Assembly (NCBI GenBank): GCA_017469925.1
Contig: JAFUFK010000013.1
Span: 186,001 to 250,000, forward strand
DNA: 64,000 nt
From: Bacteroidaceae bacterium
GTDB lineage: Bacteria; Bacteroidota; Bacteroidia; Bacteroidales; Bacteroidaceae
Reading direction: 5' to 3'
Below are positions 1 through 64,000 of this stretch, piece by piece. Under the pieces are notes generated by a model. It ran no database searches. It saw only the letters and a program-made list of their open reading frames with translations, and had not been told where the DNA came from. Each line of letters begins with the position of its first letter. The stretch's first letter is position 1. A program made the position numbers and the translations under genes.

Positions 1-1
1 C

Positions 2-412
2 TGTTACGACTTCTTAGTCGATGTAGTTGCTGCCGAAACATCTCTGACCTGGAGTGTCGAGGTGAATGATCCCACTCGTGGCGAGGCTATTGGTGAAGAA
101 AGAAATGGCATTCTCTACCTGACCGCTAAGCCTCTTGGCGATGCTAAGTTCGTTGGATGGCGACTGATGCATAACTATTTCCAAGGCGAAACAATCAGCA
201 CCGATGCAGAATACGAGTTCCCCCTGACACAGAGTGCTCGTCTTGTGGCCCTTTTTACGCCCAATCCCCAGCCAGTTATCGATACAATCGAGCAGGTAAG
301 TATAAAGACCACAGCCAGCCACTCGCAGCCCTACGATATCGCTGGTCGAAGGGCTTCACAAACGACTCGCGGCATCGTTATCGAGAAAGGTATAAAACGA
401 ATCAATAAGTAA
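2..412 (+). CDS. C-terminal part of a secreted protein with a divergent InlB B-repeat domain
   Basis: The reading frame is open from base 2, so the start lies outside the window and only about 136 residues are visible. The segment around bases 62-270 has the shape of a divergent InlB B-repeat: NDPTRGEAIGE, then LTAKPLGDAKFVGW, then a region ending LVALFTPN. The last 30 residues (YDIAGRR followed by GIVIEKGIKRINK) match the short C-terminal tail common on secreted Bacteroidales proteins. A surface or exported protein is therefore likely, but its main function lies upstream. The stop is followed after 12 bases by the sulfatase start, so the two may be co-transcribed. Confidence 0.75.
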   Translation, partial: CYDFLVDVVAAETSLTWSVEVNDPTRGEAIGEERNGILYLTAKPLGDAKFVGWRLMHNYFQGETISTDAEYEFPLTQSARLVALFTPNPQPVIDTIEQVSIKTTASHSQPYDIAGRRASQTTRGIVIEKGIKRINK

Positions 413-424
413 ATCATTACCGAT

Positions 425-1933
425 ATGAACGCAAAACATTTCCTTTATAGCTTGGCTGTAGCCCCCGTACTGGCCAGTGCCCAAAGCGAGAAGCCCAATT
501 TTATCTTCATCCTTTGCGATGACATGGGGTGGGGTGACCTTGCCTGCTACGGCCAGCAGTACATCTCAACGCCCAATATCGATCGCCTTGCTTCTCAGGG
601 CATGCAGTTCATGCAGGCCTATGCGGGCAGTCCCGTCTCGGCGCCTTCCCGTGCTTCGTTAATGACGGGGCAGCACACGGGACATTGCGAGATTCGTGGT
701 AACAAGGAATATCGCTCAGGTTCCGTCACATACGGCAAGGCCACAGACTATGCCGTTACAGGTCAGCATCCGTTAGATACGGCTCATGTCGTCTTGCCCG
801 AAATCATGAAAGACTATGGCTATACGACTGGGCAATTTGGCAAATGGGCAGGTGGCTACGAAGGCAGCTACTCTACCCCTGACAAGCGCGGCATCGATGA
901 ATTCTATGGTTATATTTGCCAGTTTGAAGCCCATACCTATTACCCCAACTTCCTTAATAAATATAGCGCGCGCGCAGGCGATAAGGGCGTGACTCGTGAG
1001 CTTATGGAAGAGAACATCAAGTATGAATTCTATGGCGATGACTATTACAAGCGACCTCAGTATAGTGGCGACATCATCCACCAGAAGGCGCTCGAGTGGA
1101 TAGACCGTCAGGACGGCTCTCAACCCTTCTATGGCCTGTTTACTTATACGATTCCTCATGCTGAGCTGCTTCAACCCGAGGACTCCATCCTCCAGTCGTA
1201 TAAGGCAAAGTTCTGTGATGACAAAAGTTATCGTGGTGATAATGGTAGCTGGTATCATGCCGTTGGCAACGTGCATGCCCAGTTCGCTGCCATGATAACC
1301 CGTCTCGACGCCTATGTAGGTGAGATTATGGCAAAGCTCGAGGAAAAGGGATTGGCGGATAATACCATACTCATCTTCTCCAGCGACAACGGCCCTCATG
1401 AGGAGGGTGGGGCCGACCCGACCTTCTTCAATCGCGACGGTGTGCTGAAGGGGCTCAAACGCTCCTGCCACGAAGGCGGAATCCGCATCCCGTTCATTGT
1501 GCGCTGGCCTGGTCACGTTCCTGCTGGCGTGAAGAACGACCACCAGATTACCTTCTACGATGTGATGCCCACTTTCTGCGACATTCTGGGTATCAAGGAC
1601 TATGTCGACAAGTATCGCAATCCCCGTTTGGGTGAGAAAGACTACTTCGACGGCATCTCCTTCCTGCCGACCCTCACGGGCGACGATGCCAACCAGAAAG
1701 ACCACGAATACCTCTACTGGGAGTTCAACGAGACCAATCAGATTGGTGTCCGCCAAGGTAATTGGAAACTGATTGTAAAGAAAGGGGTGAGCGAGCTCTA
1801 TGACCTTGCTACTGACATCCACGAAGACGTCAACCTGGCCAGTGAGTACCCTGAGAAAGTAGAGGAGCTGAAGGCTCTCGTCTATCAGTCGCACACGGAC
1901 AATCCCTACTTCAGCGTGACCCTGCCCCAGTAA
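425..1933 (+). CDS. Secreted Ser-type family S1 sulfatase
   Basis: A 502-residue arylsulfatase-type enzyme. An N-terminal signal peptide (about residues 1-20, ending near ASAQS) sends it to the periplasm or surface. The sulfatase signature is SAPSR at residues 72-76, so Ser72 would be oxidised to formylglycine. This is the serine type, which needs an anaerobic radical-SAM maturase (anSME); none is in the window. Metal ligands include Asp32-Asp33 near the start and the DNG motif in FSSDNGPH about residue 320. The family removes sulfate from glycans or other sulfate esters; the substrate cannot be read from sequence. It is followed 30 bases later by a C10 peptidase. Confidence 0.93.
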   Translation: MNAKHFLYSLAVAPVLASAQSEKPNFIFILCDDMGWGDLACYGQQYISTPNIDRLASQGMQFMQAYAGSPVSAPSRASLMTGQHTGHCEIRGNKEYRSGSVTYGKATDYAVTGQHPLDTAHVVLPEIMKDYGYTTGQFGKWAGGYEGSYSTPDKRGIDEFYGYICQFEAHTYYPNFLNKYSARAGDKGVTRELMEENIKYEFYGDDYYKRPQYSGDIIHQKALEWIDRQDGSQPFYGLFTYTIPHAELLQPEDSILQSYKAKFCDDKSYRGDNGSWYHAVGNVHAQFAAMITRLDAYVGEIMAKLEEKGLADNTILIFSSDNGPHEEGGADPTFFNRDGVLKGLKRSCHEGGIRIPFIVRWPGHVPAGVKNDHQITFYDVMPTFCDILGIKDYVDKYRNPRLGEKDYFDGISFLPTLTGDDANQKDHEYLYWEFNETNQIGVRQGNWKLIVKKGVSELYDLATDIHEDVNLASEYPEKVEELKALVYQSHTDNPYFSVTLPQ

Positions 1934-1963
1934 AGTGTGCCCTTTAAGCCCCCTGAGACCGAC

Positions 1964-3709
1964 ATGAAACGCTTGCTGTCTATCGCCCTCCTGTTTATCG
2001 CGCTCTCCCTCCAAGCCCAACGTCACGAGGTAAGGCAGGGAGGCCGCGTCTTAGCCTATGGTTTGCGGTTTAATCCCAACGTGGTAGATGCCAACATGCC
2101 CGAGGCCTTGCAAGAGATGCTGAGAGCCTACCAGACACAACCCCGATATGCCGAGCGGCAACGGGGTAAGGCCGTAGAGCCGTTGCTGAAGAGTATTCGG
2201 CATCAGGACGACCCGTTCAACCGAAGTTGTCCCTATTATACGGATGACGAGGGGCGGACGTCCTCGGAGCGTTGCATCGTAGGGTGTGTAGCTACGTGCA
2301 TCGAGCAAGTACTCAGTTACTATCGCCATCCAGAGGCGCTCATTGATACGCTGTGGGGCTGGGAGACGGAGCATTACCGCATCGATAACGTGATGCCCGC
2401 CACCAGAATCGACTGGCCGAACATCCTCGACGACTACAGCCGAGGATACACCGATGTGCAGGCAAAGGCCGTGGCAGACCTCTCGTATTATTGCGGAATG
2501 GCGGCTCGGATGAACTGGGGACTCACCTCGTCTGGCGCCAACCTCTATCGTGCCTTTGAGCCTCTCTGGCGTGTCTTCGACTACCAGACACTGGCTTTCG
2601 TGCCCAGGGCAATGTATTCGACGCCAGCCTGGAATCGCATGTTGCGCAATGAGTTGGAGAGCGGACGTCCCATCTGCTATACAGGTCACAATATGGCCTT
2701 GAGTGGGCATGCTTTCAACATCGATGGTGTGGACGAAGATGGGTATTACCACCTCAACTGGGGCTATGGCGGCCAGTACGACGGCTATTTCGACCTCGAC
2801 TATCTTAATCCATTCGAGACATATGACGATGCGTCGGCCCTTGGTCTGCATGAAGGCTTCTTCTCGAATCAGACGGCATTGTTCCTGCATCCCGATGACT
2901 TTTTGATAGACATCACGGACACACTTAGCCCTGCCGATGCCTTTGCGGGTGTACTGGTGGATAAGGTGACTTTCCGTCGCCCGCCTGACACGCAGGGCTA
3001 TGTCGTAGCCGACTTCACGATGGAGAACCAGACTTGTGACAGCCTGAACTTCACCTTCGAGGTGCTTACTTACTTGCCGACCGACACGGCCATCTTCTAT
3101 CAGGCCGACTACGTAGGCCTTTCTGCTGTTAACCTTGCCCCAGGCGAAAGGAAGACCTGGCCGGTCTATTGCCAGTTTGCGGAGGCGGGAGAGCGCATAT
3201 TCAGCTTCTCGGCCGACGATGTAACGTTACCTTATCAGATGGATGTCACCATCCTTGAGGGCACGACGCCAAAGCTCGTCTTCGGCAATGTCGGACATCA
3301 GGTCTATCGTACCAGCGACCAACTCTTTGCCGACTTTTCGCTCGATGTCTCTAACCTCGCCGACTCGGGCTATGCGGGCAATCTGGTGACCTTCTGCCTC
3401 TTCCCTGAAGGTAGCGACGAGGACCAGCGCCACTGGGAGGTACTCTGCCTTCCCGCAGGCGAGACGTATAGACTCACGACACGTTTCCAACACCTTCAGG
3501 ACGGGAAGACCTACACCTTGCGTGTGCGTTGTCCTTGGGCCGTGCAGCAAGAATATACCTTTACGGTCCTCAGCGACGAGGCTGCAGATGGGATACATTG
3601 CGTTAATGGTGACAGGGACGATAACCTTTACGACTTGCAAGGCCGCAGAGTGGTGAAACCTTATAAGGGATTATACATACACCGTGGCCGCAAGATACTG
3701 ATACCGTGA
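1964..3709 (+). CDS. Secreted C10 family (streptopain-like) cysteine peptidase
   Basis: 581 residues from the ATG at 1964; a GTG at 1937 would add nine residues before the signal peptide and is unlikely. A signal peptide covers about residues 1-18. The catalytic Cys108 sits in IVGCVATC and the catalytic His249 in SGHAFNIDG, followed by the family-typical HLNWGYGG stretch. No long inhibitory propeptide is obvious beyond residues 20-80. Residues 300-540 are beta-rich, and the end carries a YDLQGRRVVK tail like that of the protein at base 2. The role is extracellular or surface proteolysis. Substrate unknown. It lies between a sulfatase and an HD hydrolase on the same strand. Confidence 0.9.
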   Translation: MKRLLSIALLFIALSLQAQRHEVRQGGRVLAYGLRFNPNVVDANMPEALQEMLRAYQTQPRYAERQRGKAVEPLLKSIRHQDDPFNRSCPYYTDDEGRTSSERCIVGCVATCIEQVLSYYRHPEALIDTLWGWETEHYRIDNVMPATRIDWPNILDDYSRGYTDVQAKAVADLSYYCGMAARMNWGLTSSGANLYRAFEPLWRVFDYQTLAFVPRAMYSTPAWNRMLRNELESGRPICYTGHNMALSGHAFNIDGVDEDGYYHLNWGYGGQYDGYFDLDYLNPFETYDDASALGLHEGFFSNQTALFLHPDDFLIDITDTLSPADAFAGVLVDKVTFRRPPDTQGYVVADFTMENQTCDSLNFTFEVLTYLPTDTAIFYQADYVGLSAVNLAPGERKTWPVYCQFAEAGERIFSFSADDVTLPYQMDVTILEGTTPKLVFGNVGHQVYRTSDQLFADFSLDVSNLADSGYAGNLVTFCLFPEGSDEDQRHWEVLCLPAGETYRLTTRFQHLQDGKTYTLRVRCPWAVQQEYTFTVLSDEAADGIHCVNGDRDDNLYDLQGRRVVKPYKGLYIHRGRKILIP

Positions 3710-3712
3710 GCG

Positions 3713-4207
3713 ATGGACACTGAGTCTCTTATCCATAAGTATTACGCCAGTCAACCCAAGTTGGAGGCCATTCTGCTGCGTCATAGCCGTCAGGTGGCCG
3801 AGCGTTGTATGGCCATTTGCGAACGGCATCCCGAACTCGGTCTCAACCGCCAGTTCCTTTGGGAAGCCGCCATGCTTCACGACATAGGCATTATCGAGAC
3901 CGATGCGCCAGGCATACTTTGTCGTGGTGAGCATCCCTATGTGGAACACGGGCGAATAGGCGGACGGATACTTCGCGAGGAGGGGCTGCCTGAGCATGCC
4001 CGTGTGGCAGAGCGCCATACGGGTGCCGGTCTGCCAGGATACTTGCCGGAGACCCCAGAGGAACAAGTGGTCTGCTATGCCGATAAGTTCTATTCGAAGT
4101 CGCGACTCGACGACGAAAAAACGCCCGAGCGCGTCGTGAGGAGTCTCGAGCGCTTCGGCCATGATGGGGTAGAGCGCTTCCTAAGATGGCATGCGCTATT
4201 CGGTTAG
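3713..4207 (+). CDS. Small HD domain phosphohydrolase
   Basis: 164 residues. The HD metal site is visible as His24 (LLRHSRQV), His56-Asp57 (MLHDIGI) and further His residues in EHPYVEHG and ERHTGAG. This is the layout of stand-alone HD proteins of the YfbR/uncharacterised HDIG type, which hydrolyse phosphate esters or nucleotides. Specificity is unknown. The start is three bases after the C10 peptidase stop, so it probably closes that operon. Its 3' end overlaps the convergent nucleotidyltransferase gene by 12 bases (4196-4207). Confidence 0.85.
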   Translation: MDTESLIHKYYASQPKLEAILLRHSRQVAERCMAICERHPELGLNRQFLWEAAMLHDIGIIETDAPGILCRGEHPYVEHGRIGGRILREEGLPEHARVAERHTGAGLPGYLPETPEEQVVCYADKFYSKSRLDDEKTPERVVRSLERFGHDGVERFLRWHALFG

Positions 4208-4912
4208 GAATCGTTCAGCTTCGGCCAAGGTATCCAGTTTTCCCACATCCATCAGACGGAGCCCTGGCTGCACATAGCCGTAGATGGCGTGTTTGGCACA
4301 TGAGGCCAGATAGAAGTCGATGATGGAGAATCGTTCTGGCCACTCGTCCATCAGGGGGAAGAGGCGAGTCGTCATTGTGTGGATACCCGCAAAAGCCAGT
4401 TTACGATACTTCGAGGGGTCGAGATTGGGGTATGGCGAACGTACTTCACCAGTCTTGACATTCGTCCATCCGACCAGTCGCATGTCGTCGTCGAAGAGCA
4501 GGTAGCGCTGGGTCTCACGTTCGCTGACCAGTAGTGTGGCCTCTTGGTTATGCCCAGCCTCAAAGAATTCACGCAGGCGCACATTACTCAAGATATCGAC
4601 ATTGTGAATGAGGAAACGGTCGCAGTCGGACAACAGTTTTCTCGCATGTCGTATGCCGCCACCCGTCTCCAGGAGTTGCCGTCGTTCGTCGCTCAGTTGG
4701 ATGTGTTCCGGTCGTTGGTTACACCACTCTTCAATCATGTCGGCAAAGTGATGGATGTTGACGACCACGTCGTCGAAACCCTCACAGCCGAGTCTTTCGA
4801 GTAGGATTTCCAGCAAAGGGCGTCCACCGACGGGCACCAGAGCCTTTGGCATTCGGTCGGTCAAGGGCTTCAGTCGTGTGCCGAGCCCTGCGGCAAATAT
4901 CATGGCTTTCAT
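4196..4912 (-). CDS. murU: MurU-like sugar-1-phosphate nucleotidyltransferase
   Basis: 238 residues. The N-terminus AMIFAAGLGTRLKPLT with downstream KALVPVGG is the nucleotide-binding signature of sugar-phosphate nucleotidyltransferases; HNVDI near residue 107 gives the metal Asp. Length fits MurU, which turns MurNAc-1-phosphate into UDP-MurNAc. The identification rests mainly on context: its ATG overlaps the stop of the AmgK-like kinase gene by 4 bases (ATGA), and AmgK plus MurU form the known salvage route that bypasses de novo UDP-MurNAc synthesis. Other sugar specificities remain possible. Confidence 0.8.
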   Translation of the reverse strand: MKAMIFAAGLGTRLKPLTDRMPKALVPVGGRPLLEILLERLGCEGFDDVVVNIHHFADMIEEWCNQRPEHIQLSDERRQLLETGGGIRHARKLLSDCDRFLIHNVDILSNVRLREFFEAGHNQEATLLVSERETQRYLLFDDDMRLVGWTNVKTGEVRSPYPNLDPSKYRKLAFAGIHTMTTRLFPLMDEWPERFSIIDFYLASCAKHAIYGYVQPGLRLMDVGKLDTLAEAERFLTE

Positions 4913-6459
4913 GCTTCCAGGGAGAAAGGCCTTGCGGGCAGGGTTTGACGGATGTCTTGTTCGCGGTGCAGTATGTCCACCTCGATACCGTATTTTTCGT
5001 TTAGGTGTTCGGCCAGGTGTTGTGCACTATAGACACTCCTGTGCTGGCCGCCCGTACAGCCGAACGCAAACATGAGGTCGGTAAAGCCGCGTTGCAGATA
5101 ACGCTCGACATGGGCATCGGCCAACCGATAGACACTCTCCAGAAAGGTCAGTATCTCGCCATCGTCCTCGAGGAATCGGATGACGGGCTCGTCGAGTCCG
5201 GTCAGTTGCTTGTAGGGCTCGTATCGACCAGGATTGTGAGTCGAACGGCAGTCGAAGACGTATCCGCCGCCGTTTCCGCTCTCGTCGCTGGGGATACCTT
5301 TGCGATAGGAGAAGGAGAAGACGCGGACGCGCAGGGGGCCCTTGCCATCGTACTTCGAGAACGTGGCTGGTCCGTCGGCAGGATGTGGTTTGTAGGGGTT
5401 GTTGTCGGTCGTCTTGAAACCATCGGCACGTGTGACGGGCGTTTGGGGCTGGGGTGCGAACTGAGGCAGTTGTACCAGTTCGGTCAAGACCTGATTGAGG
5501 TAGGGGTAGGGGCAGCCGCCTTCGGCCAACAGGTCGCGAAGGTTCTGCATGGCAGGCGGAATGCTCTCGAGGAAGTGCCGCTTGCGTTCGAAGTAGCCTC
5601 GGAAACCGTATGCGCCCAGCACTTGCAGGAGGCGGAAGAGAACGAAGAGACGCAACTTCTCGCGAAAGCGTACTTCGTTGACCTCGGTATATTGCTTCAG
5701 GGATTGGATATAGACGTCGATGAGTTCGTTTCGCAGTTCTGGTGAGTACTGGGCCGATGCCTGCCAGAGGAAAGATGCTACGTCGTATTGCACTGGTCCT
5801 CGTCGGCCACCCTGGAAGTCGATGAACCAGGGCTGTCCGTCCTCGTCGAGCATGACGTTGCGTGCCTGAAAGTCGCGATAGAGGAAGGCGTCGCCGCCGC
5901 CCTCGGTCAGGTCTTTTGCCATCAGCTGGAACGAGGCCTCGAGCTTCAGCTCGTGGAAGTCGAGCCCCGTGGCTTTCAGGAAGCAGTATTTGAAGTAATT
6001 GAGGTCGAAGATGACGCTTGTGCGGTCCATCTCGGCCTGTGGATAACACTGCGAGAAGTCCAACCCACGGGCACCACGAATCTGCACGTTAGGCAGTTGG
6101 GCAATGGTACGGCGGAGGAGTTCGCGCTCACTCTGTGTATATCGTCCTCCCGCCTCACGACCTTTCTTCAGGGCGTCGAAGAGGGTAGTGCTGCCCAGGT
6201 CGGTTTGCAGGTAACAGAGCCCATCGTCGCTCACGCTGAGCACCTCAGGCACGGGCAACTGGCGTGTGGTGAAGTGGCGGGCCAGATAGATGAAGGCATG
6301 GTTCTCGTCCCTCGACGTGCCCACTACGCCGATAAGGCTATGGCCTTCTGCGTCCGAGAGACGGTAGTACTGGCGGTTGCTGCCGCTGCCCTTGATGGGT
6401 TCGCACTGGGCGGGCTGGTGGCCGCAGTATTCCTTGTAGAGTCGTAAGAGTGCGTCCAT
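4909..6459 (-). CDS. amgK: AmgK-like sugar kinase fused to a RapZ C-terminal domain
   Basis: 516 residues in two parts. Residues 1-330 are an aminoglycoside-phosphotransferase fold: RDFQARN at 195-201 supplies catalytic Asp196 and Asn201, and IDFQGGR gives metal Asp214. The usual His of HRD is replaced by Tyr194. After a Pro-rich linker (about 330-370), residues 376-500 match the C-terminal domain of RapZ, including FDCR, LTGLDEPV and GCTGGQHRSV at 467-476. The N-terminal P-loop ATPase half of RapZ is absent. AmgK phosphorylates the anomeric OH of MurNAc/GlcNAc; RapZ in enterobacteria senses GlcN6P and controls glmS through a small RNA. The fusion suggests feedback on amino-sugar supply (inference). 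Confidence 0.85.
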   Translation of the reverse strand: MDALLRLYKEYCGHQPAQCEPIKGSGSNRQYYRLSDAEGHSLIGVVGTSRDENHAFIYLARHFTTRQLPVPEVLSVSDDGLCYLQTDLGSTTLFDALKKGREAGGRYTQSERELLRRTIAQLPNVQIRGARGLDFSQCYPQAEMDRTSVIFDLNYFKYCFLKATGLDFHELKLEASFQLMAKDLTEGGGDAFLYRDFQARNVMLDEDGQPWFIDFQGGRRGPVQYDVASFLWQASAQYSPELRNELIDVYIQSLKQYTEVNEVRFREKLRLFVLFRLLQVLGAYGFRGYFERKRHFLESIPPAMQNLRDLLAEGGCPYPYLNQVLTELVQLPQFAPQPQTPVTRADGFKTTDNNPYKPHPADGPATFSKYDGKGPLRVRVFSFSYRKGIPSDESGNGGGYVFDCRSTHNPGRYEPYKQLTGLDEPVIRFLEDDGEILTFLESVYRLADAHVERYLQRGFTDLMFAFGCTGGQHRSVYSAQHLAEHLNEKYGIEVDILHREQDIRQTLPARPFSLEA

Positions 6460-6465
6460 GTTGTT

Positions 6466-6840
6466 CTATTTCATGAAGACGAAATATACGGCCAGCACGA
6501 GGCAGACGAAGGCTGCGAGGTGGTTCCAATGGAGCGATTCACCACTGAAGAAGAGTACCGTGAAACCTGTGAAGACTATCAGCGAGATGACTTCCTGAAT
6601 GACCTTCAGTTGCATCAGGGAGTAAGCTCCGCCGTTGCCCTCGAAACCCATGCGGTTGGCGGGTACCTGGCACGAATACTCGGCCAGGGCCAGCATCCAG
6701 CTCAGCAGGATGACGACGTAGAGCGGTGTGTTGCTGGTCAGGACCTTCATCTGTTGGAGTTTCAGATGGCCGTACCAGGCAAAGGTCATAAACACGTTGC
6801 TGATGACCAGAAGGAGTAGGGGATAGAGGGCTTTCATCAT
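6466..6840 (-). CDS. DUF486 / DMT-like small membrane protein
   Basis: About 124 residues with four hydrophobic segments (roughly 5-24, 40-58, 84-100 and 104-122). The phrases NRMGFEG and [13 protein letters not shown] are typical of DUF486 proteins, a short four-helix relative of drug/metabolite transporters. Transport substrate unknown. ATG codons lie at 6846, 6840 and 6837. I prefer 6840 because ATG and the guaA stop share an ATGA overlap. The stop is 6 bases before the AmgK-RapZ start, so it sits inside the guaA-to-murU operon. Confidence 0.8.
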
Positions 6841-8363
6841 TCCCATTCGATGGTTGCAGGTGGTTTCGACGAGATGTCGTAGCAGACGCGATTGACGCCG
6901 CGCACCCGGTTGATGATTTCGTTCGATACGTGTGCCAGGAAGTCGTAGGGCAGTCGGGCCCAGTCGGCCGTCATGGCGTCGGTGCTCGTCACGGCACGCA
7001 GGGCTACGGGATTCTCATAGGTGCGTTCGTCGCCCATCACGCCTACGCTGCGCACCTCAGATAGCAGTATGGCGCCGGCCTGCCACACCTGGTCGTAGAG
7101 CCCCCACTGGCGCAAGCCCTGTACGAAGATGTCGTCGGCTTCCTGCAGTATGCACACTTTCTCGCGTGTGATGGCGCCCAGTATGCGTACGGCCAGGCCT
7201 GGGCCTGGGAAGGGGTGGCGACCGATCAGGTGCTCGGGCATGCCCAGCTGGCGGCCTACGCGGCGCACCTCGTCCTTGAAGAGCCACTTCAGCGGTTCGC
7301 ACAACTGGAGGTGCATCTCCTCGGGCAGACCGCCCACGTTGTGGTGGCTCTTGATGACCTTGCCCGTGATGTTCAGGCTCTCGATGCGGTCGGGGTAGAT
7401 GGTGCCCTGTGCCAGCCAGCGGGCGTCGGTAATCTTGCGAGCCTCGGCATCGAATACCTCCACGAAGTCGCGACCGATGATTTTGCGCTTGCGTTCGGGC
7501 TCGGTCACTCCGTCGAGGTCACGGAAGAAGCGTTCCGAAGCATCCACGCCGATGACGTTCAGGCCCAGCCCTTCGTAGTCGCGCAGTACGTTGTGGAACT
7601 CGTCCTTGCGCAGCAGGCCGTGGTCAACGAAGATACACGTCAGTTGGTCGCCTATGGCGCGATTGAGCAGAACGGCTGCCACCGAACTGTCCACACCGCC
7701 CGAGAGACCCAGGATGACGCGGTCGCGACCTATCTGCTCGCGCAGTTCGGCGATGGTGGTTTCGACGAAGTTCTGGGGGCTCCAGTCCTGATGGCCTCCA
7801 CAGATATCGACTACGAAGTTCTTGAGCAACAGGGTGCCCTGTAGCGAGTGGGACACCTCGGGGTGGAACTGCACGCCATAGACCTCCATCTCGTCGGCCT
7901 TGTAGGCAGCAAATCGGACGTTCTCCGTCGAGGCTATCCTGTGGAAGCCCTCTGGCAGGGCTGTGATGGTGTCGCCGTGGCTCATCCACACCTGGCTGTC
8001 GGCCTCGAATCCGCGGAAGAGCGGGCAGTCGCGGTCGGCCACATTCAGTTTTGCACGCCCGTATTCGCGTGAGTCGGCTGGCTCTACGCGACCGCCCAGG
8101 GTGTGGCTGATAAACTGTGCGCCGTAGCAGATGCCCAGCACGGGTATGCGACCGAGGAATTGCTTGAGGTCAACTTTGAAGGCCTCGGGGTCATAGACGC
8201 TGTAGGGCGAACCGGCCAGTATGACGCCGATTACATCGGGGTCGTCGGCCGGAAACTTGTTGTAGGGCAGAATCTCGCAGAACGTGTCCAGCTCGCGCAG
8301 TCGCCTGGCAATCAGCTGCGTAGTCTGGCTACCGAAGTCGAGGATGATAATCTTTTCCTGCAT
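6837..8363 (-). CDS. guaA: GMP synthase (glutamine-hydrolysing)
   Basis: 508 residues from the ATG at 8363; in-frame codons further upstream run through the promoter and are not used. The class I amidotransferase domain (about 1-190) has the nucleophile Cys79 in GICYGAQ and a later His/Glu pair in FHPEVSH. The ATP pyrophosphatase domain has the PP-loop GLSGGVDSS, and the C-terminal dimerisation domain ends TIEWE as expected. It converts XMP to GMP. It is the first gene of a minus-strand run continuing with DUF486, amgK-rapZ and murU. A good promoter precedes it. Confidence 0.97.
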
Positions 8364-8392
8364 CTTTGTCTCTTTTGTTTCAAATGTTCTTG

Positions 8393-8424
8393 CAAAGATA
8401 CGAATAATCACGCTAACCTCCAAA
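8393..8424 (-). promoter_or_regulatory. Promoter of guaA (Bacteroidota type)
   Basis: On the minus strand TTTG (8424-8421) is followed by exactly 20 bases and then TATCTTTG (8400-8393). This is the Bacteroidota primary sigma consensus. It lies 30 bases upstream of the chosen guaA start. Confidence 0.85.
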
Positions 8425-8510
8425 TTTTCCATGCCTTTGTCTTCCATAGGTCAGATTTTATAAACATTTTTCGCAACCTTCCCTAAACACTCCTGAACCC
8501 TACAGCTGAA

Positions 8511-8603
8511 GGTTATGTTAACTTGTCGATGTCGGCAAACTTAACTTTCCGCCACAAGTTGACATAACTTATCGCCATAGGTTAATATAACTTATAAACG
8601 CAA
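8511..8603. repeat. Tandem 23-bp palindromic array A
   Basis: TAACTT recurs at 8519, 8542, 8565 and 8588, exactly 23 bp apart. Most units hold a GTTA-N3-TAAC type palindrome, for example GTTATGTTAAC and GTTAATATAAC. Arms 8512-8526 and 8554-8568 are also inverted copies of each other with one mismatch. The array lies between the divergent guaA and PurF-like promoters. The rest of the 8425-8834 gap shows nothing else I can name. Confidence 0.75.
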
Positions 8604-8834
8604 GTTGTCGGCCGACGACGAATCTTTACATTTTGTATTGTGAATCAGTGTGTTACATTTCAATTTTGTTTTATCTTACTTCGCCACACGTCCTCTCTGG
8701 CGATGCCTTTCTCAGTCCGCAAAATGTCTTTGTAATGTAAAGATTTTTCCAGAGAAGAAGACAGAACTTTGCCTATATTCTGCTCGCAACTTCAATTTTC
8801 TTGCATTTATTACCCCCAATTCGGTCTCAGCCTC

Positions 8835-8865
8835 TTGCAGATGTCCGAACTTTTTCGTACCTTTG
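8835..8865 (+). promoter_or_regulatory. Promoter of the PurF-like/reductase operon
   Basis: TTG (8835-8837), 20-base spacer, TACCTTTG (8858-8865). It lies 26 bases before the ATG at 8892 and probably drives the four genes through 13172. Confidence 0.85.
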
Positions 8866-8891
8866 TGTCGCAAAAATAAAAAGGAAAGAAA

Positions 8892-10298
8892 ATGGGAGGC
8901 TTTTTCGGAACTATATCCACCCGGCCGTGTATCCTCGACCTGTACTACGGCACCGACTACAACTCACATCTTGGCACTAAACGCGGCGGCTTGGCAACCT
9001 ACTCGGCACGCAAGGGTTTCTTCCGCAGCATCCATAACCTGGAGAATGCCTATTTCCGTTCACGTTTTTGCGACGAGTTGGAAAAGTTCGAGGGCAACAG
9101 CGGCATAGGTGTCATCTCCGACACCGACCCTCAACCCATACTGATGCGCTCACACCTGGGGCGTATGGCCATCGTTACGGTGGGAAAAATCAATAATCTC
9201 GAGGAGATTGCCAACGAACTCTTAGACGACGGAGGCCACTTCTCAGAGATGTCGTCAGGCAAGACCAACCCGACCGAACTCGTGGCCCACCTGATAACCC
9301 GAGGCAAGGACTGGATAAGCGGCATCGAGAACGTCTATCGCAAGGTCCGTGGCTCCTGCTCGATGCTCATACTGACCGAGGACGGACTCATCGCCGCCCG
9401 CGACCGTCTGGGTCGTACACCCATCATCATCGGCCGCAAGGACGGCGCCTACGCAGCCTCGTCGGAGAGTTCGTCGTTCCCCAACCTGGACTTCGAAGTC
9501 GAGCGCTTCGTGGGGCCTGGCGAGGTTTTGCGCCTGACGCCCGAGGGGGTGGAACAGATGCGCCAGCCCGAACAGGAGATGCAGGTGTGTTCCTTCCTGT
9601 GGGTCTATTACGGATTCCCCACATCGACCTACGAAGGCCGTAACGTCGAGGACATGCGCCACCAGTGCGGTCTCGAGATGGCCCAGCAAGACTCCGTCGA
9701 GGTGGATAGCGTAGGCGGTATCCCCGACAGCGGCGTAGGCATGGCCACGGGCTATTCCGAGGGACTGGGCGTGCCCTTCCGCCGTGCGATTTCGAAATAT
9801 ACACCCACGTGGCCACGCAGTTTCATGCCCTCGACCCAGGAGACCCGCAACCTCGTGGCCAAGATGAAGCTCATCCCCAACCGCGACATGCTGAAGGGCA
9901 AGCGCTGCCTCTTCTGCGACGACAGCATAGTCCGAGGCACCCAGTTACGCGACAATATACGCGGCCTCTTCGACCTCGGAGCCAAGGAGGTACACATGCG
10001 CATCGCCTGTCCGCCACTCATCTACGGCTGTCCGTTCATCAACTTCTCGGCCTCGAAGAGCGACCTCGAACTCATCACACGACGCGTCATTGCCGACCTC
10101 GAAGGCGACCCCAACAAGAACCTGGAGGAGTACGCTCGGACCGACTCGCCCCGATACCGCCAGATGGTGGAGGAAATCGGTCGCCGGCTGGGCTTGTCGT
10201 CCCTGAAGTTCAATACGCTCGAGATACTCATCCGCAGCATCGGACTGCCCAAGGAGAAGGTCTGCACCCACTGCTTCGACGGCTCTTCACATTTCTAA
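8892..10298 (+). CDS. Amidophosphoribosyltransferase paralog lacking the N-terminal nucleophile Cys
   Basis: 468 residues with the PurF two-domain plan. The PRPP loop is intact (FCDDSIVRGTQ, 341-351), as are VGGIPDSG and MKLIPNRD. The glutaminase domain is recognisable (SHLGRMAIVTVGKI, RDRLGR), but the mature protein would begin GGFFGT. Canonical PurF starts with a catalytic Cys, and no Cys occurs before residue 13. Glutamine hydrolysis should be impaired, so it may use ammonia, regulate, or act on another substrate. From memory this Cys-less form is widespread in Bacteroidales beside a normal PurF; that paralog is not in the window. Its stop is 9 bases before the 5-alpha-reductase gene. Confidence 0.85.
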   Translation: MGGFFGTISTRPCILDLYYGTDYNSHLGTKRGGLATYSARKGFFRSIHNLENAYFRSRFCDELEKFEGNSGIGVISDTDPQPILMRSHLGRMAIVTVGKINNLEEIANELLDDGGHFSEMSSGKTNPTELVAHLITRGKDWISGIENVYRKVRGSCSMLILTEDGLIAARDRLGRTPIIIGRKDGAYAASSESSSFPNLDFEVERFVGPGEVLRLTPEGVEQMRQPEQEMQVCSFLWVYYGFPTSTYEGRNVEDMRHQCGLEMAQQDSVEVDSVGGIPDSGVGMATGYSEGLGVPFRRAISKYTPTWPRSFMPSTQETRNLVAKMKLIPNRDMLKGKRCLFCDDSIVRGTQLRDNIRGLFDLGAKEVHMRIACPPLIYGCPFINFSASKSDLELITRRVIADLEGDPNKNLEEYARTDSPRYRQMVEEIGRRLGLSSLKFNTLEILIRSIGLPKEKVCTHCFDGSSHF

Positions 10299-10307
10299 CA
10301 CGCCCCC

Positions 10308-11078
10308 ATGATGACGCAAGACGTATTCAACTACCTGATATGGGGCATGCTGGGCATGGCTGCGGTCGTATTCGTCAGCCTCTACTTCGTCAATGCCGGC
10401 TATGGCCAGTTCCGCACCCGCCAGTGGGGGTGGAGCATCGACAACCGCCTGGCCTGGACACTGATGGAGGCTCCCGTATTCCTCACGATGCTCCTCATCT
10501 GGCTGGCCTCGCCCCTGAAGTGGGCACTGCCCCAGCTGGTACTGTTCGCTCTGTTCGAGTTCCACTACTTCCAGCGTTCCTTCCTTTTCCCCTGGCTCAT
10601 GACGGGGCGTAGCCGCATGCCCGTGGCCATCATGCTGATGGGCATCGTCTTCAACCTGCTGAACGGCCTGATGCAGGGTGGCGGCCTCTACTGGTTCCCC
10701 AGCGAGGCATACGCCGAAGGCATAGCCTACCTTGGCCGTTGGAACGCCATACTGGGCATACTGCTCTTCGTGGCAGGCCTTGTGGTCAACCTCCACTCCG
10801 ACCACGTCATCCGCCACCTGCGCCAGCCCGGCGATACGCGTCACTACCTGCCCCAGGCAGGCATGTATCGCTACGTGACTTCGGCCAATTATCTGGGCGA
10901 ACTCATGGAGTGGGTGGGCTTTGCCCTGGCAGCCGGTACGCTCGTGGCTTGGGTGTTCCCCATCTGGACGGCAGCCAACCTCGTTCCGCGCGCGCACGCA
11001 ATAAATAAAAGGTATAAGGCCGAGTTTGGCCAGGAGGCCGTAGGCCGTCGTAAGCGCATAATCCCATTCATATATTAG
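10308..11078 (+). CDS. Membrane steroid 5-alpha-reductase family protein
   Basis: 256 residues with about six to seven hydrophobic segments. The C-terminal half closely follows eukaryotic SRD5A enzymes: NLHSDHVIRHLRQPGD (161-176), YVTSANYLGELMEW (189-202) and a terminal RRKRIIPFIY. Two residues known to be catalytic in SRD5A2 have clear counterparts, Glu54 (LMEAPVF) and Tyr87 (FHYFQR). The family uses NADPH to reduce the delta4 bond of 3-oxo steroids to the 5-alpha product in the membrane. Family assignment is strong; steroid substrate is inferred. It is followed after 7 bases by an Old Yellow Enzyme gene and then an SDR gene. Confidence 0.88.
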   Translation: MMTQDVFNYLIWGMLGMAAVVFVSLYFVNAGYGQFRTRQWGWSIDNRLAWTLMEAPVFLTMLLIWLASPLKWALPQLVLFALFEFHYFQRSFLFPWLMTGRSRMPVAIMLMGIVFNLLNGLMQGGGLYWFPSEAYAEGIAYLGRWNAILGILLFVAGLVVNLHSDHVIRHLRQPGDTRHYLPQAGMYRYVTSANYLGELMEWVGFALAAGTLVAWVFPIWTAANLVPRAHAINKRYKAEFGQEAVGRRKRIIPFIY

Positions 11079-11085
11079 AGACGTA

Positions 11086-12330
11086 ATGGAGAACAAGATA
11101 TTCACCGAGGCCCATATCGGTCCCCTGACCCTCAGGAACCGGACCATCCGCAGTGCAGCCTTCGAAAGCATGTGTCCAGGTCACGAACCCTCGCAGATGC
11201 TCTACGACTACCATACGAGTGTGGCGCGCGGCGGAGTGGGTATGACCACCGTAGCCTATGCCGCCGTGACGGAGAGCGGCCTGTCATTCGACCGCCAATT
11301 GGTCATGAAGCCTGAAATTATTCCAGGTCTGCGACGCCTGACCGATGGCATCCATCGCGAAGGTGCCGCCGCTGGCATTCAGCTCGGCCATTGTGGCAAC
11401 ATGAGCCACAAGGCCATCTGCGGTTGCATACCAGTAGGAGCCTCGACGGGCTTCAACCTCTACAGCCCCACCATCGTGCGTGGCCTTCGCCGAGAGGAGT
11501 TGCTCCCCTTGGCCCGTAAGTTTGGCGATGCCGTACGGCTGGCACGTGAGGCAGGCTTCGACGAGGTGGAGGTTCACTGCGGTCACGGCTATCTCATCGA
11601 CCAATTCCTGAATCCCTACTTCAACCACCGACGCGACGAGTTCGGTGGTTCGCTGGAGAATCGCATGCGCTTCATGACGATGTGCCTGGAAGAGGTGATG
11701 GAGGCTGCCGGTACGGACATGGCCGTCGTCTGCAAGATGAACATGCGCGACGGACTGAAGCGAGGCATCTCGCTGGAGGAGCACAGCATCCCCGTAGCCC
11801 GCCGTTTGCAAGAACTGGGCGTACATGCCCTTGTTCTGAGTGGTGGCCTCGTAAGTGCTACACCCATGTACGTGATGCGTGGCGAACTGCCCCTGCAGAC
11901 GATGACTCACTATATGGACAAGCCTTGGCTCAAGTACAGCATCCGGGCCGGCAAGCCCTTCGTCCGAAATGTCCTCACGAAACCCTGTCACTACGAGGAG
12001 GCTTTCTTCCTCGAGGATGCCCTGAAGTTCCGTGAGGCTATGCCCGACATGAAGTTCATCTACGTCGGTGGCCTGGTCTCTGGCGACAAGATAAACGAGG
12101 TGCTCGACCATGGGTTCGAAGCCGTACAGATGGCCCGCTCGCTGCTGAACGAAACGGACTTCGTCAATCGTCTGCGCGAAGACCCTCACCATCGTTGCGG
12201 CTGTCGGCACAGTAATTACTGCATTGGTCGAATGTACACACTGGAAATGGCTTGTCACCAGCATCTTACGGAACAACTTCCGCATGACATTATAAAGGAA
12301 ATCGAACGCATAGAAAAGGAACAGAACTAA
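11086..12330 (+). CDS. Old Yellow Enzyme family NADH:flavin oxidoreductase
   Basis: 414 residues, a single FMN TIM barrel. Family marks are LRNRTIRSA, IQLGHCG, the substrate pair His164/His167 in VHCGHGYL, NHRRDEFGGSLENR and the phosphate-binding YVGGL and ARSLL. Four cysteines near the end (371, 373, 379, 390; spacing C-x-C-x5-C-x10-C) resemble, but do not equal, the 4Fe-4S ligand pattern of dienoyl-CoA reductase relatives. The large C-terminal FAD/NAD domain of BaiCD and BaiH is absent. Related gut enzymes reduce delta4 or delta1 bonds of 3-oxo steroids and bile acids, so 5-beta-reductase is a reasonable guess, not proven. Confidence 0.85.
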   Translation: MENKIFTEAHIGPLTLRNRTIRSAAFESMCPGHEPSQMLYDYHTSVARGGVGMTTVAYAAVTESGLSFDRQLVMKPEIIPGLRRLTDGIHREGAAAGIQLGHCGNMSHKAICGCIPVGASTGFNLYSPTIVRGLRREELLPLARKFGDAVRLAREAGFDEVEVHCGHGYLIDQFLNPYFNHRRDEFGGSLENRMRFMTMCLEEVMEAAGTDMAVVCKMNMRDGLKRGISLEEHSIPVARRLQELGVHALVLSGGLVSATPMYVMRGELPLQTMTHYMDKPWLKYSIRAGKPFVRNVLTKPCHYEEAFFLEDALKFREAMPDMKFIYVGGLVSGDKINEVLDHGFEAVQMARSLLNETDFVNRLREDPHHRCGCRHSNYCIGRMYTLEMACHQHLTEQLPHDIIKEIERIEKEQN

Positions 12331-12332
12331 GC

Positions 12333-13172
12333 ATGAAACTTGCAATCGTTACGGGCGCCGACGGGGGCATGGGCTACGAGGAAGCCAAGGCTGTGGCCGA
12401 GAAGGGTTACCACGTGATTATGGCCTGCTACAGCCCCCGGTTGGCACAACCCCGACTCGAACAGATGAAGCGCGAGACGGGTAGCGAGGAGATAGAAATC
12501 ATGGGCATCGACTTGGCCAATCTGGCCACCGTCAGGGCTTTCGCCGAGGAGGTGAAGCGCCGATTCACCCGACTGGACCTCCTCATGAACAACGCCGGCA
12601 CGATGGAGACCGGTCGCCACTACACCGTGGACGGGCTCGAGCGCACGGTCAGCGTCAACTACGTCGGCCCCTACCTGCTGACACGCCTCCTGTTGCCCCT
12701 GATGGGCGAGGGCTCGCGCATCGTAAATATGGCCTCGGTGGTCTATTGCCTGGGCCGGCTCCAGTTCCCTGAATTCTTTGAGAAAGGCCGAAAGGGAGCC
12801 TTCTGGCGCATCCCCGTCTATAGCAATACGAAGTTGGCCATCACGCTCTTCACCCTCGAGTTGGCCAAGCGCACACGGGAATTGGGCATCACCGTCAACG
12901 CCTCCGACCCAGGCGTGGTCGATACAGAGATTATCCGTATGCAGATGTTCTTCGACCCCCTGACCGACCTCTTCTTCCGTCCCTTCATCCGCACACCCCG
13001 TCAGGGTGCCGACACGGCCATCCGTCTGCTCCTCGACGAGGATAAGGCCCAGCAGACGGGCACCTTCAACCGTTCAGGTAAGGTCGTTCGCCTTGGTAAG
13101 AAATACGAAGAGCACAAGCAGATGGAGGAACTCTGGACGCGAACCGAAGATATCGTTAAGCAATTCTTATAG
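12333..13172 (+). CDS. Short-chain dehydrogenase/reductase, possible hydroxysteroid dehydrogenase
   Basis: 279 residues with a complete classical SDR set: cofactor loop TGADGGMG (7-14), NNAG (86-89), Asn109, Ser135 in NMASVVY, and Tyr163-x3-Lys167. The overall look (NYVGPYLLTRLLLP and an extended segment between Ser and Tyr) is of the retinol-dehydrogenase-like group. It starts two bases after the Old Yellow Enzyme stop. In characterised gut cassettes an SDR beside 5-alpha and 5-beta reductases interconverts 3-oxo and 3-beta-hydroxy steroids. That role is inferred here from context. A strong terminator follows. Confidence 0.87.
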   Translation: MKLAIVTGADGGMGYEEAKAVAEKGYHVIMACYSPRLAQPRLEQMKRETGSEEIEIMGIDLANLATVRAFAEEVKRRFTRLDLLMNNAGTMETGRHYTVDGLERTVSVNYVGPYLLTRLLLPLMGEGSRIVNMASVVYCLGRLQFPEFFEKGRKGAFWRIPVYSNTKLAITLFTLELAKRTRELGITVNASDPGVVDTEIIRMQMFFDPLTDLFFRPFIRTPRQGADTAIRLLLDEDKAQQTGTFNRSGKVVRLGKKYEEHKQMEELWTRTEDIVKQFL

Positions 13173-13174
13173 AA

Positions 13175-13214
13175 AAAGATGTGAGATTATCGCCTTAGTC
13201 TCACATTTTTTTTG
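13175..13214 (+). terminator. Terminator after the reductase trio
   Basis: TGTGAGA (13180-13186) pairs with TCTCACA (13199-13205), followed by eight T. The T-run abuts the TACCTTTG promoter element of carA at 13215. Confidence 0.85.
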
Positions 13215-13222
13215 TACCTTTG
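13215..13222 (+). promoter_or_regulatory. -7 element of the carAB promoter
   Basis: TACCTTTG begins one base after the preceding terminator's T-run and 44 bases before the carA ATG. The -33 region falls inside the terminator loop and is weak. Confidence 0.6.
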
Positions 13223-13258
13223 AAGCCAAAATATGAAAGACCCTATACAGAAGACAAA

Positions 13259-14341
13259 ATGAAGAAGGTAACATTATTGTTGGATGACGGGACGAAGTTC
13301 CATGGGACATCCTTCGGATACGAAAAGCCAGTGGCTGGCGAGGTAGTGTTCAACACGGCCATGATGGGTTACCCTGAAAGCCTGACCGACCCCTCTTACG
13401 AGGGTCAGATTATGGTCATGACCTATCCGCTGGTGGGGAACTACGGTGTTCCCGAGTTGTCAACAGAACCTAACGGGCTCACGACCTATATGGAGAGCCC
13501 CAGCATCCATCCGCGAGCCATCGTGGTTACCGACTACAGCGCCGAATACAGCCATTGGAACGCCAAGCAGAGCCTGGCCGAATGGCTGAAGAGCGAGCAG
13601 GTGGTAGGCGTCACTGGCGTAGATACCCGTGAACTTACGAAGGTGTTGCGCGAAAACGGTGTGATGATGGGCAAGATACTCTTCGACGACGAACCCGACA
13701 ATATCCCCACAGCCGAATACGAAGGAGTGAACTTCGTCGAGAAGGTAAGTTGCAAGGACATCATTACCTACCGCTCAGGCAAGCCCGATGCCAAGTGCGT
13801 CGTGCTGGTCGATTGCGGTGTGAAGGAGAACATCATCCGCTGTCTGCTGATTCGCGGTGTCGATGTCGTCCGCGTGCCTTGGGACTACGACTTCAACGAC
13901 CTCGAGTTCGACGGCCTCTTCCTGGCCAACGGTCCTGGCAATCCTGACATCTGCGAGACGACGGTCGAGAACATCCGCAAGTTCCTGGCCAACCCCGTAG
14001 TGCGTCCCTGCATGGGCATCTGTATGGGCAACCAACTGCTGGCAAAAGCCGCCGGTGCCAAGATATACAAACTGAAGTACGGTCATCGTAGCCACAACCA
14101 ACCCGTGCGCCAGGCGGGCACTACACATTGTTACATCACCAGCCAGAATCATGGTTATGCCGTAGATGACACGACGCTGCCTTCCGACTGGGAACCGCTC
14201 TTCGTCAACATGAACGACGGTTCGAACGAGGGCATTCGCCACAAGCGGAACCCCTGGTTCTCGGCTCAGTTCCATCCTGAAGCCTGCTCAGGTCCCGTAG
14301 ATGCTGAAGATTTATTTGACAAACTCGTGAAACTTTTATAA
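13259..14341 (+). CDS. carA: Carbamoyl-phosphate synthase small (glutaminase) subunit
   Basis: 360 residues from the ATG at 13259 (MKKVTLLLDDG). A TTG at 13220 is in frame but overlaps the -7 promoter element, so it is rejected. The N-terminal CarA domain has FNTAMMGYPESLTDPSY. The class I amidotransferase domain has the nucleophile Cys in GICMGNQLL and His/Glu in FHPEA. It supplies ammonia from glutamine to CarB for arginine and pyrimidine synthesis. carB follows two bases after its stop. Confidence 0.97.
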   Translation: MKKVTLLLDDGTKFHGTSFGYEKPVAGEVVFNTAMMGYPESLTDPSYEGQIMVMTYPLVGNYGVPELSTEPNGLTTYMESPSIHPRAIVVTDYSAEYSHWNAKQSLAEWLKSEQVVGVTGVDTRELTKVLRENGVMMGKILFDDEPDNIPTAEYEGVNFVEKVSCKDIITYRSGKPDAKCVVLVDCGVKENIIRCLLIRGVDVVRVPWDYDFNDLEFDGLFLANGPGNPDICETTVENIRKFLANPVVRPCMGICMGNQLLAKAAGAKIYKLKYGHRSHNQPVRQAGTTHCYITSQNHGYAVDDTTLPSDWEPLFVNMNDGSNEGIRHKRNPWFSAQFHPEACSGPVDAEDLFDKLVKLL

Positions 14342-14343
14342 CT

Positions 14344-17300
14344 ATGCCATCCAACCATATCAAGAAAGTCCTGCTGCTGGGCTCTGGAGCCCTGAAGATA
14401 GGAGAGGCAGGCGAATTTGACTACAGCGGTTCGCAAGCCCTGAAAGCACTCAAGGAAGAGGGAATCGAGACCGTACTCATCAACCCTAACATCGCCACCG
14501 TGCAGACCAGTGAAGGCGTGGCCGACCACATCTACTTCCTGCCCGTGACACCATACTTCGTAGAGCGCGTCATCGAGAAGGAGCGTCCGCAGGGCATCCT
14601 GCTTGCCTTCGGTGGCCAGACGGCCCTGAATTGCGGCGTTTCGCTCTATAAGAACGGAGTGTTGGACAAGTACGGCATAGATGTCTTGGGTACGCCCGTG
14701 AAGGCCATCATCGATACGGAGGACCGCGAACTCTTCGTAGAGCGACTCGACGAGATTGACGTAAAGACCATCAAGAGCCATGCCTGCGAGAGCATCCAGG
14801 CTGCCCGTGAGGCCGCTCGTGAATTGGGATATCCCGTTATCATCCGTTCCGCCTTCGCGCTCGGAGGCTTGGGCTCGGGCTTTTGCGACGATGAGGACCA
14901 ACTCAACGTCTTGGCCGAAAAGGCTTTCTCGTTCTCGCCTCAGGTGTTGGTGGAAAAGAGCCTGAAGGGATGGAAGGAAATAGAGTTTGAGGTCGTGCGC
15001 GACCGCTTCGACAACTGCATCGCCGTGTGCAGCATGGAGAATTTCGACCCGCTGGGCATACATACGGGCGAGAGCATCGTCGTGGCACCTGCCCAGACGC
15101 TGACCAATCACGAAATCCAGAAACTGCGCGAACTCAGCCTGCGCATCATCCGCCATATCGGCATCGTAGGCGAGTGTAACATACAGTTTGCCTTCGATAC
15201 CCAGAGCGAGGAGTATCGCGTAATCGAGGTCAATGCCCGTCTGAGCCGTTCGTCGGCCTTGGCCAGCAAGGCTACCGGCTATCCCTTGGCCTTCGTTGCC
15301 TGCAAGCTTGGTCTCGGCTACGGCCTGTTCGACCTGAAGAACTCCGTAACGAAGACCACCACAGCCTTCTTCGAGCCCGCCATCGACTATGTGGTATGTA
15401 AGATGCCTCGTTGGGACTTGGGTAAGTTCCGCGGTGTCGATCGCGAGTTGGGCTCGTCGATGAAGTCCGTTGGCGAGGTAATGGCCATCGGCCGTACCTT
15501 CGAGGAGGCCATCCAGAAGGGACTGCGCATGATAGGGCAGGGGATGCACGGTTTCGTCGAGAACAAGGAACTCGAGATATCCGACATCGACTCGGCCCTG
15601 CGCGAGCCAACCGACAAGCGCGTACTGGTTATCTCCAAGGCCTTGCGCCAAGGATATACCATCGACCAGATATACGAGTTGACGAAGATTGACAAATGGT
15701 TCCTGCGCAAGTTGCAGAACATCCGCAGGATTGGCGACAAACTGCACGAGTGTCACGACCTCATGCAACTCGATGCCGACCTGCTTCGTCGGGCCAAGGT
15801 ATATGGCTTCAGCGACTTCCAGATAGCCCGTGCCATAGGTCTTGAGGAGAAGATGGACATGGAGGACGGCGTGAATGCCGTTCGCAAGCGCCGTATCGAG
15901 CTGGGCATCGTGCCCTATGTGAAGCAAATCGACACGTTGGCCGCCGAGTATCCAGCCCAGACCAACTACCTGTACCTGACCTACAGCGGCGTGGCTCACG
16001 ACATCGACTTTGCCCGCGACCAGCGCAGCATCGTCGTACTTGGCAGCGGAGCCTATCGCATTGGCTCTTCGGTAGAATTCGACTGGTGCGGCGTGCAGGC
16101 CCTGAACACCATCCGCAAGGAGGGCTTACGCTCGATAATGATAAACTATAACCCAGAGACCGTCTCGACCGACTACGACATGTGCGACCGTCTCTACTTC
16201 GACGAGCTGACCTACGAACGCGTAATGGATATCGTGCAGCTCGAGGCACCGCGTGGCGTAGTCATCTCCACCGGCGGCCAGATACCCAACAACCTGGCCC
16301 TGAAGCTCGACGGACAGGGTGTGCCCATTCTGGGTACTCAGGCCCGCTATATCGATAATGCCGAAGACCGCGAGAAGTTCTCGGCCATGCTGGGCCGCAT
16401 CGGTGTGGACCAACCCGAATGGTCGGCACTGACGACGATGGAGGACGTCAACCGCTTCATCGAGAAGGTGGGCTTCCCCGTACTCGTGCGTCCGTCGTAC
16501 GTGCTCTCGGGCGCAGCCATGAACGTATGCTCGAACCAGGAGGAACTCGAACGCTTCCTGCAGATGGCCGCCAACGTGTCGAAGAAGCATCCTGTCGTCA
16601 TCTCCAAGTTCATGCAGAACACAAAGGAGGTGGAGATGGACGCCGTGGCCCGCGATGGCGAAATCATCGCCTATGCCATCAGCGAGCACATCGAGTTTGC
16701 CGGAGTCCACTCTGGCGATGCCACCATACAGTTCCCGGCCCAGAAGCTCTACGTCGAGACCGTGCGCCGCATCAAGAAGATTTCGGCACGCATAGCCCAG
16801 GAACTGCACATCTCAGGCCCCTTCAACATCCAGTATCTGGCTCGTGAGAACGAGATTAAGGTCATCGAGTGCAACCTGCGCGCTTCGCGTTCGTTCCCCT
16901 TCGTATCGAAGGTGCTCAAGGTCAACCTCATCGAGATGGCCACACGTGTCATGCTGGGCCTGCCTGTAGAGAAGTTGCACAAGAGTTTTTTCGACTTCGA
17001 CTATGTCGGCATCAAGGCCAGCCAGTTCTCCTTCAACCGTCTCCAGAAGGCCGACCCCGTGCTGGGTGTCGATATGTCCTCGACGGGCGAGGTAGGTTGT
17101 CTGGGCGACGACTCCAACTGTGCCCTGATGAAGGCCATGCTCTCCGTCGGCCAGCGCATACCCGAGCGTGGCGTGCTGCTCTCGACGGGTGGAGCCAAGG
17201 AGAAGGCTGCCATGCTGGATGCCGCGCGCATGCTTCGCGAACACGGCTACCAGCTATATGCGACGGGTGGCACAAGCCGCTACCTGACGGAGCAGGGCAT

Positions 17301-17571
17301 CGAGAACACCCTTGTCCACTGGCCAAGCGATGCCGACCAGCAGCCGCAGGCTATCGACCTCATGCGTCGGCACGAGATAGACCTCGTCGTGAACATTCCG
17401 AAGGACCTCTCGGCCGGAGAACTTACCAATGGCTACAAGATTCGTCGTACGGCCGTTGACCTCAACATCCCCCTGCTTACCAACAGCCGGCTGGCTGCGG
17501 CCTTTATCCAGGCCTTCTGCACCATCAAGCCCAGCGACCTGGCCATCAAGTCGTGGGAGGAGTACAAGTAA
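14344..17571 (+). CDS. carB: Carbamoyl-phosphate synthase large subunit
   Basis: 1075 residues, the full family length. Two homologous ATP-grasp halves are visible (GSGALKIGEAGEFDYSG near the start; GSGAYRIGSSVEFDWCG near residue 560), each with its own carbamate or bicarbonate phosphorylation site. The C-terminal MGS-like allosteric domain (LLSTGGAKEKAAML onward) ends about residue 1070. It makes carbamoyl phosphate from bicarbonate, ATP and CarA-derived ammonia. No sign of truncation or frameshift. Confidence 0.98.
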   Translation: MPSNHIKKVLLLGSGALKIGEAGEFDYSGSQALKALKEEGIETVLINPNIATVQTSEGVADHIYFLPVTPYFVERVIEKERPQGILLAFGGQTALNCGVSLYKNGVLDKYGIDVLGTPVKAIIDTEDRELFVERLDEIDVKTIKSHACESIQAAREAARELGYPVIIRSAFALGGLGSGFCDDEDQLNVLAEKAFSFSPQVLVEKSLKGWKEIEFEVVRDRFDNCIAVCSMENFDPLGIHTGESIVVAPAQTLTNHEIQKLRELSLRIIRHIGIVGECNIQFAFDTQSEEYRVIEVNARLSRSSALASKATGYPLAFVACKLGLGYGLFDLKNSVTKTTTAFFEPAIDYVVCKMPRWDLGKFRGVDRELGSSMKSVGEVMAIGRTFEEAIQKGLRMIGQGMHGFVENKELEISDIDSALREPTDKRVLVISKALRQGYTIDQIYELTKIDKWFLRKLQNIRRIGDKLHECHDLMQLDADLLRRAKVYGFSDFQIARAIGLEEKMDMEDGVNAVRKRRIELGIVPYVKQIDTLAAEYPAQTNYLYLTYSGVAHDIDFARDQRSIVVLGSGAYRIGSSVEFDWCGVQALNTIRKEGLRSIMINYNPETVSTDYDMCDRLYFDELTYERVMDIVQLEAPRGVVISTGGQIPNNLALKLDGQGVPILGTQARYIDNAEDREKFSAMLGRIGVDQPEWSALTTMEDVNRFIEKVGFPVLVRPSYVLSGAAMNVCSNQEELERFLQMAANVSKKHPVVISKFMQNTKEVEMDAVARDGEIIAYAISEHIEFAGVHSGDATIQFPAQKLYVETVRRIKKISARIAQELHISGPFNIQYLARENEIKVIECNLRASRSFPFVSKVLKVNLIEMATRVMLGLPVEKLHKSFFDFDYVGIKASQFSFNRLQKADPVLGVDMSSTGEVGCLGDDSNCALMKAMLSVGQRIPERGVLLSTGGAKEKAAMLDAARMLREHGYQLYATGGTSRYLTEQGIENTLVHWPSDADQQPQAIDLMRRHEIDLVVNIPKDLSAGELTNGYKIRRTAVDLNIPLLTNSRLAAAFIQAFCTIKPSDLAIKSWEEYK

Positions 17572-17612
17572 GCGTTCACACAGTCCTAAGTTAAAAGTTA
17601 AGAGTCAGATAT

Positions 17613-19247
17613 ATGGGAGTTCAGGCGATTATCGTGGCCGTAGTACTGCTGTTCATGCTCGTAGCACTGATGCGCGAGTGTCTGCGGCCCGGTCTAATCC
17701 TGTTTACGGCAGTTGTCATGCTGCTCGTCGCAGGCATCATCAATCCCGAGGAGGCACTGAAGGGCTTCTCTAACAAGGGTATGATAACCGTAGCCTTGCT
17801 CTATCTCGTGAGCGAGGGAGTGCGCAAGAGCGGTCTGCTCGAGCGCATCGTCTATCGCGTCTTGCCGACCAAGAACGTGACCATCACGCGAGCCAACCTG
17901 CGGTTCTATCCCATCGTGTCGCTCATCTCGGCCTTCTTCAACAACACGCCGGTGGTCGTCATCTTTGCCCCGATGATAAAGAACTGGGCGCGCAAGATGA
18001 AGTTGCCACCGACGAAGTTCCTCATCCCCCTGTCGTACGCCACCGTCATCGGCGGTATCTGTACGCTGATTGGTACCACCACCAACCTGGTACTCCACGG
18101 CATGCTACTCCAGGAGCACAAGGACGAGGTTGCGGCCTTCGAGGACTCTAAGGGAGCCGTAGAGGGCATCCTCTTGCGCTTCAACATCGACGGTATGCAC
18201 ATGTTCGAGCTCACCAAGGTGGGCATCTTCATCGCCCTGGCGGGCCTCGTTTACCTTATCTTCTTTTCGAAGTACCTCCTTCCCGACAACCGCAAGGCTG
18301 AGGAGGAGGCCGAGGAGCAGGCCATCATACCGCCAGGCGCCGTCCGCCACGAGGTGATGCTGGGCAACCGTTTCCCTGGACTGGGCAAGACGCTCCACCA
18401 GTTCGACTTCTACCGCCGGTACGGTGGCCACGTGCGGGCCATCTCGCGCGGCGGCGAAATACTGGAGGGCGACTACATGAACATGCGCCTGACACACGAG
18501 GACACGCTCATCGTCGATGCTCCGGCCGACTTCAAGGAGACCTGGAAGGACAGTCGCGTCTTCTGGATGGTCAACCGCGTGGGCGACTACGAACCGCCCA
18601 TGGGCACGAAGAAGCGTTGGCTGGCGCTGGCCCTGCTCATCATCATGATTATCGGCGCCACCGTGGGCGAGTTGCCCATCGTCACCGACCACTTCCGGTT
18701 CATCAAACTCGACATGTTCTTCTTCGCCTGCGTCGTTACGATTATCATGGCCTGGACGCGCATGTTCTCCCCCCGCAAGTACACGAAGTACTTCTCCTGG
18801 GACGTGCTCATCACCATAGCCTGCGCCTTTGCCATATCAACGGCCATGACCAAGTCGGGCTTTGCCGACTTCGTGGCCGGCTACATCATCCGCCTGACCG
18901 ACGCCGTGGGCGGCACCGACTATGGCATCTACGTCATCCTGGCCGCACTGTTCCTGATTACGAACGTCTTCACGGAACTCATCACCAACAACGCCGCCGC
19001 CGCACTGGCCTTCCCCCTGGCCCTCTCGGTCAGCGAAAAGTTGGGAGCCAACCCCATGCCCTTCGTCGTCTGCATCTGCTTTGCTGCCTCGAGCGCATTC
19101 TCTACGCCCATCGGCTATCAGACGAACCTCATCGTGCAGGGTATCGGCGGCTACAAGTTTACGGACTTCGTGAAGGTCGGCCTGCCCATGAACATTATCG
19201 TCTTCCTGCTCTCCGTAATCCTGATACCCATCGTTTACGGCATGTAG
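17613..19247 (+). CDS. SLC13-type anion permease with RCK/TrkA-C domain
   Basis: 544 residues. About ten hydrophobic segments in two blocks flank a soluble middle part (about 240-320) with a TrkA-C-like segment (GGHVRAISRGGEILEGDY). Permease hallmarks are FFNNTPVVVIFAPM and IGGICTLIGTTTNLV in the first half and FTELITNNAAAALAFP in the second. Family members move sulfate, dicarboxylates or other divalent anions, often with Na+. Sulfate is attractive because a PAPS-forming operon lies downstream, but a TonB locus and two terminators separate them. It starts 41 bases after carB. Confidence 0.85.
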   Translation: MGVQAIIVAVVLLFMLVALMRECLRPGLILFTAVVMLLVAGIINPEEALKGFSNKGMITVALLYLVSEGVRKSGLLERIVYRVLPTKNVTITRANLRFYPIVSLISAFFNNTPVVVIFAPMIKNWARKMKLPPTKFLIPLSYATVIGGICTLIGTTTNLVLHGMLLQEHKDEVAAFEDSKGAVEGILLRFNIDGMHMFELTKVGIFIALAGLVYLIFFSKYLLPDNRKAEEEAEEQAIIPPGAVRHEVMLGNRFPGLGKTLHQFDFYRRYGGHVRAISRGGEILEGDYMNMRLTHEDTLIVDAPADFKETWKDSRVFWMVNRVGDYEPPMGTKKRWLALALLIIMIIGATVGELPIVTDHFRFIKLDMFFFACVVTIIMAWTRMFSPRKYTKYFSWDVLITIACAFAISTAMTKSGFADFVAGYIIRLTDAVGGTDYGIYVILAALFLITNVFTELITNNAAAALAFPLALSVSEKLGANPMPFVVCICFAASSAFSTPIGYQTNLIVQGIGGYKFTDFVKVGLPMNIIVFLLSVILIPIVYGM

Positions 19248-19270
19248 CCGCCAGACGTCCCGACGAACGC

Positions 19271-19320
19271 CATGCGGCCCCGTATCCGACATCTTCGGTG
19301 CGGGGCCGCATGCGCGCTTT
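19271..19320 (+). terminator. Terminator after the SLC13 permease
   Basis: A perfect 12-bp inverted repeat, CATGCGGCCCCG (19271-19282) with CGGGGCCGCATG (19301-19312), is followed by a short T-run. Confidence 0.75.
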
Positions 19321-19345
19321 TCGGCTCCTGCATCATGCCATTTTT

Positions 19346-19539
19346 TCATGTATCATGACGATTCTGCGTCATGATACATGACAGTTTCGTGTCATGAATC
19401 ATCAGACGAAATCGTCATCTACACCACGTTTACGCCTTGTCTTTGTGACGAAAATTTGGCATCCTTACCACACGTCTGTGTCATGATGGAGAAAGTGTGT
19501 TGTAATGATACATCACGTGCTTTCGTGATGAGGTAGGGG
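19346..19539. repeat. Tandem 22-23-bp palindromic array B
   Basis: Units built on GTCATG-N3-CATGAC begin at 19346, 19368, 19391 and 19414, and again at 19480, 19502 and 19525, so spacing is 22-23 bp. The unit at 19368 (GTCATGATACATGAC) is a perfect palindrome; later units decay. Units 19347-19360 and 19367-19380 are also perfect inverted repeats of each other. The weaker stretch 19429-19479 keeps the period only loosely. No gene is visible between 19248 and 19700. Confidence 0.75.
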
Positions 19540-19617
19540 ATCGCCCGTCATTACTGACCAGGACGCACTCACTATTAGTTGTGAAAAGCCGTCCGAGAGA
19601 ATCATCGTTTATGGGTA

Positions 19618-19648
19618 TTGCGGGAATGGAATTCTCTCTCTACCTTTG
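19618..19648 (+). promoter_or_regulatory. Promoter of the TonB receptor operon
   Basis: TTG (19618-19620), 20-base spacer, TACCTTTG (19641-19648), 52 bases before the ATG. No recognisable Fur box was seen nearby. Confidence 0.8.
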
Positions 19649-19700
19649 CCTCCGGAAATGCAACAGACAGGAGCAAAAAACAACATAAACTAAGAAAAAA

Positions 19701-22043
19701 ATGAAGCGACTATTTACCCTGATTACATGGATGATGACTACCTGTATGATGGCCCAGGCCCAGACGGGCCGCATCGAAGGCAGCATCACAGACCACGAGA
19801 CGGGCGAGCCCCTGATTGGTGCCACGGTGCGCATTCGCGAACTGGAACTCACCGAGGTTAGTGACGAACAAGGCCACTTCGCCTTCCGCGAACTGCCCTC
19901 TGGCAGCTACACGCTGGCAGTCTCCTACATAGGCTTCCAGCCCATGAGCCGCCGCGTAGCCACGTCGGATGGCTCGAAGACCCGCCGGCTGAAGTTGTCT
20001 CTGCACCCGGTGGCCAACGAGATAGTGGAGGTAGAGGTGGTGGCCAAGAGCGAGGCCCGGCGCATACGCGAGCAGGCCATGCCCGTGACCGTCATCAGCA
20101 TGCAACAGCTACAGGGCACGGTGAGCGACGTAGAGAGCATACTGGCCAAGACGGTCGGCGTGACCATTCGCCAGACGGGTGGCGTGGGCAGTTCGTCGCG
20201 CATATCGCTGCGAGGACTCGAGGGCAAACGCATCGGATTCTTTATCGACGACACGCCCATGGGCGACCAGAGCGACTTCCTGGACCTGAACGACATACCC
20301 GTGGACATGATAGACCGCATAGAGATATTCAAGGGCGTCGTGCCGGCCAAGTTCGGCGGCTCGTCGATGGGCGGTGCGGTAAACATCGTCCTCAAGGAAT
20401 ACCCCGACCGATATGCCGACCTCAGTTACACGATGCAGTCGTTCCACACCCACAAGGCACAGACCGTAGTGAAGCGTAACCTGAAGGATGCGGGGGTAGT
20501 CTTCGGCGTGGGCGGCGGCTACACCTACTCGAAGAACGACTACAAGATGGACTCGCCCCACGTCGAAGGCCTGCGCATCAGGCGCAACCACGACAAGTAC
20601 AAGAAACTCCTCCTGGGCGGGAGCATGAAAGCCAAGCGATGGTGGTTCGACGAACTGGAGCTGGAGCCCTTCTTCGTCAACACCTATCACGACATACAGG
20701 GCATCGAATACGACATACGCAAGGCCCACACCACATCGAGCATGGGCGGCGTGAACAACAAACTGGAGAAGAAAGACTTCCTCGTCCCCGGCCTGGACAT
20801 GGAGATGAACAACGCCGTGGCCTACACCCGATACCACCTCATCGACACGGCACGCACCTACCACGACTGGCTGGGCAACACCTATCCCACGCCGTCGCTC
20901 TACGGCGGAGAGATCGGCAACCGATTCGCCTCGAGGTCCAACAACGGCAAGTTCACCTACATGAACAAGCTAAACCTCGAGTACCTCATCACGAAAAACC
21001 ATACGCTCAACTTCAACTCCGTCTTCACCCTGGCCAATGGCGACCCCAGCGACACGCTGAAGTGGACAAGCCTGGGGAAGCGCGTTGACTTCGACTCGCG
21101 CATGCGCAGTTGGGTGGGCGGTCTCAACTACGACTACCGCACCACCAACGACCGTTTCCTCAACTCCCTCACAGGCCGGTTCTACCACTACACCATGAAG
21201 ACGCGCTACCAGAACATCTACGTCTCCACACCTCCGGAGGACATACACCTGCGCAAGCATAGCCTGGGCTTCAGCGAGGCCATGCGCTACCGCTTCACGC
21301 CGGCCCTGATGGCCAAGGCTTCGGGGGGATACGACGTGCGCATCCCTTCGGAAGAGGAACTCCTGGGCGACGGCTACACCATAACCCCGAGCGACCGCCT
21401 CAGCCCCGAACGCAACCTCAATGCCAACCTGGGCCTGCTCTACGACCTCACGGGGCGCCATCGCAGCAACCTGCAAGTGGAACTCAACGGCTACTACATG
21501 CACGTACACGACATGATACGCTTCGTCAAGGGCATACTGGGGGCCCAGTACCAGAACTTCGGCGAGATGCGTACGCTGGGCGTGGAGTTCGACGTCAAGG
21601 CCGACGTCCTGCCCTTCCTCTACGCCTACGGCAACGTCACCTTCCAGGACCTTCGCGACACCCGCAAGTACGAAGAGGGCACCCAACTGCCCAACATGAC
21701 GAAGGGTAAGCGCATGCCCAACATCCCCTACCTGATGGCCAATGCCGGCGTAGAACTGCACCGCGAGAACCTCTTTGGCGGCTGTGGCCACAATACTCGC
21801 CTGTTCGCCGACATGGCCTTCATCGAAGAGTACTACTACGACTTCGAACTGACCGAGACCGAAAAACGACGCATCCCTCGCACGCTCACCTTCGACCTGG
21901 GCTTCGAGCACAGCTTCATGCACCAGCGCCTCTACCTCTCGGGCAAGGTGGCCAATGTGGGCAACCGCAAGGTAATCTCCGAGTTCAACCGCCCCCTGCC
22001 AGGCCGCTCGTTCGGCATGAAACTAAGATACATCTTTAAGTAA
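19701..22043 (+). CDS. TonB-dependent outer-membrane receptor, XusA-like by context
   Basis: 780 residues. A signal peptide (1-21) leads into a CarboxypepD_reg-like domain (about 23-100, with GEPLIGATVRI and YIGFQPMSRR), a plug domain (about 115-225, with AMPVTVIS, SLRGLEGKRIG and KFGGSSMGGAVNI) and a 22-strand-type barrel ending in an aromatic strand (FGMKLRYIFK). It is not SusC-like and no SusD follows. The next gene is a DUF4374 lipoprotein, the partner type in xenosiderophore uptake loci (XusAB). Iron-siderophore import is therefore the likeliest role; vitamin or metal transport is possible. Confidence 0.88.
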   Translation: MKRLFTLITWMMTTCMMAQAQTGRIEGSITDHETGEPLIGATVRIRELELTEVSDEQGHFAFRELPSGSYTLAVSYIGFQPMSRRVATSDGSKTRRLKLSLHPVANEIVEVEVVAKSEARRIREQAMPVTVISMQQLQGTVSDVESILAKTVGVTIRQTGGVGSSSRISLRGLEGKRIGFFIDDTPMGDQSDFLDLNDIPVDMIDRIEIFKGVVPAKFGGSSMGGAVNIVLKEYPDRYADLSYTMQSFHTHKAQTVVKRNLKDAGVVFGVGGGYTYSKNDYKMDSPHVEGLRIRRNHDKYKKLLLGGSMKAKRWWFDELELEPFFVNTYHDIQGIEYDIRKAHTTSSMGGVNNKLEKKDFLVPGLDMEMNNAVAYTRYHLIDTARTYHDWLGNTYPTPSLYGGEIGNRFASRSNNGKFTYMNKLNLEYLITKNHTLNFNSVFTLANGDPSDTLKWTSLGKRVDFDSRMRSWVGGLNYDYRTTNDRFLNSLTGRFYHYTMKTRYQNIYVSTPPEDIHLRKHSLGFSEAMRYRFTPALMAKASGGYDVRIPSEEELLGDGYTITPSDRLSPERNLNANLGLLYDLTGRHRSNLQVELNGYYMHVHDMIRFVKGILGAQYQNFGEMRTLGVEFDVKADVLPFLYAYGNVTFQDLRDTRKYEEGTQLPNMTKGKRMPNIPYLMANAGVELHRENLFGGCGHNTRLFADMAFIEEYYYDFELTETEKRRIPRTLTFDLGFEHSFMHQRLYLSGKVANVGNRKVISEFNRPLPGRSFGMKLRYIFK

Positions 22044-22081
22044 AACAAACCCTTTTATTAACATCTAAAAACTTCAAGAAA

Positions 22082-23320
22082 ATGAGAACATTATCCCAAC
22101 TCAAACTGTTCGCCGTAGTGGCCGCGCTGTCACTACTCGTCGTATCATGTAAAGAGAATGACGACCCCAAACCAGGCCCCAACCCCACCACCACGTTGGT
22201 GGGCGGCGAAGGCAGCGTACTGATTGGTGCCACCATCAAGAATGCCGACGGCTCCAGCGGTACCAGCTACTTCCTGCAGATGCCTAAGCTCGAGGGCACC
22301 ATCAGCCTCACCAAGGCCATCCAGGCTGGTTTCGCCAGCACCATATCGGTCTTTGGCAACGACGTGTTCCTCTTCCCCGAATTCGGCAACGACGGCTCTC
22401 AGAAGATTATCCGCTACGAACGCTCCGGCGCCGGATTCAGCAAGAAGGCCGAACGCCAAATCATCCCCGGCTCGTACCCGCAGCACATGGTCCGCGTCAG
22501 CGATGAAAAAGGCTACATCCCCCTCTATACTTTAGGACGAGTAGAAATCGTGAACCCCAAGACGCTGGAGAAAACGGGGGAGATAGACCTCACCTCCTAT
22601 GCCCACCGTACGGCCAGCTGCGAACCGGCTCACGGCATCATACGCGACGGACTCTACTACCTGCCTCTCGACCAACTGAACGACTCGTGGATGCCTCACG
22701 AAGACTATCGCCAGTCCGACGTACTCATCATCGACACCAAGACCGACCAAGTAATCAAGCGCATCAGCGAGACCGAGAGTGGTCTGTGCTTTCCCACGCG
22801 TCCGATGCTGAAGGGCATGATATTCACCAACGAGCAGAATGACATATACATAGCCTGTGCCGGATACTTCGGCTACGACCCCAGTTACTTGAAGAACGGC
22901 TTCATCTGTATCCCAGCCGGTCAGCAAGAGTTCGACACCAGCCGCTCGTGGGACATCAGCGAGACCCTCATCGAAGGCACACATTACACCCCCTCGGCCG
23001 TCTATAACACCCAATATCTGGGCAACGGAATCGTGGCGGCCTACGTAGGCGTGCTCGAACTGACGGCAGGAAACCCCTATACGGCGCGCAACGCATTGGC
23101 CGTCATCATCGACCTCAATAAGCGTACTATTAAGCACATCGAGGGCATTCCCGCCACGGACGGCCATAGCATAGAAATCACCTACCACGACGGAATCGTC
23201 TATTTCGCATCCTTCGGCGAGCGTGCTGCGGGCGTATTCGCCTACAACCCGGCAAACGGGGACCTCAAACAGCAGCTGACGTGGAGCAATAATATCTCCT
23301 ACATCCACTTCTTCGAATAA
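22082..23320 (+). CDS. DUF4374 lipoprotein, XusB-like siderophore-binding candidate
   Basis: 412 residues. A lipoprotein signal ends at Cys23 (LLVVSCKEND), followed by acidic and Pro-rich residues that suit surface export in Bacteroidota. The rest reads as a beta-propeller: repeated blades such as GYIPLYTLGRVEIVNP, SDVLIIDTKT and VYFASFGERAAGVFAYNP. From memory XusB of Bacteroides thetaiotaomicron is a DUF4374 protein that binds ferric enterobactin. The XusC-type PepSY inner-membrane reductase is missing here, so the locus is incomplete or uses one elsewhere. A terminator follows. Confidence 0.82.
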   Translation: MRTLSQLKLFAVVAALSLLVVSCKENDDPKPGPNPTTTLVGGEGSVLIGATIKNADGSSGTSYFLQMPKLEGTISLTKAIQAGFASTISVFGNDVFLFPEFGNDGSQKIIRYERSGAGFSKKAERQIIPGSYPQHMVRVSDEKGYIPLYTLGRVEIVNPKTLEKTGEIDLTSYAHRTASCEPAHGIIRDGLYYLPLDQLNDSWMPHEDYRQSDVLIIDTKTDQVIKRISETESGLCFPTRPMLKGMIFTNEQNDIYIACAGYFGYDPSYLKNGFICIPAGQQEFDTSRSWDISETLIEGTHYTPSAVYNTQYLGNGIVAAYVGVLELTAGNPYTARNALAVIIDLNKRTIKHIEGIPATDGHSIEITYHDGIVYFASFGERAAGVFAYNPANGDLKQQLTWSNNISYIHFFE

Positions 23321-23355
23321 TAATCCGCCCGTGGGCCACAACCCGCCATAGCCAG

Positions 23356-23395
23356 ATGGCACCGGAACTGCATTCCTCAGGCTCCGGTGCCATTA
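23356..23395 (+). terminator. Terminator after the DUF4374 gene
   Basis: ATGGCACCGGA (23356-23366) pairs perfectly with TCCGGTGCCAT (23383-23393) across a 16-base loop, followed by a T-rich TATTCTC. Confidence 0.75.
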
Positions 23396-23431
23396 TTCTC
23401 TCCCGGCACACCCACATTCTATAGGCTGAAA

Positions 23432-23463
23432 TTTGCTTATATGAGGTTTTCTTCGTAACTTTG
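23432..23463 (+). promoter_or_regulatory. Promoter of the cysC-cysD-cysN-sulfotransferase operon
   Basis: TTTG (23432-23435), exactly 20 bases, TAACTTTG (23456-23463). This near-perfect Bacteroidota promoter decides the cysC start, because an earlier in-frame TTG at 23461 lies inside the -7 element. Confidence 0.88.
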
Positions 23464-23487
23464 CCCATTAATTGTGCATTTCTGACT

Positions 23488-24078
23488 ATGACAGATAACA
23501 TCTTTCCCGTCTATGACCGCATGATGACACGCTCGGACCGCGAGCGGTTGCTCCATCAGCGGGGCATGATGGTGTGGTTTACGGGCCTCTCGGGCTCGGG
23601 CAAGACCACCGTGGCGCTTGGCGTCGAGCGCGAGCTCCATCAGCGGGGCATCCTCTGCCGCATACTCGATGGCGACAACGTACGCGATGGCATCAACCGA
23701 GGCCTGGGCTTCTCGGCCGAAGACCGCCGGGAGAACATCCGCCGCATTGCCGAGGTCGGCCGTTTGATGGTCGATACGGGCGTGGTCGTACTGGCCTGCT
23801 TCGTCAGTCCTACGGAGGACCTCCGCCAGATGGCACGCGAGATTATCGGGGCGGACGATTTCTTCGAGGTCTATGTCTCTACGCCCATCGAGGAGTGCGA
23901 GCGTCGCGACGTCAAGGGACTCTATCGGCGTGCGCGCCAGGGCGAGGTGAAGAACTTCACGGGAATCAGTGCCCCCTTCGAGGCACCTGCCCATCCGGCC
24001 CTGAGCATCGACACGTCGGCCCTTCCGCTTAAGGAGAGCGTCGGAAAAGTATTGGAACTAATAACCGCAAAACAATAG
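23488..24078 (+). CDS. cysC: Adenylylsulfate (APS) kinase
   Basis: 196 residues from the ATG at 23488. The P-loop is [11 protein letters not shown], followed by the APS-binding [15 protein letters not shown] and the lid region [16 protein letters not shown]. All are as in CysC. It phosphorylates APS at the 3' position to make PAPS, the sulfonate donor. First gene of a four-gene operon ending in a sulfotransferase. No PAPS reductase or sulfite reductase is in the window, so the purpose here looks like sulfonation rather than sulfide production (inference). Confidence 0.95.
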
Positions 24079-24086
24079 AATTCTTT

Positions 24087-24992
24087 ATGGAATATAACCT
24101 TTCGCACCTGCAGGAACTGGAGACGGAGGCCATACACATCATTCGTGAGGTGGCCGCCGAGTTCGAAAATCCTGTAATGCTCTACAGCATCGGCAAGGAC
24201 TCCAGCGTAATGGTGCGCCTGGCCGAGAAAGCCTTTGCCCCTGGCAAGGTGCCCTTCCCCCTGATGCACATCGACTCGAAGTGGAAGTTCCGCGAGATGA
24301 TTGAGTTCCGCGACCGCTATGCCAAGGAGCACGGCTGGAACCTCATCGTGGAGTCGAACATGGAGGCCTTCAACGCAGGCGTTGGCCCGTTCACACACGG
24401 CAGTAAGGTCCACACCGACCTGATGAAGACCAAGGCCCTCTTGGATGCACTGAACAAGTACAAGTTCGACGCAGCCTTCGGTGGAGCCCGCCGCGACGAG
24501 GAGAAGAGCCGTGCCAAGGAGCGCATCTTCTCGTTCCGCGACAAGTTCAACCAGTGGGACCCCAAGAACCAGCGCCCAGAACTCTGGGACATCTATAACT
24601 CGCGCGTACACAAGGGCGAGTCGATTCGCGTCTTCCCCCTGTCGAACTGGACGGAACTCGACATCTGGCAGTACATCCGCCTCGAGAACATCCCCATCGT
24701 ACCCCTCTACTATGCCAAGGAGCGTCCGTGTCTGGAACTCGACGGCAACATCATCATGGCCGACGACGACCGCCTGCCCGAGGAGTATCGTCCGCTGGTC
24801 CGCCCGCGCATGGTGCGCTTCCGCACGCTCGGCTGCTGGCCCTTGACGGGAGCCATCGAGAGCACGGCCACGACCATCGAGGAGATAGTGGAGGAGATGA
24901 TGACCACCACGAAGAGCGAGCGCACGACGCGCGTCATCGACTTCGACCAAGAGGCCAGTATGGAACAAAAGAAACGTGAAGGATATTTTTAA
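24087..24992 (+). CDS. cysD: Sulfate adenylyltransferase subunit 2
   Basis: 301 residues, the normal CysD length. The PP-loop is [18 protein letters not shown], followed by [37 protein letters not shown] and the C-terminal [14 protein letters not shown], all typical. It adenylates sulfate to APS, driven by GTP hydrolysis in CysN. It starts 8 bases after cysC and is followed 5 bases later by cysN. Confidence 0.96.
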
Positions 24993-24997
24993 GAACT

Positions 24998-26431
24998 ATG
25001 GAAGAAAACAAACTTGACATACGGGCCTTCCTCGACGCCGACGAACGGAAGGACCTCCTGCGCCTGCTGACCGCAGGCTCTGTCGATGACGGCAAGAGCA
25101 CACTCATCGGACGCCTGCTCTTTGACTCCAAGAAACTCTACGAAGACCAGCTCCAAGCCCTCGAACGCGACTCCGTACGCGTAGGCAACGCCGGGGCAGG
25201 GGAGATAGACTATGCCCTGCTGCTCGACGGACTGAAGGCCGAACGCGAGGAGGGCATCACCATCGACGTAGCCTATCGCTACTTCTCCACCAACCAACGC
25301 AAGTTCATCATCGCCGACACGCCGGGTCACGAGCAATATACCCGCAACATGATCACGGGCGGCTCCACAGCCAACCTGGCCATCATACTGGTCGATGCAC
25401 GCGCCGGAGTCATCACCCAGACGCGCCGCCACACGTTCCTCGTCAGCCTGCTCGGCATCAAGCACATCGTGCTCGCCGTGAACAAGATGGACCTTGTCGG
25501 CTTCAGCAAGGACGTCTTCGACAAGATACGCGACGAATACCTCGCCCTGACCACCCAATTGGGTATCGAGGACGTCACCTGCTTCCCCATCTCGGCCAAG
25601 CTTGGCGACAACGTCGTAGAACTCAGTCCCAACACTCCCTGGTACGAGGGCACCACACTGCTCGACTACCTCGAGACCGTGCCCATCCACCGCGACCGCA
25701 ACATGCAGGACTTCCGCTATCCCGTCCAGTACGTCCTGCGCCCCAACCTCGACTTCCGCGGCTTCTGCGGCAAGATAGCCAGCGGCGTCATCCGCCAGGG
25801 CGACGAGGTAGTAGCCCTGCCCTCGATGAAGCACAGCCACGTCAAGGGCATCCACACCTACGACGGCGAACTCACCGAAGCCTTCTGCCCCCAGAGCGTA
25901 ACCCTCACCCTGGAGGACGAAATCGACATCTCGCGAGGCGAAATGCTCGTCCGCCCCGACAACCTGCCCCATATCGGCCGCTACTTCGAGACGATGCTCG
26001 TCTGGATGGACGAGGAGCCCATGGACCGCTCGAAACAGTTCTTCCTGAAGCACAACACCAACACCACGCGCGCCACCATCGACTCCCTCGAGTACCGCAT
26101 CGACGTCAACACGATGGAACACCTCGAAGGGCGCGACTTCCGTCTCAACGAGATAGGTTGCGTCCACATCACCACGGCCAAGACACTCTTCTTCGACTCC
26201 TATCGCGACAACCGCGCCACGGGAGCCTTCATCCTTATCGACCCCATCACCAACAACACCTCCGCCGTAGGCATGATTGTCCGTCCGCTCGAAGGCGACG
26301 AAGCCAACACCGCCGACCTGCCCGCGCTCGACCTGCCCCGCCTGGGCATCACCCCCGACCACTACGAAGCCATCGAGCGCGCTGTCAAGGACTTGGAACG
26401 CCAGGGCCTGGAAGTTAAAATCGTAAAATAA
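24998..26431 (+). CDS. cysN: Sulfate adenylyltransferase subunit 1 (GTPase)
   Basis: 477 residues, CysN alone without a fused CysC domain. Elongation-factor-type GTPase motifs are [12 protein letters not shown] (G1), DTPGHEQY (G3) and NKMD (G4), followed by two beta-barrel domains. It forms the ATP sulfurylase complex with CysD. The sulfotransferase gene begins one base after its stop, so the donor-making enzymes and the transferase are almost certainly on one transcript. Confidence 0.96.
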
Positions 26432-26432
26432 C

Positions 26433-27554
26433 ATGGGACTCATCGAATTCAGTAAACTGCCCGTCAACACCCTCGTAGGAGCCGACTGGCACACCTTTAA
26501 GGCCGTCACCGAAGGCCAGCACGTAGCCCGCGAAAAGCGCACCAAGTACTTCCTCACCAAGGCCATCTGCCGCCTGCTCAGCGTAGCCGTCCCCTTGCAG
26601 GAACGCCGCTATCGCAAACTCCTGGCCGACAAACCCCTCGACCACGACCCCGTCTTCATCCTCGGCCACTGGCGCTCCGGCACCACCTTCGTCCACAATA
26701 TCCTCGCCCAGGACCCCCGCTTCGGCTTCACCACCACCTACCAGACTGTCTTCCCCCACTACATGATGGCCATGCAAGGCCTCTTCAAGCCCGTCATGGG
26801 GTGGCTCATGCCCAGCCACCGGCCCACCGACAACATGGAACTCGCCCCCGACCTGCCACAGGAGGAGGAATTCGCCCTCCAGAACACCTGCCCCTCGTCG
26901 TACTACCTCTTCTGGTTCTATCCCGAGCGCATGCAGGAGTACTGCGACCGCTTCCTCACCATGCGCGACGCCACGCCCGAGGAAATCCAGGACTTCAAGG
27001 AGAAGTTCATGCGACTCGTCAAGATATCCATGTGGAACTCGCGCCGCGGAGTCAAGGACGCCCAATACCTATCGAAGAACCCACCCCATACTGGCAAGGT
27101 CAAGACCCTCGTCGAGATGTTCCCCAACGCCAAGTTCATCTACCTCATGCGCAACCCCTACACCGTCTTCGAGTCCAGCCGCTCCTTCTTCACCAACACC
27201 ATCGCCCCCCTCGAGCTCCACAGCATCCCCCTCGACCAGATGGAACAAAACATCCTGCGCAACTACCGCGAACTCTACCAAGCCTATCAGGAGCAGAAGC
27301 GCTACATCCCCGAAGGCAATCTCGTTGAGATACGCTTCGAGGACGTCGAGCGCGACGCCATGGCCCTGGCCGAGCGCCTCTACCGCGAACTCTCCCTCCC
27401 CGGATGGGAGGAGGCCCGGCCCCACATCCAGCGATACGTCGATGGCAAGCGCGGGTACAAGAAAAACCAGTACCAGTACGACCCCCGCACCGTCCAGCTC
27501 GTCAACGATGCCTGGGGCCCCATACTCGACGAGTGGGGCTACGAACGGCTCTGA
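26433..27554 (+). CDS. PAPS-dependent sulfotransferase
   Basis: 373 residues, no signal peptide, so cytoplasmic. The 5'-phosphosulfate loop is GHWRSGTT (78-85), and the 3'-phosphate site is seen in YLMRNPYTVFESSRSFF (about 235-251). KNPPHTGKV supplies a further conserved basic patch. This is the Sulfotransfer_3 type. In Bacteroides thetaiotaomicron a gene of this type beside cysC-cysD-cysN (BT_0416 region, from memory) sulfonates steroids including cholesterol and flat 3-hydroxy bile acids. The same gene order here suggests the same chemistry. Glycan or lipid acceptors cannot be excluded. Confidence 0.87.
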   Translation: MGLIEFSKLPVNTLVGADWHTFKAVTEGQHVAREKRTKYFLTKAICRLLSVAVPLQERRYRKLLADKPLDHDPVFILGHWRSGTTFVHNILAQDPRFGFTTTYQTVFPHYMMAMQGLFKPVMGWLMPSHRPTDNMELAPDLPQEEEFALQNTCPSSYYLFWFYPERMQEYCDRFLTMRDATPEEIQDFKEKFMRLVKISMWNSRRGVKDAQYLSKNPPHTGKVKTLVEMFPNAKFIYLMRNPYTVFESSRSFFTNTIAPLELHSIPLDQMEQNILRNYRELYQAYQEQKRYIPEGNLVEIRFEDVERDAMALAERLYRELSLPGWEEARPHIQRYVDGKRGYKKNQYQYDPRTVQLVNDAWGPILDEWGYERL

Positions 27555-27581
27555 CACACGCCCGACTCCCTCCCCCTTAAA

Positions 27582-27624
27582 AAGCCCTTCTCCCGTCCGA
27601 CGGGAGGAGGGCTTCTCTTTTTTT
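27582..27624 (+). terminator. Terminator after the sulfotransferase operon
   Basis: A 16-bp stem with one G-U pair (AAGCCCTTCTCCCGTC with GACGGGAGGAGGGCTT) is followed by a seven-base T-run. Confidence 0.92.
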
Positions 27625-27635
27625 AATCCCCTCGG

Positions 27636-27720
27636 TTGTGCCATTGATGGCACACGGCAGTGCCACCTATGACACACATTTGTGCCACCGATGGCACGGG
27701 GTTGTGCCACCAGTGGCACA
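27636..27720. repeat. Tandem 22-bp palindromic array C
   Basis: Four units start at 27636, 27658, 27680 and 27702, exactly 22 bp apart. Each is built on GTGCCA-N4-TGGCAC, for example TTGTGCCATTGATGGCACA and TTGTGCCACCAGTGGCACA. Unit 2 has a damaged right arm. The array lies just after the sulfotransferase terminator. Confidence 0.88.
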
Positions 27721-27774
27721 GTCGTTTTGTAGTATCTCTAACTATCGTGTTAGATACTTACACTTGAAAAAAGT

Positions 27775-27795
27775 GCAAGCGTTGCTTGCTTTTTT
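27775..27795 (+). terminator. Hairpin with T-run just before the small-RNA promoter
   Basis: GCAAGC-gtt-GCTTGC followed by TTTTTT. Its descending arm also contains the TTG used as -33 element of the next promoter, so the two signals are interleaved. Confidence 0.65.
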
Positions 27796-27816
27796 GCTCG
27801 CTTAATCGTATCTTTG
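27786..27816 (+). promoter_or_regulatory. Promoter of the structured RNA
   Basis: TTG (27786-27788), 20-base spacer, TATCTTTG (27809-27816). The transcript would start about 27822, directly at a perfect hairpin. Confidence 0.8.
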
Positions 27817-27820
27817 CAGC

Positions 27821-28045
27821 ATGAGACTTGTCTCATAGCATGGCAGCGGCCGTGCTCAACATACAGAAGAAGCGTCCGCTTTGATTCTTGTTACCTGAAA
27901 TATCGCCAATATTAAGTAACAACCAAGAGTAAAGCTCGGATGCTCACGCCGTAGGGCGTGGGCTTTTACTCGGATATGGTTGTAAGGTGTTTGGCGATGC
28001 CTCAGGTAACTTAGACGAAGTAAGAAGTCCACGTTTTCTTTTTGT
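27821..28045 (+). ncRNA. Structured small RNA, possibly 6S-like
   Basis: A 5' hairpin (ATGAGAC-tt-GTCTCAT, 27821-27836) is followed by a long interrupted helix. GTTACCTGA (27890-27898) pairs with TCAGGTAAC (28002-28010), ATCGCC (27902-27907) with GGCGAT (27993-27998), ACAACC (27919-27924) with GGTTGT (27978-27983), and GAGTAAAGC (27927-27935) with GCTTTTACTC (27962-27971). A CACGCC-N4-GGCGTG hairpin closes the tip. Nested pairings with internal bubbles argue for a real fold. A long helix with internal bulges and its own promoter fits a 6S RNA or the Bacteroidales-1 motif; that identity is a guess. A leader for the gene at 28079 is the alternative. The 3' end is set only by a T-rich stretch near 28034-28043. 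Confidence 0.62.
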
Positions 28046-28078
28046 GCCGTTATTAACTTCTAAACACATTATACGATT

Positions 28079-30025
28079 ATGAAAAGACTTTACACACTGT
28101 TGTTGATGCTGGCCATGATAGCAGTATTCGCACAAGCTCAGGGCAATCCCATCGAGGGCTACACTGAGCTGGACCGAAGCAAATGGGGCGACATCCTGGG
28201 CCGCTATCGTTACGAACTGACCTACGACAAGGAAGGGTGGCGCAAGACGGAATACGTCTATTACAGCGAGAAGGTGGACGGCAAGTGGGAGTTCAAGACC
28301 GAGGAACTCTTCGATATCGGCACCTATTCCTACGAATTTGACACGCAGGGGCGCGTGAAGGTGAAGGCCGTCACGTACGAGATGGACAACAAGCAGTCGT
28401 ACCGCATTATGGCCGACTATACGTCCACACCCGTGAAATACACGAAATATGCAAAAGACGGTGGTTCCTACGAGAAGAAGGCAGAGTGGACTTGCCACGA
28501 CAATGGGGCTGTGGCTGCATATACCGACAATGATGGTCGTACCGCTTATTACACTGAGTCTGGCGAATTCTTAGGCGATGCCCGTGAAGGTGGAAGTCTC
28601 TCTCGTACGGGTGTCCTGAACGACTCCACGATTACCTATGACGGCAGCACCGAACGCTACCGCTATGATGCCAAGACCGGGCGTCTGTTAGAGTATTCGA
28701 AGAAAGACTATGGTAACGAAAAGATGAGTTTATCTTTTGAATACGACAAGTTCGGGCGAATCTCGAAGTGGAAGGAGGCATATACGGACGGAATTGGCGA
28801 TGATTTTGAAAATATCGATGGTGAGGCGACTATTACCTACTTCAACGACGAGGTATATCCCATCGGCAACTCTTGGCGCGACGTGTTCTTTATGGAAGGC
28901 CCTATAGCAAAGGTTGTAGGGAAGAATAACGGGGAAGTCGTATATGAGATAACTTACAATCGCGATTCCCAAGGGATGCTAACTGGCGTCACAGAAAAGG
29001 ACTACTATGGTGAATACGAAAGTAATTATAAGGTGCAAAATGGCCACATTACAGAAAAAGAAATAACATGGAAGAATGGTCCGACAGACGTAGAGACCTA
29101 TACTTGGCAAGGGGAGAATGTAACGAAAGTAATCGGTCCTCCCCACGGCGACGTGCCCGACGTGCCCGACACCGAGAAATACATGGAAACCATAGAGTAC
29201 ACCCATGGCGACGGCACCTGCACGATGAAGATGCATGACACGTATGATGATGCTAACAATAGTTATTATGTCGTCAAGACTACAGAGAAAGACGGAAAAT
29301 ACAACGAGCAGGGAGAATCCTATTACAACGGAAAAAAGAACGGCAGCTACCAACTGATGCGCGACATACAGCGGGAAGACTTCTGTGTCACACGCCCCAA
29401 CATGGGCAAGGACTTGGATGGCTTCTGCCCGGAAGTGCCCGTACCCGTTTCGGTGAAAGACCGCGTGGCCGTGGTGGGCCAAAAAGATGGCATGGGTTAC
29501 GCCATGAAGCATGGGTTTGTAGAGAACACTCTTGACTATTTTGATGGGACTGTTTACATGTGGTATGTCAATATGGGCGAGGAGAACTATTATTCAGTAA
29601 AGCATGAGGGTAATCTCATCATGTGTTACGACAGCAAAGAACGTCCCGTGTTTGCCGTATTGAACGGAAAACTGATGAAGGAATACTGGTATGACGATAG
29701 AGAAACGGAATCCTTGGTTGAGATAGATACGAGCGCTCCAGCCCTTGCTCCGCGCAAGGCAGAAGCCGAGACGGCGATGAAGAATGTAACTGTTATCGAA
29801 TATCTGTATAACAATAAGGGGTGGTGCACGGGCCAGACCATAACCATCTATGATGAGAACGGAGGGGGTACGACGGATGAATACACTTACCAGTACGACA
29901 TGACTCCCGTCACTGGCATTCGCGCCGACGGGCAGGGCCGTAATTATAAGGTAGCTAAGGACGGGCACATCTACATCGTCCGCGATGGTCACTGGTACAC
30001 CACTACGGGCATACTGGTGCGATAA
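28079..30025 (+). CDS. Secreted repeat protein with YD-like beta units, unknown function
   Basis: 648 residues. A signal peptide (1-20, ending AQAQ) precedes many loosely repeated strands of the form YxYD-x-GR, such as YEFDTQGRVK, YRYDAKTGRLLEYS and FEYDKFGRISKW. These resemble YD/RHS-type beta repeats. The C-terminus (VTGIRADGQGRNYKVAKDG onward) looks like the tail found on exported Bacteroidales proteins. I do not recognise a catalytic motif. Codon use is more A+T-rich than in the sulfotransferase operon upstream. It stands alone, with a structured RNA before it and a strong terminator after it. Confidence 0.75.
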   Translation: MKRLYTLLLMLAMIAVFAQAQGNPIEGYTELDRSKWGDILGRYRYELTYDKEGWRKTEYVYYSEKVDGKWEFKTEELFDIGTYSYEFDTQGRVKVKAVTYEMDNKQSYRIMADYTSTPVKYTKYAKDGGSYEKKAEWTCHDNGAVAAYTDNDGRTAYYTESGEFLGDAREGGSLSRTGVLNDSTITYDGSTERYRYDAKTGRLLEYSKKDYGNEKMSLSFEYDKFGRISKWKEAYTDGIGDDFENIDGEATITYFNDEVYPIGNSWRDVFFMEGPIAKVVGKNNGEVVYEITYNRDSQGMLTGVTEKDYYGEYESNYKVQNGHITEKEITWKNGPTDVETYTWQGENVTKVIGPPHGDVPDVPDTEKYMETIEYTHGDGTCTMKMHDTYDDANNSYYVVKTTEKDGKYNEQGESYYNGKKNGSYQLMRDIQREDFCVTRPNMGKDLDGFCPEVPVPVSVKDRVAVVGQKDGMGYAMKHGFVENTLDYFDGTVYMWYVNMGEENYYSVKHEGNLIMCYDSKERPVFAVLNGKLMKEYWYDDRETESLVEIDTSAPALAPRKAEAETAMKNVTVIEYLYNNKGWCTGQTITIYDENGGGTTDEYTYQYDMTPVTGIRADGQGRNYKVAKDGHIYIVRDGHWYTTTGILVR

Positions 30026-30048
30026 GTAAGATCGTCCCTTTCATAATG

Positions 30049-30093
30049 ATGCTGCAACCACCCTCATGGTATCGTGGTTGCAGCATTCGTTTT
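30049..30093 (+). terminator. Terminator after the repeat protein
   Basis: ATGCTGCAACCAC (30049-30061) pairs perfectly with GTGGTTGCAGCAT (30074-30086), then TCGTTTTG. Confidence 0.85.
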
Positions 30094-30146
30094 GAGGTGG
30101 AGTTATACCAGCCCAGAGCTTTCACGCCTCGGCGGTAGGGGTGGAG

Positions 30147-30737
30147 TCAGTTGGCCGTGCCGCCCGTTTCGCCTTGCGGTTGGATGCTGAAGTGTTGGCC
30201 GGGGCGGATGGGGAGGAGGCGCACTTCGGCATTGTCCATCTTCTCGACGTCGTGGGTGGGGATGCCGTGATAGACGCCTTGGAGGATGCGAAGGAATAGT
30301 CCGTGGCTGATGGCGAGGACGCGAATGGGTGCTCGGGGGCCGGGAGCCGTGGCTTGCGAGGCCGGCAGGGTGGCTATCTGCTCGAGGAATTGCTGGGCGC
30401 GGAGGGCGACTTGCTCGACGGTCTCGGCCGAGGGGTCGAGGGCTCGGCTTATCTTGATGTACGGGCCGCCCGTGTGGATGCCGAAGTCGCGCTCGCGCAG
30501 CAGGGGTTCCTCCCGGAACTGGCCGCCATGGGGCTCGGCGACGATGCGGGCGGTGGCGGTGGCCCGGAGGAGGTCGCTCGAGAAGATGAGGTCGAAGTGG
30601 TGGTGGCGCAGGCGGTCGCGGAGTTCCTCGGCCTGGCGGATGCCTTCGGCGGTCAGGTGGCCGGGCATCTGGCCTTGAAGGATGCGGCGGACGTTTTCTT
30701 CGGTTTGCCCGTGGCGGGCGATGTAGAGTTCTATCAT
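30147..30737 (-). CDS. Histidine phosphatase family protein
   Basis: 196 residues. The catalytic RHG motif is ARHGQTEEN (His9), with a second catalytic His in AISHGLFLR and the family phrases LTAEGIRQA and IFSSDLLRATATA. Related enzymes include CobC-type alpha-ribazole phosphatase and phosphoglycerate mutase-like phosphatases; no cobamide genes are nearby, so specificity is open. The gene is convergent with the repeat-protein gene and stands alone on the minus strand. Confidence 0.88.
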   Translation of the reverse strand: MIELYIARHGQTEENVRRILQGQMPGHLTAEGIRQAEELRDRLRHHHFDLIFSSDLLRATATARIVAEPHGGQFREEPLLRERDFGIHTGGPYIKISRALDPSAETVEQVALRAQQFLEQIATLPASQATAPGPRAPIRVLAISHGLFLRILQGVYHGIPTHDVEKMDNAEVRLLPIRPGQHFSIQPQGETGGTAN

Positions 30738-30740
30738 GGG

Positions 30741-30940
30741 AGGGTAAAGTTTAACGGGTAAAGTTTAACGTTTAAGGTTTAAGGTTTATGGGAGAGGGCT
30801 GACAAAGTTAGAAAATAATTCGTAATTCATGGCTCGTAATCCGAATTTATTTCGTATTTTTGCCCAAACTAATGTTGTCGGACGATTAAATCTGTAAACT
30901 TTTAAACGAATAAACCTGTAAACTTTTAAACTTTTTATCC
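30741..30940. other. A+T-rich gap with short direct repeats and a -7 element
   Basis: GTAAAGTTTAACG occurs twice at about 30747-30772, and GTAAACTTTTAAAC twice at about 30894-30931. TATTTTTG at 30855-30862 is a plausible -7 element for the GH109 gene, leaving an untranslated leader of about 70 bases. Confidence 0.5.
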
Positions 30941-32509
30941 ATGAAACAGAAACTGAGACTTATCGTGGCTCTGATGGCTATCTGCCTGGCATCGAATGGC
31001 TTGATGGCACAGAGCTTGTCGCCCAGCACCAAGTGGCACTGGGAGGACGGGACTATCGTGGTTGATACGCCTGCACGCCCTGCCGGTCAGGAGAATGTGC
31101 TGGGGCTGGTGGCTCCGAAACTGGAGACGGTGCGTGTGGCCTTCGTGGGCCTGGGTATGCGCGGACCTGGTGCCGTGCAGCGTTTTACGTACATCCCTGG
31201 CGTCCAGATTGTGGCTCTTTGCGACTATGAGGAAGGGCGTGCCGAGGCTTGCCAGAAGTATCTGCGCCAGGCTGGTCTGCCCCCCGCAGCTATCTATAGC
31301 GGTGCGAAGGGTTACGAGGAGTTGTGCAAGCGCCCGGACATTGACCTGGTGTATGTGGCTACCGACTGGGACCACCACTTCCCCGTGGCCAAGTGTGCGC
31401 TGGAGAATGGTAAGCATACGGCCATAGAGGTGCCTTCGGCCATGAACCTGGAGCAGTGCTGGGAGCTCATCAACCTCTCGGAGAAGACGCGCAAGCACTG
31501 CATGATTCTGGAGAACTGCTGCTACGACTGGTTCGAGTTGCGTGCCCTGAACATGGCTCAGCATGGCGTATTCGGTGAGGTGTTGCGTGCACAGGGTGCC
31601 TACATCCACAATCTGGACGACTTCTGGGCTTACTATTGGGAGAACCCCGACGGCAACGACCTGCAGCACCTGCACTGGCGCATGAAGTATAATAAGGAGA
31701 ATCGTGGCGACGTGTATGCCACGCACGGACTGGGCCCCGTGGCTCAGGTGTTGGACATCCACCGCGGCGACCGCTTTACGACGCTTGTGGCTATGGATAC
31801 GAAGAGTGTCCATGGCAAGGAGTATGTGGAGAAGGTGACGCGCAAGGAGTGCCACGAGTTCCGCAACGGCGACCACACGACTACGCTCATGCGTACGCAT
31901 AATGGTAAGGTAGTGGAGATTCAGCATAACGTAATGAATCCCCAGCCCTACAACCGCCTGTATCAGCTGACGGGTACGAAGGGCTTTGCCAACAAGTATC
32001 CCGTATCGGGCTATGCACTGGACAAGGCTCAGCTTTCGGCCAGCGGCGTGGCTCCCAAGGTGGACAAACTGGATAGCCACGGCTTCCTGCCCGATGCCGA
32101 GCGCAAGGCTTTGGAGGAGAAGTACGAGCACCCCATCATCAAGAAGTACGGCAAACTGGCCGCCGAGGTGGGCGGACATGGTGGCATGGACTTCTTCATG
32201 GATGCTCGTCTGGTATATTGCCTGCAGAACGGACTGCCCCTTGACATGGATGTCTATGACCTGGCCGAGTGGTGCTGCCTGGCCGAGTTGGGTAGCCTGT
32301 CGATGGACCACAATTGTGCTGCCGTGGCCTTCCCCGACTTCACCCGTGGCTTCTGGGACGTAGCTCCTGGCTATCAGCACGCATACGCCGAGCCCGAGGC
32401 TGAAGCAGAGGCAGAGGCCAAGGCTAAGGCTTCGACCGCCCAGCAGAAGAAACTCTGTGCCGACAAGAAACTTTGGGAGAAGTACGACAAGGCTAAGGCT
32501 AAGAAGTGA
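30941..32509 (+). CDS. Secreted Gfo/Idh/MocA-type glycosidase, GH109 family
   Basis: 522 residues. A signal peptide (1-23, ending LMAQS) is followed by an NAD-binding Rossmann fold (VAFVGLGMRGPG) and an IDH/MocA C-terminal domain. HGGMDFFMDARL, YDLAEWCCLAELG and FPDFTRGFW are GH109 hallmarks. Known members are NAD-dependent retaining alpha-N-acetylgalactosaminidases acting on mucin-type or blood-group A glycans. The last 40 residues form an Ala/Glu/Lys-rich low-complexity tail. It is a single gene with its own promoter. Confidence 0.88.
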   Translation: MKQKLRLIVALMAICLASNGLMAQSLSPSTKWHWEDGTIVVDTPARPAGQENVLGLVAPKLETVRVAFVGLGMRGPGAVQRFTYIPGVQIVALCDYEEGRAEACQKYLRQAGLPPAAIYSGAKGYEELCKRPDIDLVYVATDWDHHFPVAKCALENGKHTAIEVPSAMNLEQCWELINLSEKTRKHCMILENCCYDWFELRALNMAQHGVFGEVLRAQGAYIHNLDDFWAYYWENPDGNDLQHLHWRMKYNKENRGDVYATHGLGPVAQVLDIHRGDRFTTLVAMDTKSVHGKEYVEKVTRKECHEFRNGDHTTTLMRTHNGKVVEIQHNVMNPQPYNRLYQLTGTKGFANKYPVSGYALDKAQLSASGVAPKVDKLDSHGFLPDAERKALEEKYEHPIIKKYGKLAAEVGGHGGMDFFMDARLVYCLQNGLPLDMDVYDLAEWCCLAELGSLSMDHNCAAVAFPDFTRGFWDVAPGYQHAYAEPEAEAEAEAKAKASTAQQKKLCADKKLWEKYDKAKAKK

Positions 32510-32562
32510 ATGACTAAAGGCTAAAGATTTGGGACCAAAAGTGGCCCAAAGCCATAAAAAAG

Positions 32563-32604
32563 TGCGGGATTGCTTGGCAGTCTCGCATTTTTTTCATATC
32601 TTTG
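32563..32604 (+). promoter_or_regulatory. Interleaved terminator and rplU promoter
   Basis: TGCGGGA (32563-32569) pairs with TCTCGCA (32581-32587, one G-U), then seven T: a terminator. TTG (32574-32576) in its loop, a 20-base spacer and TATCTTTG (32597-32604) make the promoter for rplU. The 32605-32693 leader is GC-rich; I see no named riboswitch in it. Confidence 0.75.
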
Positions 32605-32693
32605 CAGCCGATTTATACCGAAGGGGCTCGGATAAGTGGGCTACGAGTTGGCCTCGCCTCCCGGTGAAACCCGTTAAATAACAAACAAAACAA

Positions 32694-33011
32694 ATGTACG
32701 CAATCGTAGAGATTAACGGTCAACAGTTCCGTACGGAAGCCGGCAAGAAGCTGTTCGTTCACCACATCGTGGGCGCAGAGGCTGGCCAGACTGTTGAGTT
32801 TGAGAGAGTGTTGTTGGTAGACAACGACGGTGCCATCACCGTAGGTGCTCCCGAAATCGAGGGTGCCAAGGTGGTAGCTGAGGTAGTTACTCCCCTGGTA
32901 AAGGGCGACAAGGTGCTCGTCTTCCACAAGAAGCGCCGTAAGGGCTATCGCAAGCTGAATGGTCATCGCCAGCAGTTCACCGAGTTGACTATCAAGGAAG
33001 TCATTGCTTAA
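32694..33011 (+). CDS. rplU: 50S ribosomal protein L21
   Basis: 105 residues, standard length. [17 protein letters not shown] at the start and [16 protein letters not shown] near the end are diagnostic. It binds 23S rRNA in the large subunit. rpmA follows after 19 bases, the usual order. Confidence 0.98.
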
Positions 33012-33030
33012 CCATTAAATCGTAGAAATT

Positions 33031-33288
33031 ATGGCACATAAAAAAGGTGTTGGTAGTTCTAAGAACGGCCGCGAGAGTGCAGCCCAGAGATTAGGCGTTA
33101 AGATTTTTGGTGGTGAGAAGTGCATTGCCGGCAACATCATCGTTCGCCAGCGTGGTACCCGCCACAACCCCGGTCAGAACGTGGCTATGGGTAAGGACAA
33201 TACCCTGTATGCCCTGACCGATGGTATCGTGAACTTCAAGAAGGGCCGTCGCGACCGCTCGACCGTGAGCGTGTTGCCCGAGGCCTAA
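33031..33288 (+). CDS. rpmA: 50S ribosomal protein L27
   Basis: 85 residues. It starts [16 protein letters not shown], with the typical [17 protein letters not shown]. There is no N-terminal cleavable extension of the kind seen in Firmicutes. It is a large-subunit protein near the peptidyl-transferase centre. It is followed by a strong terminator. Confidence 0.98.
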
Positions 33289-33305
33289 AACACACATCCG
33301 AACGA

Positions 33306-33344
33306 AAAAAACCGCATAATCCTTCGTGGGTATGCGGTTTTTTT
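33306..33344 (+). terminator. Terminator after rpmA
   Basis: AAACCGCATA and TATGCGGTTT form a perfect stem with a 13-base loop and a long T-run. TATCTTTG at 33346-33353, the -7 element of the next gene, starts two bases later. Confidence 0.92.
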
Positions 33345-33397
33345 GTATCTTTGCCCGTGTAGAAACCTATTGTTTAACCATTTAATACCGCGAAACT

Positions 33398-33805
33398 ATG
33401 AATTACAAGATTGTAGAAGTGGAAGGAATCGGCGAAGTTTATGCCGAGAAGTTGATTGCCGCCGGCATCGCCGACATCGAGGCTCTGCTCGCAAAGTGCG
33501 CTAAGCCCGCTGGCCGTAAGGAACTGGCCGAGGCTACCGGTATCTCGCCCAAACTCATCCTGACCTGGACCAACCATGCCGACCTGATGCGCATCAATGG
33601 CGTTGGTCCTCAGTTCAGCGAACTGCTGGAGGCTGCCGGAGTTGACACCGTGAAGGAACTGAAGCATCGTGTAGCAGAGAACTTGCAGGCTAAGCTCGAG
33701 GAAATCAATGCCGAGAAGCACCTGGTTCGTCGTGTTCCCGCCGTTACCGAGGTGGAGAAGATGATTGAGCAGGCTAAGGAACTGCCCGCCGTAATGGAGT
33801 ACTAA
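33398..33805 (+). CDS. DUF4332 helix-hairpin-helix protein
   Basis: 135 residues with two helix-hairpin-helix units: VEGIGEVYAEKLIAAGI near the start and INGVGPQFSELLEAAGV near residue 65. This is the DUF4332 arrangement, and it suggests DNA binding. There is no signal peptide and no enzyme motif. It has its own promoter just after the rpmA terminator and stands alone. Function unknown. Confidence 0.85.
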   Translation: MNYKIVEVEGIGEVYAEKLIAAGIADIEALLAKCAKPAGRKELAEATGISPKLILTWTNHADLMRINGVGPQFSELLEAAGVDTVKELKHRVAENLQAKLEEINAEKHLVRRVPAVTEVEKMIEQAKELPAVMEY

Positions 33806-33831
33806 ACCTTCGGACGAACACAACAACTTTA

Positions 33832-33870
33832 CAGCCCTGCCGGGAGGAACTTCCTTCTTAGGCAGGGCTG
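33832..33870. terminator. Hairpin between convergent DUF4332 and dnaX genes
   Basis: CAGCCCTGCC (33832-33841) and GGCAGGGCTG (33861-33870) form a perfect 10-bp stem. No clear T-run lies on either side, so termination is likely but not certain. Confidence 0.5.
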
Positions 33871-33893
33871 CTTGTATGCGGCCGAGGAGGATG

Positions 33894-35639
33894 TCAGTTG
33901 ATTTCGAGGGAGAAGGCTTCGTGCAACTTACGCAGGGTGGAACTTTCCTCGAGCATGATGCGGAACTGCTCGGTCTTGCTATAGACGATGGTGGACTGCT
34001 CGATGGTGGCCACTCGCACCTCCATCTTTACCTGGGGCAGCAGGAGGCGTTGGGAGAAGTAGGCCTCGACCTTGGCGGAGAGTTTGTTCAAGGCCTTGGC
34101 AATGATTGCATTGCCTGCCGTGACGGCAAAGGAGTTGTCGGACAACACTTCGGGGATGATGGCTCGCATGCGCTGGGCCATAGCCGTCTCGCTCTGGGGT
34201 AGGGTGTTGGCAAACTCTTGCCAAAGCTGGATGGCCGTATGAGAGGTAAGTGGCGTCGGCGAGGATGTAAGTGGCTCGACTTTCTGTTCCTGTGGCTGGG
34301 GGGCTACACGTGCGGGATCGGGTGTCTTGGTGCGAATGCTGGTGCCCTGAAGGTTAAGCGAGCGAATGGGCTTGGCCGGTTCCGGCTTCTCCTTGGGCTT
34401 CTCTGCAACGGACTTAGGGGCGATGGGCTTAGGCTCAGTAGTCTTAGGCTCAACGGACTTAGGTGCAACGGCAGTCGCTCCTTGAGCGGCTGGTTGCTTG
34501 AATAGGGGTTTAAGTATCGTCGTGGGGCGGCGCCCCGCGCCAGCTTCGTCGTCTTCCTGCGCCATCTCGATGAGACAGAGCTCCACCTGAAGGCGCTTGT
34601 TGCGACTCTGCCGATAGCCAAGGTCGCACTCGTTGCAAAGCCGTATGGCACGATAGACGAAACGTGGCTGGCATCGCATGGCCTGCTCGTGATAGCGCTG
34701 GCGCTGGGCCTCGCTGACTTCGAGAAGGGGCAGGGTGCGAGCGTCGCGGCTCATGAGGAGGTCGCGCAGGTGGGTGGCCAGACCTGCGATGAAGTTACCC
34801 GGGTCGAAGCCTTTGCCGACAATCTCGTTGAGCAAGAGCATGACCTGTTCGATGTCGTGGTTGAGCACGAGGTCGATGGTGCGGAAGTAGTACTCCGAGT
34901 CGAGGATGTTAAGGTTGTCGAGCACGCTCTGGTAGGTAATGTGGCCGCCCGTGAAGCTTACCATCTGGTCGAAGATGCTCAAGGCGTCGCGCATGCCTCC
35001 GTCGGCCTTCTGGGCGATGACGGCGAGGGCCTGGTCTTCGACCTGGTAGCCCTCCTTCTCGGCAACGAAGCGGAGGTGGTCGATGGTGCTCTGGACGGTG
35101 ATGCGTGCGAAATCATAGACCTGGCAGCGGCTCAGTATGGTAGGCAGTATCTTGTGCTTCTCGGTAGTGGCAAGGATGAAGATGACGTAGTGGGGCGGCT
35201 CCTCCAATGTCTTCAGGAAAGCATTGAAGGCCTGTTGCGAGAGCATGTGCACCTCGTCGATGATGAACACCTTGTAGCGGCCTGTCTGGGGCGGTATGCG
35301 CACCTGGTCGATAAGTTCGCGGATGTCATCGACGGAGTTGTTCGAGGCGGCGTCGAGTTCGTGAATGTTCATCGAGCGTCCTTCGTCGAAGGCCCGGCAC
35401 GATTCGCACTCGTTGCAGGGCTCGCCATTGGGACCCAGATGTTCGCAGTTGATGGTTTTGGCAAAGATGCGTGCGCAGGTGGTCTTGCCCACGCCACGCG
35501 GTCCGCAGAAGAGGTAGGCATGGGCCAACTTACCCGTGCGGATGGCATTGAGCAGAGTCGTGGTCAGCGCCCGTTGTCCGATGACCGTGTCGAAGGTGGC
35601 AGGGCGGTACTTACGGGCCGATACGATGTATTGTTCCAT
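33894..35639 (-). CDS. dnaX: DNA polymerase III subunit gamma/tau
   Basis: 581 residues from the ATG at 35639 (MEQYIVSARKYRPATFD). Walker A is GPRGVGKTT (46-54), and zinc ligands are Cys65, Cys75, Cys78 and Cys81; DEVHML gives Walker B and CQVYDF the sensor region. It loads the beta clamp. Residues 380-500 are a variable Pro/Lys/Glu-rich linker that includes an LTSSPTPLTSH stretch (34240-34276). That stretch resembles the simple repeats found in two later genes. No programmed frameshift signal was obvious. Confidence 0.95.
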   Translation of the reverse strand: MEQYIVSARKYRPATFDTVIGQRALTTTLLNAIRTGKLAHAYLFCGPRGVGKTTCARIFAKTINCEHLGPNGEPCNECESCRAFDEGRSMNIHELDAASNNSVDDIRELIDQVRIPPQTGRYKVFIIDEVHMLSQQAFNAFLKTLEEPPHYVIFILATTEKHKILPTILSRCQVYDFARITVQSTIDHLRFVAEKEGYQVEDQALAVIAQKADGGMRDALSIFDQMVSFTGGHITYQSVLDNLNILDSEYYFRTIDLVLNHDIEQVMLLLNEIVGKGFDPGNFIAGLATHLRDLLMSRDARTLPLLEVSEAQRQRYHEQAMRCQPRFVYRAIRLCNECDLGYRQSRNKRLQVELCLIEMAQEDDEAGAGRRPTTILKPLFKQPAAQGATAVAPKSVEPKTTEPKPIAPKSVAEKPKEKPEPAKPIRSLNLQGTSIRTKTPDPARVAPQPQEQKVEPLTSSPTPLTSHTAIQLWQEFANTLPQSETAMAQRMRAIIPEVLSDNSFAVTAGNAIIAKALNKLSAKVEAYFSQRLLLPQVKMEVRVATIEQSTIVYSKTEQFRIMLEESSTLRKLHEAFSLEIN

Positions 35640-35662
35640 GAGCGATGTGTTAATAATCGTTG

Positions 35663-35722
35663 CAAAGATACAAAATAATTGAGAATTAAGAATTAAGAAT
35701 TGGGAATTATTCCGTATCTTTG
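35663..35722. promoter_or_regulatory. Divergent promoter region of dnaX and divIC
   Basis: TATCTTTG for dnaX lies at 35670-35663 on the minus strand and TATCTTTG for divIC at 35715-35722 on the plus strand. Between them are three short AATTAAGAATT-type repeats. Neither has a good -33 element. Confidence 0.6.
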
Positions 35723-35747
35723 TGCGCATAAAGTAAAACAGCGTAAC

Positions 35748-36092
35748 ATGAGCAAGATTCACAGCGTCTGGGGATTCATCCGCCGACATAAGTATTTCGT
35801 AGTGATAGCGTTCTTCGCCATTATGTTGGGCTTTGCCGACGAGAATAGTTTCTGGGCTCGCCGTCAGCGCATACAGGAGATAGAGGCCCTGAAGGCCGAG
35901 CGGCGCGAGTATCAGAACAAGTACGACCAGGACACCCGTGCCCTGGAAGAGTTGGAGACGAATCCCGAGGCCGTCGTGCGTACGGCGCGTGAGAAGTATC
36001 TGATGAAGTACCCCGACGAGGACGTCTATGTATTCATGGACGAAGTGCAGAAGGAAGAAACACAGGAGGCCAAGGATGAGGGAACTAACTAA
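35748..36092 (+). CDS. Septum formation initiator family protein (DivIC/FtsB-like)
   Basis: 114 residues from the ATG at 35748. One transmembrane helix (about 15-33) is followed by a coiled coil (about 45-80) and a short tail with ARXKYLMKYPDEDVY character. This is the build of FtsB/DivIC, which bridges division proteins outside the inner membrane. It overlaps the next gene by 17 bases. Confidence 0.82.
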   Translation: MSKIHSVWGFIRRHKYFVVIAFFAIMLGFADENSFWARRQRIQEIEALKAERREYQNKYDQDTRALEELETNPEAVVRTAREKYLMKYPDEDVYVFMDEVQKEETQEAKDEGTN

Positions 36093-36446
36093 GGGGGAGA
36101 ACCTCGTGTTCCGCTCAGGGGCCTTGCTAATGGTCGCGGGGGCAGCCTTGTTCTTGGCCGACAAGTGGGTGGCTAACGTGCTCTTTGGCATAGGCGTCTT
36201 GCTCTTTGTCGCTATGCAGTTGCGCACAACCTACGACGGACGCGACTTTACTATCGCCCGCCTGCGTCGCCAGCAGTTGTTGGGTGCCGTGGCACTGGTC
36301 TTGGCCGCCGTAGCTATGACGAGTCAGAACCTGGGGCACAACCTGGTACGATACAACGAGTGGGTGGTGTGTCTGCTCATCGGAGCCATAGTAGAACTCT
36401 ACACGACCTTCCGCCTCGCCTCGGAACTGGAAAAGGAAAACAAACG

Positions 36447-36450
<4 letters not shown>
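36076..36450 (+). CDS. Small four-helix membrane protein, unknown
   Basis: 124 residues from the ATG at 36076, with four hydrophobic segments (about 16-33, 34-50, 70-85 and 97-113). I do not recognise the family. It overlaps the division-protein gene upstream by 17 bases and the lipoprotein gene downstream by four (ATGA), so translation is probably coupled. The position hints at an envelope role, no more. Confidence 0.7.
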
Positions 36451-39178
<2,728 letters not shown>

Positions 39179-39193
39179 AAGATAGGGAAGATT

Positions 39194-40111
39194 ATGGATT
39201 CTGCAACAAATAAGTTCAAGGGAGTTGGTGTAGCGCTGATAACGCCATTCAAGGCCGACGGCAGTGTCGATTATGATGCGCTGCGCGGACTTGTCGATTG
39301 GCACCTGCGCAGTAAGGTTGATTTCCTCTGCATCTTGGGTACGACGGCCGAGACGCCTTGCCTTACCCCAGAGGAGAAACACACTATCCGCGAGGCCGTA
39401 GTCCGTCAGGTACGTGGCCGGGTGCCCCTGCTGATGGGTTGCGGTGGTAATTGCACCCGCAGCGTAGTTGAGGAAATCCGACATACCGACTGGACAGGCA
39501 TCGACGGCATACTCTCCGTCTGCCCGATGTATAACAAGCCCTCGCAGGAGGGACTCTATCAGCATTATCGTGCTATCAGCGAGGCCAGTCCTTTACCTGT
39601 CGTACTCTACAATGTCCCTGGGCGTACGGGAGTAAACCTTACGGCCGATACGACCCTGCGCTTAGCTCACGATTTCCCCAATGTCGTGGCCGTGAAGGAG
39701 GCCAGTGGCAACCTGACGCAGATAAAGGAGATTCTGGCAAAACGCCCGCAGGGCTTCGATGTTATCTCTGGCGATGATAGCCTTACCCTTCAGGTGATGC
39801 AAGCGGGTGGAGTAGGGGTCATTAGTGTGGTGGCCAATGCCATCCCTGCCGAAATCGCACGCATGGTCCACCTTATGCAGGAGGGTCGCTTGGCTGAAGC
39901 CAAGATTATCAACGACGAACTCTTCGAACTTTATAGCCTCATGTTCATCGAAGGCAACCCCTCGGGCGTGAAGGCCGCACTCCATGCACTCAGTCCCCAG
40001 TCGCCTCTTGGCTTGAGTCCGGTGGCAAATATACTTCGCTTGCCTCTTGTGCCGGTAAGCGAACGCACGGAAGGACGCATCAGGGACATCCTTCGCCAAA
40101 TGCAGTGGTAG
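39194..40111 (+). CDS. dapA: 4-hydroxy-tetrahydrodipicolinate synthase
   Basis: 305 residues. Schiff-base Lys168 lies in VVAVKEASGN, Thr50-Thr51 in GTTAE and catalytic Tyr139 in VLYNVPGRTG. It condenses aspartate semialdehyde and pyruvate on the way to lysine and diaminopimelate for peptidoglycan. It is the last gene of the divIC-ligA operon, 15 bases after ligA. It converges with the MaoC-like gene with a 4-base gap. Confidence 0.97.
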   Translation: MDSATNKFKGVGVALITPFKADGSVDYDALRGLVDWHLRSKVDFLCILGTTAETPCLTPEEKHTIREAVVRQVRGRVPLLMGCGGNCTRSVVEEIRHTDWTGIDGILSVCPMYNKPSQEGLYQHYRAISEASPLPVVLYNVPGRTGVNLTADTTLRLAHDFPNVVAVKEASGNLTQIKEILAKRPQGFDVISGDDSLTLQVMQAGGVGVISVVANAIPAEIARMVHLMQEGRLAEAKIINDELFELYSLMFIEGNPSGVKAALHALSPQSPLGLSPVANILRLPLVPVSERTEGRIRDILRQMQW

Positions 40112-40115
40112 GTTC

Positions 40116-40583
40116 TTACTGCTTGAAGTAATAGACGAAAGTGGCCAGTCCGTCAACGGCCTTCTTTCGCGTCTCCTCAATCCAGATGGTGATGTGGACG
40201 GTTGTCTTGATGGCACCACGGAGGTTCAGCAGTTCCTCCAACTTTGCCGTCATATAGACATGCTGACCAGAAAGTACAGGTTGGGCAAACTTCAGTTTGT
40301 CCATGCCGTAGTTCATCTGGCGCTCAAGGTTTCCGACCTCGACGATTTGGTTCCACATTACGGGCAGCAGGGAGAGTGTCAGGTAGCCGTGGGCAATAGT
40401 CTGTCCGAAGGGACTCTCCCTCCTGCAACGTTCCTCATCGACGTGAATCCACTGGTGATCGATAGTAGCATCGGCAAATTGGTTGATGCGTTCCTGTGTC
40501 ACATGTATGGCCTGGCTTTGGCCAAGTTTTTGCCCGACGTATTGGGCAAAGTCTTCATACGAATTGATGCTAATCATGTCCAT
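40116..40583 (-). CDS. MaoC-like hot-dog fold dehydratase
   Basis: 155 residues from the ATG at 40583 (40577 is an alternative). FADATIDHQWIHVD and SPFGQTIAHGYLTLSLLP are the MaoC/(R)-enoyl-CoA hydratase signature, with the Asp/His catalytic pair present. It probably hydrates an enoyl-CoA or a related thioester; the substrate is unknown. A minus-strand TATCTTTG at 40608-40601 lies just upstream. Confidence 0.88.
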   Translation of the reverse strand: MDMISINSYEDFAQYVGQKLGQSQAIHVTQERINQFADATIDHQWIHVDEERCRRESPFGQTIAHGYLTLSLLPVMWNQIVEVGNLERQMNYGMDKLKFAQPVLSGQHVYMTAKLEELLNLRGAIKTTVHITIWIEETRKKAVDGLATFVYYFKQ

Positions 40584-40652
40584 TTGGTTTGATTTCGGCA
40601 CAAAGATACAAAATTCTTGACATTCGAGCGTAGAGAATTGAGAATTAATCCG

Positions 40653-40660
40653 TATCTTTG
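40653..40660 (+). promoter_or_regulatory. -7 element of the kdsA operon
   Basis: TATCTTTG, 19 bases before the kdsA ATG. The short leader and A+T-rich AATTGAGAATTAATCC upstream are like those at divIC. The -33 element is not clear. Confidence 0.6.
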
Positions 40661-40679
40661 CCGTAAATAGCAAAGTGAG

Positions 40680-41432
40680 ATGAAACCGATATTTATAGCT
40701 GGTCCCTGCGTCATCGAGTCGATGGATTGCCTGGAGGAGGTGGCACGGGAGTTGGTACGCTTGCGAGAAAAATATGGTATAGACGTTTATTTCAAGGCTT
40801 CGTTCGACAAGGCCAATCGCACGAGCATTGCCTCGTACCGTGGTCCTGGTATGGAGAAAGGCTTGCAGATGCTGGCCGACATCAAGGAGAAGTTCGCCCT
40901 GCCTCTGCTGACCGACATCCACGAATCGTGCCAAGCCGCGCTTGTGGGCGAGGTGGTCGATGCCTTACAGATTCCGGCCTTCCTGTGCCGTCAGACCGAC
41001 CTCCTTGTGGCTGCCGCCCGTACGGGTAAACCCGTCAACATCAAGAAGGCGCAGTTCCTCTCGGGCCTTGATATGCAATATCCCGTAGAGAAGTGTCGTG
41101 AAGCCGGTGCCCGGGAAGTCTGGCTTACGGAACGTGGCAACTGTTTCGGTTACAATAACCTGACCGTCGATTTCCGCAACATCCCCGACATGCTTCGCTT
41201 TACGCCCCGCGTCGTCATGGACTGCACCCATTCGGTGCAACGTCCGGGTGCGGCTGGTGGCAAGACGGGAGGCAATCGCGAGTTCGTGCCTGCTATGGCC
41301 CTGGCCGCTAAGGCTTTCGGGGCAACGGGGTACTTCTTCGAGATTCATCCCGACCCCGAAAAGGCACTGAGCGACGGACCGAATATGTTATACCTGAAAG
41401 ACTTTGAAGGAGTCGTTAAATCCTTGTTGTAA
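40680..41432 (+). CDS. kdsA: 3-deoxy-8-phosphooctulonate (Kdo-8-P) synthase
   Basis: 250 residues. IAGPCVIESMD, KASFDKANRTS, TDIHE and FDATHSVQ-type MDCTHSVQRPG are family marks. It joins PEP and arabinose-5-phosphate to make Kdo-8-P for LPS. Its stop overlaps the start of the arabinose-5-phosphate isomerase gene by one base (TAATG), linking two consecutive steps of the pathway. Confidence 0.97.
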   Translation: MKPIFIAGPCVIESMDCLEEVARELVRLREKYGIDVYFKASFDKANRTSIASYRGPGMEKGLQMLADIKEKFALPLLTDIHESCQAALVGEVVDALQIPAFLCRQTDLLVAAARTGKPVNIKKAQFLSGLDMQYPVEKCREAGAREVWLTERGNCFGYNNLTVDFRNIPDMLRFTPRVVMDCTHSVQRPGAAGGKTGGNREFVPAMALAAKAFGATGYFFEIHPDPEKALSDGPNMLYLKDFEGVVKSLL

Positions 41433-42382
41433 TGACAAATAGAGAAATTGCAGAAAGGTGCCTCCGCGACGAGGCACACGCCATATTGAGCCTGATACCC
41501 CAGTTGGATGAGTCGTTCGACCGGGCCGTAGAGTTGATATTGAATTGTCATGGAAAGTGCATCCTCACGGGCGTAGGCAAGAGTGGCCACATCGGTGCCA
41601 AAATAGCCTCGACGCTGAGCAGTACGGGCACTCCCTCGTTCTTCGTGAGTCCGCTTGACTTTTATCATGGCGACCTTGGAGTCATCTCTCATGACGACAT
41701 TGTCATAGCCATCAGTAACTCGGGACAGACGGACGACCTGTTGCGCTTCATCCCCTTCCTGACCGAAGAGCACATCCCTCTGATTTCGATGACGAGCAAT
41801 CCCAACAGCCTTCTGGCACGTAATAGCACCTGCCACCTCAGCGTGGCCATCGACCGTGAGGCTTGTCCCCTGAACTTGGCTCCGACCAACAGCACCACGG
41901 CCACACTGGCTATGGGCGACGCCTTGGCTTGTGCCCTGATGGAGCGCCGGCGCTTTGGCGAGCGCGACTTCGCGAAGTATCATCCCGGAGGCACGCTGGG
42001 ACGTCGCCTGCTGACGAAGGCCCACGACATCATGCGCACGGACGAACTCCCCACCATTGCTCCCGACATGCCTTTGGGCGAGGCCGTAATACATGTGAGC
42101 CAAGGCCGACTTGGCCTCTGTGTCATCGTGCAGGACGGCAAGGTTACGGGCATCATCACCGACGGCGACGTGCGCCGGGCCATGCAGAGCCTGAAGGAAC
42201 GCTTCTTCAATGTACCCGTAAGGGAGGTGATGACCCGCACGCCCAAATGTGTCAACCCTGAGGCGAAGATTACGGAAATCGTCCATCTGATGCAGGAGAA
42301 GAAGATTCATGCCGTACTGGTCACCGATGAACAAAACCATCTGCTGGGCATTGTCGATAACTTCAGTTGTGGAGCAATATGA
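41432..42382 (+). CDS. kdsD: Arabinose-5-phosphate isomerase (KpsF/GutQ/KdsD type)
   Basis: 316 residues. A SIS domain (about 25-170; TGVGKSGHIGAKIASTLSSTGTP and AISNSGQTDDLL) is followed by two CBS domains (about 200-315). It converts ribulose-5-phosphate to arabinose-5-phosphate, the substrate of KdsA encoded just upstream. The next gene's ATG overlaps its stop (ATGA). Confidence 0.95.
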   Translation: MTNREIAERCLRDEAHAILSLIPQLDESFDRAVELILNCHGKCILTGVGKSGHIGAKIASTLSSTGTPSFFVSPLDFYHGDLGVISHDDIVIAISNSGQTDDLLRFIPFLTEEHIPLISMTSNPNSLLARNSTCHLSVAIDREACPLNLAPTNSTTATLAMGDALACALMERRRFGERDFAKYHPGGTLGRRLLTKAHDIMRTDELPTIAPDMPLGEAVIHVSQGRLGLCVIVQDGKVTGIITDGDVRRAMQSLKERFFNVPVREVMTRTPKCVNPEAKITEIVHLMQEKKIHAVLVTDEQNHLLGIVDNFSCGAI

Positions 42383-43599
42383 GGCATGGCCTCTTCGCCT
42401 TGCTCTTGGTGGTTTGCCAGCACGTTTGCGGGCAAACGGCATCGTCCCAGGCACTCCACGCTCTGGTGAGTGAGCAGGGCAATCCCCTTTACGAGCACAA
42501 TGAGGTCAGGCTCTTGCCTTCTGCCAAGGAGAAGTATGCCGACATGTTCGCGGCCATCCGCCTGGCCCGTCGATATGTCCACCTCGAATACTTTATCTTC
42601 CGCCAGGACTCTGTAGGCACGGAGTTACTCGACATCTTGGCCGGGAAGGCTCGTGAGGGTGTGGAGGTGCGCCTGCTCATTGATGCCTATGGCAACTACA
42701 AGAGCCCTTGCCCGATGCGTCGCGAGCACTTGGACTCCATCCGCCAGCGGGGCATCAAGGTTGACCTCTTCGACCCCATCCGCTTCCCTTGGCTTCCCAA
42801 CATGTACCATCGCGACCATCGGAAGATTGTGGTTGTAGATGGCTTGGTGGCCTATACCGGGGGCATGAACGTGGCCGACTATTACCAGCGAGGCACGGAG
42901 CGCACAGGCGAGTGGCGCGACATGCAGGTGCGGCTCGAAGGTCCTGTGGTCGATGAGTTCGAGAGCATATTTGCCAAGATATGGGAGAAGACGACCAATG
43001 AGCACCTTGATTCGCTTCGATACCACGCCGACCCTCAGGCGCTGGGCGGGAAGGACATCGTCGTGGTCAATCGCGAGCCTGGCCGCTTGAGTCGTCAGAT
43101 GCGCAAGGCCTTTGTGGCCACACTCGATGCGGCACAGCGATATATCCGAATCGTAAACCCTTATCCCACCAACACGCGCTCGGTAAGCCGGGCCATGAAG
43201 CGGGCCATGAAGCGTGGTGTCCGGTTGCAGTTGATGGTCTCGGCCTCGAGCGACAACCGAGTCACGCCCGAGGTGGTGGCCATCCAGATGAAGAAGATGA
43301 TGCAGCGTGGGGCCGAGGTCTATTACTACGAGGGCGGGTTCCACCATACGAAGGTGATGATGGTTGACGACGAGTTCTGCACCATAGGCACAGCCAACCT
43401 CGATGGGCGCTCGTTGCGCTACGACTATGAAGTGAATGCTTTCGTATTCTCTCCCGAGACCACTCGCCAGCTGAATCTCATCTTCGACCGCGACCTCCGC
43501 CAGAGCCAGATGCTCACGCCCGAGAACTTCAAGGAGCGCTTCTCACTCCGCCGACGTGTCGTCGGGCGAGTCTTTCAACCCGTGAAGTGCGTCTTCTAA
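42379..43599 (+). CDS. Phospholipase D / cardiolipin synthase family protein with signal peptide
   Basis: 406 residues from the ATG at 42379. There are two HKD motifs: HRDHRKIVVVDG (about residue 150) and HHTKVMMVDD (about residue 325). Instead of the two membrane helices of bacterial Cls, it has a cleavable-looking signal (FALLLVVCQHVCGQ), so it may act in the periplasm. It may make cardiolipin or hydrolyse or transfer a phosphatidyl group; this is open. Coupled to kdsD. Its last 57 bases overlap the convergent thioredoxin-like gene. Confidence 0.87.
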   Translation: MRHGLFALLLVVCQHVCGQTASSQALHALVSEQGNPLYEHNEVRLLPSAKEKYADMFAAIRLARRYVHLEYFIFRQDSVGTELLDILAGKAREGVEVRLLIDAYGNYKSPCPMRREHLDSIRQRGIKVDLFDPIRFPWLPNMYHRDHRKIVVVDGLVAYTGGMNVADYYQRGTERTGEWRDMQVRLEGPVVDEFESIFAKIWEKTTNEHLDSLRYHADPQALGGKDIVVVNREPGRLSRQMRKAFVATLDAAQRYIRIVNPYPTNTRSVSRAMKRAMKRGVRLQLMVSASSDNRVTPEVVAIQMKKMMQRGAEVYYYEGGFHHTKVMMVDDEFCTIGTANLDGRSLRYDYEVNAFVFSPETTRQLNLIFDRDLRQSQMLTPENFKERFSLRRRVVGRVFQPVKCVF

Positions 43600-43935
43600 T
43601 TCCCCGTTATCCAACACCTTTCCGCCGGGAGCGAGTAACACGAGGGTGGGAATACGTTCCACCCCGTAACGCTTGAGCAACCCCGCGTCCCAGGTTGTAC
43701 TATCGATGTCGATAGGCTGTACAACCACAGACGGATGGTTGAGCAACCAACGCTGGATGATTGTCCTGGCCTCGAGGCACTCTTGGCATCCCTCGCTATG
43801 GAAGAAGAGCAAGGTCGTGTCCGTGATTGTCAGGGTGTCCTCAGTCGGTTCCTCGTGCTGGCGAGTTTGCCCATGCGTGCACGAGACGAAGAGCATGAGC
43901 GCAAGGAGGGCGGAAAGGATTGTCAGGCGTTTCAC
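43543..43935 (-). CDS. Thioredoxin-like lipoprotein
   Basis: 130 residues from a GTG at 43935, chosen because it gives a lipoprotein signal (KRLTILSALLALMLFVSC) and a GTGA overlap with the upstream TPR gene. A later ...FFHSEGCQECLEA gives a CxxC-type pair, with VERIPTLVLLAPGG as the cis-Pro region: a thioredoxin fold. It is probably a periplasmic disulfide enzyme or reductant. The 3' end overlaps the phospholipase D gene by 57 bases on the other strand. Confidence 0.78.
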   Translation of the reverse strand: MKRLTILSALLALMLFVSCTHGQTRQHEEPTEDTLTITDTTLLFFHSEGCQECLEARTIIQRWLLNHPSVVVQPIDIDSTTWDAGLLKRYGVERIPTLVLLAPGGKVLDNGELEDALHGLKDSPDDTSAE

Positions 43936-46028
43936 AATTCGCGGGCTATCAGGTCGTGCATTAGGTGGATGTCGCTCAGACTCTTGCCACACTCCACGAG
44001 GACTTCCTCGTCCTGATGATAGGGTTCCAGAATGTCCCTCGCCTCAGGATTGGCCGAAGCATAGCGGCGAGCATACTCATGGTAGCGTGTGAGGGCAAGC
44101 GGTGTGTCGCCCTTGAGCCAGGCGACGTGGCCGGCATTGAGGAAATCCTCCCATTTTGTCCTTGCCAACTCCTCGCCGAGTATGCGGTCGTAGTATCGGC
44201 TGGCCAGGTCGTAGTCCTGCATACGGAGCGCACACCAGGCAATGGCCCGAAGCGAAGGCAGGAGCCGTTGGCCACGAAGTTCCATCTGGAAGAAACGTTT
44301 CTGTGCCTCTTCCCATCGTTTGAGTTGCATCAGGCAAAGGCCCGTCTCGGTGAGTATGCGAGGGTCCTCGGGATGGAGCTTCTCGAGTTGCAGGAGGCAG
44401 TCGAGTTGCTCCTCGTACCTTTCCATTCGGGCGTAGCAGAGTTGCAGGTGATAGAGCGTCTGTGAGTTGTCGGGTTCCAGCATGTCAGCCTGGCGCAGAT
44501 GGCTGATGGCCTTTTGGTCGTGGCCCAATTGCTGCTCGCAGAAGCCCATCTGCCGGGCCAGGTTGCTGTCGAGCCCGTTCTTCTCGGCATAGCGCATGAG
44601 GTGTGCCAGCGCCTCTTCATAGTGGGCGTGACGGAACAGGAGATTGCCCGTGGCCAGCAGGAAGTTTGGCGATGCGCCCAAGGCCTTGCCGAAGAGGGGG
44701 TGGAGGATGAGTTGGTTGTCCTTGCTGAAGACATCGGGCCACAGGGACAGCCACGACGAGCGCTTCAGCAGGCGATAGAGGCATTGCACTACGTTCTGCA
44801 TGGGCGAAACACCCACTTCCTTAGCCTGTAGTTCGACCTCCTCAGCATGCTCCGAGAGCATCTTGGAGATTCCCTGGCGCTGTTCGGCGGGAATCCGTTG
44901 GGTAAGCAGGGCAAGGGAATAGAGGTCAGAGTCGCAGAGGTGGAACTTGCTCAACAGGTGGCCGTCGGTCACCTCTGGCCGGTTCGCGTCGAAGGGTGCC
45001 AGCCAGTGGCCGATGTGCTGGAAGAAGGGGAAGCCCTTAAGCGAGGTGAAGGTGTTGAGGTTCAAATCGACGCCCTCCATAAACATCTCGGCCATCTCCT
45101 TCATGCTTGCCTCGATGCGCTTCTGGTTCTCCTTGCTGAGGTTCAGTGCCGTCTCGGGACTCGAAAGGTCGATTTCCTGCTCGCTGTCGAAGCCCAGTTT
45201 GGCCCTGTCGCGTGAGGCCTTGATGAGGATGGGCAGAATCTCCTTCTCCATCTTCTGGCGCAGGCGTTCCGAGTCCTGATAGAGGCAGAGTTGCAACTGC
45301 AACTGGCCCATCATTTCGGCAAAGTGTGCCTGCTCGGTCAGGTGGGCAAGTTCTTCCCACAGGGTGGGGTAGAGCGAGGCCAGTCGGCTGTGTACCTGAG
45401 TCGCGAAGCATATGCCCACAAGGGCTCGTGCGCGTTCGGCCTCGTGGTCCGAGGTGGCATAGGCCATGAGCAGGCGCATCTTGGCAGGGTCGAAATAGAG
45501 GAGTAGGGCGAGTGTGAGTGCGCTCAGCAGGTATTTGCGCGTATTCGGGTCGGTGGCGATGAGGAAGAGTTGCAGGCGATTCTCCACATTACTGTCGAGT
45601 TGTGGAGCCACCCATAGGAGTTCGAACAGGAGGTCGAGCCGTTCATAGTCCATGCCCGTCTCCAGCGTGGAGATAGCCCGCTCAAGGTGTTCTTGCCACC
45701 TTTCCCCGTAGAGGTGGGCCGTCATGGCATATTTGTCGCGTTCGTTGGCCTGCCGGTAGTCGTATTTGAGTTTTTGCAGGATGCGATGGGCCTTGGTGAG
45801 GAAGCGGGCATAAAGGGTCGGGCGCGAGTCGTCTTCCGTGCCCTCGGCCATGTAGTGGAGCAGTCGGTCGTAGTCGTCCCTGATGGTGGCCGCTTCGCGT
45901 TGCAGGGCTGGCGAGAGTTCGGGCGTAAGGCTCTCGGTCAGCACTTTCAAGGCATCGTGGAGTCGGCCTTCCACGAGGTCGGATTCCACCTCGTAGGTCA
46001 GTTGGCGGAAGGTCTCTTTGTCGAACAT
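43932..46028 (-). CDS. Large tetratricopeptide-repeat protein, unknown
   Basis: 698 residues from the ATG at 46028 (MFDKETFRQLTYEVE). No signal peptide, so cytoplasmic. The first 430 residues are helical without clear repeats. From about 470 a run of TPR motifs is seen (ALAHLMRYAEKNGLDSNLA, AISHLRQADMLEPDN, QLDCLLQLEKLHPEDP). No enzyme motif. It lies between a substrate-binding lipoprotein and a thioredoxin-like lipoprotein in the pgk run, with a GTGA overlap downstream. Confidence 0.8.
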   Translation of the reverse strand: MFDKETFRQLTYEVESDLVEGRLHDALKVLTESLTPELSPALQREAATIRDDYDRLLHYMAEGTEDDSRPTLYARFLTKAHRILQKLKYDYRQANERDKYAMTAHLYGERWQEHLERAISTLETGMDYERLDLLFELLWVAPQLDSNVENRLQLFLIATDPNTRKYLLSALTLALLLYFDPAKMRLLMAYATSDHEAERARALVGICFATQVHSRLASLYPTLWEELAHLTEQAHFAEMMGQLQLQLCLYQDSERLRQKMEKEILPILIKASRDRAKLGFDSEQEIDLSSPETALNLSKENQKRIEASMKEMAEMFMEGVDLNLNTFTSLKGFPFFQHIGHWLAPFDANRPEVTDGHLLSKFHLCDSDLYSLALLTQRIPAEQRQGISKMLSEHAEEVELQAKEVGVSPMQNVVQCLYRLLKRSSWLSLWPDVFSKDNQLILHPLFGKALGASPNFLLATGNLLFRHAHYEEALAHLMRYAEKNGLDSNLARQMGFCEQQLGHDQKAISHLRQADMLEPDNSQTLYHLQLCYARMERYEEQLDCLLQLEKLHPEDPRILTETGLCLMQLKRWEEAQKRFFQMELRGQRLLPSLRAIAWCALRMQDYDLASRYYDRILGEELARTKWEDFLNAGHVAWLKGDTPLALTRYHEYARRYASANPEARDILEPYHQDEEVLVECGKSLSDIHLMHDLIAREL

Positions 46029-46036
46029 AACGCAAC

Positions 46037-46996
46037 TTAATGGGATGGGAAGAATCGGGGAGAGACGAGCGAGTCGAGTGCCGACTGACGGATTCGGCGT
46101 TCGCGGGTACGAAGCCACTTGTAGGCCGTCTGAGCTTCGCTCTCCTGAGGCAGACGACCAGGGGTGAACGTCCACGTGGTGTCGGCCACCTCGGCAGGTA
46201 CTTGATAGTCTTGTACCAGTATGGCCTGCAAGGTGTCGCGGTTTGGTTGCCTGTTCAGTTGGCCGACGGCCTTGTTATAGATGCGAAGCAGAGTCGCGAC
46301 CTGAGCCACCCGTCGCTTGTCCGCCAACAGTTGCCTGCTGATGGCCAGGCAGGTGAAGGAGATGGCCGAGTCGCTTGTCGTGTAAAGCCTGTTGTGACCC
46401 TTCTCCTCGGCCTGTGTGGCGTATGGCTCGGGCAGCATGGCCCCATCCACAAGCTGGTCCGTGAGCATCGAGGTGCGCAGGCGGATGTCGTTAATCTGTG
46501 GGCGGTAGATGGCGGCCTGCTCCAGCCCGGCCTGCTTCATCAGTTCGTCGCTCCAGTAGTCGGCCCAAGTCAGTCGGTCGAGTGCCACCATGCGCTCGTT
46601 CAAGTGTTTCAGCGTGCGTATTCTCGCCTTCTTGGCCGTCACGAGACTTAGCCGCCCGCCCGTGGTCATGATGGCGCGGAGGGGCGTGGAGTCGCCTTGC
46701 ATCTCGAGCAGTCGGGGCAAGTCGGTCAGGGCTACCTCAGTACGTCTGTTGAGCAAGGCCGTATCGCAGTCCATCTGGGAGAGATAGGTCTGCAGCCTGA
46801 CGTCGAGTCCTTCTGCCTCGAACATACCCATTCGCTGGGCGTAGTAGAGTGGAAAGCAGTCGATGACGGGCATCGTGGCTACGTGAAGGGCCAAGGAGTC
46901 CCGTCTCGCCAGTTCCTCCGGAGAGATAGCATCCTGCCCCTTCTGACAGGACAGTAGGAGCAGGATGCCTAAAAGTAGTGACGAGTGTCGTTTCAA
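46037..46996 (-). CDS. Substrate-binding lipoprotein, NMT1/SsuA-like
   Basis: 319 residues. A lipoprotein signal ends LLLLSCQKG. The body follows the SsuA/THI5 periplasmic-binding fold: CFPLYYAQRMGMFEAEGLDVRL, then VALTDLPRLLEMQGD and MLPEPYATQAEEKG. Such proteins bind sulfonates, nitrate or thiamine precursors for an ABC importer. No permease or ATPase gene is nearby, which is odd. It starts 4 bases after the pgk stop. Confidence 0.82.
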   Translation of the reverse strand: MKRHSSLLLGILLLLSCQKGQDAISPEELARRDSLALHVATMPVIDCFPLYYAQRMGMFEAEGLDVRLQTYLSQMDCDTALLNRRTEVALTDLPRLLEMQGDSTPLRAIMTTGGRLSLVTAKKARIRTLKHLNERMVALDRLTWADYWSDELMKQAGLEQAAIYRPQINDIRLRTSMLTDQLVDGAMLPEPYATQAEEKGHNRLYTTSDSAISFTCLAISRQLLADKRRVAQVATLLRIYNKAVGQLNRQPNRDTLQAILVQDYQVPAEVADTTWTFTPGRLPQESEAQTAYKWLRTRERRIRQSALDSLVSPRFFPSH

Positions 46997-47000
46997 GTCT

Positions 47001-48269
47001 TTAGCCCTTAATAGCAGCTACGCCGGGGAGCACCTTGCCTTCGATGGCCTCGAGCAGAGCACCGCCACCCGTGCTGATGTAGCTGACCTGGTCCTCAAGA
47101 CCGAACTTGTGCACGCAAGCTACGGAGTCGCCGCCGCCGATGAGCGAGAAGGCTCCCTCGGCAGTTGCCTTTGCAACAGCCTCGCCTACGGCACGGCTGC
47201 CGGCGCAGAAGTCGTCGCACTCGAAGCAGCCGGCAGGACCGTTCCACAGGATGGTCTTTGCGCCTTCGATGGCCTTGGCAAACTTAGCCTGACTCTTAGG
47301 ACCTACGTCGAGGCCGTCCCAGCCTGCTTCAATGGCGTTGGAGGGGAATGTCTTCACTTCGGCTCCGGGCTTTACGGAGAATGTGCCGAAGTCGTAACCG
47401 GTGCAGCAAACGCTGTCCTCGGCCAGCACGAGCTCTACGCCGTTCTTCTTGGCCATTTCCTCTACGCCGAGGGCTACGTCCAGTTTGTCGAGTTCTACGA
47501 TAGAGTTACCAATCTCGCCACCGTGAGCCTTCATGAAGGTGTAGGTCATACCGCCGCAGAGGATGAGCTTATCAACCTTGCCCAGCAGGTTCTCGATGAT
47601 GCCAATCTTGGTGCTCACCTTCGAACCACCCATAATGGCCACGAAGGGGCGGCGGATGTCGTTCAGTACGTTATCGACGGCCTTCACTTCCTTCTCCATC
47701 AGGAAGCCGAGCATCTTGTTGTCCTGGTCGAAGTAGTCGGCGATGACAGCCGTAGAGGCATGTTTGCGGTGAGCCGTTCCGAAGGCGTCCATTACGTAGC
47801 AGTCGGCGTAGCTGGCCAGTGTCTTGGCAAACTCCTTCTGGCTCTCCTTCATGGCCTTCTTGGCCTCGTCGTATTCGGGAGTGCCCTTCTCCACGCCTAC
47901 GGGCTTGCCTTCCTCTTCGGGATAGAAGCGGAGGTTCTCGAGCAGCAGCACCTCACCTGGTTTCAGGGCAGCAGCCTCGGCCTGAGCCTTAGCGCAGTCG
48001 GGGGCAAACTTCACGTCGGTGCCCAGTGCCTTTGCCACGGCATCCTTGATTTGGCCCAGCGACATCTTGGGGTTCACCTTGCCCTTGGGCTTGCCCATGT
48101 GGGACATGATGATGAGCGAGCCACCCTGCTCGAGGATGTGCTTCAGTGTGGGCAGGGCACCGCGGATGCGGGTGTCGTCGGTGATGTTACCATTTCCGTC
48201 CAGGGGCACGTTGAAGTCAACGCGCACGATTGCCTTCTTACCGGCAAAGTTAAATTCGTTGATTGTCAT
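47001..48269 (-). CDS. pgk: Phosphoglycerate kinase
   Basis: 422 residues. [12 protein letters not shown] at the N-terminus, [20 protein letters not shown] and the C-terminal GGGDSVAC complete the PGK signature. It makes ATP and 3-phosphoglycerate in glycolysis. A minus-strand TATCTTTG lies at 48331-48324, preceded by TTTAACGTTTAACG-type repeats. It leads the run pgk, lipoprotein, TPR, thioredoxin-like. Confidence 0.98.
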
Positions 48270-48353
48270 TGTTATAAGGGTTTAAAAATTTAATGTTTAA
48301 CGTTTAACGGTTAATTACGCCTACAAAGATACGAAATAATTGTGAATTATCCA

Positions 48354-48995
48354 TTATCCGTTATCAATTTTTCTGAGGCATGTGCCCAGCAGGCCACATT
48401 CCTCGCACTTCGGCTTGCGGGCAAGGCAGACGTAGCGACCGTGCAGTATGAGCCAATGGTGGGCCTTGGGGATGAGTCGCTCGGGGATGTTCCGGGTCAG
48501 TTCGCGCTCGACGGAGTAGGGCGTCGTACACCTCTTGGGCACCAACCCGATGCGATGGCTCACGCGAAAGACGTGCGTATCGACCGCCATTGCCGCCTTC
48601 CTGAAGACCACGCTCTGGATGACATTTGCCGTCTTCCGGCCCACGCCGGGTAACTTCACGAGTTGCTCCAATGTATTGGGCACTTCTCCTTGAAACTCAG
48701 CGAGTAACATTCTGGACATTTCTATGAGGTGGCGAGCCTTGCTGTTAGGGTAAGAGACACTCCTGACGTAGTCGTAGATGACCTCGGGCGTGGCCAGTGC
48801 CATTGCTTCGGCAGTGGGGTAGTCCTGGAACAGCCGAGGGGTCACCATGTTCACTCGCTTGTCGGTGCACTGGGCACTTAGGATGACGGCCACCAGCAGC
48901 TGGAAGGGCGACTCGTACCGAAGTTCCGTCTCGGCCTCGGGCATAGCCTCTTCGAAGTAGGCTATCACGCGTGCGTACAATTCTTTTTTCTTCAT
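48354..48995 (-). CDS. nth: Endonuclease III
   Basis: 213 residues from the ATG at 48995. The helix-hairpin-helix LPGVGRKTANV carries catalytic Lys121, and VDTHVFR gives Asp139. The C-terminal 4Fe-4S loop has spacing C-x6-C-x2-C-x5-C (CLARKPKCEECGLLGTC). It removes oxidised pyrimidines from DNA. It is divergent from the M64 peptidase gene. Confidence 0.96.
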   Translation of the reverse strand: MKKKELYARVIAYFEEAMPEAETELRYESPFQLLVAVILSAQCTDKRVNMVTPRLFQDYPTAEAMALATPEVIYDYVRSVSYPNSKARHLIEMSRMLLAEFQGEVPNTLEQLVKLPGVGRKTANVIQSVVFRKAAMAVDTHVFRVSHRIGLVPKRCTTPYSVERELTRNIPERLIPKAHHWLILHGRYVCLARKPKCEECGLLGTCLRKIDNG

Positions 48996-49100
48996 GTTGC
49001 CACAAAAATACAAATAAAAGTTCAAAGTTTAATGCCCCGACGGCCAAAAGTTCGCAAATAATTCGTATATTTGTCGGACAATCAATCCCCCGACAGCTCT

Positions 49101-50375
49101 ATGCGTAAGATTCTCCTCGCCCTCCTGCTCACTTCTCACTCCCTCACGTCCCACTCCTTCACTTCTCACTTCCTCGACCGCACGCTGCGCCTCGACTATA
49201 CCTTCAGTGGCAACAACCGTGAGACCCACATCGCACTCGACGCCCTTTCGCAGAGCGAGGGATGGTACGGCCGGCGGACCAACCTAGACAAGCTGCTCCT
49301 GCGCGGCAACGGCCAGCTGACGGTCACCGACACCCTGGGCCACGACACCCTCTATCGCCACTCCTTCAGCACACTCTTCCAGGAGTGGCAGACCTACGAG
49401 GAGGCCACCCGCCTGAACCGTTCCTTCGAGAACACCTTCCTCATCCCCTTTCCCCGCGAAGCGGTAGATGTCACCCTGACCCTGCTCGATACCCACAATC
49501 GCGAGCAGGCCCGCCTGACCCACCGCATCCGTCCCGACGACATACTTATCCGCAGGATTGGCGAGCGGAACGTCACCCCCTGGGAGTACCTTCGCCGCGG
49601 CGGGGATTCGCGCCGCTGCATCGACGTGGCCATTGTGGCGGAAGGCTATCGCGAGGACGAGATGGAGCTCTTCCGCCGGGATTGCCAGGTCACCCTTGAG
49701 GCCATCCTTTCCCACGAACCTTTCCGGAGCGAGGCCGACCGCTTCAACTTCATTGCCGTAGCCGCGCCATCGCAGGAGAGCGGCGTCTCCATCCCTCACA
49801 AGGGCGTGTGGCGACAGACGGCCCTCATGTCTCACTTCGACACGTTCTATAGCGACCGCTATCTGACCACCCTCCAGCTGCGACGCCTCCACGACCTACT
49901 GGCAGGCATTCCCTACGAGCACATCATCGTCCTGGCCAATACCGACAACTACGGCGGCGGCGGTATCTACAACAGCTACCTCATGTCGGTCGCCCACAAT
50001 GCGAAGGCCCGTCCCGTCGTCGTCCACGAGTTTGGCCACTCCTTTGCCGGCCTGGCCGACGAATACTTCTACGACGACATGTTCGAGACTCCCTATCCCG
50101 CCGACACCGAGCCCTGGGAGCCCAACCTGACGACGCTGGTCGATTTCGCTTCGAAGTGGAGGGACATGCTCCCCGCAGGCACAGCGATTCCCACCCCGAC
50201 GGACGGTCAGGACCCTTACAATCGTATCGGAGTCTATGAGGGTGGCGGCTATCAGTCGCACGGCGTCTATCGCCCGGCCCAGGAGTGTCGCATGAAGACC
50301 AACGAAGCCCCCGTCTTCTGCCCCGTCTGCCAGCGGGCCATACGCCGCATCATCCGTTATCAGACGCAGGAGTAA
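49101..50375 (+). CDS. Secreted M64 family metallopeptidase
   Basis: 424 residues from the ATG at 49101. A short signal is followed at once by a repeated TSHSLTSHSFTSHF stretch encoded by TCAC-rich DNA (49128-49175). The zinc motif is HEFGHSFAGLADE, with further M64 marks DVAIVAEGYREDE and ILANTDNYGGGGIYN. The C-terminal CRMKTNEAPVFCPVC may bind a second metal or form disulfides. M64 includes IgA peptidases, but most Bacteroidales members are uncharacterised. A -7 element TATATTTG is at 49066-49073. It overlaps the convergent LOG-like gene by 26 bases. Confidence 0.9.
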   Translation: MRKILLALLLTSHSLTSHSFTSHFLDRTLRLDYTFSGNNRETHIALDALSQSEGWYGRRTNLDKLLLRGNGQLTVTDTLGHDTLYRHSFSTLFQEWQTYEEATRLNRSFENTFLIPFPREAVDVTLTLLDTHNREQARLTHRIRPDDILIRRIGERNVTPWEYLRRGGDSRRCIDVAIVAEGYREDEMELFRRDCQVTLEAILSHEPFRSEADRFNFIAVAAPSQESGVSIPHKGVWRQTALMSHFDTFYSDRYLTTLQLRRLHDLLAGIPYEHIIVLANTDNYGGGGIYNSYLMSVAHNAKARPVVVHEFGHSFAGLADEYFYDDMFETPYPADTEPWEPNLTTLVDFASKWRDMLPAGTAIPTPTDGQDPYNRIGVYEGGGYQSHGVYRPAQECRMKTNEAPVFCPVCQRAIRRIIRYQTQE

Positions 50376-51480
50376 AGCGCACGATTCCCTCCACAATCTC
50401 GTCGTCCTGGTCGCTGATGAGCAGTATCAGGTTCTTGTAGCGCCCCTTCCTTACGAGGTCGAGTATCAGGGGATACACCGGGACATCCTCCGTCCAGAAC
50501 CGCCTGCCGGCAAACACCATCGGACTGGCGTAGCCAAACGACAGATAGTGGTTCTGCACGGCATCTTGGAATATCTCTTGCAGGGTGCCTGCTGCCCCGG
50601 GCGTAAAGATGATGCCCCCCTTGGCAATGGTCAGGATGCCGTCTTCCCGGATAGAGTTGTCGAAGTATTTGGCAATCCTTGTCGCCAACGGTGTGGCGGG
50701 CTCGTGCCCATAGAGCCAAGTCGGGATGCCCAGGCTCTCGTACCGAGTCTGAGGGAATCGCTCCCTTACCCTGAAGGCCATCTCCAGCCACTCCGGGTCG
50801 CGAAACTCGGGAGCCTCGCCCAGCATCGCCAGGGCCTCGTCCAGTTCCTCTTCGCTGCGTCCGGCCATCCACGCCCCCAGGTGCGTAGCCTCCATCGCCC
50901 CTGGTCCGCCGCCGCTCACCATCAGTTTGCCCCGTTCGGTCAGCCGCTTGCTGACGCGGGCCACCTGGGCATAGCTTGCAGCCTTGCGCGAGACACCATG
51001 ACCGCCCATCACGCCCACGATGTCCTCCTCGCGATACCCGTCGAGGAAGTGGTGCAGGGCATTGCTGATAGAGTGGTCGTGCAGGGTTCGGGCCAGGGTC
51101 TCCTTGATGTCGGTCGATTGCTTCCCGCGCTCCAGATAATGCTTATAGACGCGCGCATCGAACGTCCGCGCCAGCGTCTCAGGCCGCCCCTGTTCGTAGC
51201 CCTCGTAGAGGGTCTCGGCCGTATAGAGCTCCGTCTGGAAGCGGAACAGCTCGCCCATGTTCGGGAACACCAGGCTGTCCGTCAGCCGCCGCTTCAGTCC
51301 GTGAGGCATCTGGCAAGCCAGGAACAGGCAGTCGCGATACTGATGCGCCAGGGCCCGCTCGGCCTGTTCGCGCAAGTCAACCCCGTGGAAGGCCACCCGT
51401 CGCAGGGGCACGTCGGTCGGTCGGCTCATCACCTCCGCCAGCGCCTCCCGGGTCTTAATCTCCGTGTAGTTGGTTCTCAT
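50350..51480 (-). CDS. LOG-like Rossmann nucleotide-binding protein
   Basis: 376 residues. The lysine-decarboxylase-like/LOG core is visible as VMGGHGVSR, SGGGPGAMEATHLGA and TPGAAGTLQEIFQ. The last is a variant of PGGxGTxxE, with Ala in place of the second Gly. About 150 extra N-terminal residues precede the core, and it is longer than cytokinin-type LOGs. Members cleave nucleoside monophosphates; activity here is untested. It is a single gene. Confidence 0.82.
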   Translation of the reverse strand: MRTNYTEIKTREALAEVMSRPTDVPLRRVAFHGVDLREQAERALAHQYRDCLFLACQMPHGLKRRLTDSLVFPNMGELFRFQTELYTAETLYEGYEQGRPETLARTFDARVYKHYLERGKQSTDIKETLARTLHDHSISNALHHFLDGYREEDIVGVMGGHGVSRKAASYAQVARVSKRLTERGKLMVSGGGPGAMEATHLGAWMAGRSEEELDEALAMLGEAPEFRDPEWLEMAFRVRERFPQTRYESLGIPTWLYGHEPATPLATRIAKYFDNSIREDGILTIAKGGIIFTPGAAGTLQEIFQDAVQNHYLSFGYASPMVFAGRRFWTEDVPVYPLILDLVRKGRYKNLILLISDQDDEIVEGIVRFTPASDNG

Positions 51481-51588
51481 GGTCGTACGAAATGTAGATA
51501 AAAGTTAATCTCCCGCAAATTTAGCAAATAAATGTGAATCCCTAAACTTTTAAGCCGTTAAACGCTTAAACTTTTAAACATTTATTCG

Positions 51589-51596
51589 TACCTTTG
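51589..51596 (+). promoter_or_regulatory. -7 element before the barrel-like protein
   Basis: TACCTTTG, 22 bases before the ATG. Immediately upstream is a run of TTAAACxxTTAAAC repeats (51546-51580). Confidence 0.55.
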
Positions 51597-51618
51597 CACC
51601 CAGAAACCCCTGTCGGAT

Positions 51619-52254
51619 ATGCGTCAACTGCTCCTACTCGCCACGTTCCTCCTCGTCCTCCCCCTCTCGGCTCAGGAAGACGAAGGACTCGTCTCCGTCG
51701 ATACTCTCACCTCTCACCGCTCACCGCTCACCCCTCACCAGCGCGAAGCGCTCCCCTGGCGCGTCAGCGCTTCCCCTCACCTCTCACCTCTAACCTCTAA
51801 CCCCTCACCTCTTCACCTCTCCGTCGATATGGGCGTTACGGTAGGCTTTGGGTGGCACAACCCCTGGCGCGGAGCCTCGTTCTTCACTTCGGTGTCCGGA
51901 GCCTACGTCTATCCCGTCAACCCGCGCCTGACGCTCGTTGGCGGTGCCACCCTCACCAACTTCACGGGATGGGGCGGCGGTACCACGTTGGGCCTCTTTG
52001 CCCAGGCCAACTATCAGTTCACGCCACGCCTCGACGGTTCGGTCTATCTCGTCCACGACTTCGGTCTCCTCGACGGCCGTCAGCGCCTGATGGGTCCCGC
52101 TCCCACGCCCCGTTTTGCGTCGCCCGCCACCACGCTAGGTGCCGACCTTGGCATCCGCCTCGGCGACCATTCGAAGTTAAGCGTCGGCCTGAGCGTCACC
52201 CGCAGCCAGCAACCTCTCTACCTCGGCGGCCCCTTCTTCTCGCCCTATTGGTAA
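51619..52254 (+). CDS. Small outer-membrane barrel-like protein with an inserted simple-repeat segment
   Basis: 211 residues. A signal peptide (1-18, ending LPLSAQ) is followed at about residues 30-68 by a Ser/Pro/Leu/His-rich stretch (LTSHRSPLTPH..., HLSPLTSNPSPLHLS). That stretch is encoded by repeated CTCACC units. The rest alternates hydrophobic and polar residues as in an 8-stranded outer-membrane barrel: VTVGFGWHNPW, LTLVGGATLTNFT, LGLFAQANYQFTPRL. The final aromatic is Trp. Function unknown. Confidence 0.72.
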   Translation: MRQLLLLATFLLVLPLSAQEDEGLVSVDTLTSHRSPLTPHQREALPWRVSASPHLSPLTSNPSPLHLSVDMGVTVGFGWHNPWRGASFFTSVSGAYVYPVNPRLTLVGGATLTNFTGWGGGTTLGLFAQANYQFTPRLDGSVYLVHDFGLLDGRQRLMGPAPTPRFASPATTLGADLGIRLGDHSKLSVGLSVTRSQQPLYLGGPFFSPYW

Positions 52255-52306
52255 GGGGCGTCTTAGGTAACGAGTTGGTGACAGATGTGAGGGATATTTT
52301 CAATCT

Positions 52307-53467
52307 CTATGGGAAACTTGTCCGCATAGCTAAGGTAACGGCTTCGCCCACAAGTGCCATGTTTGCCAGCAGATAGTGGCTATAATTGCCTATACGAAAT
52401 GTTGAACCAGCAATTTCAGCAGTCTTCAGCAATCCGTTACGAACCTCTTCGTCTTGGAAATAGGTTGCACTGCCGATAGCAAATGCCGTCCCCGACGGAC
52501 TGAGATTGCCTATGATGGGACCTGCATCTACATCCATCCCGAGCCAGCAGGAACGGTCGTAGTATTCCTTGATGCCCATAGGGCTTCGTTGCAGGAAGAC
52601 CATTTTCATCTTCTCATATTGCTCTCGGGCAAAGCCTTCGTCCACAAACGTCAGATAATAGCAGTTCAGCGCAGAATAGGAACCCTTTATCGGTTCCGAA
52701 AGTTCAGAGCCGTCATAGTTCAAGAACGATTTCAGCAGGCCCGTCTCTTTGTCACACCACTCGGTCTTTGCCTTATCCACCCAGGTGCGGACTATCTCCG
52801 CATACCTGTCATCTACTTGCCGTGTGTAGTTCGACAGAGCGACCAATGTCACCAACATATCGGGCACGTAAACGGCTTCACCCGGATATGTCTGCAAGTT
52901 CAGCGTAGGGCTCTTCTTCATGCGCCTCACCAAAGTGGCACACAACTTCCCATACAGATCGTCATATTTGTCGGAGTCCGAAACCTCCCTGTAGCCACTT
53001 ACCATCCAAGCCAGAATGCTGAGGTACGACATGTGACTCTTATCACCTTCCAGACTCTCCAGAGGGTCTTCACGCCATCGTGCCGCATCGTAGTTCCGCA
53101 ACGTCGCCGACATGACGATGCCGATAAGTCTGTCAACCTCTTCCATCGAGCGTTCCCGCTCTTCGGGATATAGCTTTGCGATGTTTACCAGCGCTGCCGA
53201 AAACATTGCACATGAATACATTGCCCACTCGCCCTGAAACTGTTCACCGATGGAGTTCGGCATCGCATCGAGTACTCCTGCCGGTGTCGTCACCAAAAGG
53301 TTACTGAGGTAATTGCGGCGACGCAAGATGTCAGCTTTCTCACCCTCAAGCGTACCGTGTCCGCTTGTCGCACATGCCACCCATAGCATCTTGCCGCCGA
53401 TGACGAATGCAAGAAAGACTATCAGCTTCAGTAATCGCCGAAATGGCTTTTTTAGTCGTCTGCCCAT
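52307..53467 (-). CDS. Membrane-anchored helical-barrel protein, unknown
   Basis: 386 residues. An N-terminal membrane anchor (about 12-32) leads into an all-helical body with paired helices (GEWAMYSCAMFSAALVNIA, GDKSHMSYLSILAWMVSGYRE, YVPDMLVTLVALSNYTRQ). This looks like an (alpha/alpha)6 barrel. It reminds me of linalool dehydratase/isomerase-type (Ldi) domain proteins, but I cannot confirm the catalytic residues. It is the last gene of a minus-strand run beginning at the helicase; the gap to the DUF805-like gene is 10 bases. Confidence 0.6.
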   Translation of the reverse strand: MGRRLKKPFRRLLKLIVFLAFVIGGKMLWVACATSGHGTLEGEKADILRRRNYLSNLLVTTPAGVLDAMPNSIGEQFQGEWAMYSCAMFSAALVNIAKLYPEERERSMEEVDRLIGIVMSATLRNYDAARWREDPLESLEGDKSHMSYLSILAWMVSGYREVSDSDKYDDLYGKLCATLVRRMKKSPTLNLQTYPGEAVYVPDMLVTLVALSNYTRQVDDRYAEIVRTWVDKAKTEWCDKETGLLKSFLNYDGSELSEPIKGSYSALNCYYLTFVDEGFAREQYEKMKMVFLQRSPMGIKEYYDRSCWLGMDVDAGPIIGNLSPSGTAFAIGSATYFQDEEVRNGLLKTAEIAGSTFRIGNYSHYLLANMALVGEAVTLAMRTSFP

Positions 53468-53477
53468 AGTTACTCAA

Positions 53478-53669
53478 TCAGTCCTCCTCCTCGAACGTGC
53501 GCGCTCTCTTTCCCATGAGCAACCAGAAGGGATTATAAAAAGGTATGAGACAGAAGTACCGACTGCGTTCCATATCATGGCAACGCTTGATAATGTATCC
53601 CATTGTTATAGAAATACTTACCAATGTTTCTTTGGGCAAAAGGAAATTAAACAACGCTCTTTTCATCAT
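53478..53669 (-). CDS. Short DUF805-like membrane protein, N-terminally reduced
   Basis: 63 residues. IKRCHDMERSRYFCLIPFYNPFWLLM follows the conserved DUF805 signature (R-x-x-HD...S...IP). Full-length DUF805 proteins are about twice as long with more membrane segments; here only the last part remains. The start overlaps the upstream lipoprotein stop by four bases (ATGA), so it is probably still translated rather than dead. Confidence 0.6.
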   Translation of the reverse strand: MMKRALFNFLLPKETLVSISITMGYIIKRCHDMERSRYFCLIPFYNPFWLLMGKRARTFEEED

Positions 53670-54793
53670 TCGCCTACTTCTGGAAACAGCATCATGTAAT
53701 CATCCCAAACAGAGTTACCAACCATAGCATAACCATATCTGACAATATTGTCATAGGTCGCCAGATAGCAGAAGCCATTGACCGCTTTGATGTCTTTGGG
53801 ATTGTCTATGATTCTCTGGAGAATGGTGTTTAGGCACCGATAGCGCATATCGTTATACTCCAAATTTAGAATCACGCCATCTCGCGAGGGACTTATCTTC
53901 AATTGTTTCCTACACCGCCACGTAAGCCAGACTTTCTGTAAAAAGCGTGAGTATTGCCCCGACATCATCAACTCTTCCATTATTGATTCGGAACTTGGAC
54001 GTTTGCTTTCCTCCTCGTCGTCTTCATATCTCCTCTGGTGGGCATATTCTATTGTATAAAGACACTTTTGGTCAAAATTCCGCGCCTGCTTTATCTTTTG
54101 CAACAACAGGTTCTCACTCTTCTCTGATTGCTCTTCCCGTAAGGGATAAACAGACTTGTAGAAATCGGGGATAAATTGTTCTGCATCCAAATATTCATTT
54201 ACATCCTCCTGTGTAATCTTCCCGTAATGCTTAAGAGCAAATCTTTCACTAAATTTCTCTACGAGCTTCATATATGCTCCATTCACTTTTTCCCATAAGA
54301 TAGTATCTTCTTCATCCCATTGTTCGGAGTTTCGTGGAAGAGTATTTGCCATATATTCCACATATTCCTTGGTAGCCTTCCGCGCTTCCGGGTCTTTTAT
54401 GATGTCGGTTTTAAGTTGTTTTATTTCGTCAGTGGTGACGATGCCCATACGGAATCCCAGTTCCGCATCACAATATGCCGCATGCATGATGGCATAGCAG
54501 TTGGCCAAATCCACCATGTCGCGGACTACGGGAATATTGGGCAACTTCATGCTTGGTCTGAAGTAGATATCCTTATCCGACAATATCTCAATGGGAATTT
54601 CACCTCCGCAGTCCTCCTCGTCATCAATATCCTCATCGATATCAGGAACATTACTCTCCACTCCATTAGCAGACTGCGCGTTAATAACTTCACGATTGCC
54701 CGTGACACTTTCTTTGCTGCCTTTCTTTCCACAGCTCACCAGTACAAGTAATACAGCTGCAATAATCAAATTTATCCGTTTCATAGTTTTCAT
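53666..54793 (-). CDS. Acidic lipoprotein, unknown
   Basis: 375 residues (or 372 from the ATG at 54784). A lipoprotein signal ends VLVSCGKKG and is followed by an acidic stretch (DIDEDIDDEEDCG). The remainder is helical and charged, with no motif I know. It lies inside the A+T-rich operon between a 145-residue protein and the DUF805-like gene. Its codon use differs clearly from the left half of the window. Confidence 0.68.
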   Translation of the reverse strand: MKTMKRINLIIAAVLLVLVSCGKKGSKESVTGNREVINAQSANGVESNVPDIDEDIDDEEDCGGEIPIEILSDKDIYFRPSMKLPNIPVVRDMVDLANCYAIMHAAYCDAELGFRMGIVTTDEIKQLKTDIIKDPEARKATKEYVEYMANTLPRNSEQWDEEDTILWEKVNGAYMKLVEKFSERFALKHYGKITQEDVNEYLDAEQFIPDFYKSVYPLREEQSEKSENLLLQKIKQARNFDQKCLYTIEYAHQRRYEDDEEESKRPSSESIMEELMMSGQYSRFLQKVWLTWRCRKQLKISPSRDGVILNLEYNDMRYRCLNTILQRIIDNPKDIKAVNGFCYLATYDNIVRYGYAMVGNSVWDDYMMLFPEVGE

Positions 54794-54802
54794 TCTTTAT
54801 GT

Positions 54803-55240
54803 TTATATGTCTGTTCTGTACATGTACTTATGAATAAGGTAGTATATTTCATTAGGTGAGAATCCGAGTCTACTCCAAAGGCTGTTATACACCTTAATCA
54901 TGCGTTCACGTGTTTCTGGGTCTCGAATGAGAATCCGTAAATTATACGTATTGCTTACCATATACTCCAATGCTTGGCGGTTTGTGATTGTGCGTACGAT
55001 TGCAACAATCTTTTCAAAGTCTTGATATTGCGACTCAAGTTCTGCTATTTGTCTTTTCGTCAGCCCTATATACCAGGCAGCCTTTTCTAAATAGTTTGAC
55101 GCATCTATGTAGTTATAGCCACCTACTTGATTTCCGAAATAGTCAAGTAGAAAATAAAGTGCAAACCTCTGCTCATCCGTCAGCATATCATAAGGAGGCT
55201 GCGGCTTACGCGTCCTGTTGAAAATGTCTAATAGTCCCAT
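54803..55240 (-). CDS. 145-residue helical protein, unknown
   Basis: From the ATG at 55240 (MGLLDIFNRTRKPQPPYD). It is soluble, mostly helical, and rich in Tyr and Gln. The ends of the helices (LTDEQRFALYFLLDYFG, RLGFSPNEIYYLIHKY) loosely recall TerB-like all-helical proteins, but I would not assign it. It is preceded after 17 bases by a 53-residue membrane protein. Confidence 0.6.
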   Translation of the reverse strand: MGLLDIFNRTRKPQPPYDMLTDEQRFALYFLLDYFGNQVGGYNYIDASNYLEKAAWYIGLTKRQIAELESQYQDFEKIVAIVRTITNRQALEYMVSNTYNLRILIRDPETRERMIKVYNSLWSRLGFSPNEIYYLIHKYMYRTDI

Positions 55241-55257
55241 GTCTTTACTTTTAGTTG

Positions 55258-55419
55258 TTAACAATTCTCTTTATCTTTGTTTTTATTGTTCGACCGATAC
55301 AAAAGGAATGCTCCTAGAGCCATCCAAAATGCAGGCCCAAATACACTATGACCAGCGGAAACCGCGCCCATGAATGCGAATAATCCCAATACTATAATTA
55401 TCCATCCTGTCGTTTTCAT
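55258..55419 (-). CDS. 53-residue membrane protein
   Basis: Read by hand: an ATG at 55419 opens a frame of 53 codons ending TAA at 55258. There are two hydrophobic helices (GWIIIVLGLFAFMGAVSAG and PAFWMALGAFLLY) and a charged tail NKNKDKENC. It starts 6 bases after the preceding stop, like a genuine operon member. Function unknown. Confidence 0.55.
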   Translation of the reverse strand: MKTTGWIIIVLGLFAFMGAVSAGHSVFGPAFWMALGAFLLYRSNNKNKDKENC

Positions 55420-55425
55420 ATTACA

Positions 55426-55620
55426 TTATTTATTAAATGTGTCATCACTCTTTTCTTCATTCTCTAACTTCTTTGAGCACGCCACCGCAATGATACCGAT
55501 AAGCAGATTGAAGAACGATAGGGCAAAAGCCCAACCAAAGCCAATTTTCCGGGTGCTCCCCCAGCAACCAACTGCCAATGCCAACGATATGGCAATTACA
55601 AATAATAAAAGTACTTCCAT
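55426..55620 (-). CDS. 64-residue membrane protein
   Basis: Two hydrophobic helices (about 3-19 and 28-48), a TRKIGFGWAFALSFFN turn and an acidic tail. The pattern is like small two-helix proteins of the superinfection-immunity type, but similarity is only in shape. It is the first of the small genes following the helicase. Confidence 0.55.
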   Translation of the reverse strand: MEVLLLFVIAISLALAVGCWGSTRKIGFGWAFALSFFNLLIGIIAVACSKKLENEEKSDDTFNK

Positions 55621-55697
55621 AATACAAATTTAAAATGTTATTGAATCGTGTTTCTACTACTATATGTCATAATCCAGGGAAAGGTTACAATTCTACT

Positions 55698-57749
55698 TCA
55701 TTTTTTTATCTTCATGCAGAATTTCATATAGGCTTCGCTCTTCTTGTCCGCTCCAGATAGCAGTTGATTAAAATCATCTTCCGCCATGTTTTCATCATTA
55801 AATGCCTCAATAAGATTGTTTCCCTCGTCCCCATCCTCAACCGTAAGAAAAGTCTTTTCTTTCAGGACTGTTCTTCTCAGCATCACATAGCCAGGAATAT
55901 AATCTGGGCACATGTTCAACAATTTCAGACAAGCCTTTTTGCTTGGAATCTGGAGTTTGTCATTAATGTGCATTTCCAACAAATACAGTTTCTTGTCTAT
56001 CGGTTTTACATCCATTGCGTTTTGAGCCAGTTCGAAGATTCGTTCTTTCTCATCACGGGCTTCTGCATACCGTCCCAACTCAAACAAAGCGCGGCTTTTG
56101 ATAAATATCGCCTCAAGACACAGCCGTCTGCTAAGAACTAAATCAGCGTATCCTACAGCATCCTCATAACGATTAGCATACAAGCAAATAACAGCATTAA
56201 GAAAGTTTGCGGTCATACTGACATCCCTGCATAAGGGCATATTAGCAGTATATCCCATCAAATGACTGTCGCTCAACATCACATCAAACATCCTCTTACC
56301 CAACAAGGCAGCATCACGCAGTTCATTGTATCTCACTTTCTCCATCAACTGTTCCAAACATGTTTTTGCGGCGGCATCATAATTTCCCGCCCGATAATGC
56401 TTGTAAAACTTCTGCCCTATTTCCAAACCCTCATTTATCATCGCTGCATCGTTAAACGAGTTAGAGAACACCTTTATCTCTGGATTTTGCATTACATGGT
56501 ATGCACGCATAGGGCAACTCAATGTTAAACCCTCCAATGAAGTCATTCGGCTGATTGCCACATACGCTTGTCCTGGTGCAAAAACACCGTGGGACAAATC
56601 CAGATGCATCCGGTCGATAGTCATGCCCTGCGACTTGTGTATCGTTATTGCCCATGCCAGTTTAAGGGGAAACTGCGTATATGTCCCGACGATCTTTGTT
56701 TCCATTTTCTTGGAACTTCGGCTGTAGGTTTTCTTCTTATTCTCCCATGTCACCCTCTCCACTATGCACTCCTGCCCATTCTCCAACTCTACTTTTATTT
56801 TATCCTCATTCAGTTCCGATACAATTGCAATAGTTCCATTGACATATTCTCTATCATGCCCATTCCTACAAAAAATAACCTGCGCCCCGACTTTCAGACG
56901 AAGGTCTACAGGGACTGGTACATTGTTGCGGTTGAAATCACCCGCAAACTTCCCCTCATAAGAATGCTCGTCGGTGCAGAGTTCTTTATATTTCTTCTCG
57001 TTGATGTTCTCCGCCATGAAGTTGTATGCGCTCAATGTCACGGAGTAGTCTTCTGCACAATCTTCGGTCGTTACATGCTGATTCAGCAATTCAAGATCTT
57101 TCACACGCGCCTCACCAATCCTAAGTCTGTCTAAAATTTCAAGGAATACCTTATCGCTTTGCCGATAAACCTTTTGGAACTCAATCTTTTGAAATGTCAT
57201 CCGTTTCAGTACCCGGGCTTTATAGAAATAAGGAACACCCATCCCATACAAGTCCTCCAACATCTCCTCATCGGCGCTGCCCTTCACGACAACAGGCGGC
57301 AATTGGAACAAATCGCCGACAAAGATAACTTGCTTCCCTCCAAATGGAAGATTGTTCTTCAGGAAGATTCTCAGGAATCGGTCCATTCCATCCACGATAT
57401 CGCACCTAACCATAGAGGCCTCATCTATAATAATTGTGTCCACCCTCCGCAAAACATCCCTGTTTCGGCTCCAATTGGCTTCTTGCAATTCCGTATAAGG
57501 GCCTATGGGTTCAAACGGAAAGCCAAAGAATGAATGAATAGTCTGCCCTCCAATTGCTACAGCGGCAATCCCTGTTGGGGCTAACAGAAGGAAGTTCTTC
57601 TCAACCTCTGTCTGAATCCATTTGATAAACGTCGTCTTACCCGTTCCTGCCTTACCTGTAATGAAAAACGACTCGTTAGTCTCTGCTACCAAACCAAAGG
57701 CCTTCATCTGCTCAACATTCGTTGAGTCCAACATTGTCTCTTGTTCCAT
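55698..57749 (-). CDS. PIF1-type superfamily 1 helicase with C-terminal helical repeats
   Basis: 683 residues. Walker A is ITGKAGTGKTTF, motif II is IIDEASMV, and QVIFVGDLFQLPPV and TIHKSQGMT...YVAISRM complete the PIF1/RecD-like set. Residues 470-640 form TPR-like helices. PIF1 relatives unwind DNA and remove structures; in Bacteroidota such stand-alone genes are common with unknown role. It lies at the head of the A+T-rich minus-strand operon. Confidence 0.88.
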   Translation of the reverse strand: MEQETMLDSTNVEQMKAFGLVAETNESFFITGKAGTGKTTFIKWIQTEVEKNFLLLAPTGIAAVAIGGQTIHSFFGFPFEPIGPYTELQEANWSRNRDVLRRVDTIIIDEASMVRCDIVDGMDRFLRIFLKNNLPFGGKQVIFVGDLFQLPPVVVKGSADEEMLEDLYGMGVPYFYKARVLKRMTFQKIEFQKVYRQSDKVFLEILDRLRIGEARVKDLELLNQHVTTEDCAEDYSVTLSAYNFMAENINEKKYKELCTDEHSYEGKFAGDFNRNNVPVPVDLRLKVGAQVIFCRNGHDREYVNGTIAIVSELNEDKIKVELENGQECIVERVTWENKKKTYSRSSKKMETKIVGTYTQFPLKLAWAITIHKSQGMTIDRMHLDLSHGVFAPGQAYVAISRMTSLEGLTLSCPMRAYHVMQNPEIKVFSNSFNDAAMINEGLEIGQKFYKHYRAGNYDAAAKTCLEQLMEKVRYNELRDAALLGKRMFDVMLSDSHLMGYTANMPLCRDVSMTANFLNAVICLYANRYEDAVGYADLVLSRRLCLEAIFIKSRALFELGRYAEARDEKERIFELAQNAMDVKPIDKKLYLLEMHINDKLQIPSKKACLKLLNMCPDYIPGYVMLRRTVLKEKTFLTVEDGDEGNNLIEAFNDENMAEDDFNQLLSGADKKSEAYMKFCMKIKK

Positions 57750-58196
57750 ATTGTTTTCTTTTATCTGTTTCCATTACTTAATGCACAAGCATCTTGAAAG
57801 GTTACACATAGGTACGTACTTATGAGGCTATATGCGCACTCTATCGTGCCCCTTTCTATTACTCTATGACAGAAACAGGTAAAAGGTTAACATGGGACAA
57901 AAAGGCAAGCATGAAATTTCATGCTTGCCTAACCTGTGTTAAGCACAATACTACCAATAAAACAATCTATATCATTCCTCCTTTCTTGAAACGCCCAATC
58001 TATACGTGGAAGAGAATCCATAGAAGGTTTATTAATATTGTGTGTAGCACCTAAATCTATACTATTTATATTCATAGTATAAAAAATTAGATAAATACTA
58101 TCCCCATAACCAACTGCAAGACACGAACTTGCCGTTTCGATGGCGCATTACAAAGGAATAATATTTTTTCGAATTGTCCAAATTAAATCGCAATTT
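57750..58196. other. A+T-rich gap between the helicase and CHAT genes
   Basis: It holds a perfect 26-bp palindrome (57903-57928) and a weaker ATACTAT...ATAGTAT hairpin near 58066-58087. No convincing coding frame or Bacteroidota promoter was seen. Confidence 0.5.
57896..57928 (-). terminator. Perfect palindrome with minus-strand T-run
   Basis: GGCAAGCATGAAA and TTTCATGCTTGCC join without a spacer (57903-57928). On the minus strand it is followed by TTTTTG. It suits a terminator for the CHAT operon, although it lies about 270 bases beyond that stop. Confidence 0.65.
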
Positions 58197-60743
58197 TTAA
58201 TCAAGCATTATAAAGGCTGCCCAATAGTAAGGATCGGGATAATGTCTTGCAACTTCTAACTGAGCACGTTTTAACGCACTATGCTTTTCCTCACCCGTGA
58301 ACAGATATTTATAAAATGCCGTCATTAACATTGCGGTAGATTCATCAGGAACTTTCCAGAGGCTCGCGACGATAGTTTCAACACCAGCCATCTTAAATGC
58401 TTTCAATAGTCCACCTATTCCTTCTTGCAGCGTTGTTCCTATTGCGGTTTCACATGCAGAAAGAACGACTAACCTCGTATTGCTAAAATCGAGTAAAGAT
58501 AGTTCCTCTGCTGTTAAGACTCCATCGTCAAGAATCCTTTCATCTGCAATCTCATGTAAGGTTTCATTTGCTCCTGCCATTAGCAAGCCAGAAAGCAGCA
58601 TAGAGTTATCTTTCCTATAATATGTAAATAGAGAATTGAAATAGTCTGTATACTTTTTAAAACCTACTAAGTAGAAAGCATGTGTAGCAAAATGTATGAT
58701 AGATGGAGAACTTCCATCTAAACCGCGGACGGACGTTTCATTTGCCTCAGCACCTTTATACACAACGGTATTACATAGATGGTTGAGGGATATGGCCTCA
58801 ATTGAGTCTGTTTCTTGTTCCGTTGCCTGAAGGAAACTGAATCCGATTGAACCTCCTTCTTTTGCTTCAATCTCTTCAAGTATAAGACTCCTAACCGCAT
58901 GATTGGATGAAGTATCTCTGCCGCCCTTTTCGTACTCTATCCCACCATATATTATTACCGTGTCGTATATTTTTGGGAGCGTGGTTGCCCTTTTGCATAA
59001 TGTCGAAGTTGAGGAAACGATACGAATATCATACTTCTCGTTCAAGAAGCCCCCATCAGGACATGGGATGAAGCCAATATTGACTTGTTGCAAACCAAGA
59101 ATGGGTGAGATATAAATCCTCTTCGCATCACGCACTATTGAGTCCATTCTCTCCCATATCATATGGTATAGTGTATTCCCTTTATACTTAAGATACAATT
59201 TGTTAATACCAAACTCCATACCAATTAGTGAATGCAGTATAGTATCATGAAGTTCCTGTACAGTACATAAATCCACCAATTGGGGAGCATCGCTTTCTTT
59301 GGAGAGAAGAAGCGCACCATATCTTAGCCCACCGCCATCGTCCTCCTCTTCATCCGCAGTTGAAAAGTCTCCATAAGTAATAATCTCTACTGCATACTCA
59401 TTAGGTTGAAGGGCATTCCGTACATCCCGCCACACATAACCGGATGGATTCTTTCCGTGTTCAAAGTTCCTTAGTGCCGCAATAAAAGTTCGTTCTTTCT
59501 CATCCAATAATGTATATATGGATTTATCTGACTCATGTTCACGTTTGGCTTCCCCAACAAACATCCGGCTCCGCAAAGCCTTTATGTCGCCCCACTGTGA
59601 CTTAAGTTCTTCATTCTTGTCTATTGTTTGACGAAGCCGCTGCATACTTTCAAAAACAACATTCTTAAGAAACAAAGCATTGTCATAGCACATCCCTACG
59701 GCATCACAGTTGTTCGCATATTTATCCAATATATTCATGTTCACCTTAAGTTGTAGTGCATACTTATCCCACATCTCTTCAATAATCTTAGATGGGAATG
59801 AAGAATAAGACTCATTACAAATAGATTTCAAATATTGGCTACACATACTCATATATTTGACTGCCTCACTTTCCCGCCCTAAAAAGTAATTCGCCAAAGC
59901 TATACTATTATAGACATTAGACTTTTCTACATCAGATAAATTTAAAGTTTCCATTTGATGTAAAATCCCCAAGGCTTCGTCATATTTACCACTATCTATA
60001 TACAAAATAGCCAGATTATTTGCAGCATTTATGAATTCAGACACATATTCCTCTTTGTCTTTCGACATCTCATATGCCTTGCGTGTATACTCTATTGCTT
60101 CTCTCAGTTGGCCAATATCATGAAAAATGACACCAGCCTTTTGATAAATCCCTATACCTCTGCGCATTGCGTCAGGTGAATTGTCTGTCTCTAATATTGA
60201 AATTGCTTCTTCTATTTCGTTTTTGGCTAATTCTAACTCATCCAAATTTCTATGACACTCCGCTAACATACTAAGTATGACAGCATAAATTCCATCGACT
60301 TCGTTTCGCTCTTTTAAGAAATTCACTACAGTGTCTAAATACAAAGATGCTCGAGAATAATTTTGCAGATTGCTTAGCAATCCGCCATATGTAACATATA
60401 AGCTATAAAAATATGAGGATTTCCGTTCCTCCTTTACCATGAAGTCAATTGCATGGGAAAGGAGTGTGTCTGCGGCATGCAAATTATTAGTTTGTACATA
60501 CACGGTAGACAATAGAGAAACCAGTCCTATATATATGGTATCTTGAAAATCTTCTTGTCCATTCTCAAACATGGATATATGTTGTTCCATGAATGAGACA
60601 GGTTTCTCAAATTTTCTGCTATATATATCTGCAAGTAACTGTTCAACAGAATAGCTATCGTCATACTGGGCCTGTATACCTAATATTGGCGATAAAACTA
60701 TAAATAGTATAAATAGAAGTTTATGGCGTAATAATACCTTCAT
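58197..60743 (-). CDS. Exported TPR-CHAT caspase-like protease
   Basis: 848 residues. A signal peptide (about 1-25, ending GIQAQ) is followed by TPR-type repeats (about 60-340, e.g. AADTLLSHAIDFMVKEE, EAIEYTRKAYEMSK, YDEALGILHQME) and a C-terminal CHAT domain (about 500-848). The catalytic dyad is His688 in HFATHAF and Cys764 in LSACETA, with the usual GLLKAFKMAGVETIVASLW after it. CHAT proteases are activated by partners bound to the TPR part. The signal peptide places it outside the cytoplasm, unlike the type III-E CRISPR TPR-CHAT. It is the last gene of the caspase-sigma-anti-sigma run. Confidence 0.9.
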   Translation of the reverse strand: MKVLLRHKLLFILFIVLSPILGIQAQYDDSYSVEQLLADIYSRKFEKPVSFMEQHISMFENGQEDFQDTIYIGLVSLLSTVYVQTNNLHAADTLLSHAIDFMVKEERKSSYFYSLYVTYGGLLSNLQNYSRASLYLDTVVNFLKERNEVDGIYAVILSMLAECHRNLDELELAKNEIEEAISILETDNSPDAMRRGIGIYQKAGVIFHDIGQLREAIEYTRKAYEMSKDKEEYVSEFINAANNLAILYIDSGKYDEALGILHQMETLNLSDVEKSNVYNSIALANYFLGRESEAVKYMSMCSQYLKSICNESYSSFPSKIIEEMWDKYALQLKVNMNILDKYANNCDAVGMCYDNALFLKNVVFESMQRLRQTIDKNEELKSQWGDIKALRSRMFVGEAKREHESDKSIYTLLDEKERTFIAALRNFEHGKNPSGYVWRDVRNALQPNEYAVEIITYGDFSTADEEEDDGGGLRYGALLLSKESDAPQLVDLCTVQELHDTILHSLIGMEFGINKLYLKYKGNTLYHMIWERMDSIVRDAKRIYISPILGLQQVNIGFIPCPDGGFLNEKYDIRIVSSTSTLCKRATTLPKIYDTVIIYGGIEYEKGGRDTSSNHAVRSLILEEIEAKEGGSIGFSFLQATEQETDSIEAISLNHLCNTVVYKGAEANETSVRGLDGSSPSIIHFATHAFYLVGFKKYTDYFNSLFTYYRKDNSMLLSGLLMAGANETLHEIADERILDDGVLTAEELSLLDFSNTRLVVLSACETAIGTTLQEGIGGLLKAFKMAGVETIVASLWKVPDESTAMLMTAFYKYLFTGEEKHSALKRAQLEVARHYPDPYYWAAFIMLD

Positions 60744-60744
60744 T

Positions 60745-60905
60745 CAATGACCTGTAATAATTCTCTTACTTTATCCCCAACTGCTGTGCTATCGAGGTAT
60801 CTTTGTTCCATTTACGAAGAATAGCCTCGGTCTTCTCCATATCATCATTATCAATATATCCACGGACAGACTTTGGTCTATCTCAATTATCTTTATCAAC
60901 CTTTT
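60745..60905 (-). pseudogene. Decayed second copy of the anti-sigma gene 3' end
   Basis: On the minus strand one frame reads GYIDNDDMEKTEAILRKWN and another reads STAVGDKVRELLQVIE before a stop. Together they align with the end of the intact anti-sigma-like gene (GYLKNNDKTKAKTVLTKLQ, then GTAVGDKVRELNRKL) across one frameshift. Only the last 40-50 codons remain. It sits between the RhuM gene and the TPR-CHAT gene. Bases 60906-60954 hold nothing I can name. Confidence 0.75.
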
Positions 60906-60954
60906 ACTATTTCCCAATGTCCGCCCTTGTAGCAGAAACCTGTTTGGGCAGAGT

Positions 60955-61986
60955 CTAGGTGGTTCCTGGCAGACCTTTCTCCTTCTGTATCAATTCCCGA
61001 ATGGCTCTGTCGTAGTCGCTCTCATATTGTAGCATTTCCATCTGACGGTATTTCTCAAACTCCGCTATAGCCTTTCTTTTGGCTTCTTCGTGAGTAATCG
61101 TTCCTTTGCCTACGAGTAACTGCCTACCAGATAGTTTCATCAGTTCGTCAAGTTTCTCTATCCACTCTACCATCTTCATAGGCTTCTCTTGTAGTGCCTG
61201 AACTTCCGCAAAGTCTAAGTACTGCGATACCAACAGATTCAAGTACGTCAGTTCCTGTTCCGTCAGGTAGTTCTTGGCTATCTGCACATCTTCTTTCGTG
61301 ATATAGTTGCCTTTGAAGTTCGTCATACCCACCATCGGCTTATTGGCATCCACCCTGTCATATACCAACTCTGCTGCGGTATGCTGGTGTGCGGCATAGT
61401 GCAGTTTGTTCTGTACTGTTGCAAAGAAGTGTTTTGTAAGGTTCGCAGTAGGGTCATAGTCTATGCTGGTAATGAAGATGTCAGTCACCTGCTGATAGAG
61501 GTTACGTTCACTGCTACGAATGTCACGAATACGTTGCAGCAGTTCCCTAAAATAACGGTTGCGATTGCCCTTCAAACGATTATCGTCCAACACAAATCCT
61601 TTCTGTATGAATTCACGCAGACGTGCCGTAGCCCATTGGCGAAAGCGAGTAGCCACTTGGGACTTCACACGATAACCCACAGCGATAATCATGTCCAGAT
61701 TGTAATGATTCATCTGTCGCTTAACGCTTCTGTCCCCCTCTTGGCGAACTATCAAAAATTTTTTGAGAGTTCGTTCTGGGGCTTGTTCACCTTCCTCATA
61801 AATCTGATTGATGTGGTAACTCACGTCCTGTCGCGAAGCATCAAACAACTCCATCATCTGCTCTTGGGTCAGCCAGACATCCTCGCCCTCAAACCTTACA
61901 TTTACACGCGCGATTCCGTTATCATCTTGATATATCAAGAACGACTGATTTCTGTCTGCTAATTCGTTATTGTCTTTTTTTGTCAT
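60955..61986 (-). CDS. RhuM family protein
   Basis: 343 residues. VRFEGEDVWLTQEQMMELFDASRQDVSYHINQIYEEGE and the following YNLDMIIAVGYRVKSQVATRFRQWAT segment, read in parts, are the RhuM family signature. The C-terminal half is helical and charged. RhuM proteins are found in mobile islands and near restriction or Fic-type genes; their biochemical role is not known. It starts 8 bases after the anti-sigma stop and separates the sigma pair from the CHAT gene, so it looks like a later insertion. Confidence 0.87.
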   Translation of the reverse strand: MTKKDNNELADRNQSFLIYQDDNGIARVNVRFEGEDVWLTQEQMMELFDASRQDVSYHINQIYEEGEQAPERTLKKFLIVRQEGDRSVKRQMNHYNLDMIIAVGYRVKSQVATRFRQWATARLREFIQKGFVLDDNRLKGNRNRYFRELLQRIRDIRSSERNLYQQVTDIFITSIDYDPTANLTKHFFATVQNKLHYAAHQHTAAELVYDRVDANKPMVGMTNFKGNYITKEDVQIAKNYLTEQELTYLNLLVSQYLDFAEVQALQEKPMKMVEWIEKLDELMKLSGRQLLVGKGTITHEEAKRKAIAEFEKYRQMEMLQYESDYDRAIRELIQKEKGLPGTT

Positions 61987-61994
61987 ATTACTAT

Positions 61995-62732
61995 CTATAA
62001 CTTTCTATTAAGTTCCCTAACTTTATCTCCCACTGCCGTTCCCTCATGATTCATTTCTTGCAACTTGGTCAGGACTGTCTTTGCCTTGGTCTTATCATTG
62101 TTCTTCAAGTAACCGATGGCAAGGTTCCAACCAATTTCGGCAGCGTATGCCGTATAGTCATTGTAAGTATCAGAGGTTGAAAGTTCCCAGCATTGCTGCA
62201 ACTCTGCGAGCGTGTGCTTCAGGTCTGTCTTCGTCTTTACATTGCTGAACAGAGAATCCAGATGCTGTTCTACTTCTGTTATTTCCGCACCTCTCGCCAA
62301 AAGAGATGTTTCAAAAGCATTCTCATATTCTGCGGCAAGAGCCGTCGTCATTCTGTAATCATAGTATTCTATACCTATCCAGAAGATAAATACCAGTGAG
62401 GCTGCCAAAGATAATATATAGGATACCTTGCGGAGGGTAACGACTTTAGCCTTTGGCTTATCTACAGTCTTGTCTATAATCTGTTTTATCTCCTTTTCAC
62501 TTGCATTGCGCAATGCCTCTGTCGTTTCCTTGTCCCGAGCCGTTCCCACCTGCTTTAGACCTTTCGTGAGGCGGGCAATGGCAATGGCTCGTTCCTTCAA
62601 CTGAGGATTCTCTTTCAGTTCTTGTATGAAGGCTTGCTCCTTTTCTTCCGACATCTGTCCACGGAGGTAGGCATCGATGCGGGCATCCTCCTGGAGGCGT
62701 TTCTCGTCTATGTTGTTTATGTCTGTCGTCAT
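61995..62732 (-). CDS. Membrane-bound anti-sigma-like protein
   Basis: 245 residues from the ATG at 62732. The cytoplasmic N-terminal part (about 1-125) begins with DARIDAYLRGQMSEEKEQAF, the common opening of Bacteroidota anti-sigma proteins. One transmembrane helix follows (about 105-125; VSYILSLAASLVFIFWIGI), then a helical outer part with a TPR-like unit at the end (AIGYLKNNDKTKAKTVLTKL). It is 10 bases downstream of the sigma factor gene. Anti-sigma function is inferred from position and topology. Confidence 0.78.
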   Translation of the reverse strand: MTTDINNIDEKRLQEDARIDAYLRGQMSEEKEQAFIQELKENPQLKERAIAIARLTKGLKQVGTARDKETTEALRNASEKEIKQIIDKTVDKPKAKVVTLRKVSYILSLAASLVFIFWIGIEYYDYRMTTALAAEYENAFETSLLARGAEITEVEQHLDSLFSNVKTKTDLKHTLAELQQCWELSTSDTYNDYTAYAAEIGWNLAIGYLKNNDKTKAKTVLTKLQEMNHEGTAVGDKVRELNRKL

Positions 62733-62742
62733 ACGCTTGAAA

Positions 62743-63318
62743 TCATTTGTCTTCTTCAAATATGTCCTTTGAAAGCCGCTGGTAGTGTTCCCGGAACTTC
62801 TCACAACAACGATGTTTAGTTACTTTCACCGTTCCCTCACTCTTGTAACCGAACATCTCAGCCATTGTCTTCATGGAGAATCCGTCGCGATAGAATCCCC
62901 ACAGAATGTTGTTGCAGGGTTCGGGCATATCGCTCACTATCTGACGCACCAAGTGGTCTTTGCGCTCCGCGATTTCGGTGTCGTCATCCTCCAGCGCCAA
63001 CAGTTTGTCGATGCGGTCGTCTTCGTATTCGCTCTTGGTCGTGTCTGGGTATTCGTCTATGATGTTCAACTCCTTTCCTCGCTTGCGAAGCAACTCATGG
63101 GCCTTGTTCCTGCATATCGCATTGAAGTAGGTAGAGAGGGAAGACCTCAGGTCATCCAGTTTGCCCTCCTTTATCTGCCGGTATAGCACAAGGAAGGAAT
63201 CTTGAAAGATGTTTTCGCAATCCACGCGCTGCAATGAGAAAGTACCTTGCAGGAAAGCCAAGGTTTTCTCCCATTGTTCAGAGGCAAACTTATTTAATTG
63301 TTGTTCCGTATATGCCAT
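62743..63318 (-). CDS. ECF-type RNA polymerase sigma factor
   Basis: 191 residues from the ATG at 63318 (MAYTEQQLNKFAS). Region 2 is seen in DCENIFQDSFLVLYRQI and TYFNAICRNKAHELLRKR. Region 4 is seen in FYRDGFSMKTMAEMFGYKSEGTVKVTKHRC, including the helix-turn-helix. Between them is an acidic linker (EYPDTTKSEYEDDRID). It lies 5 bases after the caspase-like gene and 10 before the anti-sigma-like gene. It is probably released by regulated proteolysis or autoregulates this operon (inference). Confidence 0.9.
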   Translation of the reverse strand: MAYTEQQLNKFASEQWEKTLAFLQGTFSLQRVDCENIFQDSFLVLYRQIKEGKLDDLRSSLSTYFNAICRNKAHELLRKRGKELNIIDEYPDTTKSEYEDDRIDKLLALEDDDTEIAERKDHLVRQIVSDMPEPCNNILWGFYRDGFSMKTMAEMFGYKSEGTVKVTKHRCCEKFREHYQRLSKDIFEEDK

Positions 63319-63323
63319 TGGGT

Positions 63324-64000
63324 TTATTTCAGACTTGTTTCGTAAACCATGTTCTGCCGCACCAGTCGTCTGTCGGCGTCCATCATGCGCTTTATCTCCA
63401 GAATCCATGTAAGGGAAGGAGAGATGGCGGATATCTCTAATGTTTTTGTCACATAAAACGAAAGAGGACCATAATATTTGCCGTCCTGCTTTATCTCATA
63501 ATTCGACTGATAAGAGCGGCAGGCTTCAAGAATCGCGATGTGGGAAAGGTCTGGCGAATTGGGAATCGTGAAATGCCCCAGCGCATTGATTCGGGGGCGA
63601 TAGGGCTTGTCCGTTGCACTGAAACCTCGCTTCGTACCTCTGCAAAAGGCTTCTTCGGTATCTTCCTCGTCACCTCGGGATGAACCACCGGCGTGACAGG
63701 CATCTATCACTACGCAGACAAAGCCCGCCTTGCCCACGGCCTTTCTCATCTGTTGCAGATAGGAATGGAGTTCGTCGTCCAATATATGGCTGTTGCCTTC
63801 GTATTTTCCCTTGACATATTTCATCTGCGCATCGTAGGGCACAATGGCTTCGTCCCATCCGTCTTCCTCGTCCCCATCCAAATCCTCCACGGGCTGACCG
63901 TGACAAGAGAAATGAAAATAGACCATGTCTCCAACTTTCACCCGTTGCGCCAGTGCTTTCAGTTCCTTCCTTATCCGTTGGGCAGTAGCCTCCCGATTGC
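63324..64000 (-). CDS. Caspase-like (C14) protease, N-terminus outside the window
   Basis: The frame is open to the window edge; about 225 C-terminal residues are visible, starting NREATAQRIRKELKALAQR. The catalytic His lies in YFHFSCHGQP and the catalytic Cys in VVIDACHAGG. Between them is the acidic DLDGDEEDGWDEAIVPYD loop seen in metacaspase-type enzymes. A second conserved stretch IAILEACRSYQSNYE follows. Whether it has a signal peptide or fused sensor cannot be seen. It is the first visible gene of the sigma/anti-sigma/CHAT run. Confidence 0.9.
   Translation of the reverse strand, partial: NREATAQRIRKELKALAQRVKVGDMVYFHFSCHGQPVEDLDGDEEDGWDEAIVPYDAQMKYVKGKYEGNSHILDDELHSYLQQMRKAVGKAGFVCVVIDACHAGGSSRGDEEDTEEAFCRGTKRGFSATDKPYRPRINALGHFTIPNSPDLSHIAILEACRSYQSNYEIKQDGKYYGPLSFYVTKTLEISAISPSLTWILEIKRMMDADRRLVRQNMVYETSLK

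Follow-up and report, generated by a model that had tools for sequence, protein, structure and literature searches.

What is known of bacterial caspase-type proteases concerns chiefly cell death and defence linked to CRISPR. A minus-strand gene run at the end of the window (the whole 64,000-nucleotide stretch of Bacteroidaceae DNA analysed here) raises the question of what two such proteases could do beside an ECF sigma factor and a putative membrane inhibitor. The preliminary description listed five genes, and all of them are real and lie where it had placed them: a caspase gene (peptidase C14, metacaspase-like; 63324..64000), which is the first of the run, genes for a 191-aa ECF-type sigma factor (62743..63318) and a 245-aa anti-sigma-like protein (61995..62732), a RhuM gene (60955..61986), and the gene for an 848-aa exported TPR-CHAT protease (58197..60743), each on the minus strand. 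Recalculated from the coordinates, the gaps between the first four genes are 5, 10 and 8 bases, the same as first described, and that between RhuM and CHAT is 211 bases. The caspase gene extends beyond the window, with its start 232 bases past the edge (64232 in window coordinates), and its complete sequence was taken from the adjoining contig sequence.

The caspase scored 65.6 bits against PF00656 (cut-off 21.4), and its His-Cys dyad (His111 and Cys179) was invariant in all 13 aligned sequences; by domain score and dyad it is a member of the C14 caspase/metacaspase family. The closest proteins were metacaspases by sequence, and metacaspase 9 and MALT1 by fold. The CHAT protein (173.9 bits against PF12770, cut-off 24) has the CHAT domain, the TPRs and the His-Cys pair of a TPR-CHAT protease, with both previously named residues, His688 and Cys764, in place. 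These two were kept in 15/15 full-length copies, three TPR-only rows and one truncated row having been set aside, and no solved relative was found by sequence at E 0.01. The sigma factor was recognised by TIGR02937 (Sigma70-ECF; 57.8 bits, cut-off 42.9) and scored below the cut-offs of the Pfam sigma models r2/r4.

The gene set is not a chance arrangement, because the same four genes recur in independently found relatives. A search with the sigma protein gave 15 loci, with the caspase at 14 and CHAT at 13, the misses falling at contig ends. Among strong relatives of the anti-sigma-like protein in the family, the caspase was found beside the sigma gene, with CHAT in the stretch, at 19 of 19 loci (including L121, where CHAT is a fragment at a contig end), which bears out the suggestion that both proteases go with the sigma/anti-sigma pair. 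Of the 14 caspase loci in the first set, 11 have the caspase next to the sigma gene, as have all 19 in the second. The core is thus the caspase, the ECF sigma factor, the one-helix anti-sigma-like protein and the exported TPR-CHAT protease, conserved in some Bacteroidales. The finding named beforehand as a refutation, pairs of this type that usually stand without either protease, was not made among close relatives. In the more distant sigma/anti-sigma pairs fetched from the phylum, the caspase was missing in 16/16 and a nearby CHAT in 9/16. A CHAT-linked form, with sigma, anti-sigma and CHAT and without the caspase, is spread over several families of the phylum.

RhuM, the fifth gene of the set as first drawn, falls outside this core. 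It matches PF13310 (354 bits), is a PADLOC candidate (PDC-S05) and is specific to the window; a search of 55 related stretches, at least four of which repeat others, did not find it, so that the core recurs without it, and with a remnant anti-sigma tail beside CHAT we rejected it as a working part. The remnant, a probable decayed anti-sigma 3' end, lies directly before the CHAT start (60744..60882, minus strand); of two frame pieces, one matches positions 215-233 of the anti-sigma model and the other, weakly, positions 198-218. Aligned as DNA with the window's anti-sigma gene, the remnant scored 50, not above shuffled sequences (maximum 56), so it is the protein-frame matches that carry the assignment. 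The remnant is probably the trace of a RhuM insertion or exchange. At 4 of 15 loci an AbiH gene stands between anti-sigma and CHAT; it was identified by Pfam at L041 and by sequence identity at the other three.

The initial proposal was a two-sided switch, with CHAT acting on the outer part of the anti-sigma protein and the caspase on the inner side. The complete gene, part of which lies outside the window, gives the caspase an N-terminal signal sequence. An N-terminal hydrophobic segment is present in 28/28 distinct caspases compared, that of the window falling under a stricter threshold in one run. Such a segment was also found in 45/45 CHATs longer than 600 aa (from both locus sets, 41 of them distinct and seven from loci L131 and later), versus 11/89 ECF proteins. 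Both proteases are therefore exported and would be expected to work on one side, the outer, and on this ground we rejected cleavage from two sides.

The idea of an exported protease cutting the outer part of the anti-sigma protein fared better. This protein consists of an inner N-terminal part, a single hydrophobic helix at residues 102-124 (the membrane helix itself at about residues 104-121; 62370..62423, minus strand), an outer stem and an outer helical domain. No family match above cut-off and no solved relative were found; the structure search was weak (best E 0.077, to a prolyl hydroxylase subunit; 0.19 for Fis1, a TPR fold), and no anti-sigma domain was recognised in the N-terminal part, whose predicted structure is of low confidence. 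Its gene directly follows that of the sigma factor, and the inner N-terminal part and one helix are the layout of membrane-class ECF anti-sigma factors, from which we infer that it is one. In the stem, R147-G148 (codons at 62289..62294, minus strand) is a predicted cleavage site for the caspase and/or CHAT, located in a loop between the helix and the outer domain that is modelled with low confidence (block mean pLDDT 58). An Arg-Gly is found in the stem at 27 of 29 caspase-bearing loci; the shuffling test gave 26/28 against 3.0 expected, before L113, whose sigma and caspase were found by stop-to-stop reading, joined the count. Scored as R-[GSA] 15-38 residues after the helix, a range picked once the caspase set had been seen, the site was present in 28/29 caspase loci, in 24/31 loci with CHAT and no caspase, and in 2/34 with no CHAT nearby. 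This contrast persists after clustering, and shared descent could explain part of it, since some control pairs come from different anti-sigma families and a single class supplies all 20 genomes without CHAT. The site thus tracks the presence of the proteases, which supports the idea of outer cleavage.

The caspase itself has a site of the same kind. Characterised caspase homologues favour a basic P1 and have acidic pocket residues, e.g., D95/D211 of TbMC2 (PMC8283722). Asp177 of the present caspase, at position -2 from Cys179, is invariant in the alignment, as in the characterised homologues, and would fit cleavage after Arg/Lys. In the p20-p10 linker, R198-G199 (63636..63641, minus strand) is a candidate processing site; the linker Arg-Gly occurs in 28/28 distinct caspases, and in the predicted structure residues 181-195 and 199-205, flanking it, are at pLDDT <50. 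With its caspase fold, His-Cys dyad, acidic pocket and predicted basic P1, the protein resembles metacaspases/orthocaspases and PmC11 (PMC8283722, PMC4850288). PmC11 of Parabacteroides merdae is likewise processed after a basic residue, by itself at Lys147-Ala148 (PMC4850288); it belongs to family C11, not C14, and the available sections of both papers mention no sigma/anti-sigma partner. The caspase is probably a zymogen; the cut at R198-G199 could be its own work or that of CHAT, and the anti-sigma stem would then resemble the caspase's own activation site.

Taken together, we consider it somewhat probable that the module is a CRISPR-free periplasmic proteolytic switch for the ECF sigma factor, in which the caspase and/or CHAT cuts the anti-sigma protein at R147-G148. 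At rest, the sigma factor would be held at the inner membrane by the one-helix protein. An envelope signal, with the TPRs of CHAT or the anti-sigma protein's outer helical domain as the possible sensor, would cause a clan-CD protease to cut the stem after Arg147, about 25 residues outside the membrane. An M50 protease is encoded in the genome, and this site-2 protease, with cytoplasmic proteases, may then free the sigma factor, which would transcribe its own operon and CHAT. Regulated intramembrane proteolysis of the RseA type is established for ECF anti-sigma factors. The present module is like it in the one-helix anti-sigma protein, the predicted outer site-1 cut in the stem and the M50 protease. 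It is unlike it in that the predicted site-1 enzyme is a caspase or CHAT protease (clan CD, Arg-specific) encoded with the sigma factor, not a DegS-type serine protease; DegS/RseA/RseP are discussed in PMC10028731. Caspase-type proteases here seem to be activators that come with a stress-type sigma factor and work outside the inner membrane, with a defined candidate cut site.

Some findings weigh against this reading. An ECF gene was recognised by the profile model at only 27 of 60 CHAT places sampled phylum-wide, which means that a sigma factor does not accompany every CHAT. The stem site is not confined to loci with a caspase nearby and could therefore be a target of CHAT by itself. The caspase would then be a later addition in this family, an output or second-tier effector produced once the sigma factor is active. 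CHAT is present in 101/198 genomes of the phylum, and the 24 R-[GSA] stems in caspase-free loci fit this account, with the site missing from the counted range in the other 7/31. Against it, the site is stricter where a caspase is present (Arg-Gly in 27/29 stems versus 12/31 with CHAT only, counts that ignore shared descent), the caspase linker has an invariant Arg-Gly, and the caspase adjoins the sigma gene at 11/14 and 19/19 of the loci compared. We regard CHAT acting alone as rather unlikely.

The proteases could also be outputs only, acting on envelope or foreign proteins, with the sigma factor under another signal or the anti-sigma protein cleaved by some different protease, e.g., of the DegS type. 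In several loci CHAT stands apart from the sigma gene. A promoter-like motif precedes the caspase in seven related loci, in two of them also CHAT, and suggests that the sigma factor drives both, which fits the switch as well; the exact pattern occurs five times in seven genomes, every time at the locus. A motif like that of L117-L124 was not found before the window's caspase, where the housekeeping-like TATCTTTG was the only one visible by eye, nor at related loci such as L114-L116, L120 and L125, an absence that weighs against the switch. Proteases that were merely outputs would leave unexplained why the stem Arg site tracks CHAT and caspase presence, and why the stem is like the caspase linker, and we consider this account improbable.

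The locus appears free of CRISPR, as had been proposed: the surrounding 19 kb showed no CRISPR-like repeat array, no cas genes were recognised by eye in the ORF lists nearby, and a Cas1 gene lies on another contig (C6). An anti-phage or cell-death module, with proteases set off by phage damage and a sigma response that serves as a defence programme, is suggested by the AbiH (4/15 loci) and RhuM/PDC-S05 genes between anti-sigma and CHAT and by the anti-phage role of the related CRISPR systems, yet it is very improbable given that the domain search of the module proteins found no nucleic-acid or nucleotide sensor, that both proteases are exported, that the four identical AbiH proteins may be one event and that the inserts may only show tolerance of the slot.

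Several known systems share parts of this module. Craspase/CASP comprises type III-E Cas7-11, Csx29 (TPR-CHAT), Csx30 and CASP-sigma (PMC10028731). There, as here, a TPR-CHAT protease adjoins an ECF sigma factor and an inhibitor whose cutting is proposed to free it, and autoregulation of the locus is proposed (PMC10028731), as we propose it for the present module. Craspase is RNA-guided and has no second caspase, and the available sections of PMC10028731 mention neither a membrane helix nor an export signal. The present sigma factor scored 36 bits against the III-E sigma model, below its cut-off of 100.

Closest in its parts list is the SAVED-CHAT/PCaspase system, in which, according to what Steens et al. 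reportedly described in Science in 2024, CHAT activates a bacterial caspase (PCaspase) that acts on its neighbours, among them an inhibitor and a sigma factor. That system is CRISPR-linked and activated by cA3 through SAVED. The present CHAT has TPRs instead, neither it nor the caspase having a SAVED match up to E 1. The two proteases and the stem that they would target lie outside the cytoplasm. The type III-B SAVED-CHAT protease is cited in the available parts of PMC11229360, as a cascade of proteolytic activity, and of PMC11417357. In CalpL-CalpT-CalpS, too, a protease cuts an anti-sigma factor and an ECF sigma factor is freed; as described in PMC11417357, the protease is of the Lon type with a SAVED sensor, driven by cA4, and there is no caspase-fold protease.

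Outside CRISPR, predicted operons that join a metacaspase and a sigma-70 factor were printed in 2012 for Myxococcus xanthus, Anaeromyxobacter, Haliangium, Sorangium, Ralstonia and Fibrobacter (PMC3501461). The available text of that paper contains no occurrence of CHAT or anti-sigma, gives no cut site or export, and does not name Bacteroidetes for the arrangement. Caspase–sigma-70 operons were thus already known, and the new point is the conserved Arg-Gly stem site. The open-access literature searched described no non-CRISPR operon of caspase, CHAT, ECF sigma and anti-sigma and no such stem site; the main ECF reclassification may list such groups. As the CHAT-linked form is found in several families, the module would have a bearing on many uncharacterised loci, perhaps including the 2012 operons (PMC3501461). 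More speculatively, and with less confidence than for the switch itself, the locus may belong to a widespread extracytoplasmic caspase-type signalling in Bacteroidota, in which exported CHAT, together in some Bacteroidales with a metacaspase-like zymogen that is exported too, forms a protease cascade outside the inner membrane. Its end substrate would be an ECF anti-sigma factor that mimics the Arg-Gly activation site of the caspase, and it would be a CRISPR-free relative, possibly a source, of the CRISPR-linked CHAT/caspase sigma switches.

Two further observations concern CHAT. A shared Arg-Gly that would make it a substrate of the caspase was sought, and no common position was seen. In L035/L036, the apparent three tandem CHATs are not three, as the first copy is TPR-only.

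The five minus-strand genes of the preliminary description (58197..64000 and beyond the window edge), which encode a caspase, an ECF sigma factor, a one-helix anti-sigma-like protein, RhuM and an exported TPR-CHAT protein, were confirmed in the window sequence together with the gaps given there. The caspase gene is truncated at the window edge, and its complete form, read from the surrounding contig, has 302 residues. The C14 caspase, sigma70-ECF, RhuM and CHAT families were over cut-off in family searches, which returned no match over cut-off for the one-helix protein. A Pif1-like helicase carrying a TPR-like tail lies near the module in several loci (window 55698-57749; L037:7721-9778; L043:11183-13243; L114:736-2790; L128:15977-18001), and tiny proteins downstream of it (window 55258-55620; L033, L037, L039, L041, L043) look membrane-like by eye and have no Pfam match.

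Fifteen loci were recovered when genome contigs were scanned with the sigma protein, 14 with the caspase and 13 with CHAT, the absent genes falling at contig ends; in three, the caspase is placed after CHAT. The anti-sigma profile matched 40 of the 399 genomes of the family, and 20 places, then 4 more, were fetched, the unfetched rest all being weak. In the 19 strong loci (L107-L125, ≥60 bits, window excluded; 4 duplicate sigma-scan loci), the caspase always adjoins sigma, and the stretch fetched always includes CHAT, which in L121 is a contig-end fragment. The proposed core of caspase, sigma, anti-sigma and CHAT was seen without RhuM in 19/19, and RhuM relatives were detected in none of the 55 stretches searched (at least 4 of which repeat others). 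Among weaker family matches, L128 and L129 have both proteases, L127 CHAT alone, and L126 and L130 neither. Across the phylum, 45 of 395 genomes matched the anti-sigma, all weakly except the window's own; 7 of 16 places fetched have a nearby CHAT and no caspase (L131, L134-L136, L138, L139, L144), and the other 9 have no CHAT within the fetched stretch. Four loci have an additional TPR-only protein, its N-terminus signal-like, between anti-sigma and CHAT (L035:9403-10776, L036:2860-4233, L038:9271-10677 and L110:8100-9509, the last called on length and score alone); these are possibly CHAT partners that have lost the protease domain.

The outer stem of the anti-sigma protein is variable except at one conserved point, an Arg (R147 in the window) that is invariant in a 12-row alignment and nearly always directly followed by Gly. 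R-G occurs in the stems of 26 of the 28 distinct pairs left after removal of 6 duplicate loci, compared with 3.0 expected when each stem was shuffled, and the remaining two have R-A and R-S; L113, whose caspase was recognised later, adds one R-G stem (27/29). In the predicted structure, R147 falls within a loop of low confidence (block mean 58) that leads from the membrane helix to a confident helical outer domain, for which structure searching gave weak matches (best E 0.077; Fis1, a TPR fold, 0.19). The caspase has an invariant Arg-Gly (R198-G199) in an acidic linker after the catalytic Cys, where model confidence is low (181-195 and 199-205).

CHAT was found in 101 of the 198 phylum genomes searched, and 60 CHAT places were taken, one per genome from 60 of those genomes, hand-picked and mostly top-scoring. 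The ECF model recognised an ECF gene at 27 and none at the other 33, yielding 23 distinct pairs in which the ECF gene is closely followed by that of a one-helix protein and CHAT lies no more than 4 kb away. These and 8 caspase-free pairs from the earlier anti-sigma search formed the CHAT-only set (n = 31); two pairs with CHAT >4 kb away were left out. The control (n = 34) combined ECF relatives taken from 20 genomes of a single class in which CHAT was not matched (30 loci, 24 usable) with 11 earlier pairs whose stretches show no CHAT (some of their genomes carry CHAT elsewhere), minus one repeat. R-[GSA] at 15-38 residues past the helix, a range chosen on the caspase set, was present in 28/29 caspase loci and 24/31 CHAT-only loci vs 2/34 with no CHAT nearby (shuffle expectations, with L113 not yet moved, 5.1/28, 5.7/32 and 5.1/34). 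The contrast between CHAT-only and no-CHAT loci remains when similar stems are clustered and counted once (5/7 vs 0/23 at 30% identity; 14/21 vs 2/32 at 40%), with a control that takes in other anti-sigma families and shared descent removed only roughly. A different type of anti-sigma found near CHAT carries the conserved stem motif G[IVL]R[SA] (L163, L164, L171, L175, L182, L183; AVRA in L193), another form of the Arg-small site.

At its N-terminus the window caspase has MLKSYTKNIFQLVLILSLALPLRVHGQ, which reads as a signal sequence. By a simple hydrophobicity test, a hydrophobic N-terminal segment is present in 28/28 distinct caspases and 45/45 CHATs of >600 residues (41 distinct sequences from sigma-scan loci and anti-sigma-profile stretches, 7 of the 45 from L131 and later), against a background of 11/89 ECF proteins; the phylum sample gave 59/66 CHATs. 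Because of these segments, both proteases should lie outside the inner membrane, on the side where the C-terminal half of the anti-sigma-like protein is also expected. The earlier idea that CHAT cuts outside and the caspase inside was therefore abandoned.

Caspase homologues characterised so far prefer a basic residue before the cut and have acidic residues in the pocket, e.g., D95/D211 of TbMC2 (PMC8283722), and the window caspase has an invariant Asp177 at the Cys-2 place. PmC11 of Parabacteroides merdae (clan CD, family C11) activates itself by a cut at Lys147-Ala148 (PMC4850288). Given these features and the position of R147 in the stem loop, the likeliest chain is that a signal would activate CHAT and/or the caspase, the active protease would cut the anti-sigma at R147-G148, and a second cut by an M50 protease, one of which is encoded in the genome, would free sigma. 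CHAT could activate the caspase, as it reportedly does in the SAVED-CHAT/PCaspase cascade, or the caspase could activate CHAT. As to the cutter, CHAT is favoured by the presence of the stem site in CHAT-only loci, and the caspase by the stricter stem R-G where a caspase is present (27/29 vs 12/31 CHAT-only).

The module resembles Craspase and CalpL/T/S in logic and is nearest to the SAVED-CHAT/PCaspase cascade by parts list. It is assigned to none of them, because its sigma does not reach the cut-off of the III-E sigma model, SAVED was matched in neither CHAT nor the caspase, its predicted action site is extracytoplasmic and, in keeping with the preliminary description, no CRISPR-like array lies in the 19 kb around the locus. 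We file it as a variant among protease-controlled anti-sigma switches. A Cas1 gene lies on another contig of the genome (C6:383348-384142), so the host has, or once had, a CRISPR system. Pairing of a caspase homologue with a sigma-70 factor was already in print: a survey of 2012 described it in four Myxococcus xanthus operons and in Anaeromyxobacter, Haliangium, Sorangium, Ralstonia and Fibrobacter, with CHAT and anti-sigma nowhere mentioned in its text (PMC3501461).

The promoter-like motif AAAGGTAAC-N(17-18)-TTGTA, with ≤1 mismatch per half, is found at the caspase start or immediately upstream of it in seven related loci (L117-L119, L121-L124), a group defined after the motif had been seen, and upstream of CHAT in two of them (L119, L123); it was absent at L114-L116, L120, L125 and the window. 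The exact pattern occurs 5 times in 7 genomes (in 4 of them), every time at these loci, and the reversed-pattern control gave 4 matches. This suggests autoregulation. A fuller motif, CTTTTATAC ... AAAGGTAAC-N17/18-TTGTA, is common to the caspase operon and to a CHAT gene located apart from it.

The gap that separates RhuM from CHAT contains two reading-frame pieces that resemble the anti-sigma model near its end and follow its order, the first matching weakly (model positions 198-218, E 0.0044) and the second at positions 215-233 (E 2.4e-5), its end directly abutting the CHAT start. The best reading is that they are what is left of the 3' end of an earlier anti-sigma gene that has decayed; DNA alignment of this remnant with the window's own anti-sigma gene was not above shuffles. 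The RhuM of the window matches the PADLOC candidate system PDC-S05. In four sigma-scan loci (L040, L041, L042, L047), a 320-residue gene lies between anti-sigma and CHAT; that of L041 (9302-10264) is AbiH (PF14253, 171 bits), the other three are sequence-identical, and this abortive-infection gene fills the same slot as RhuM does in the window.
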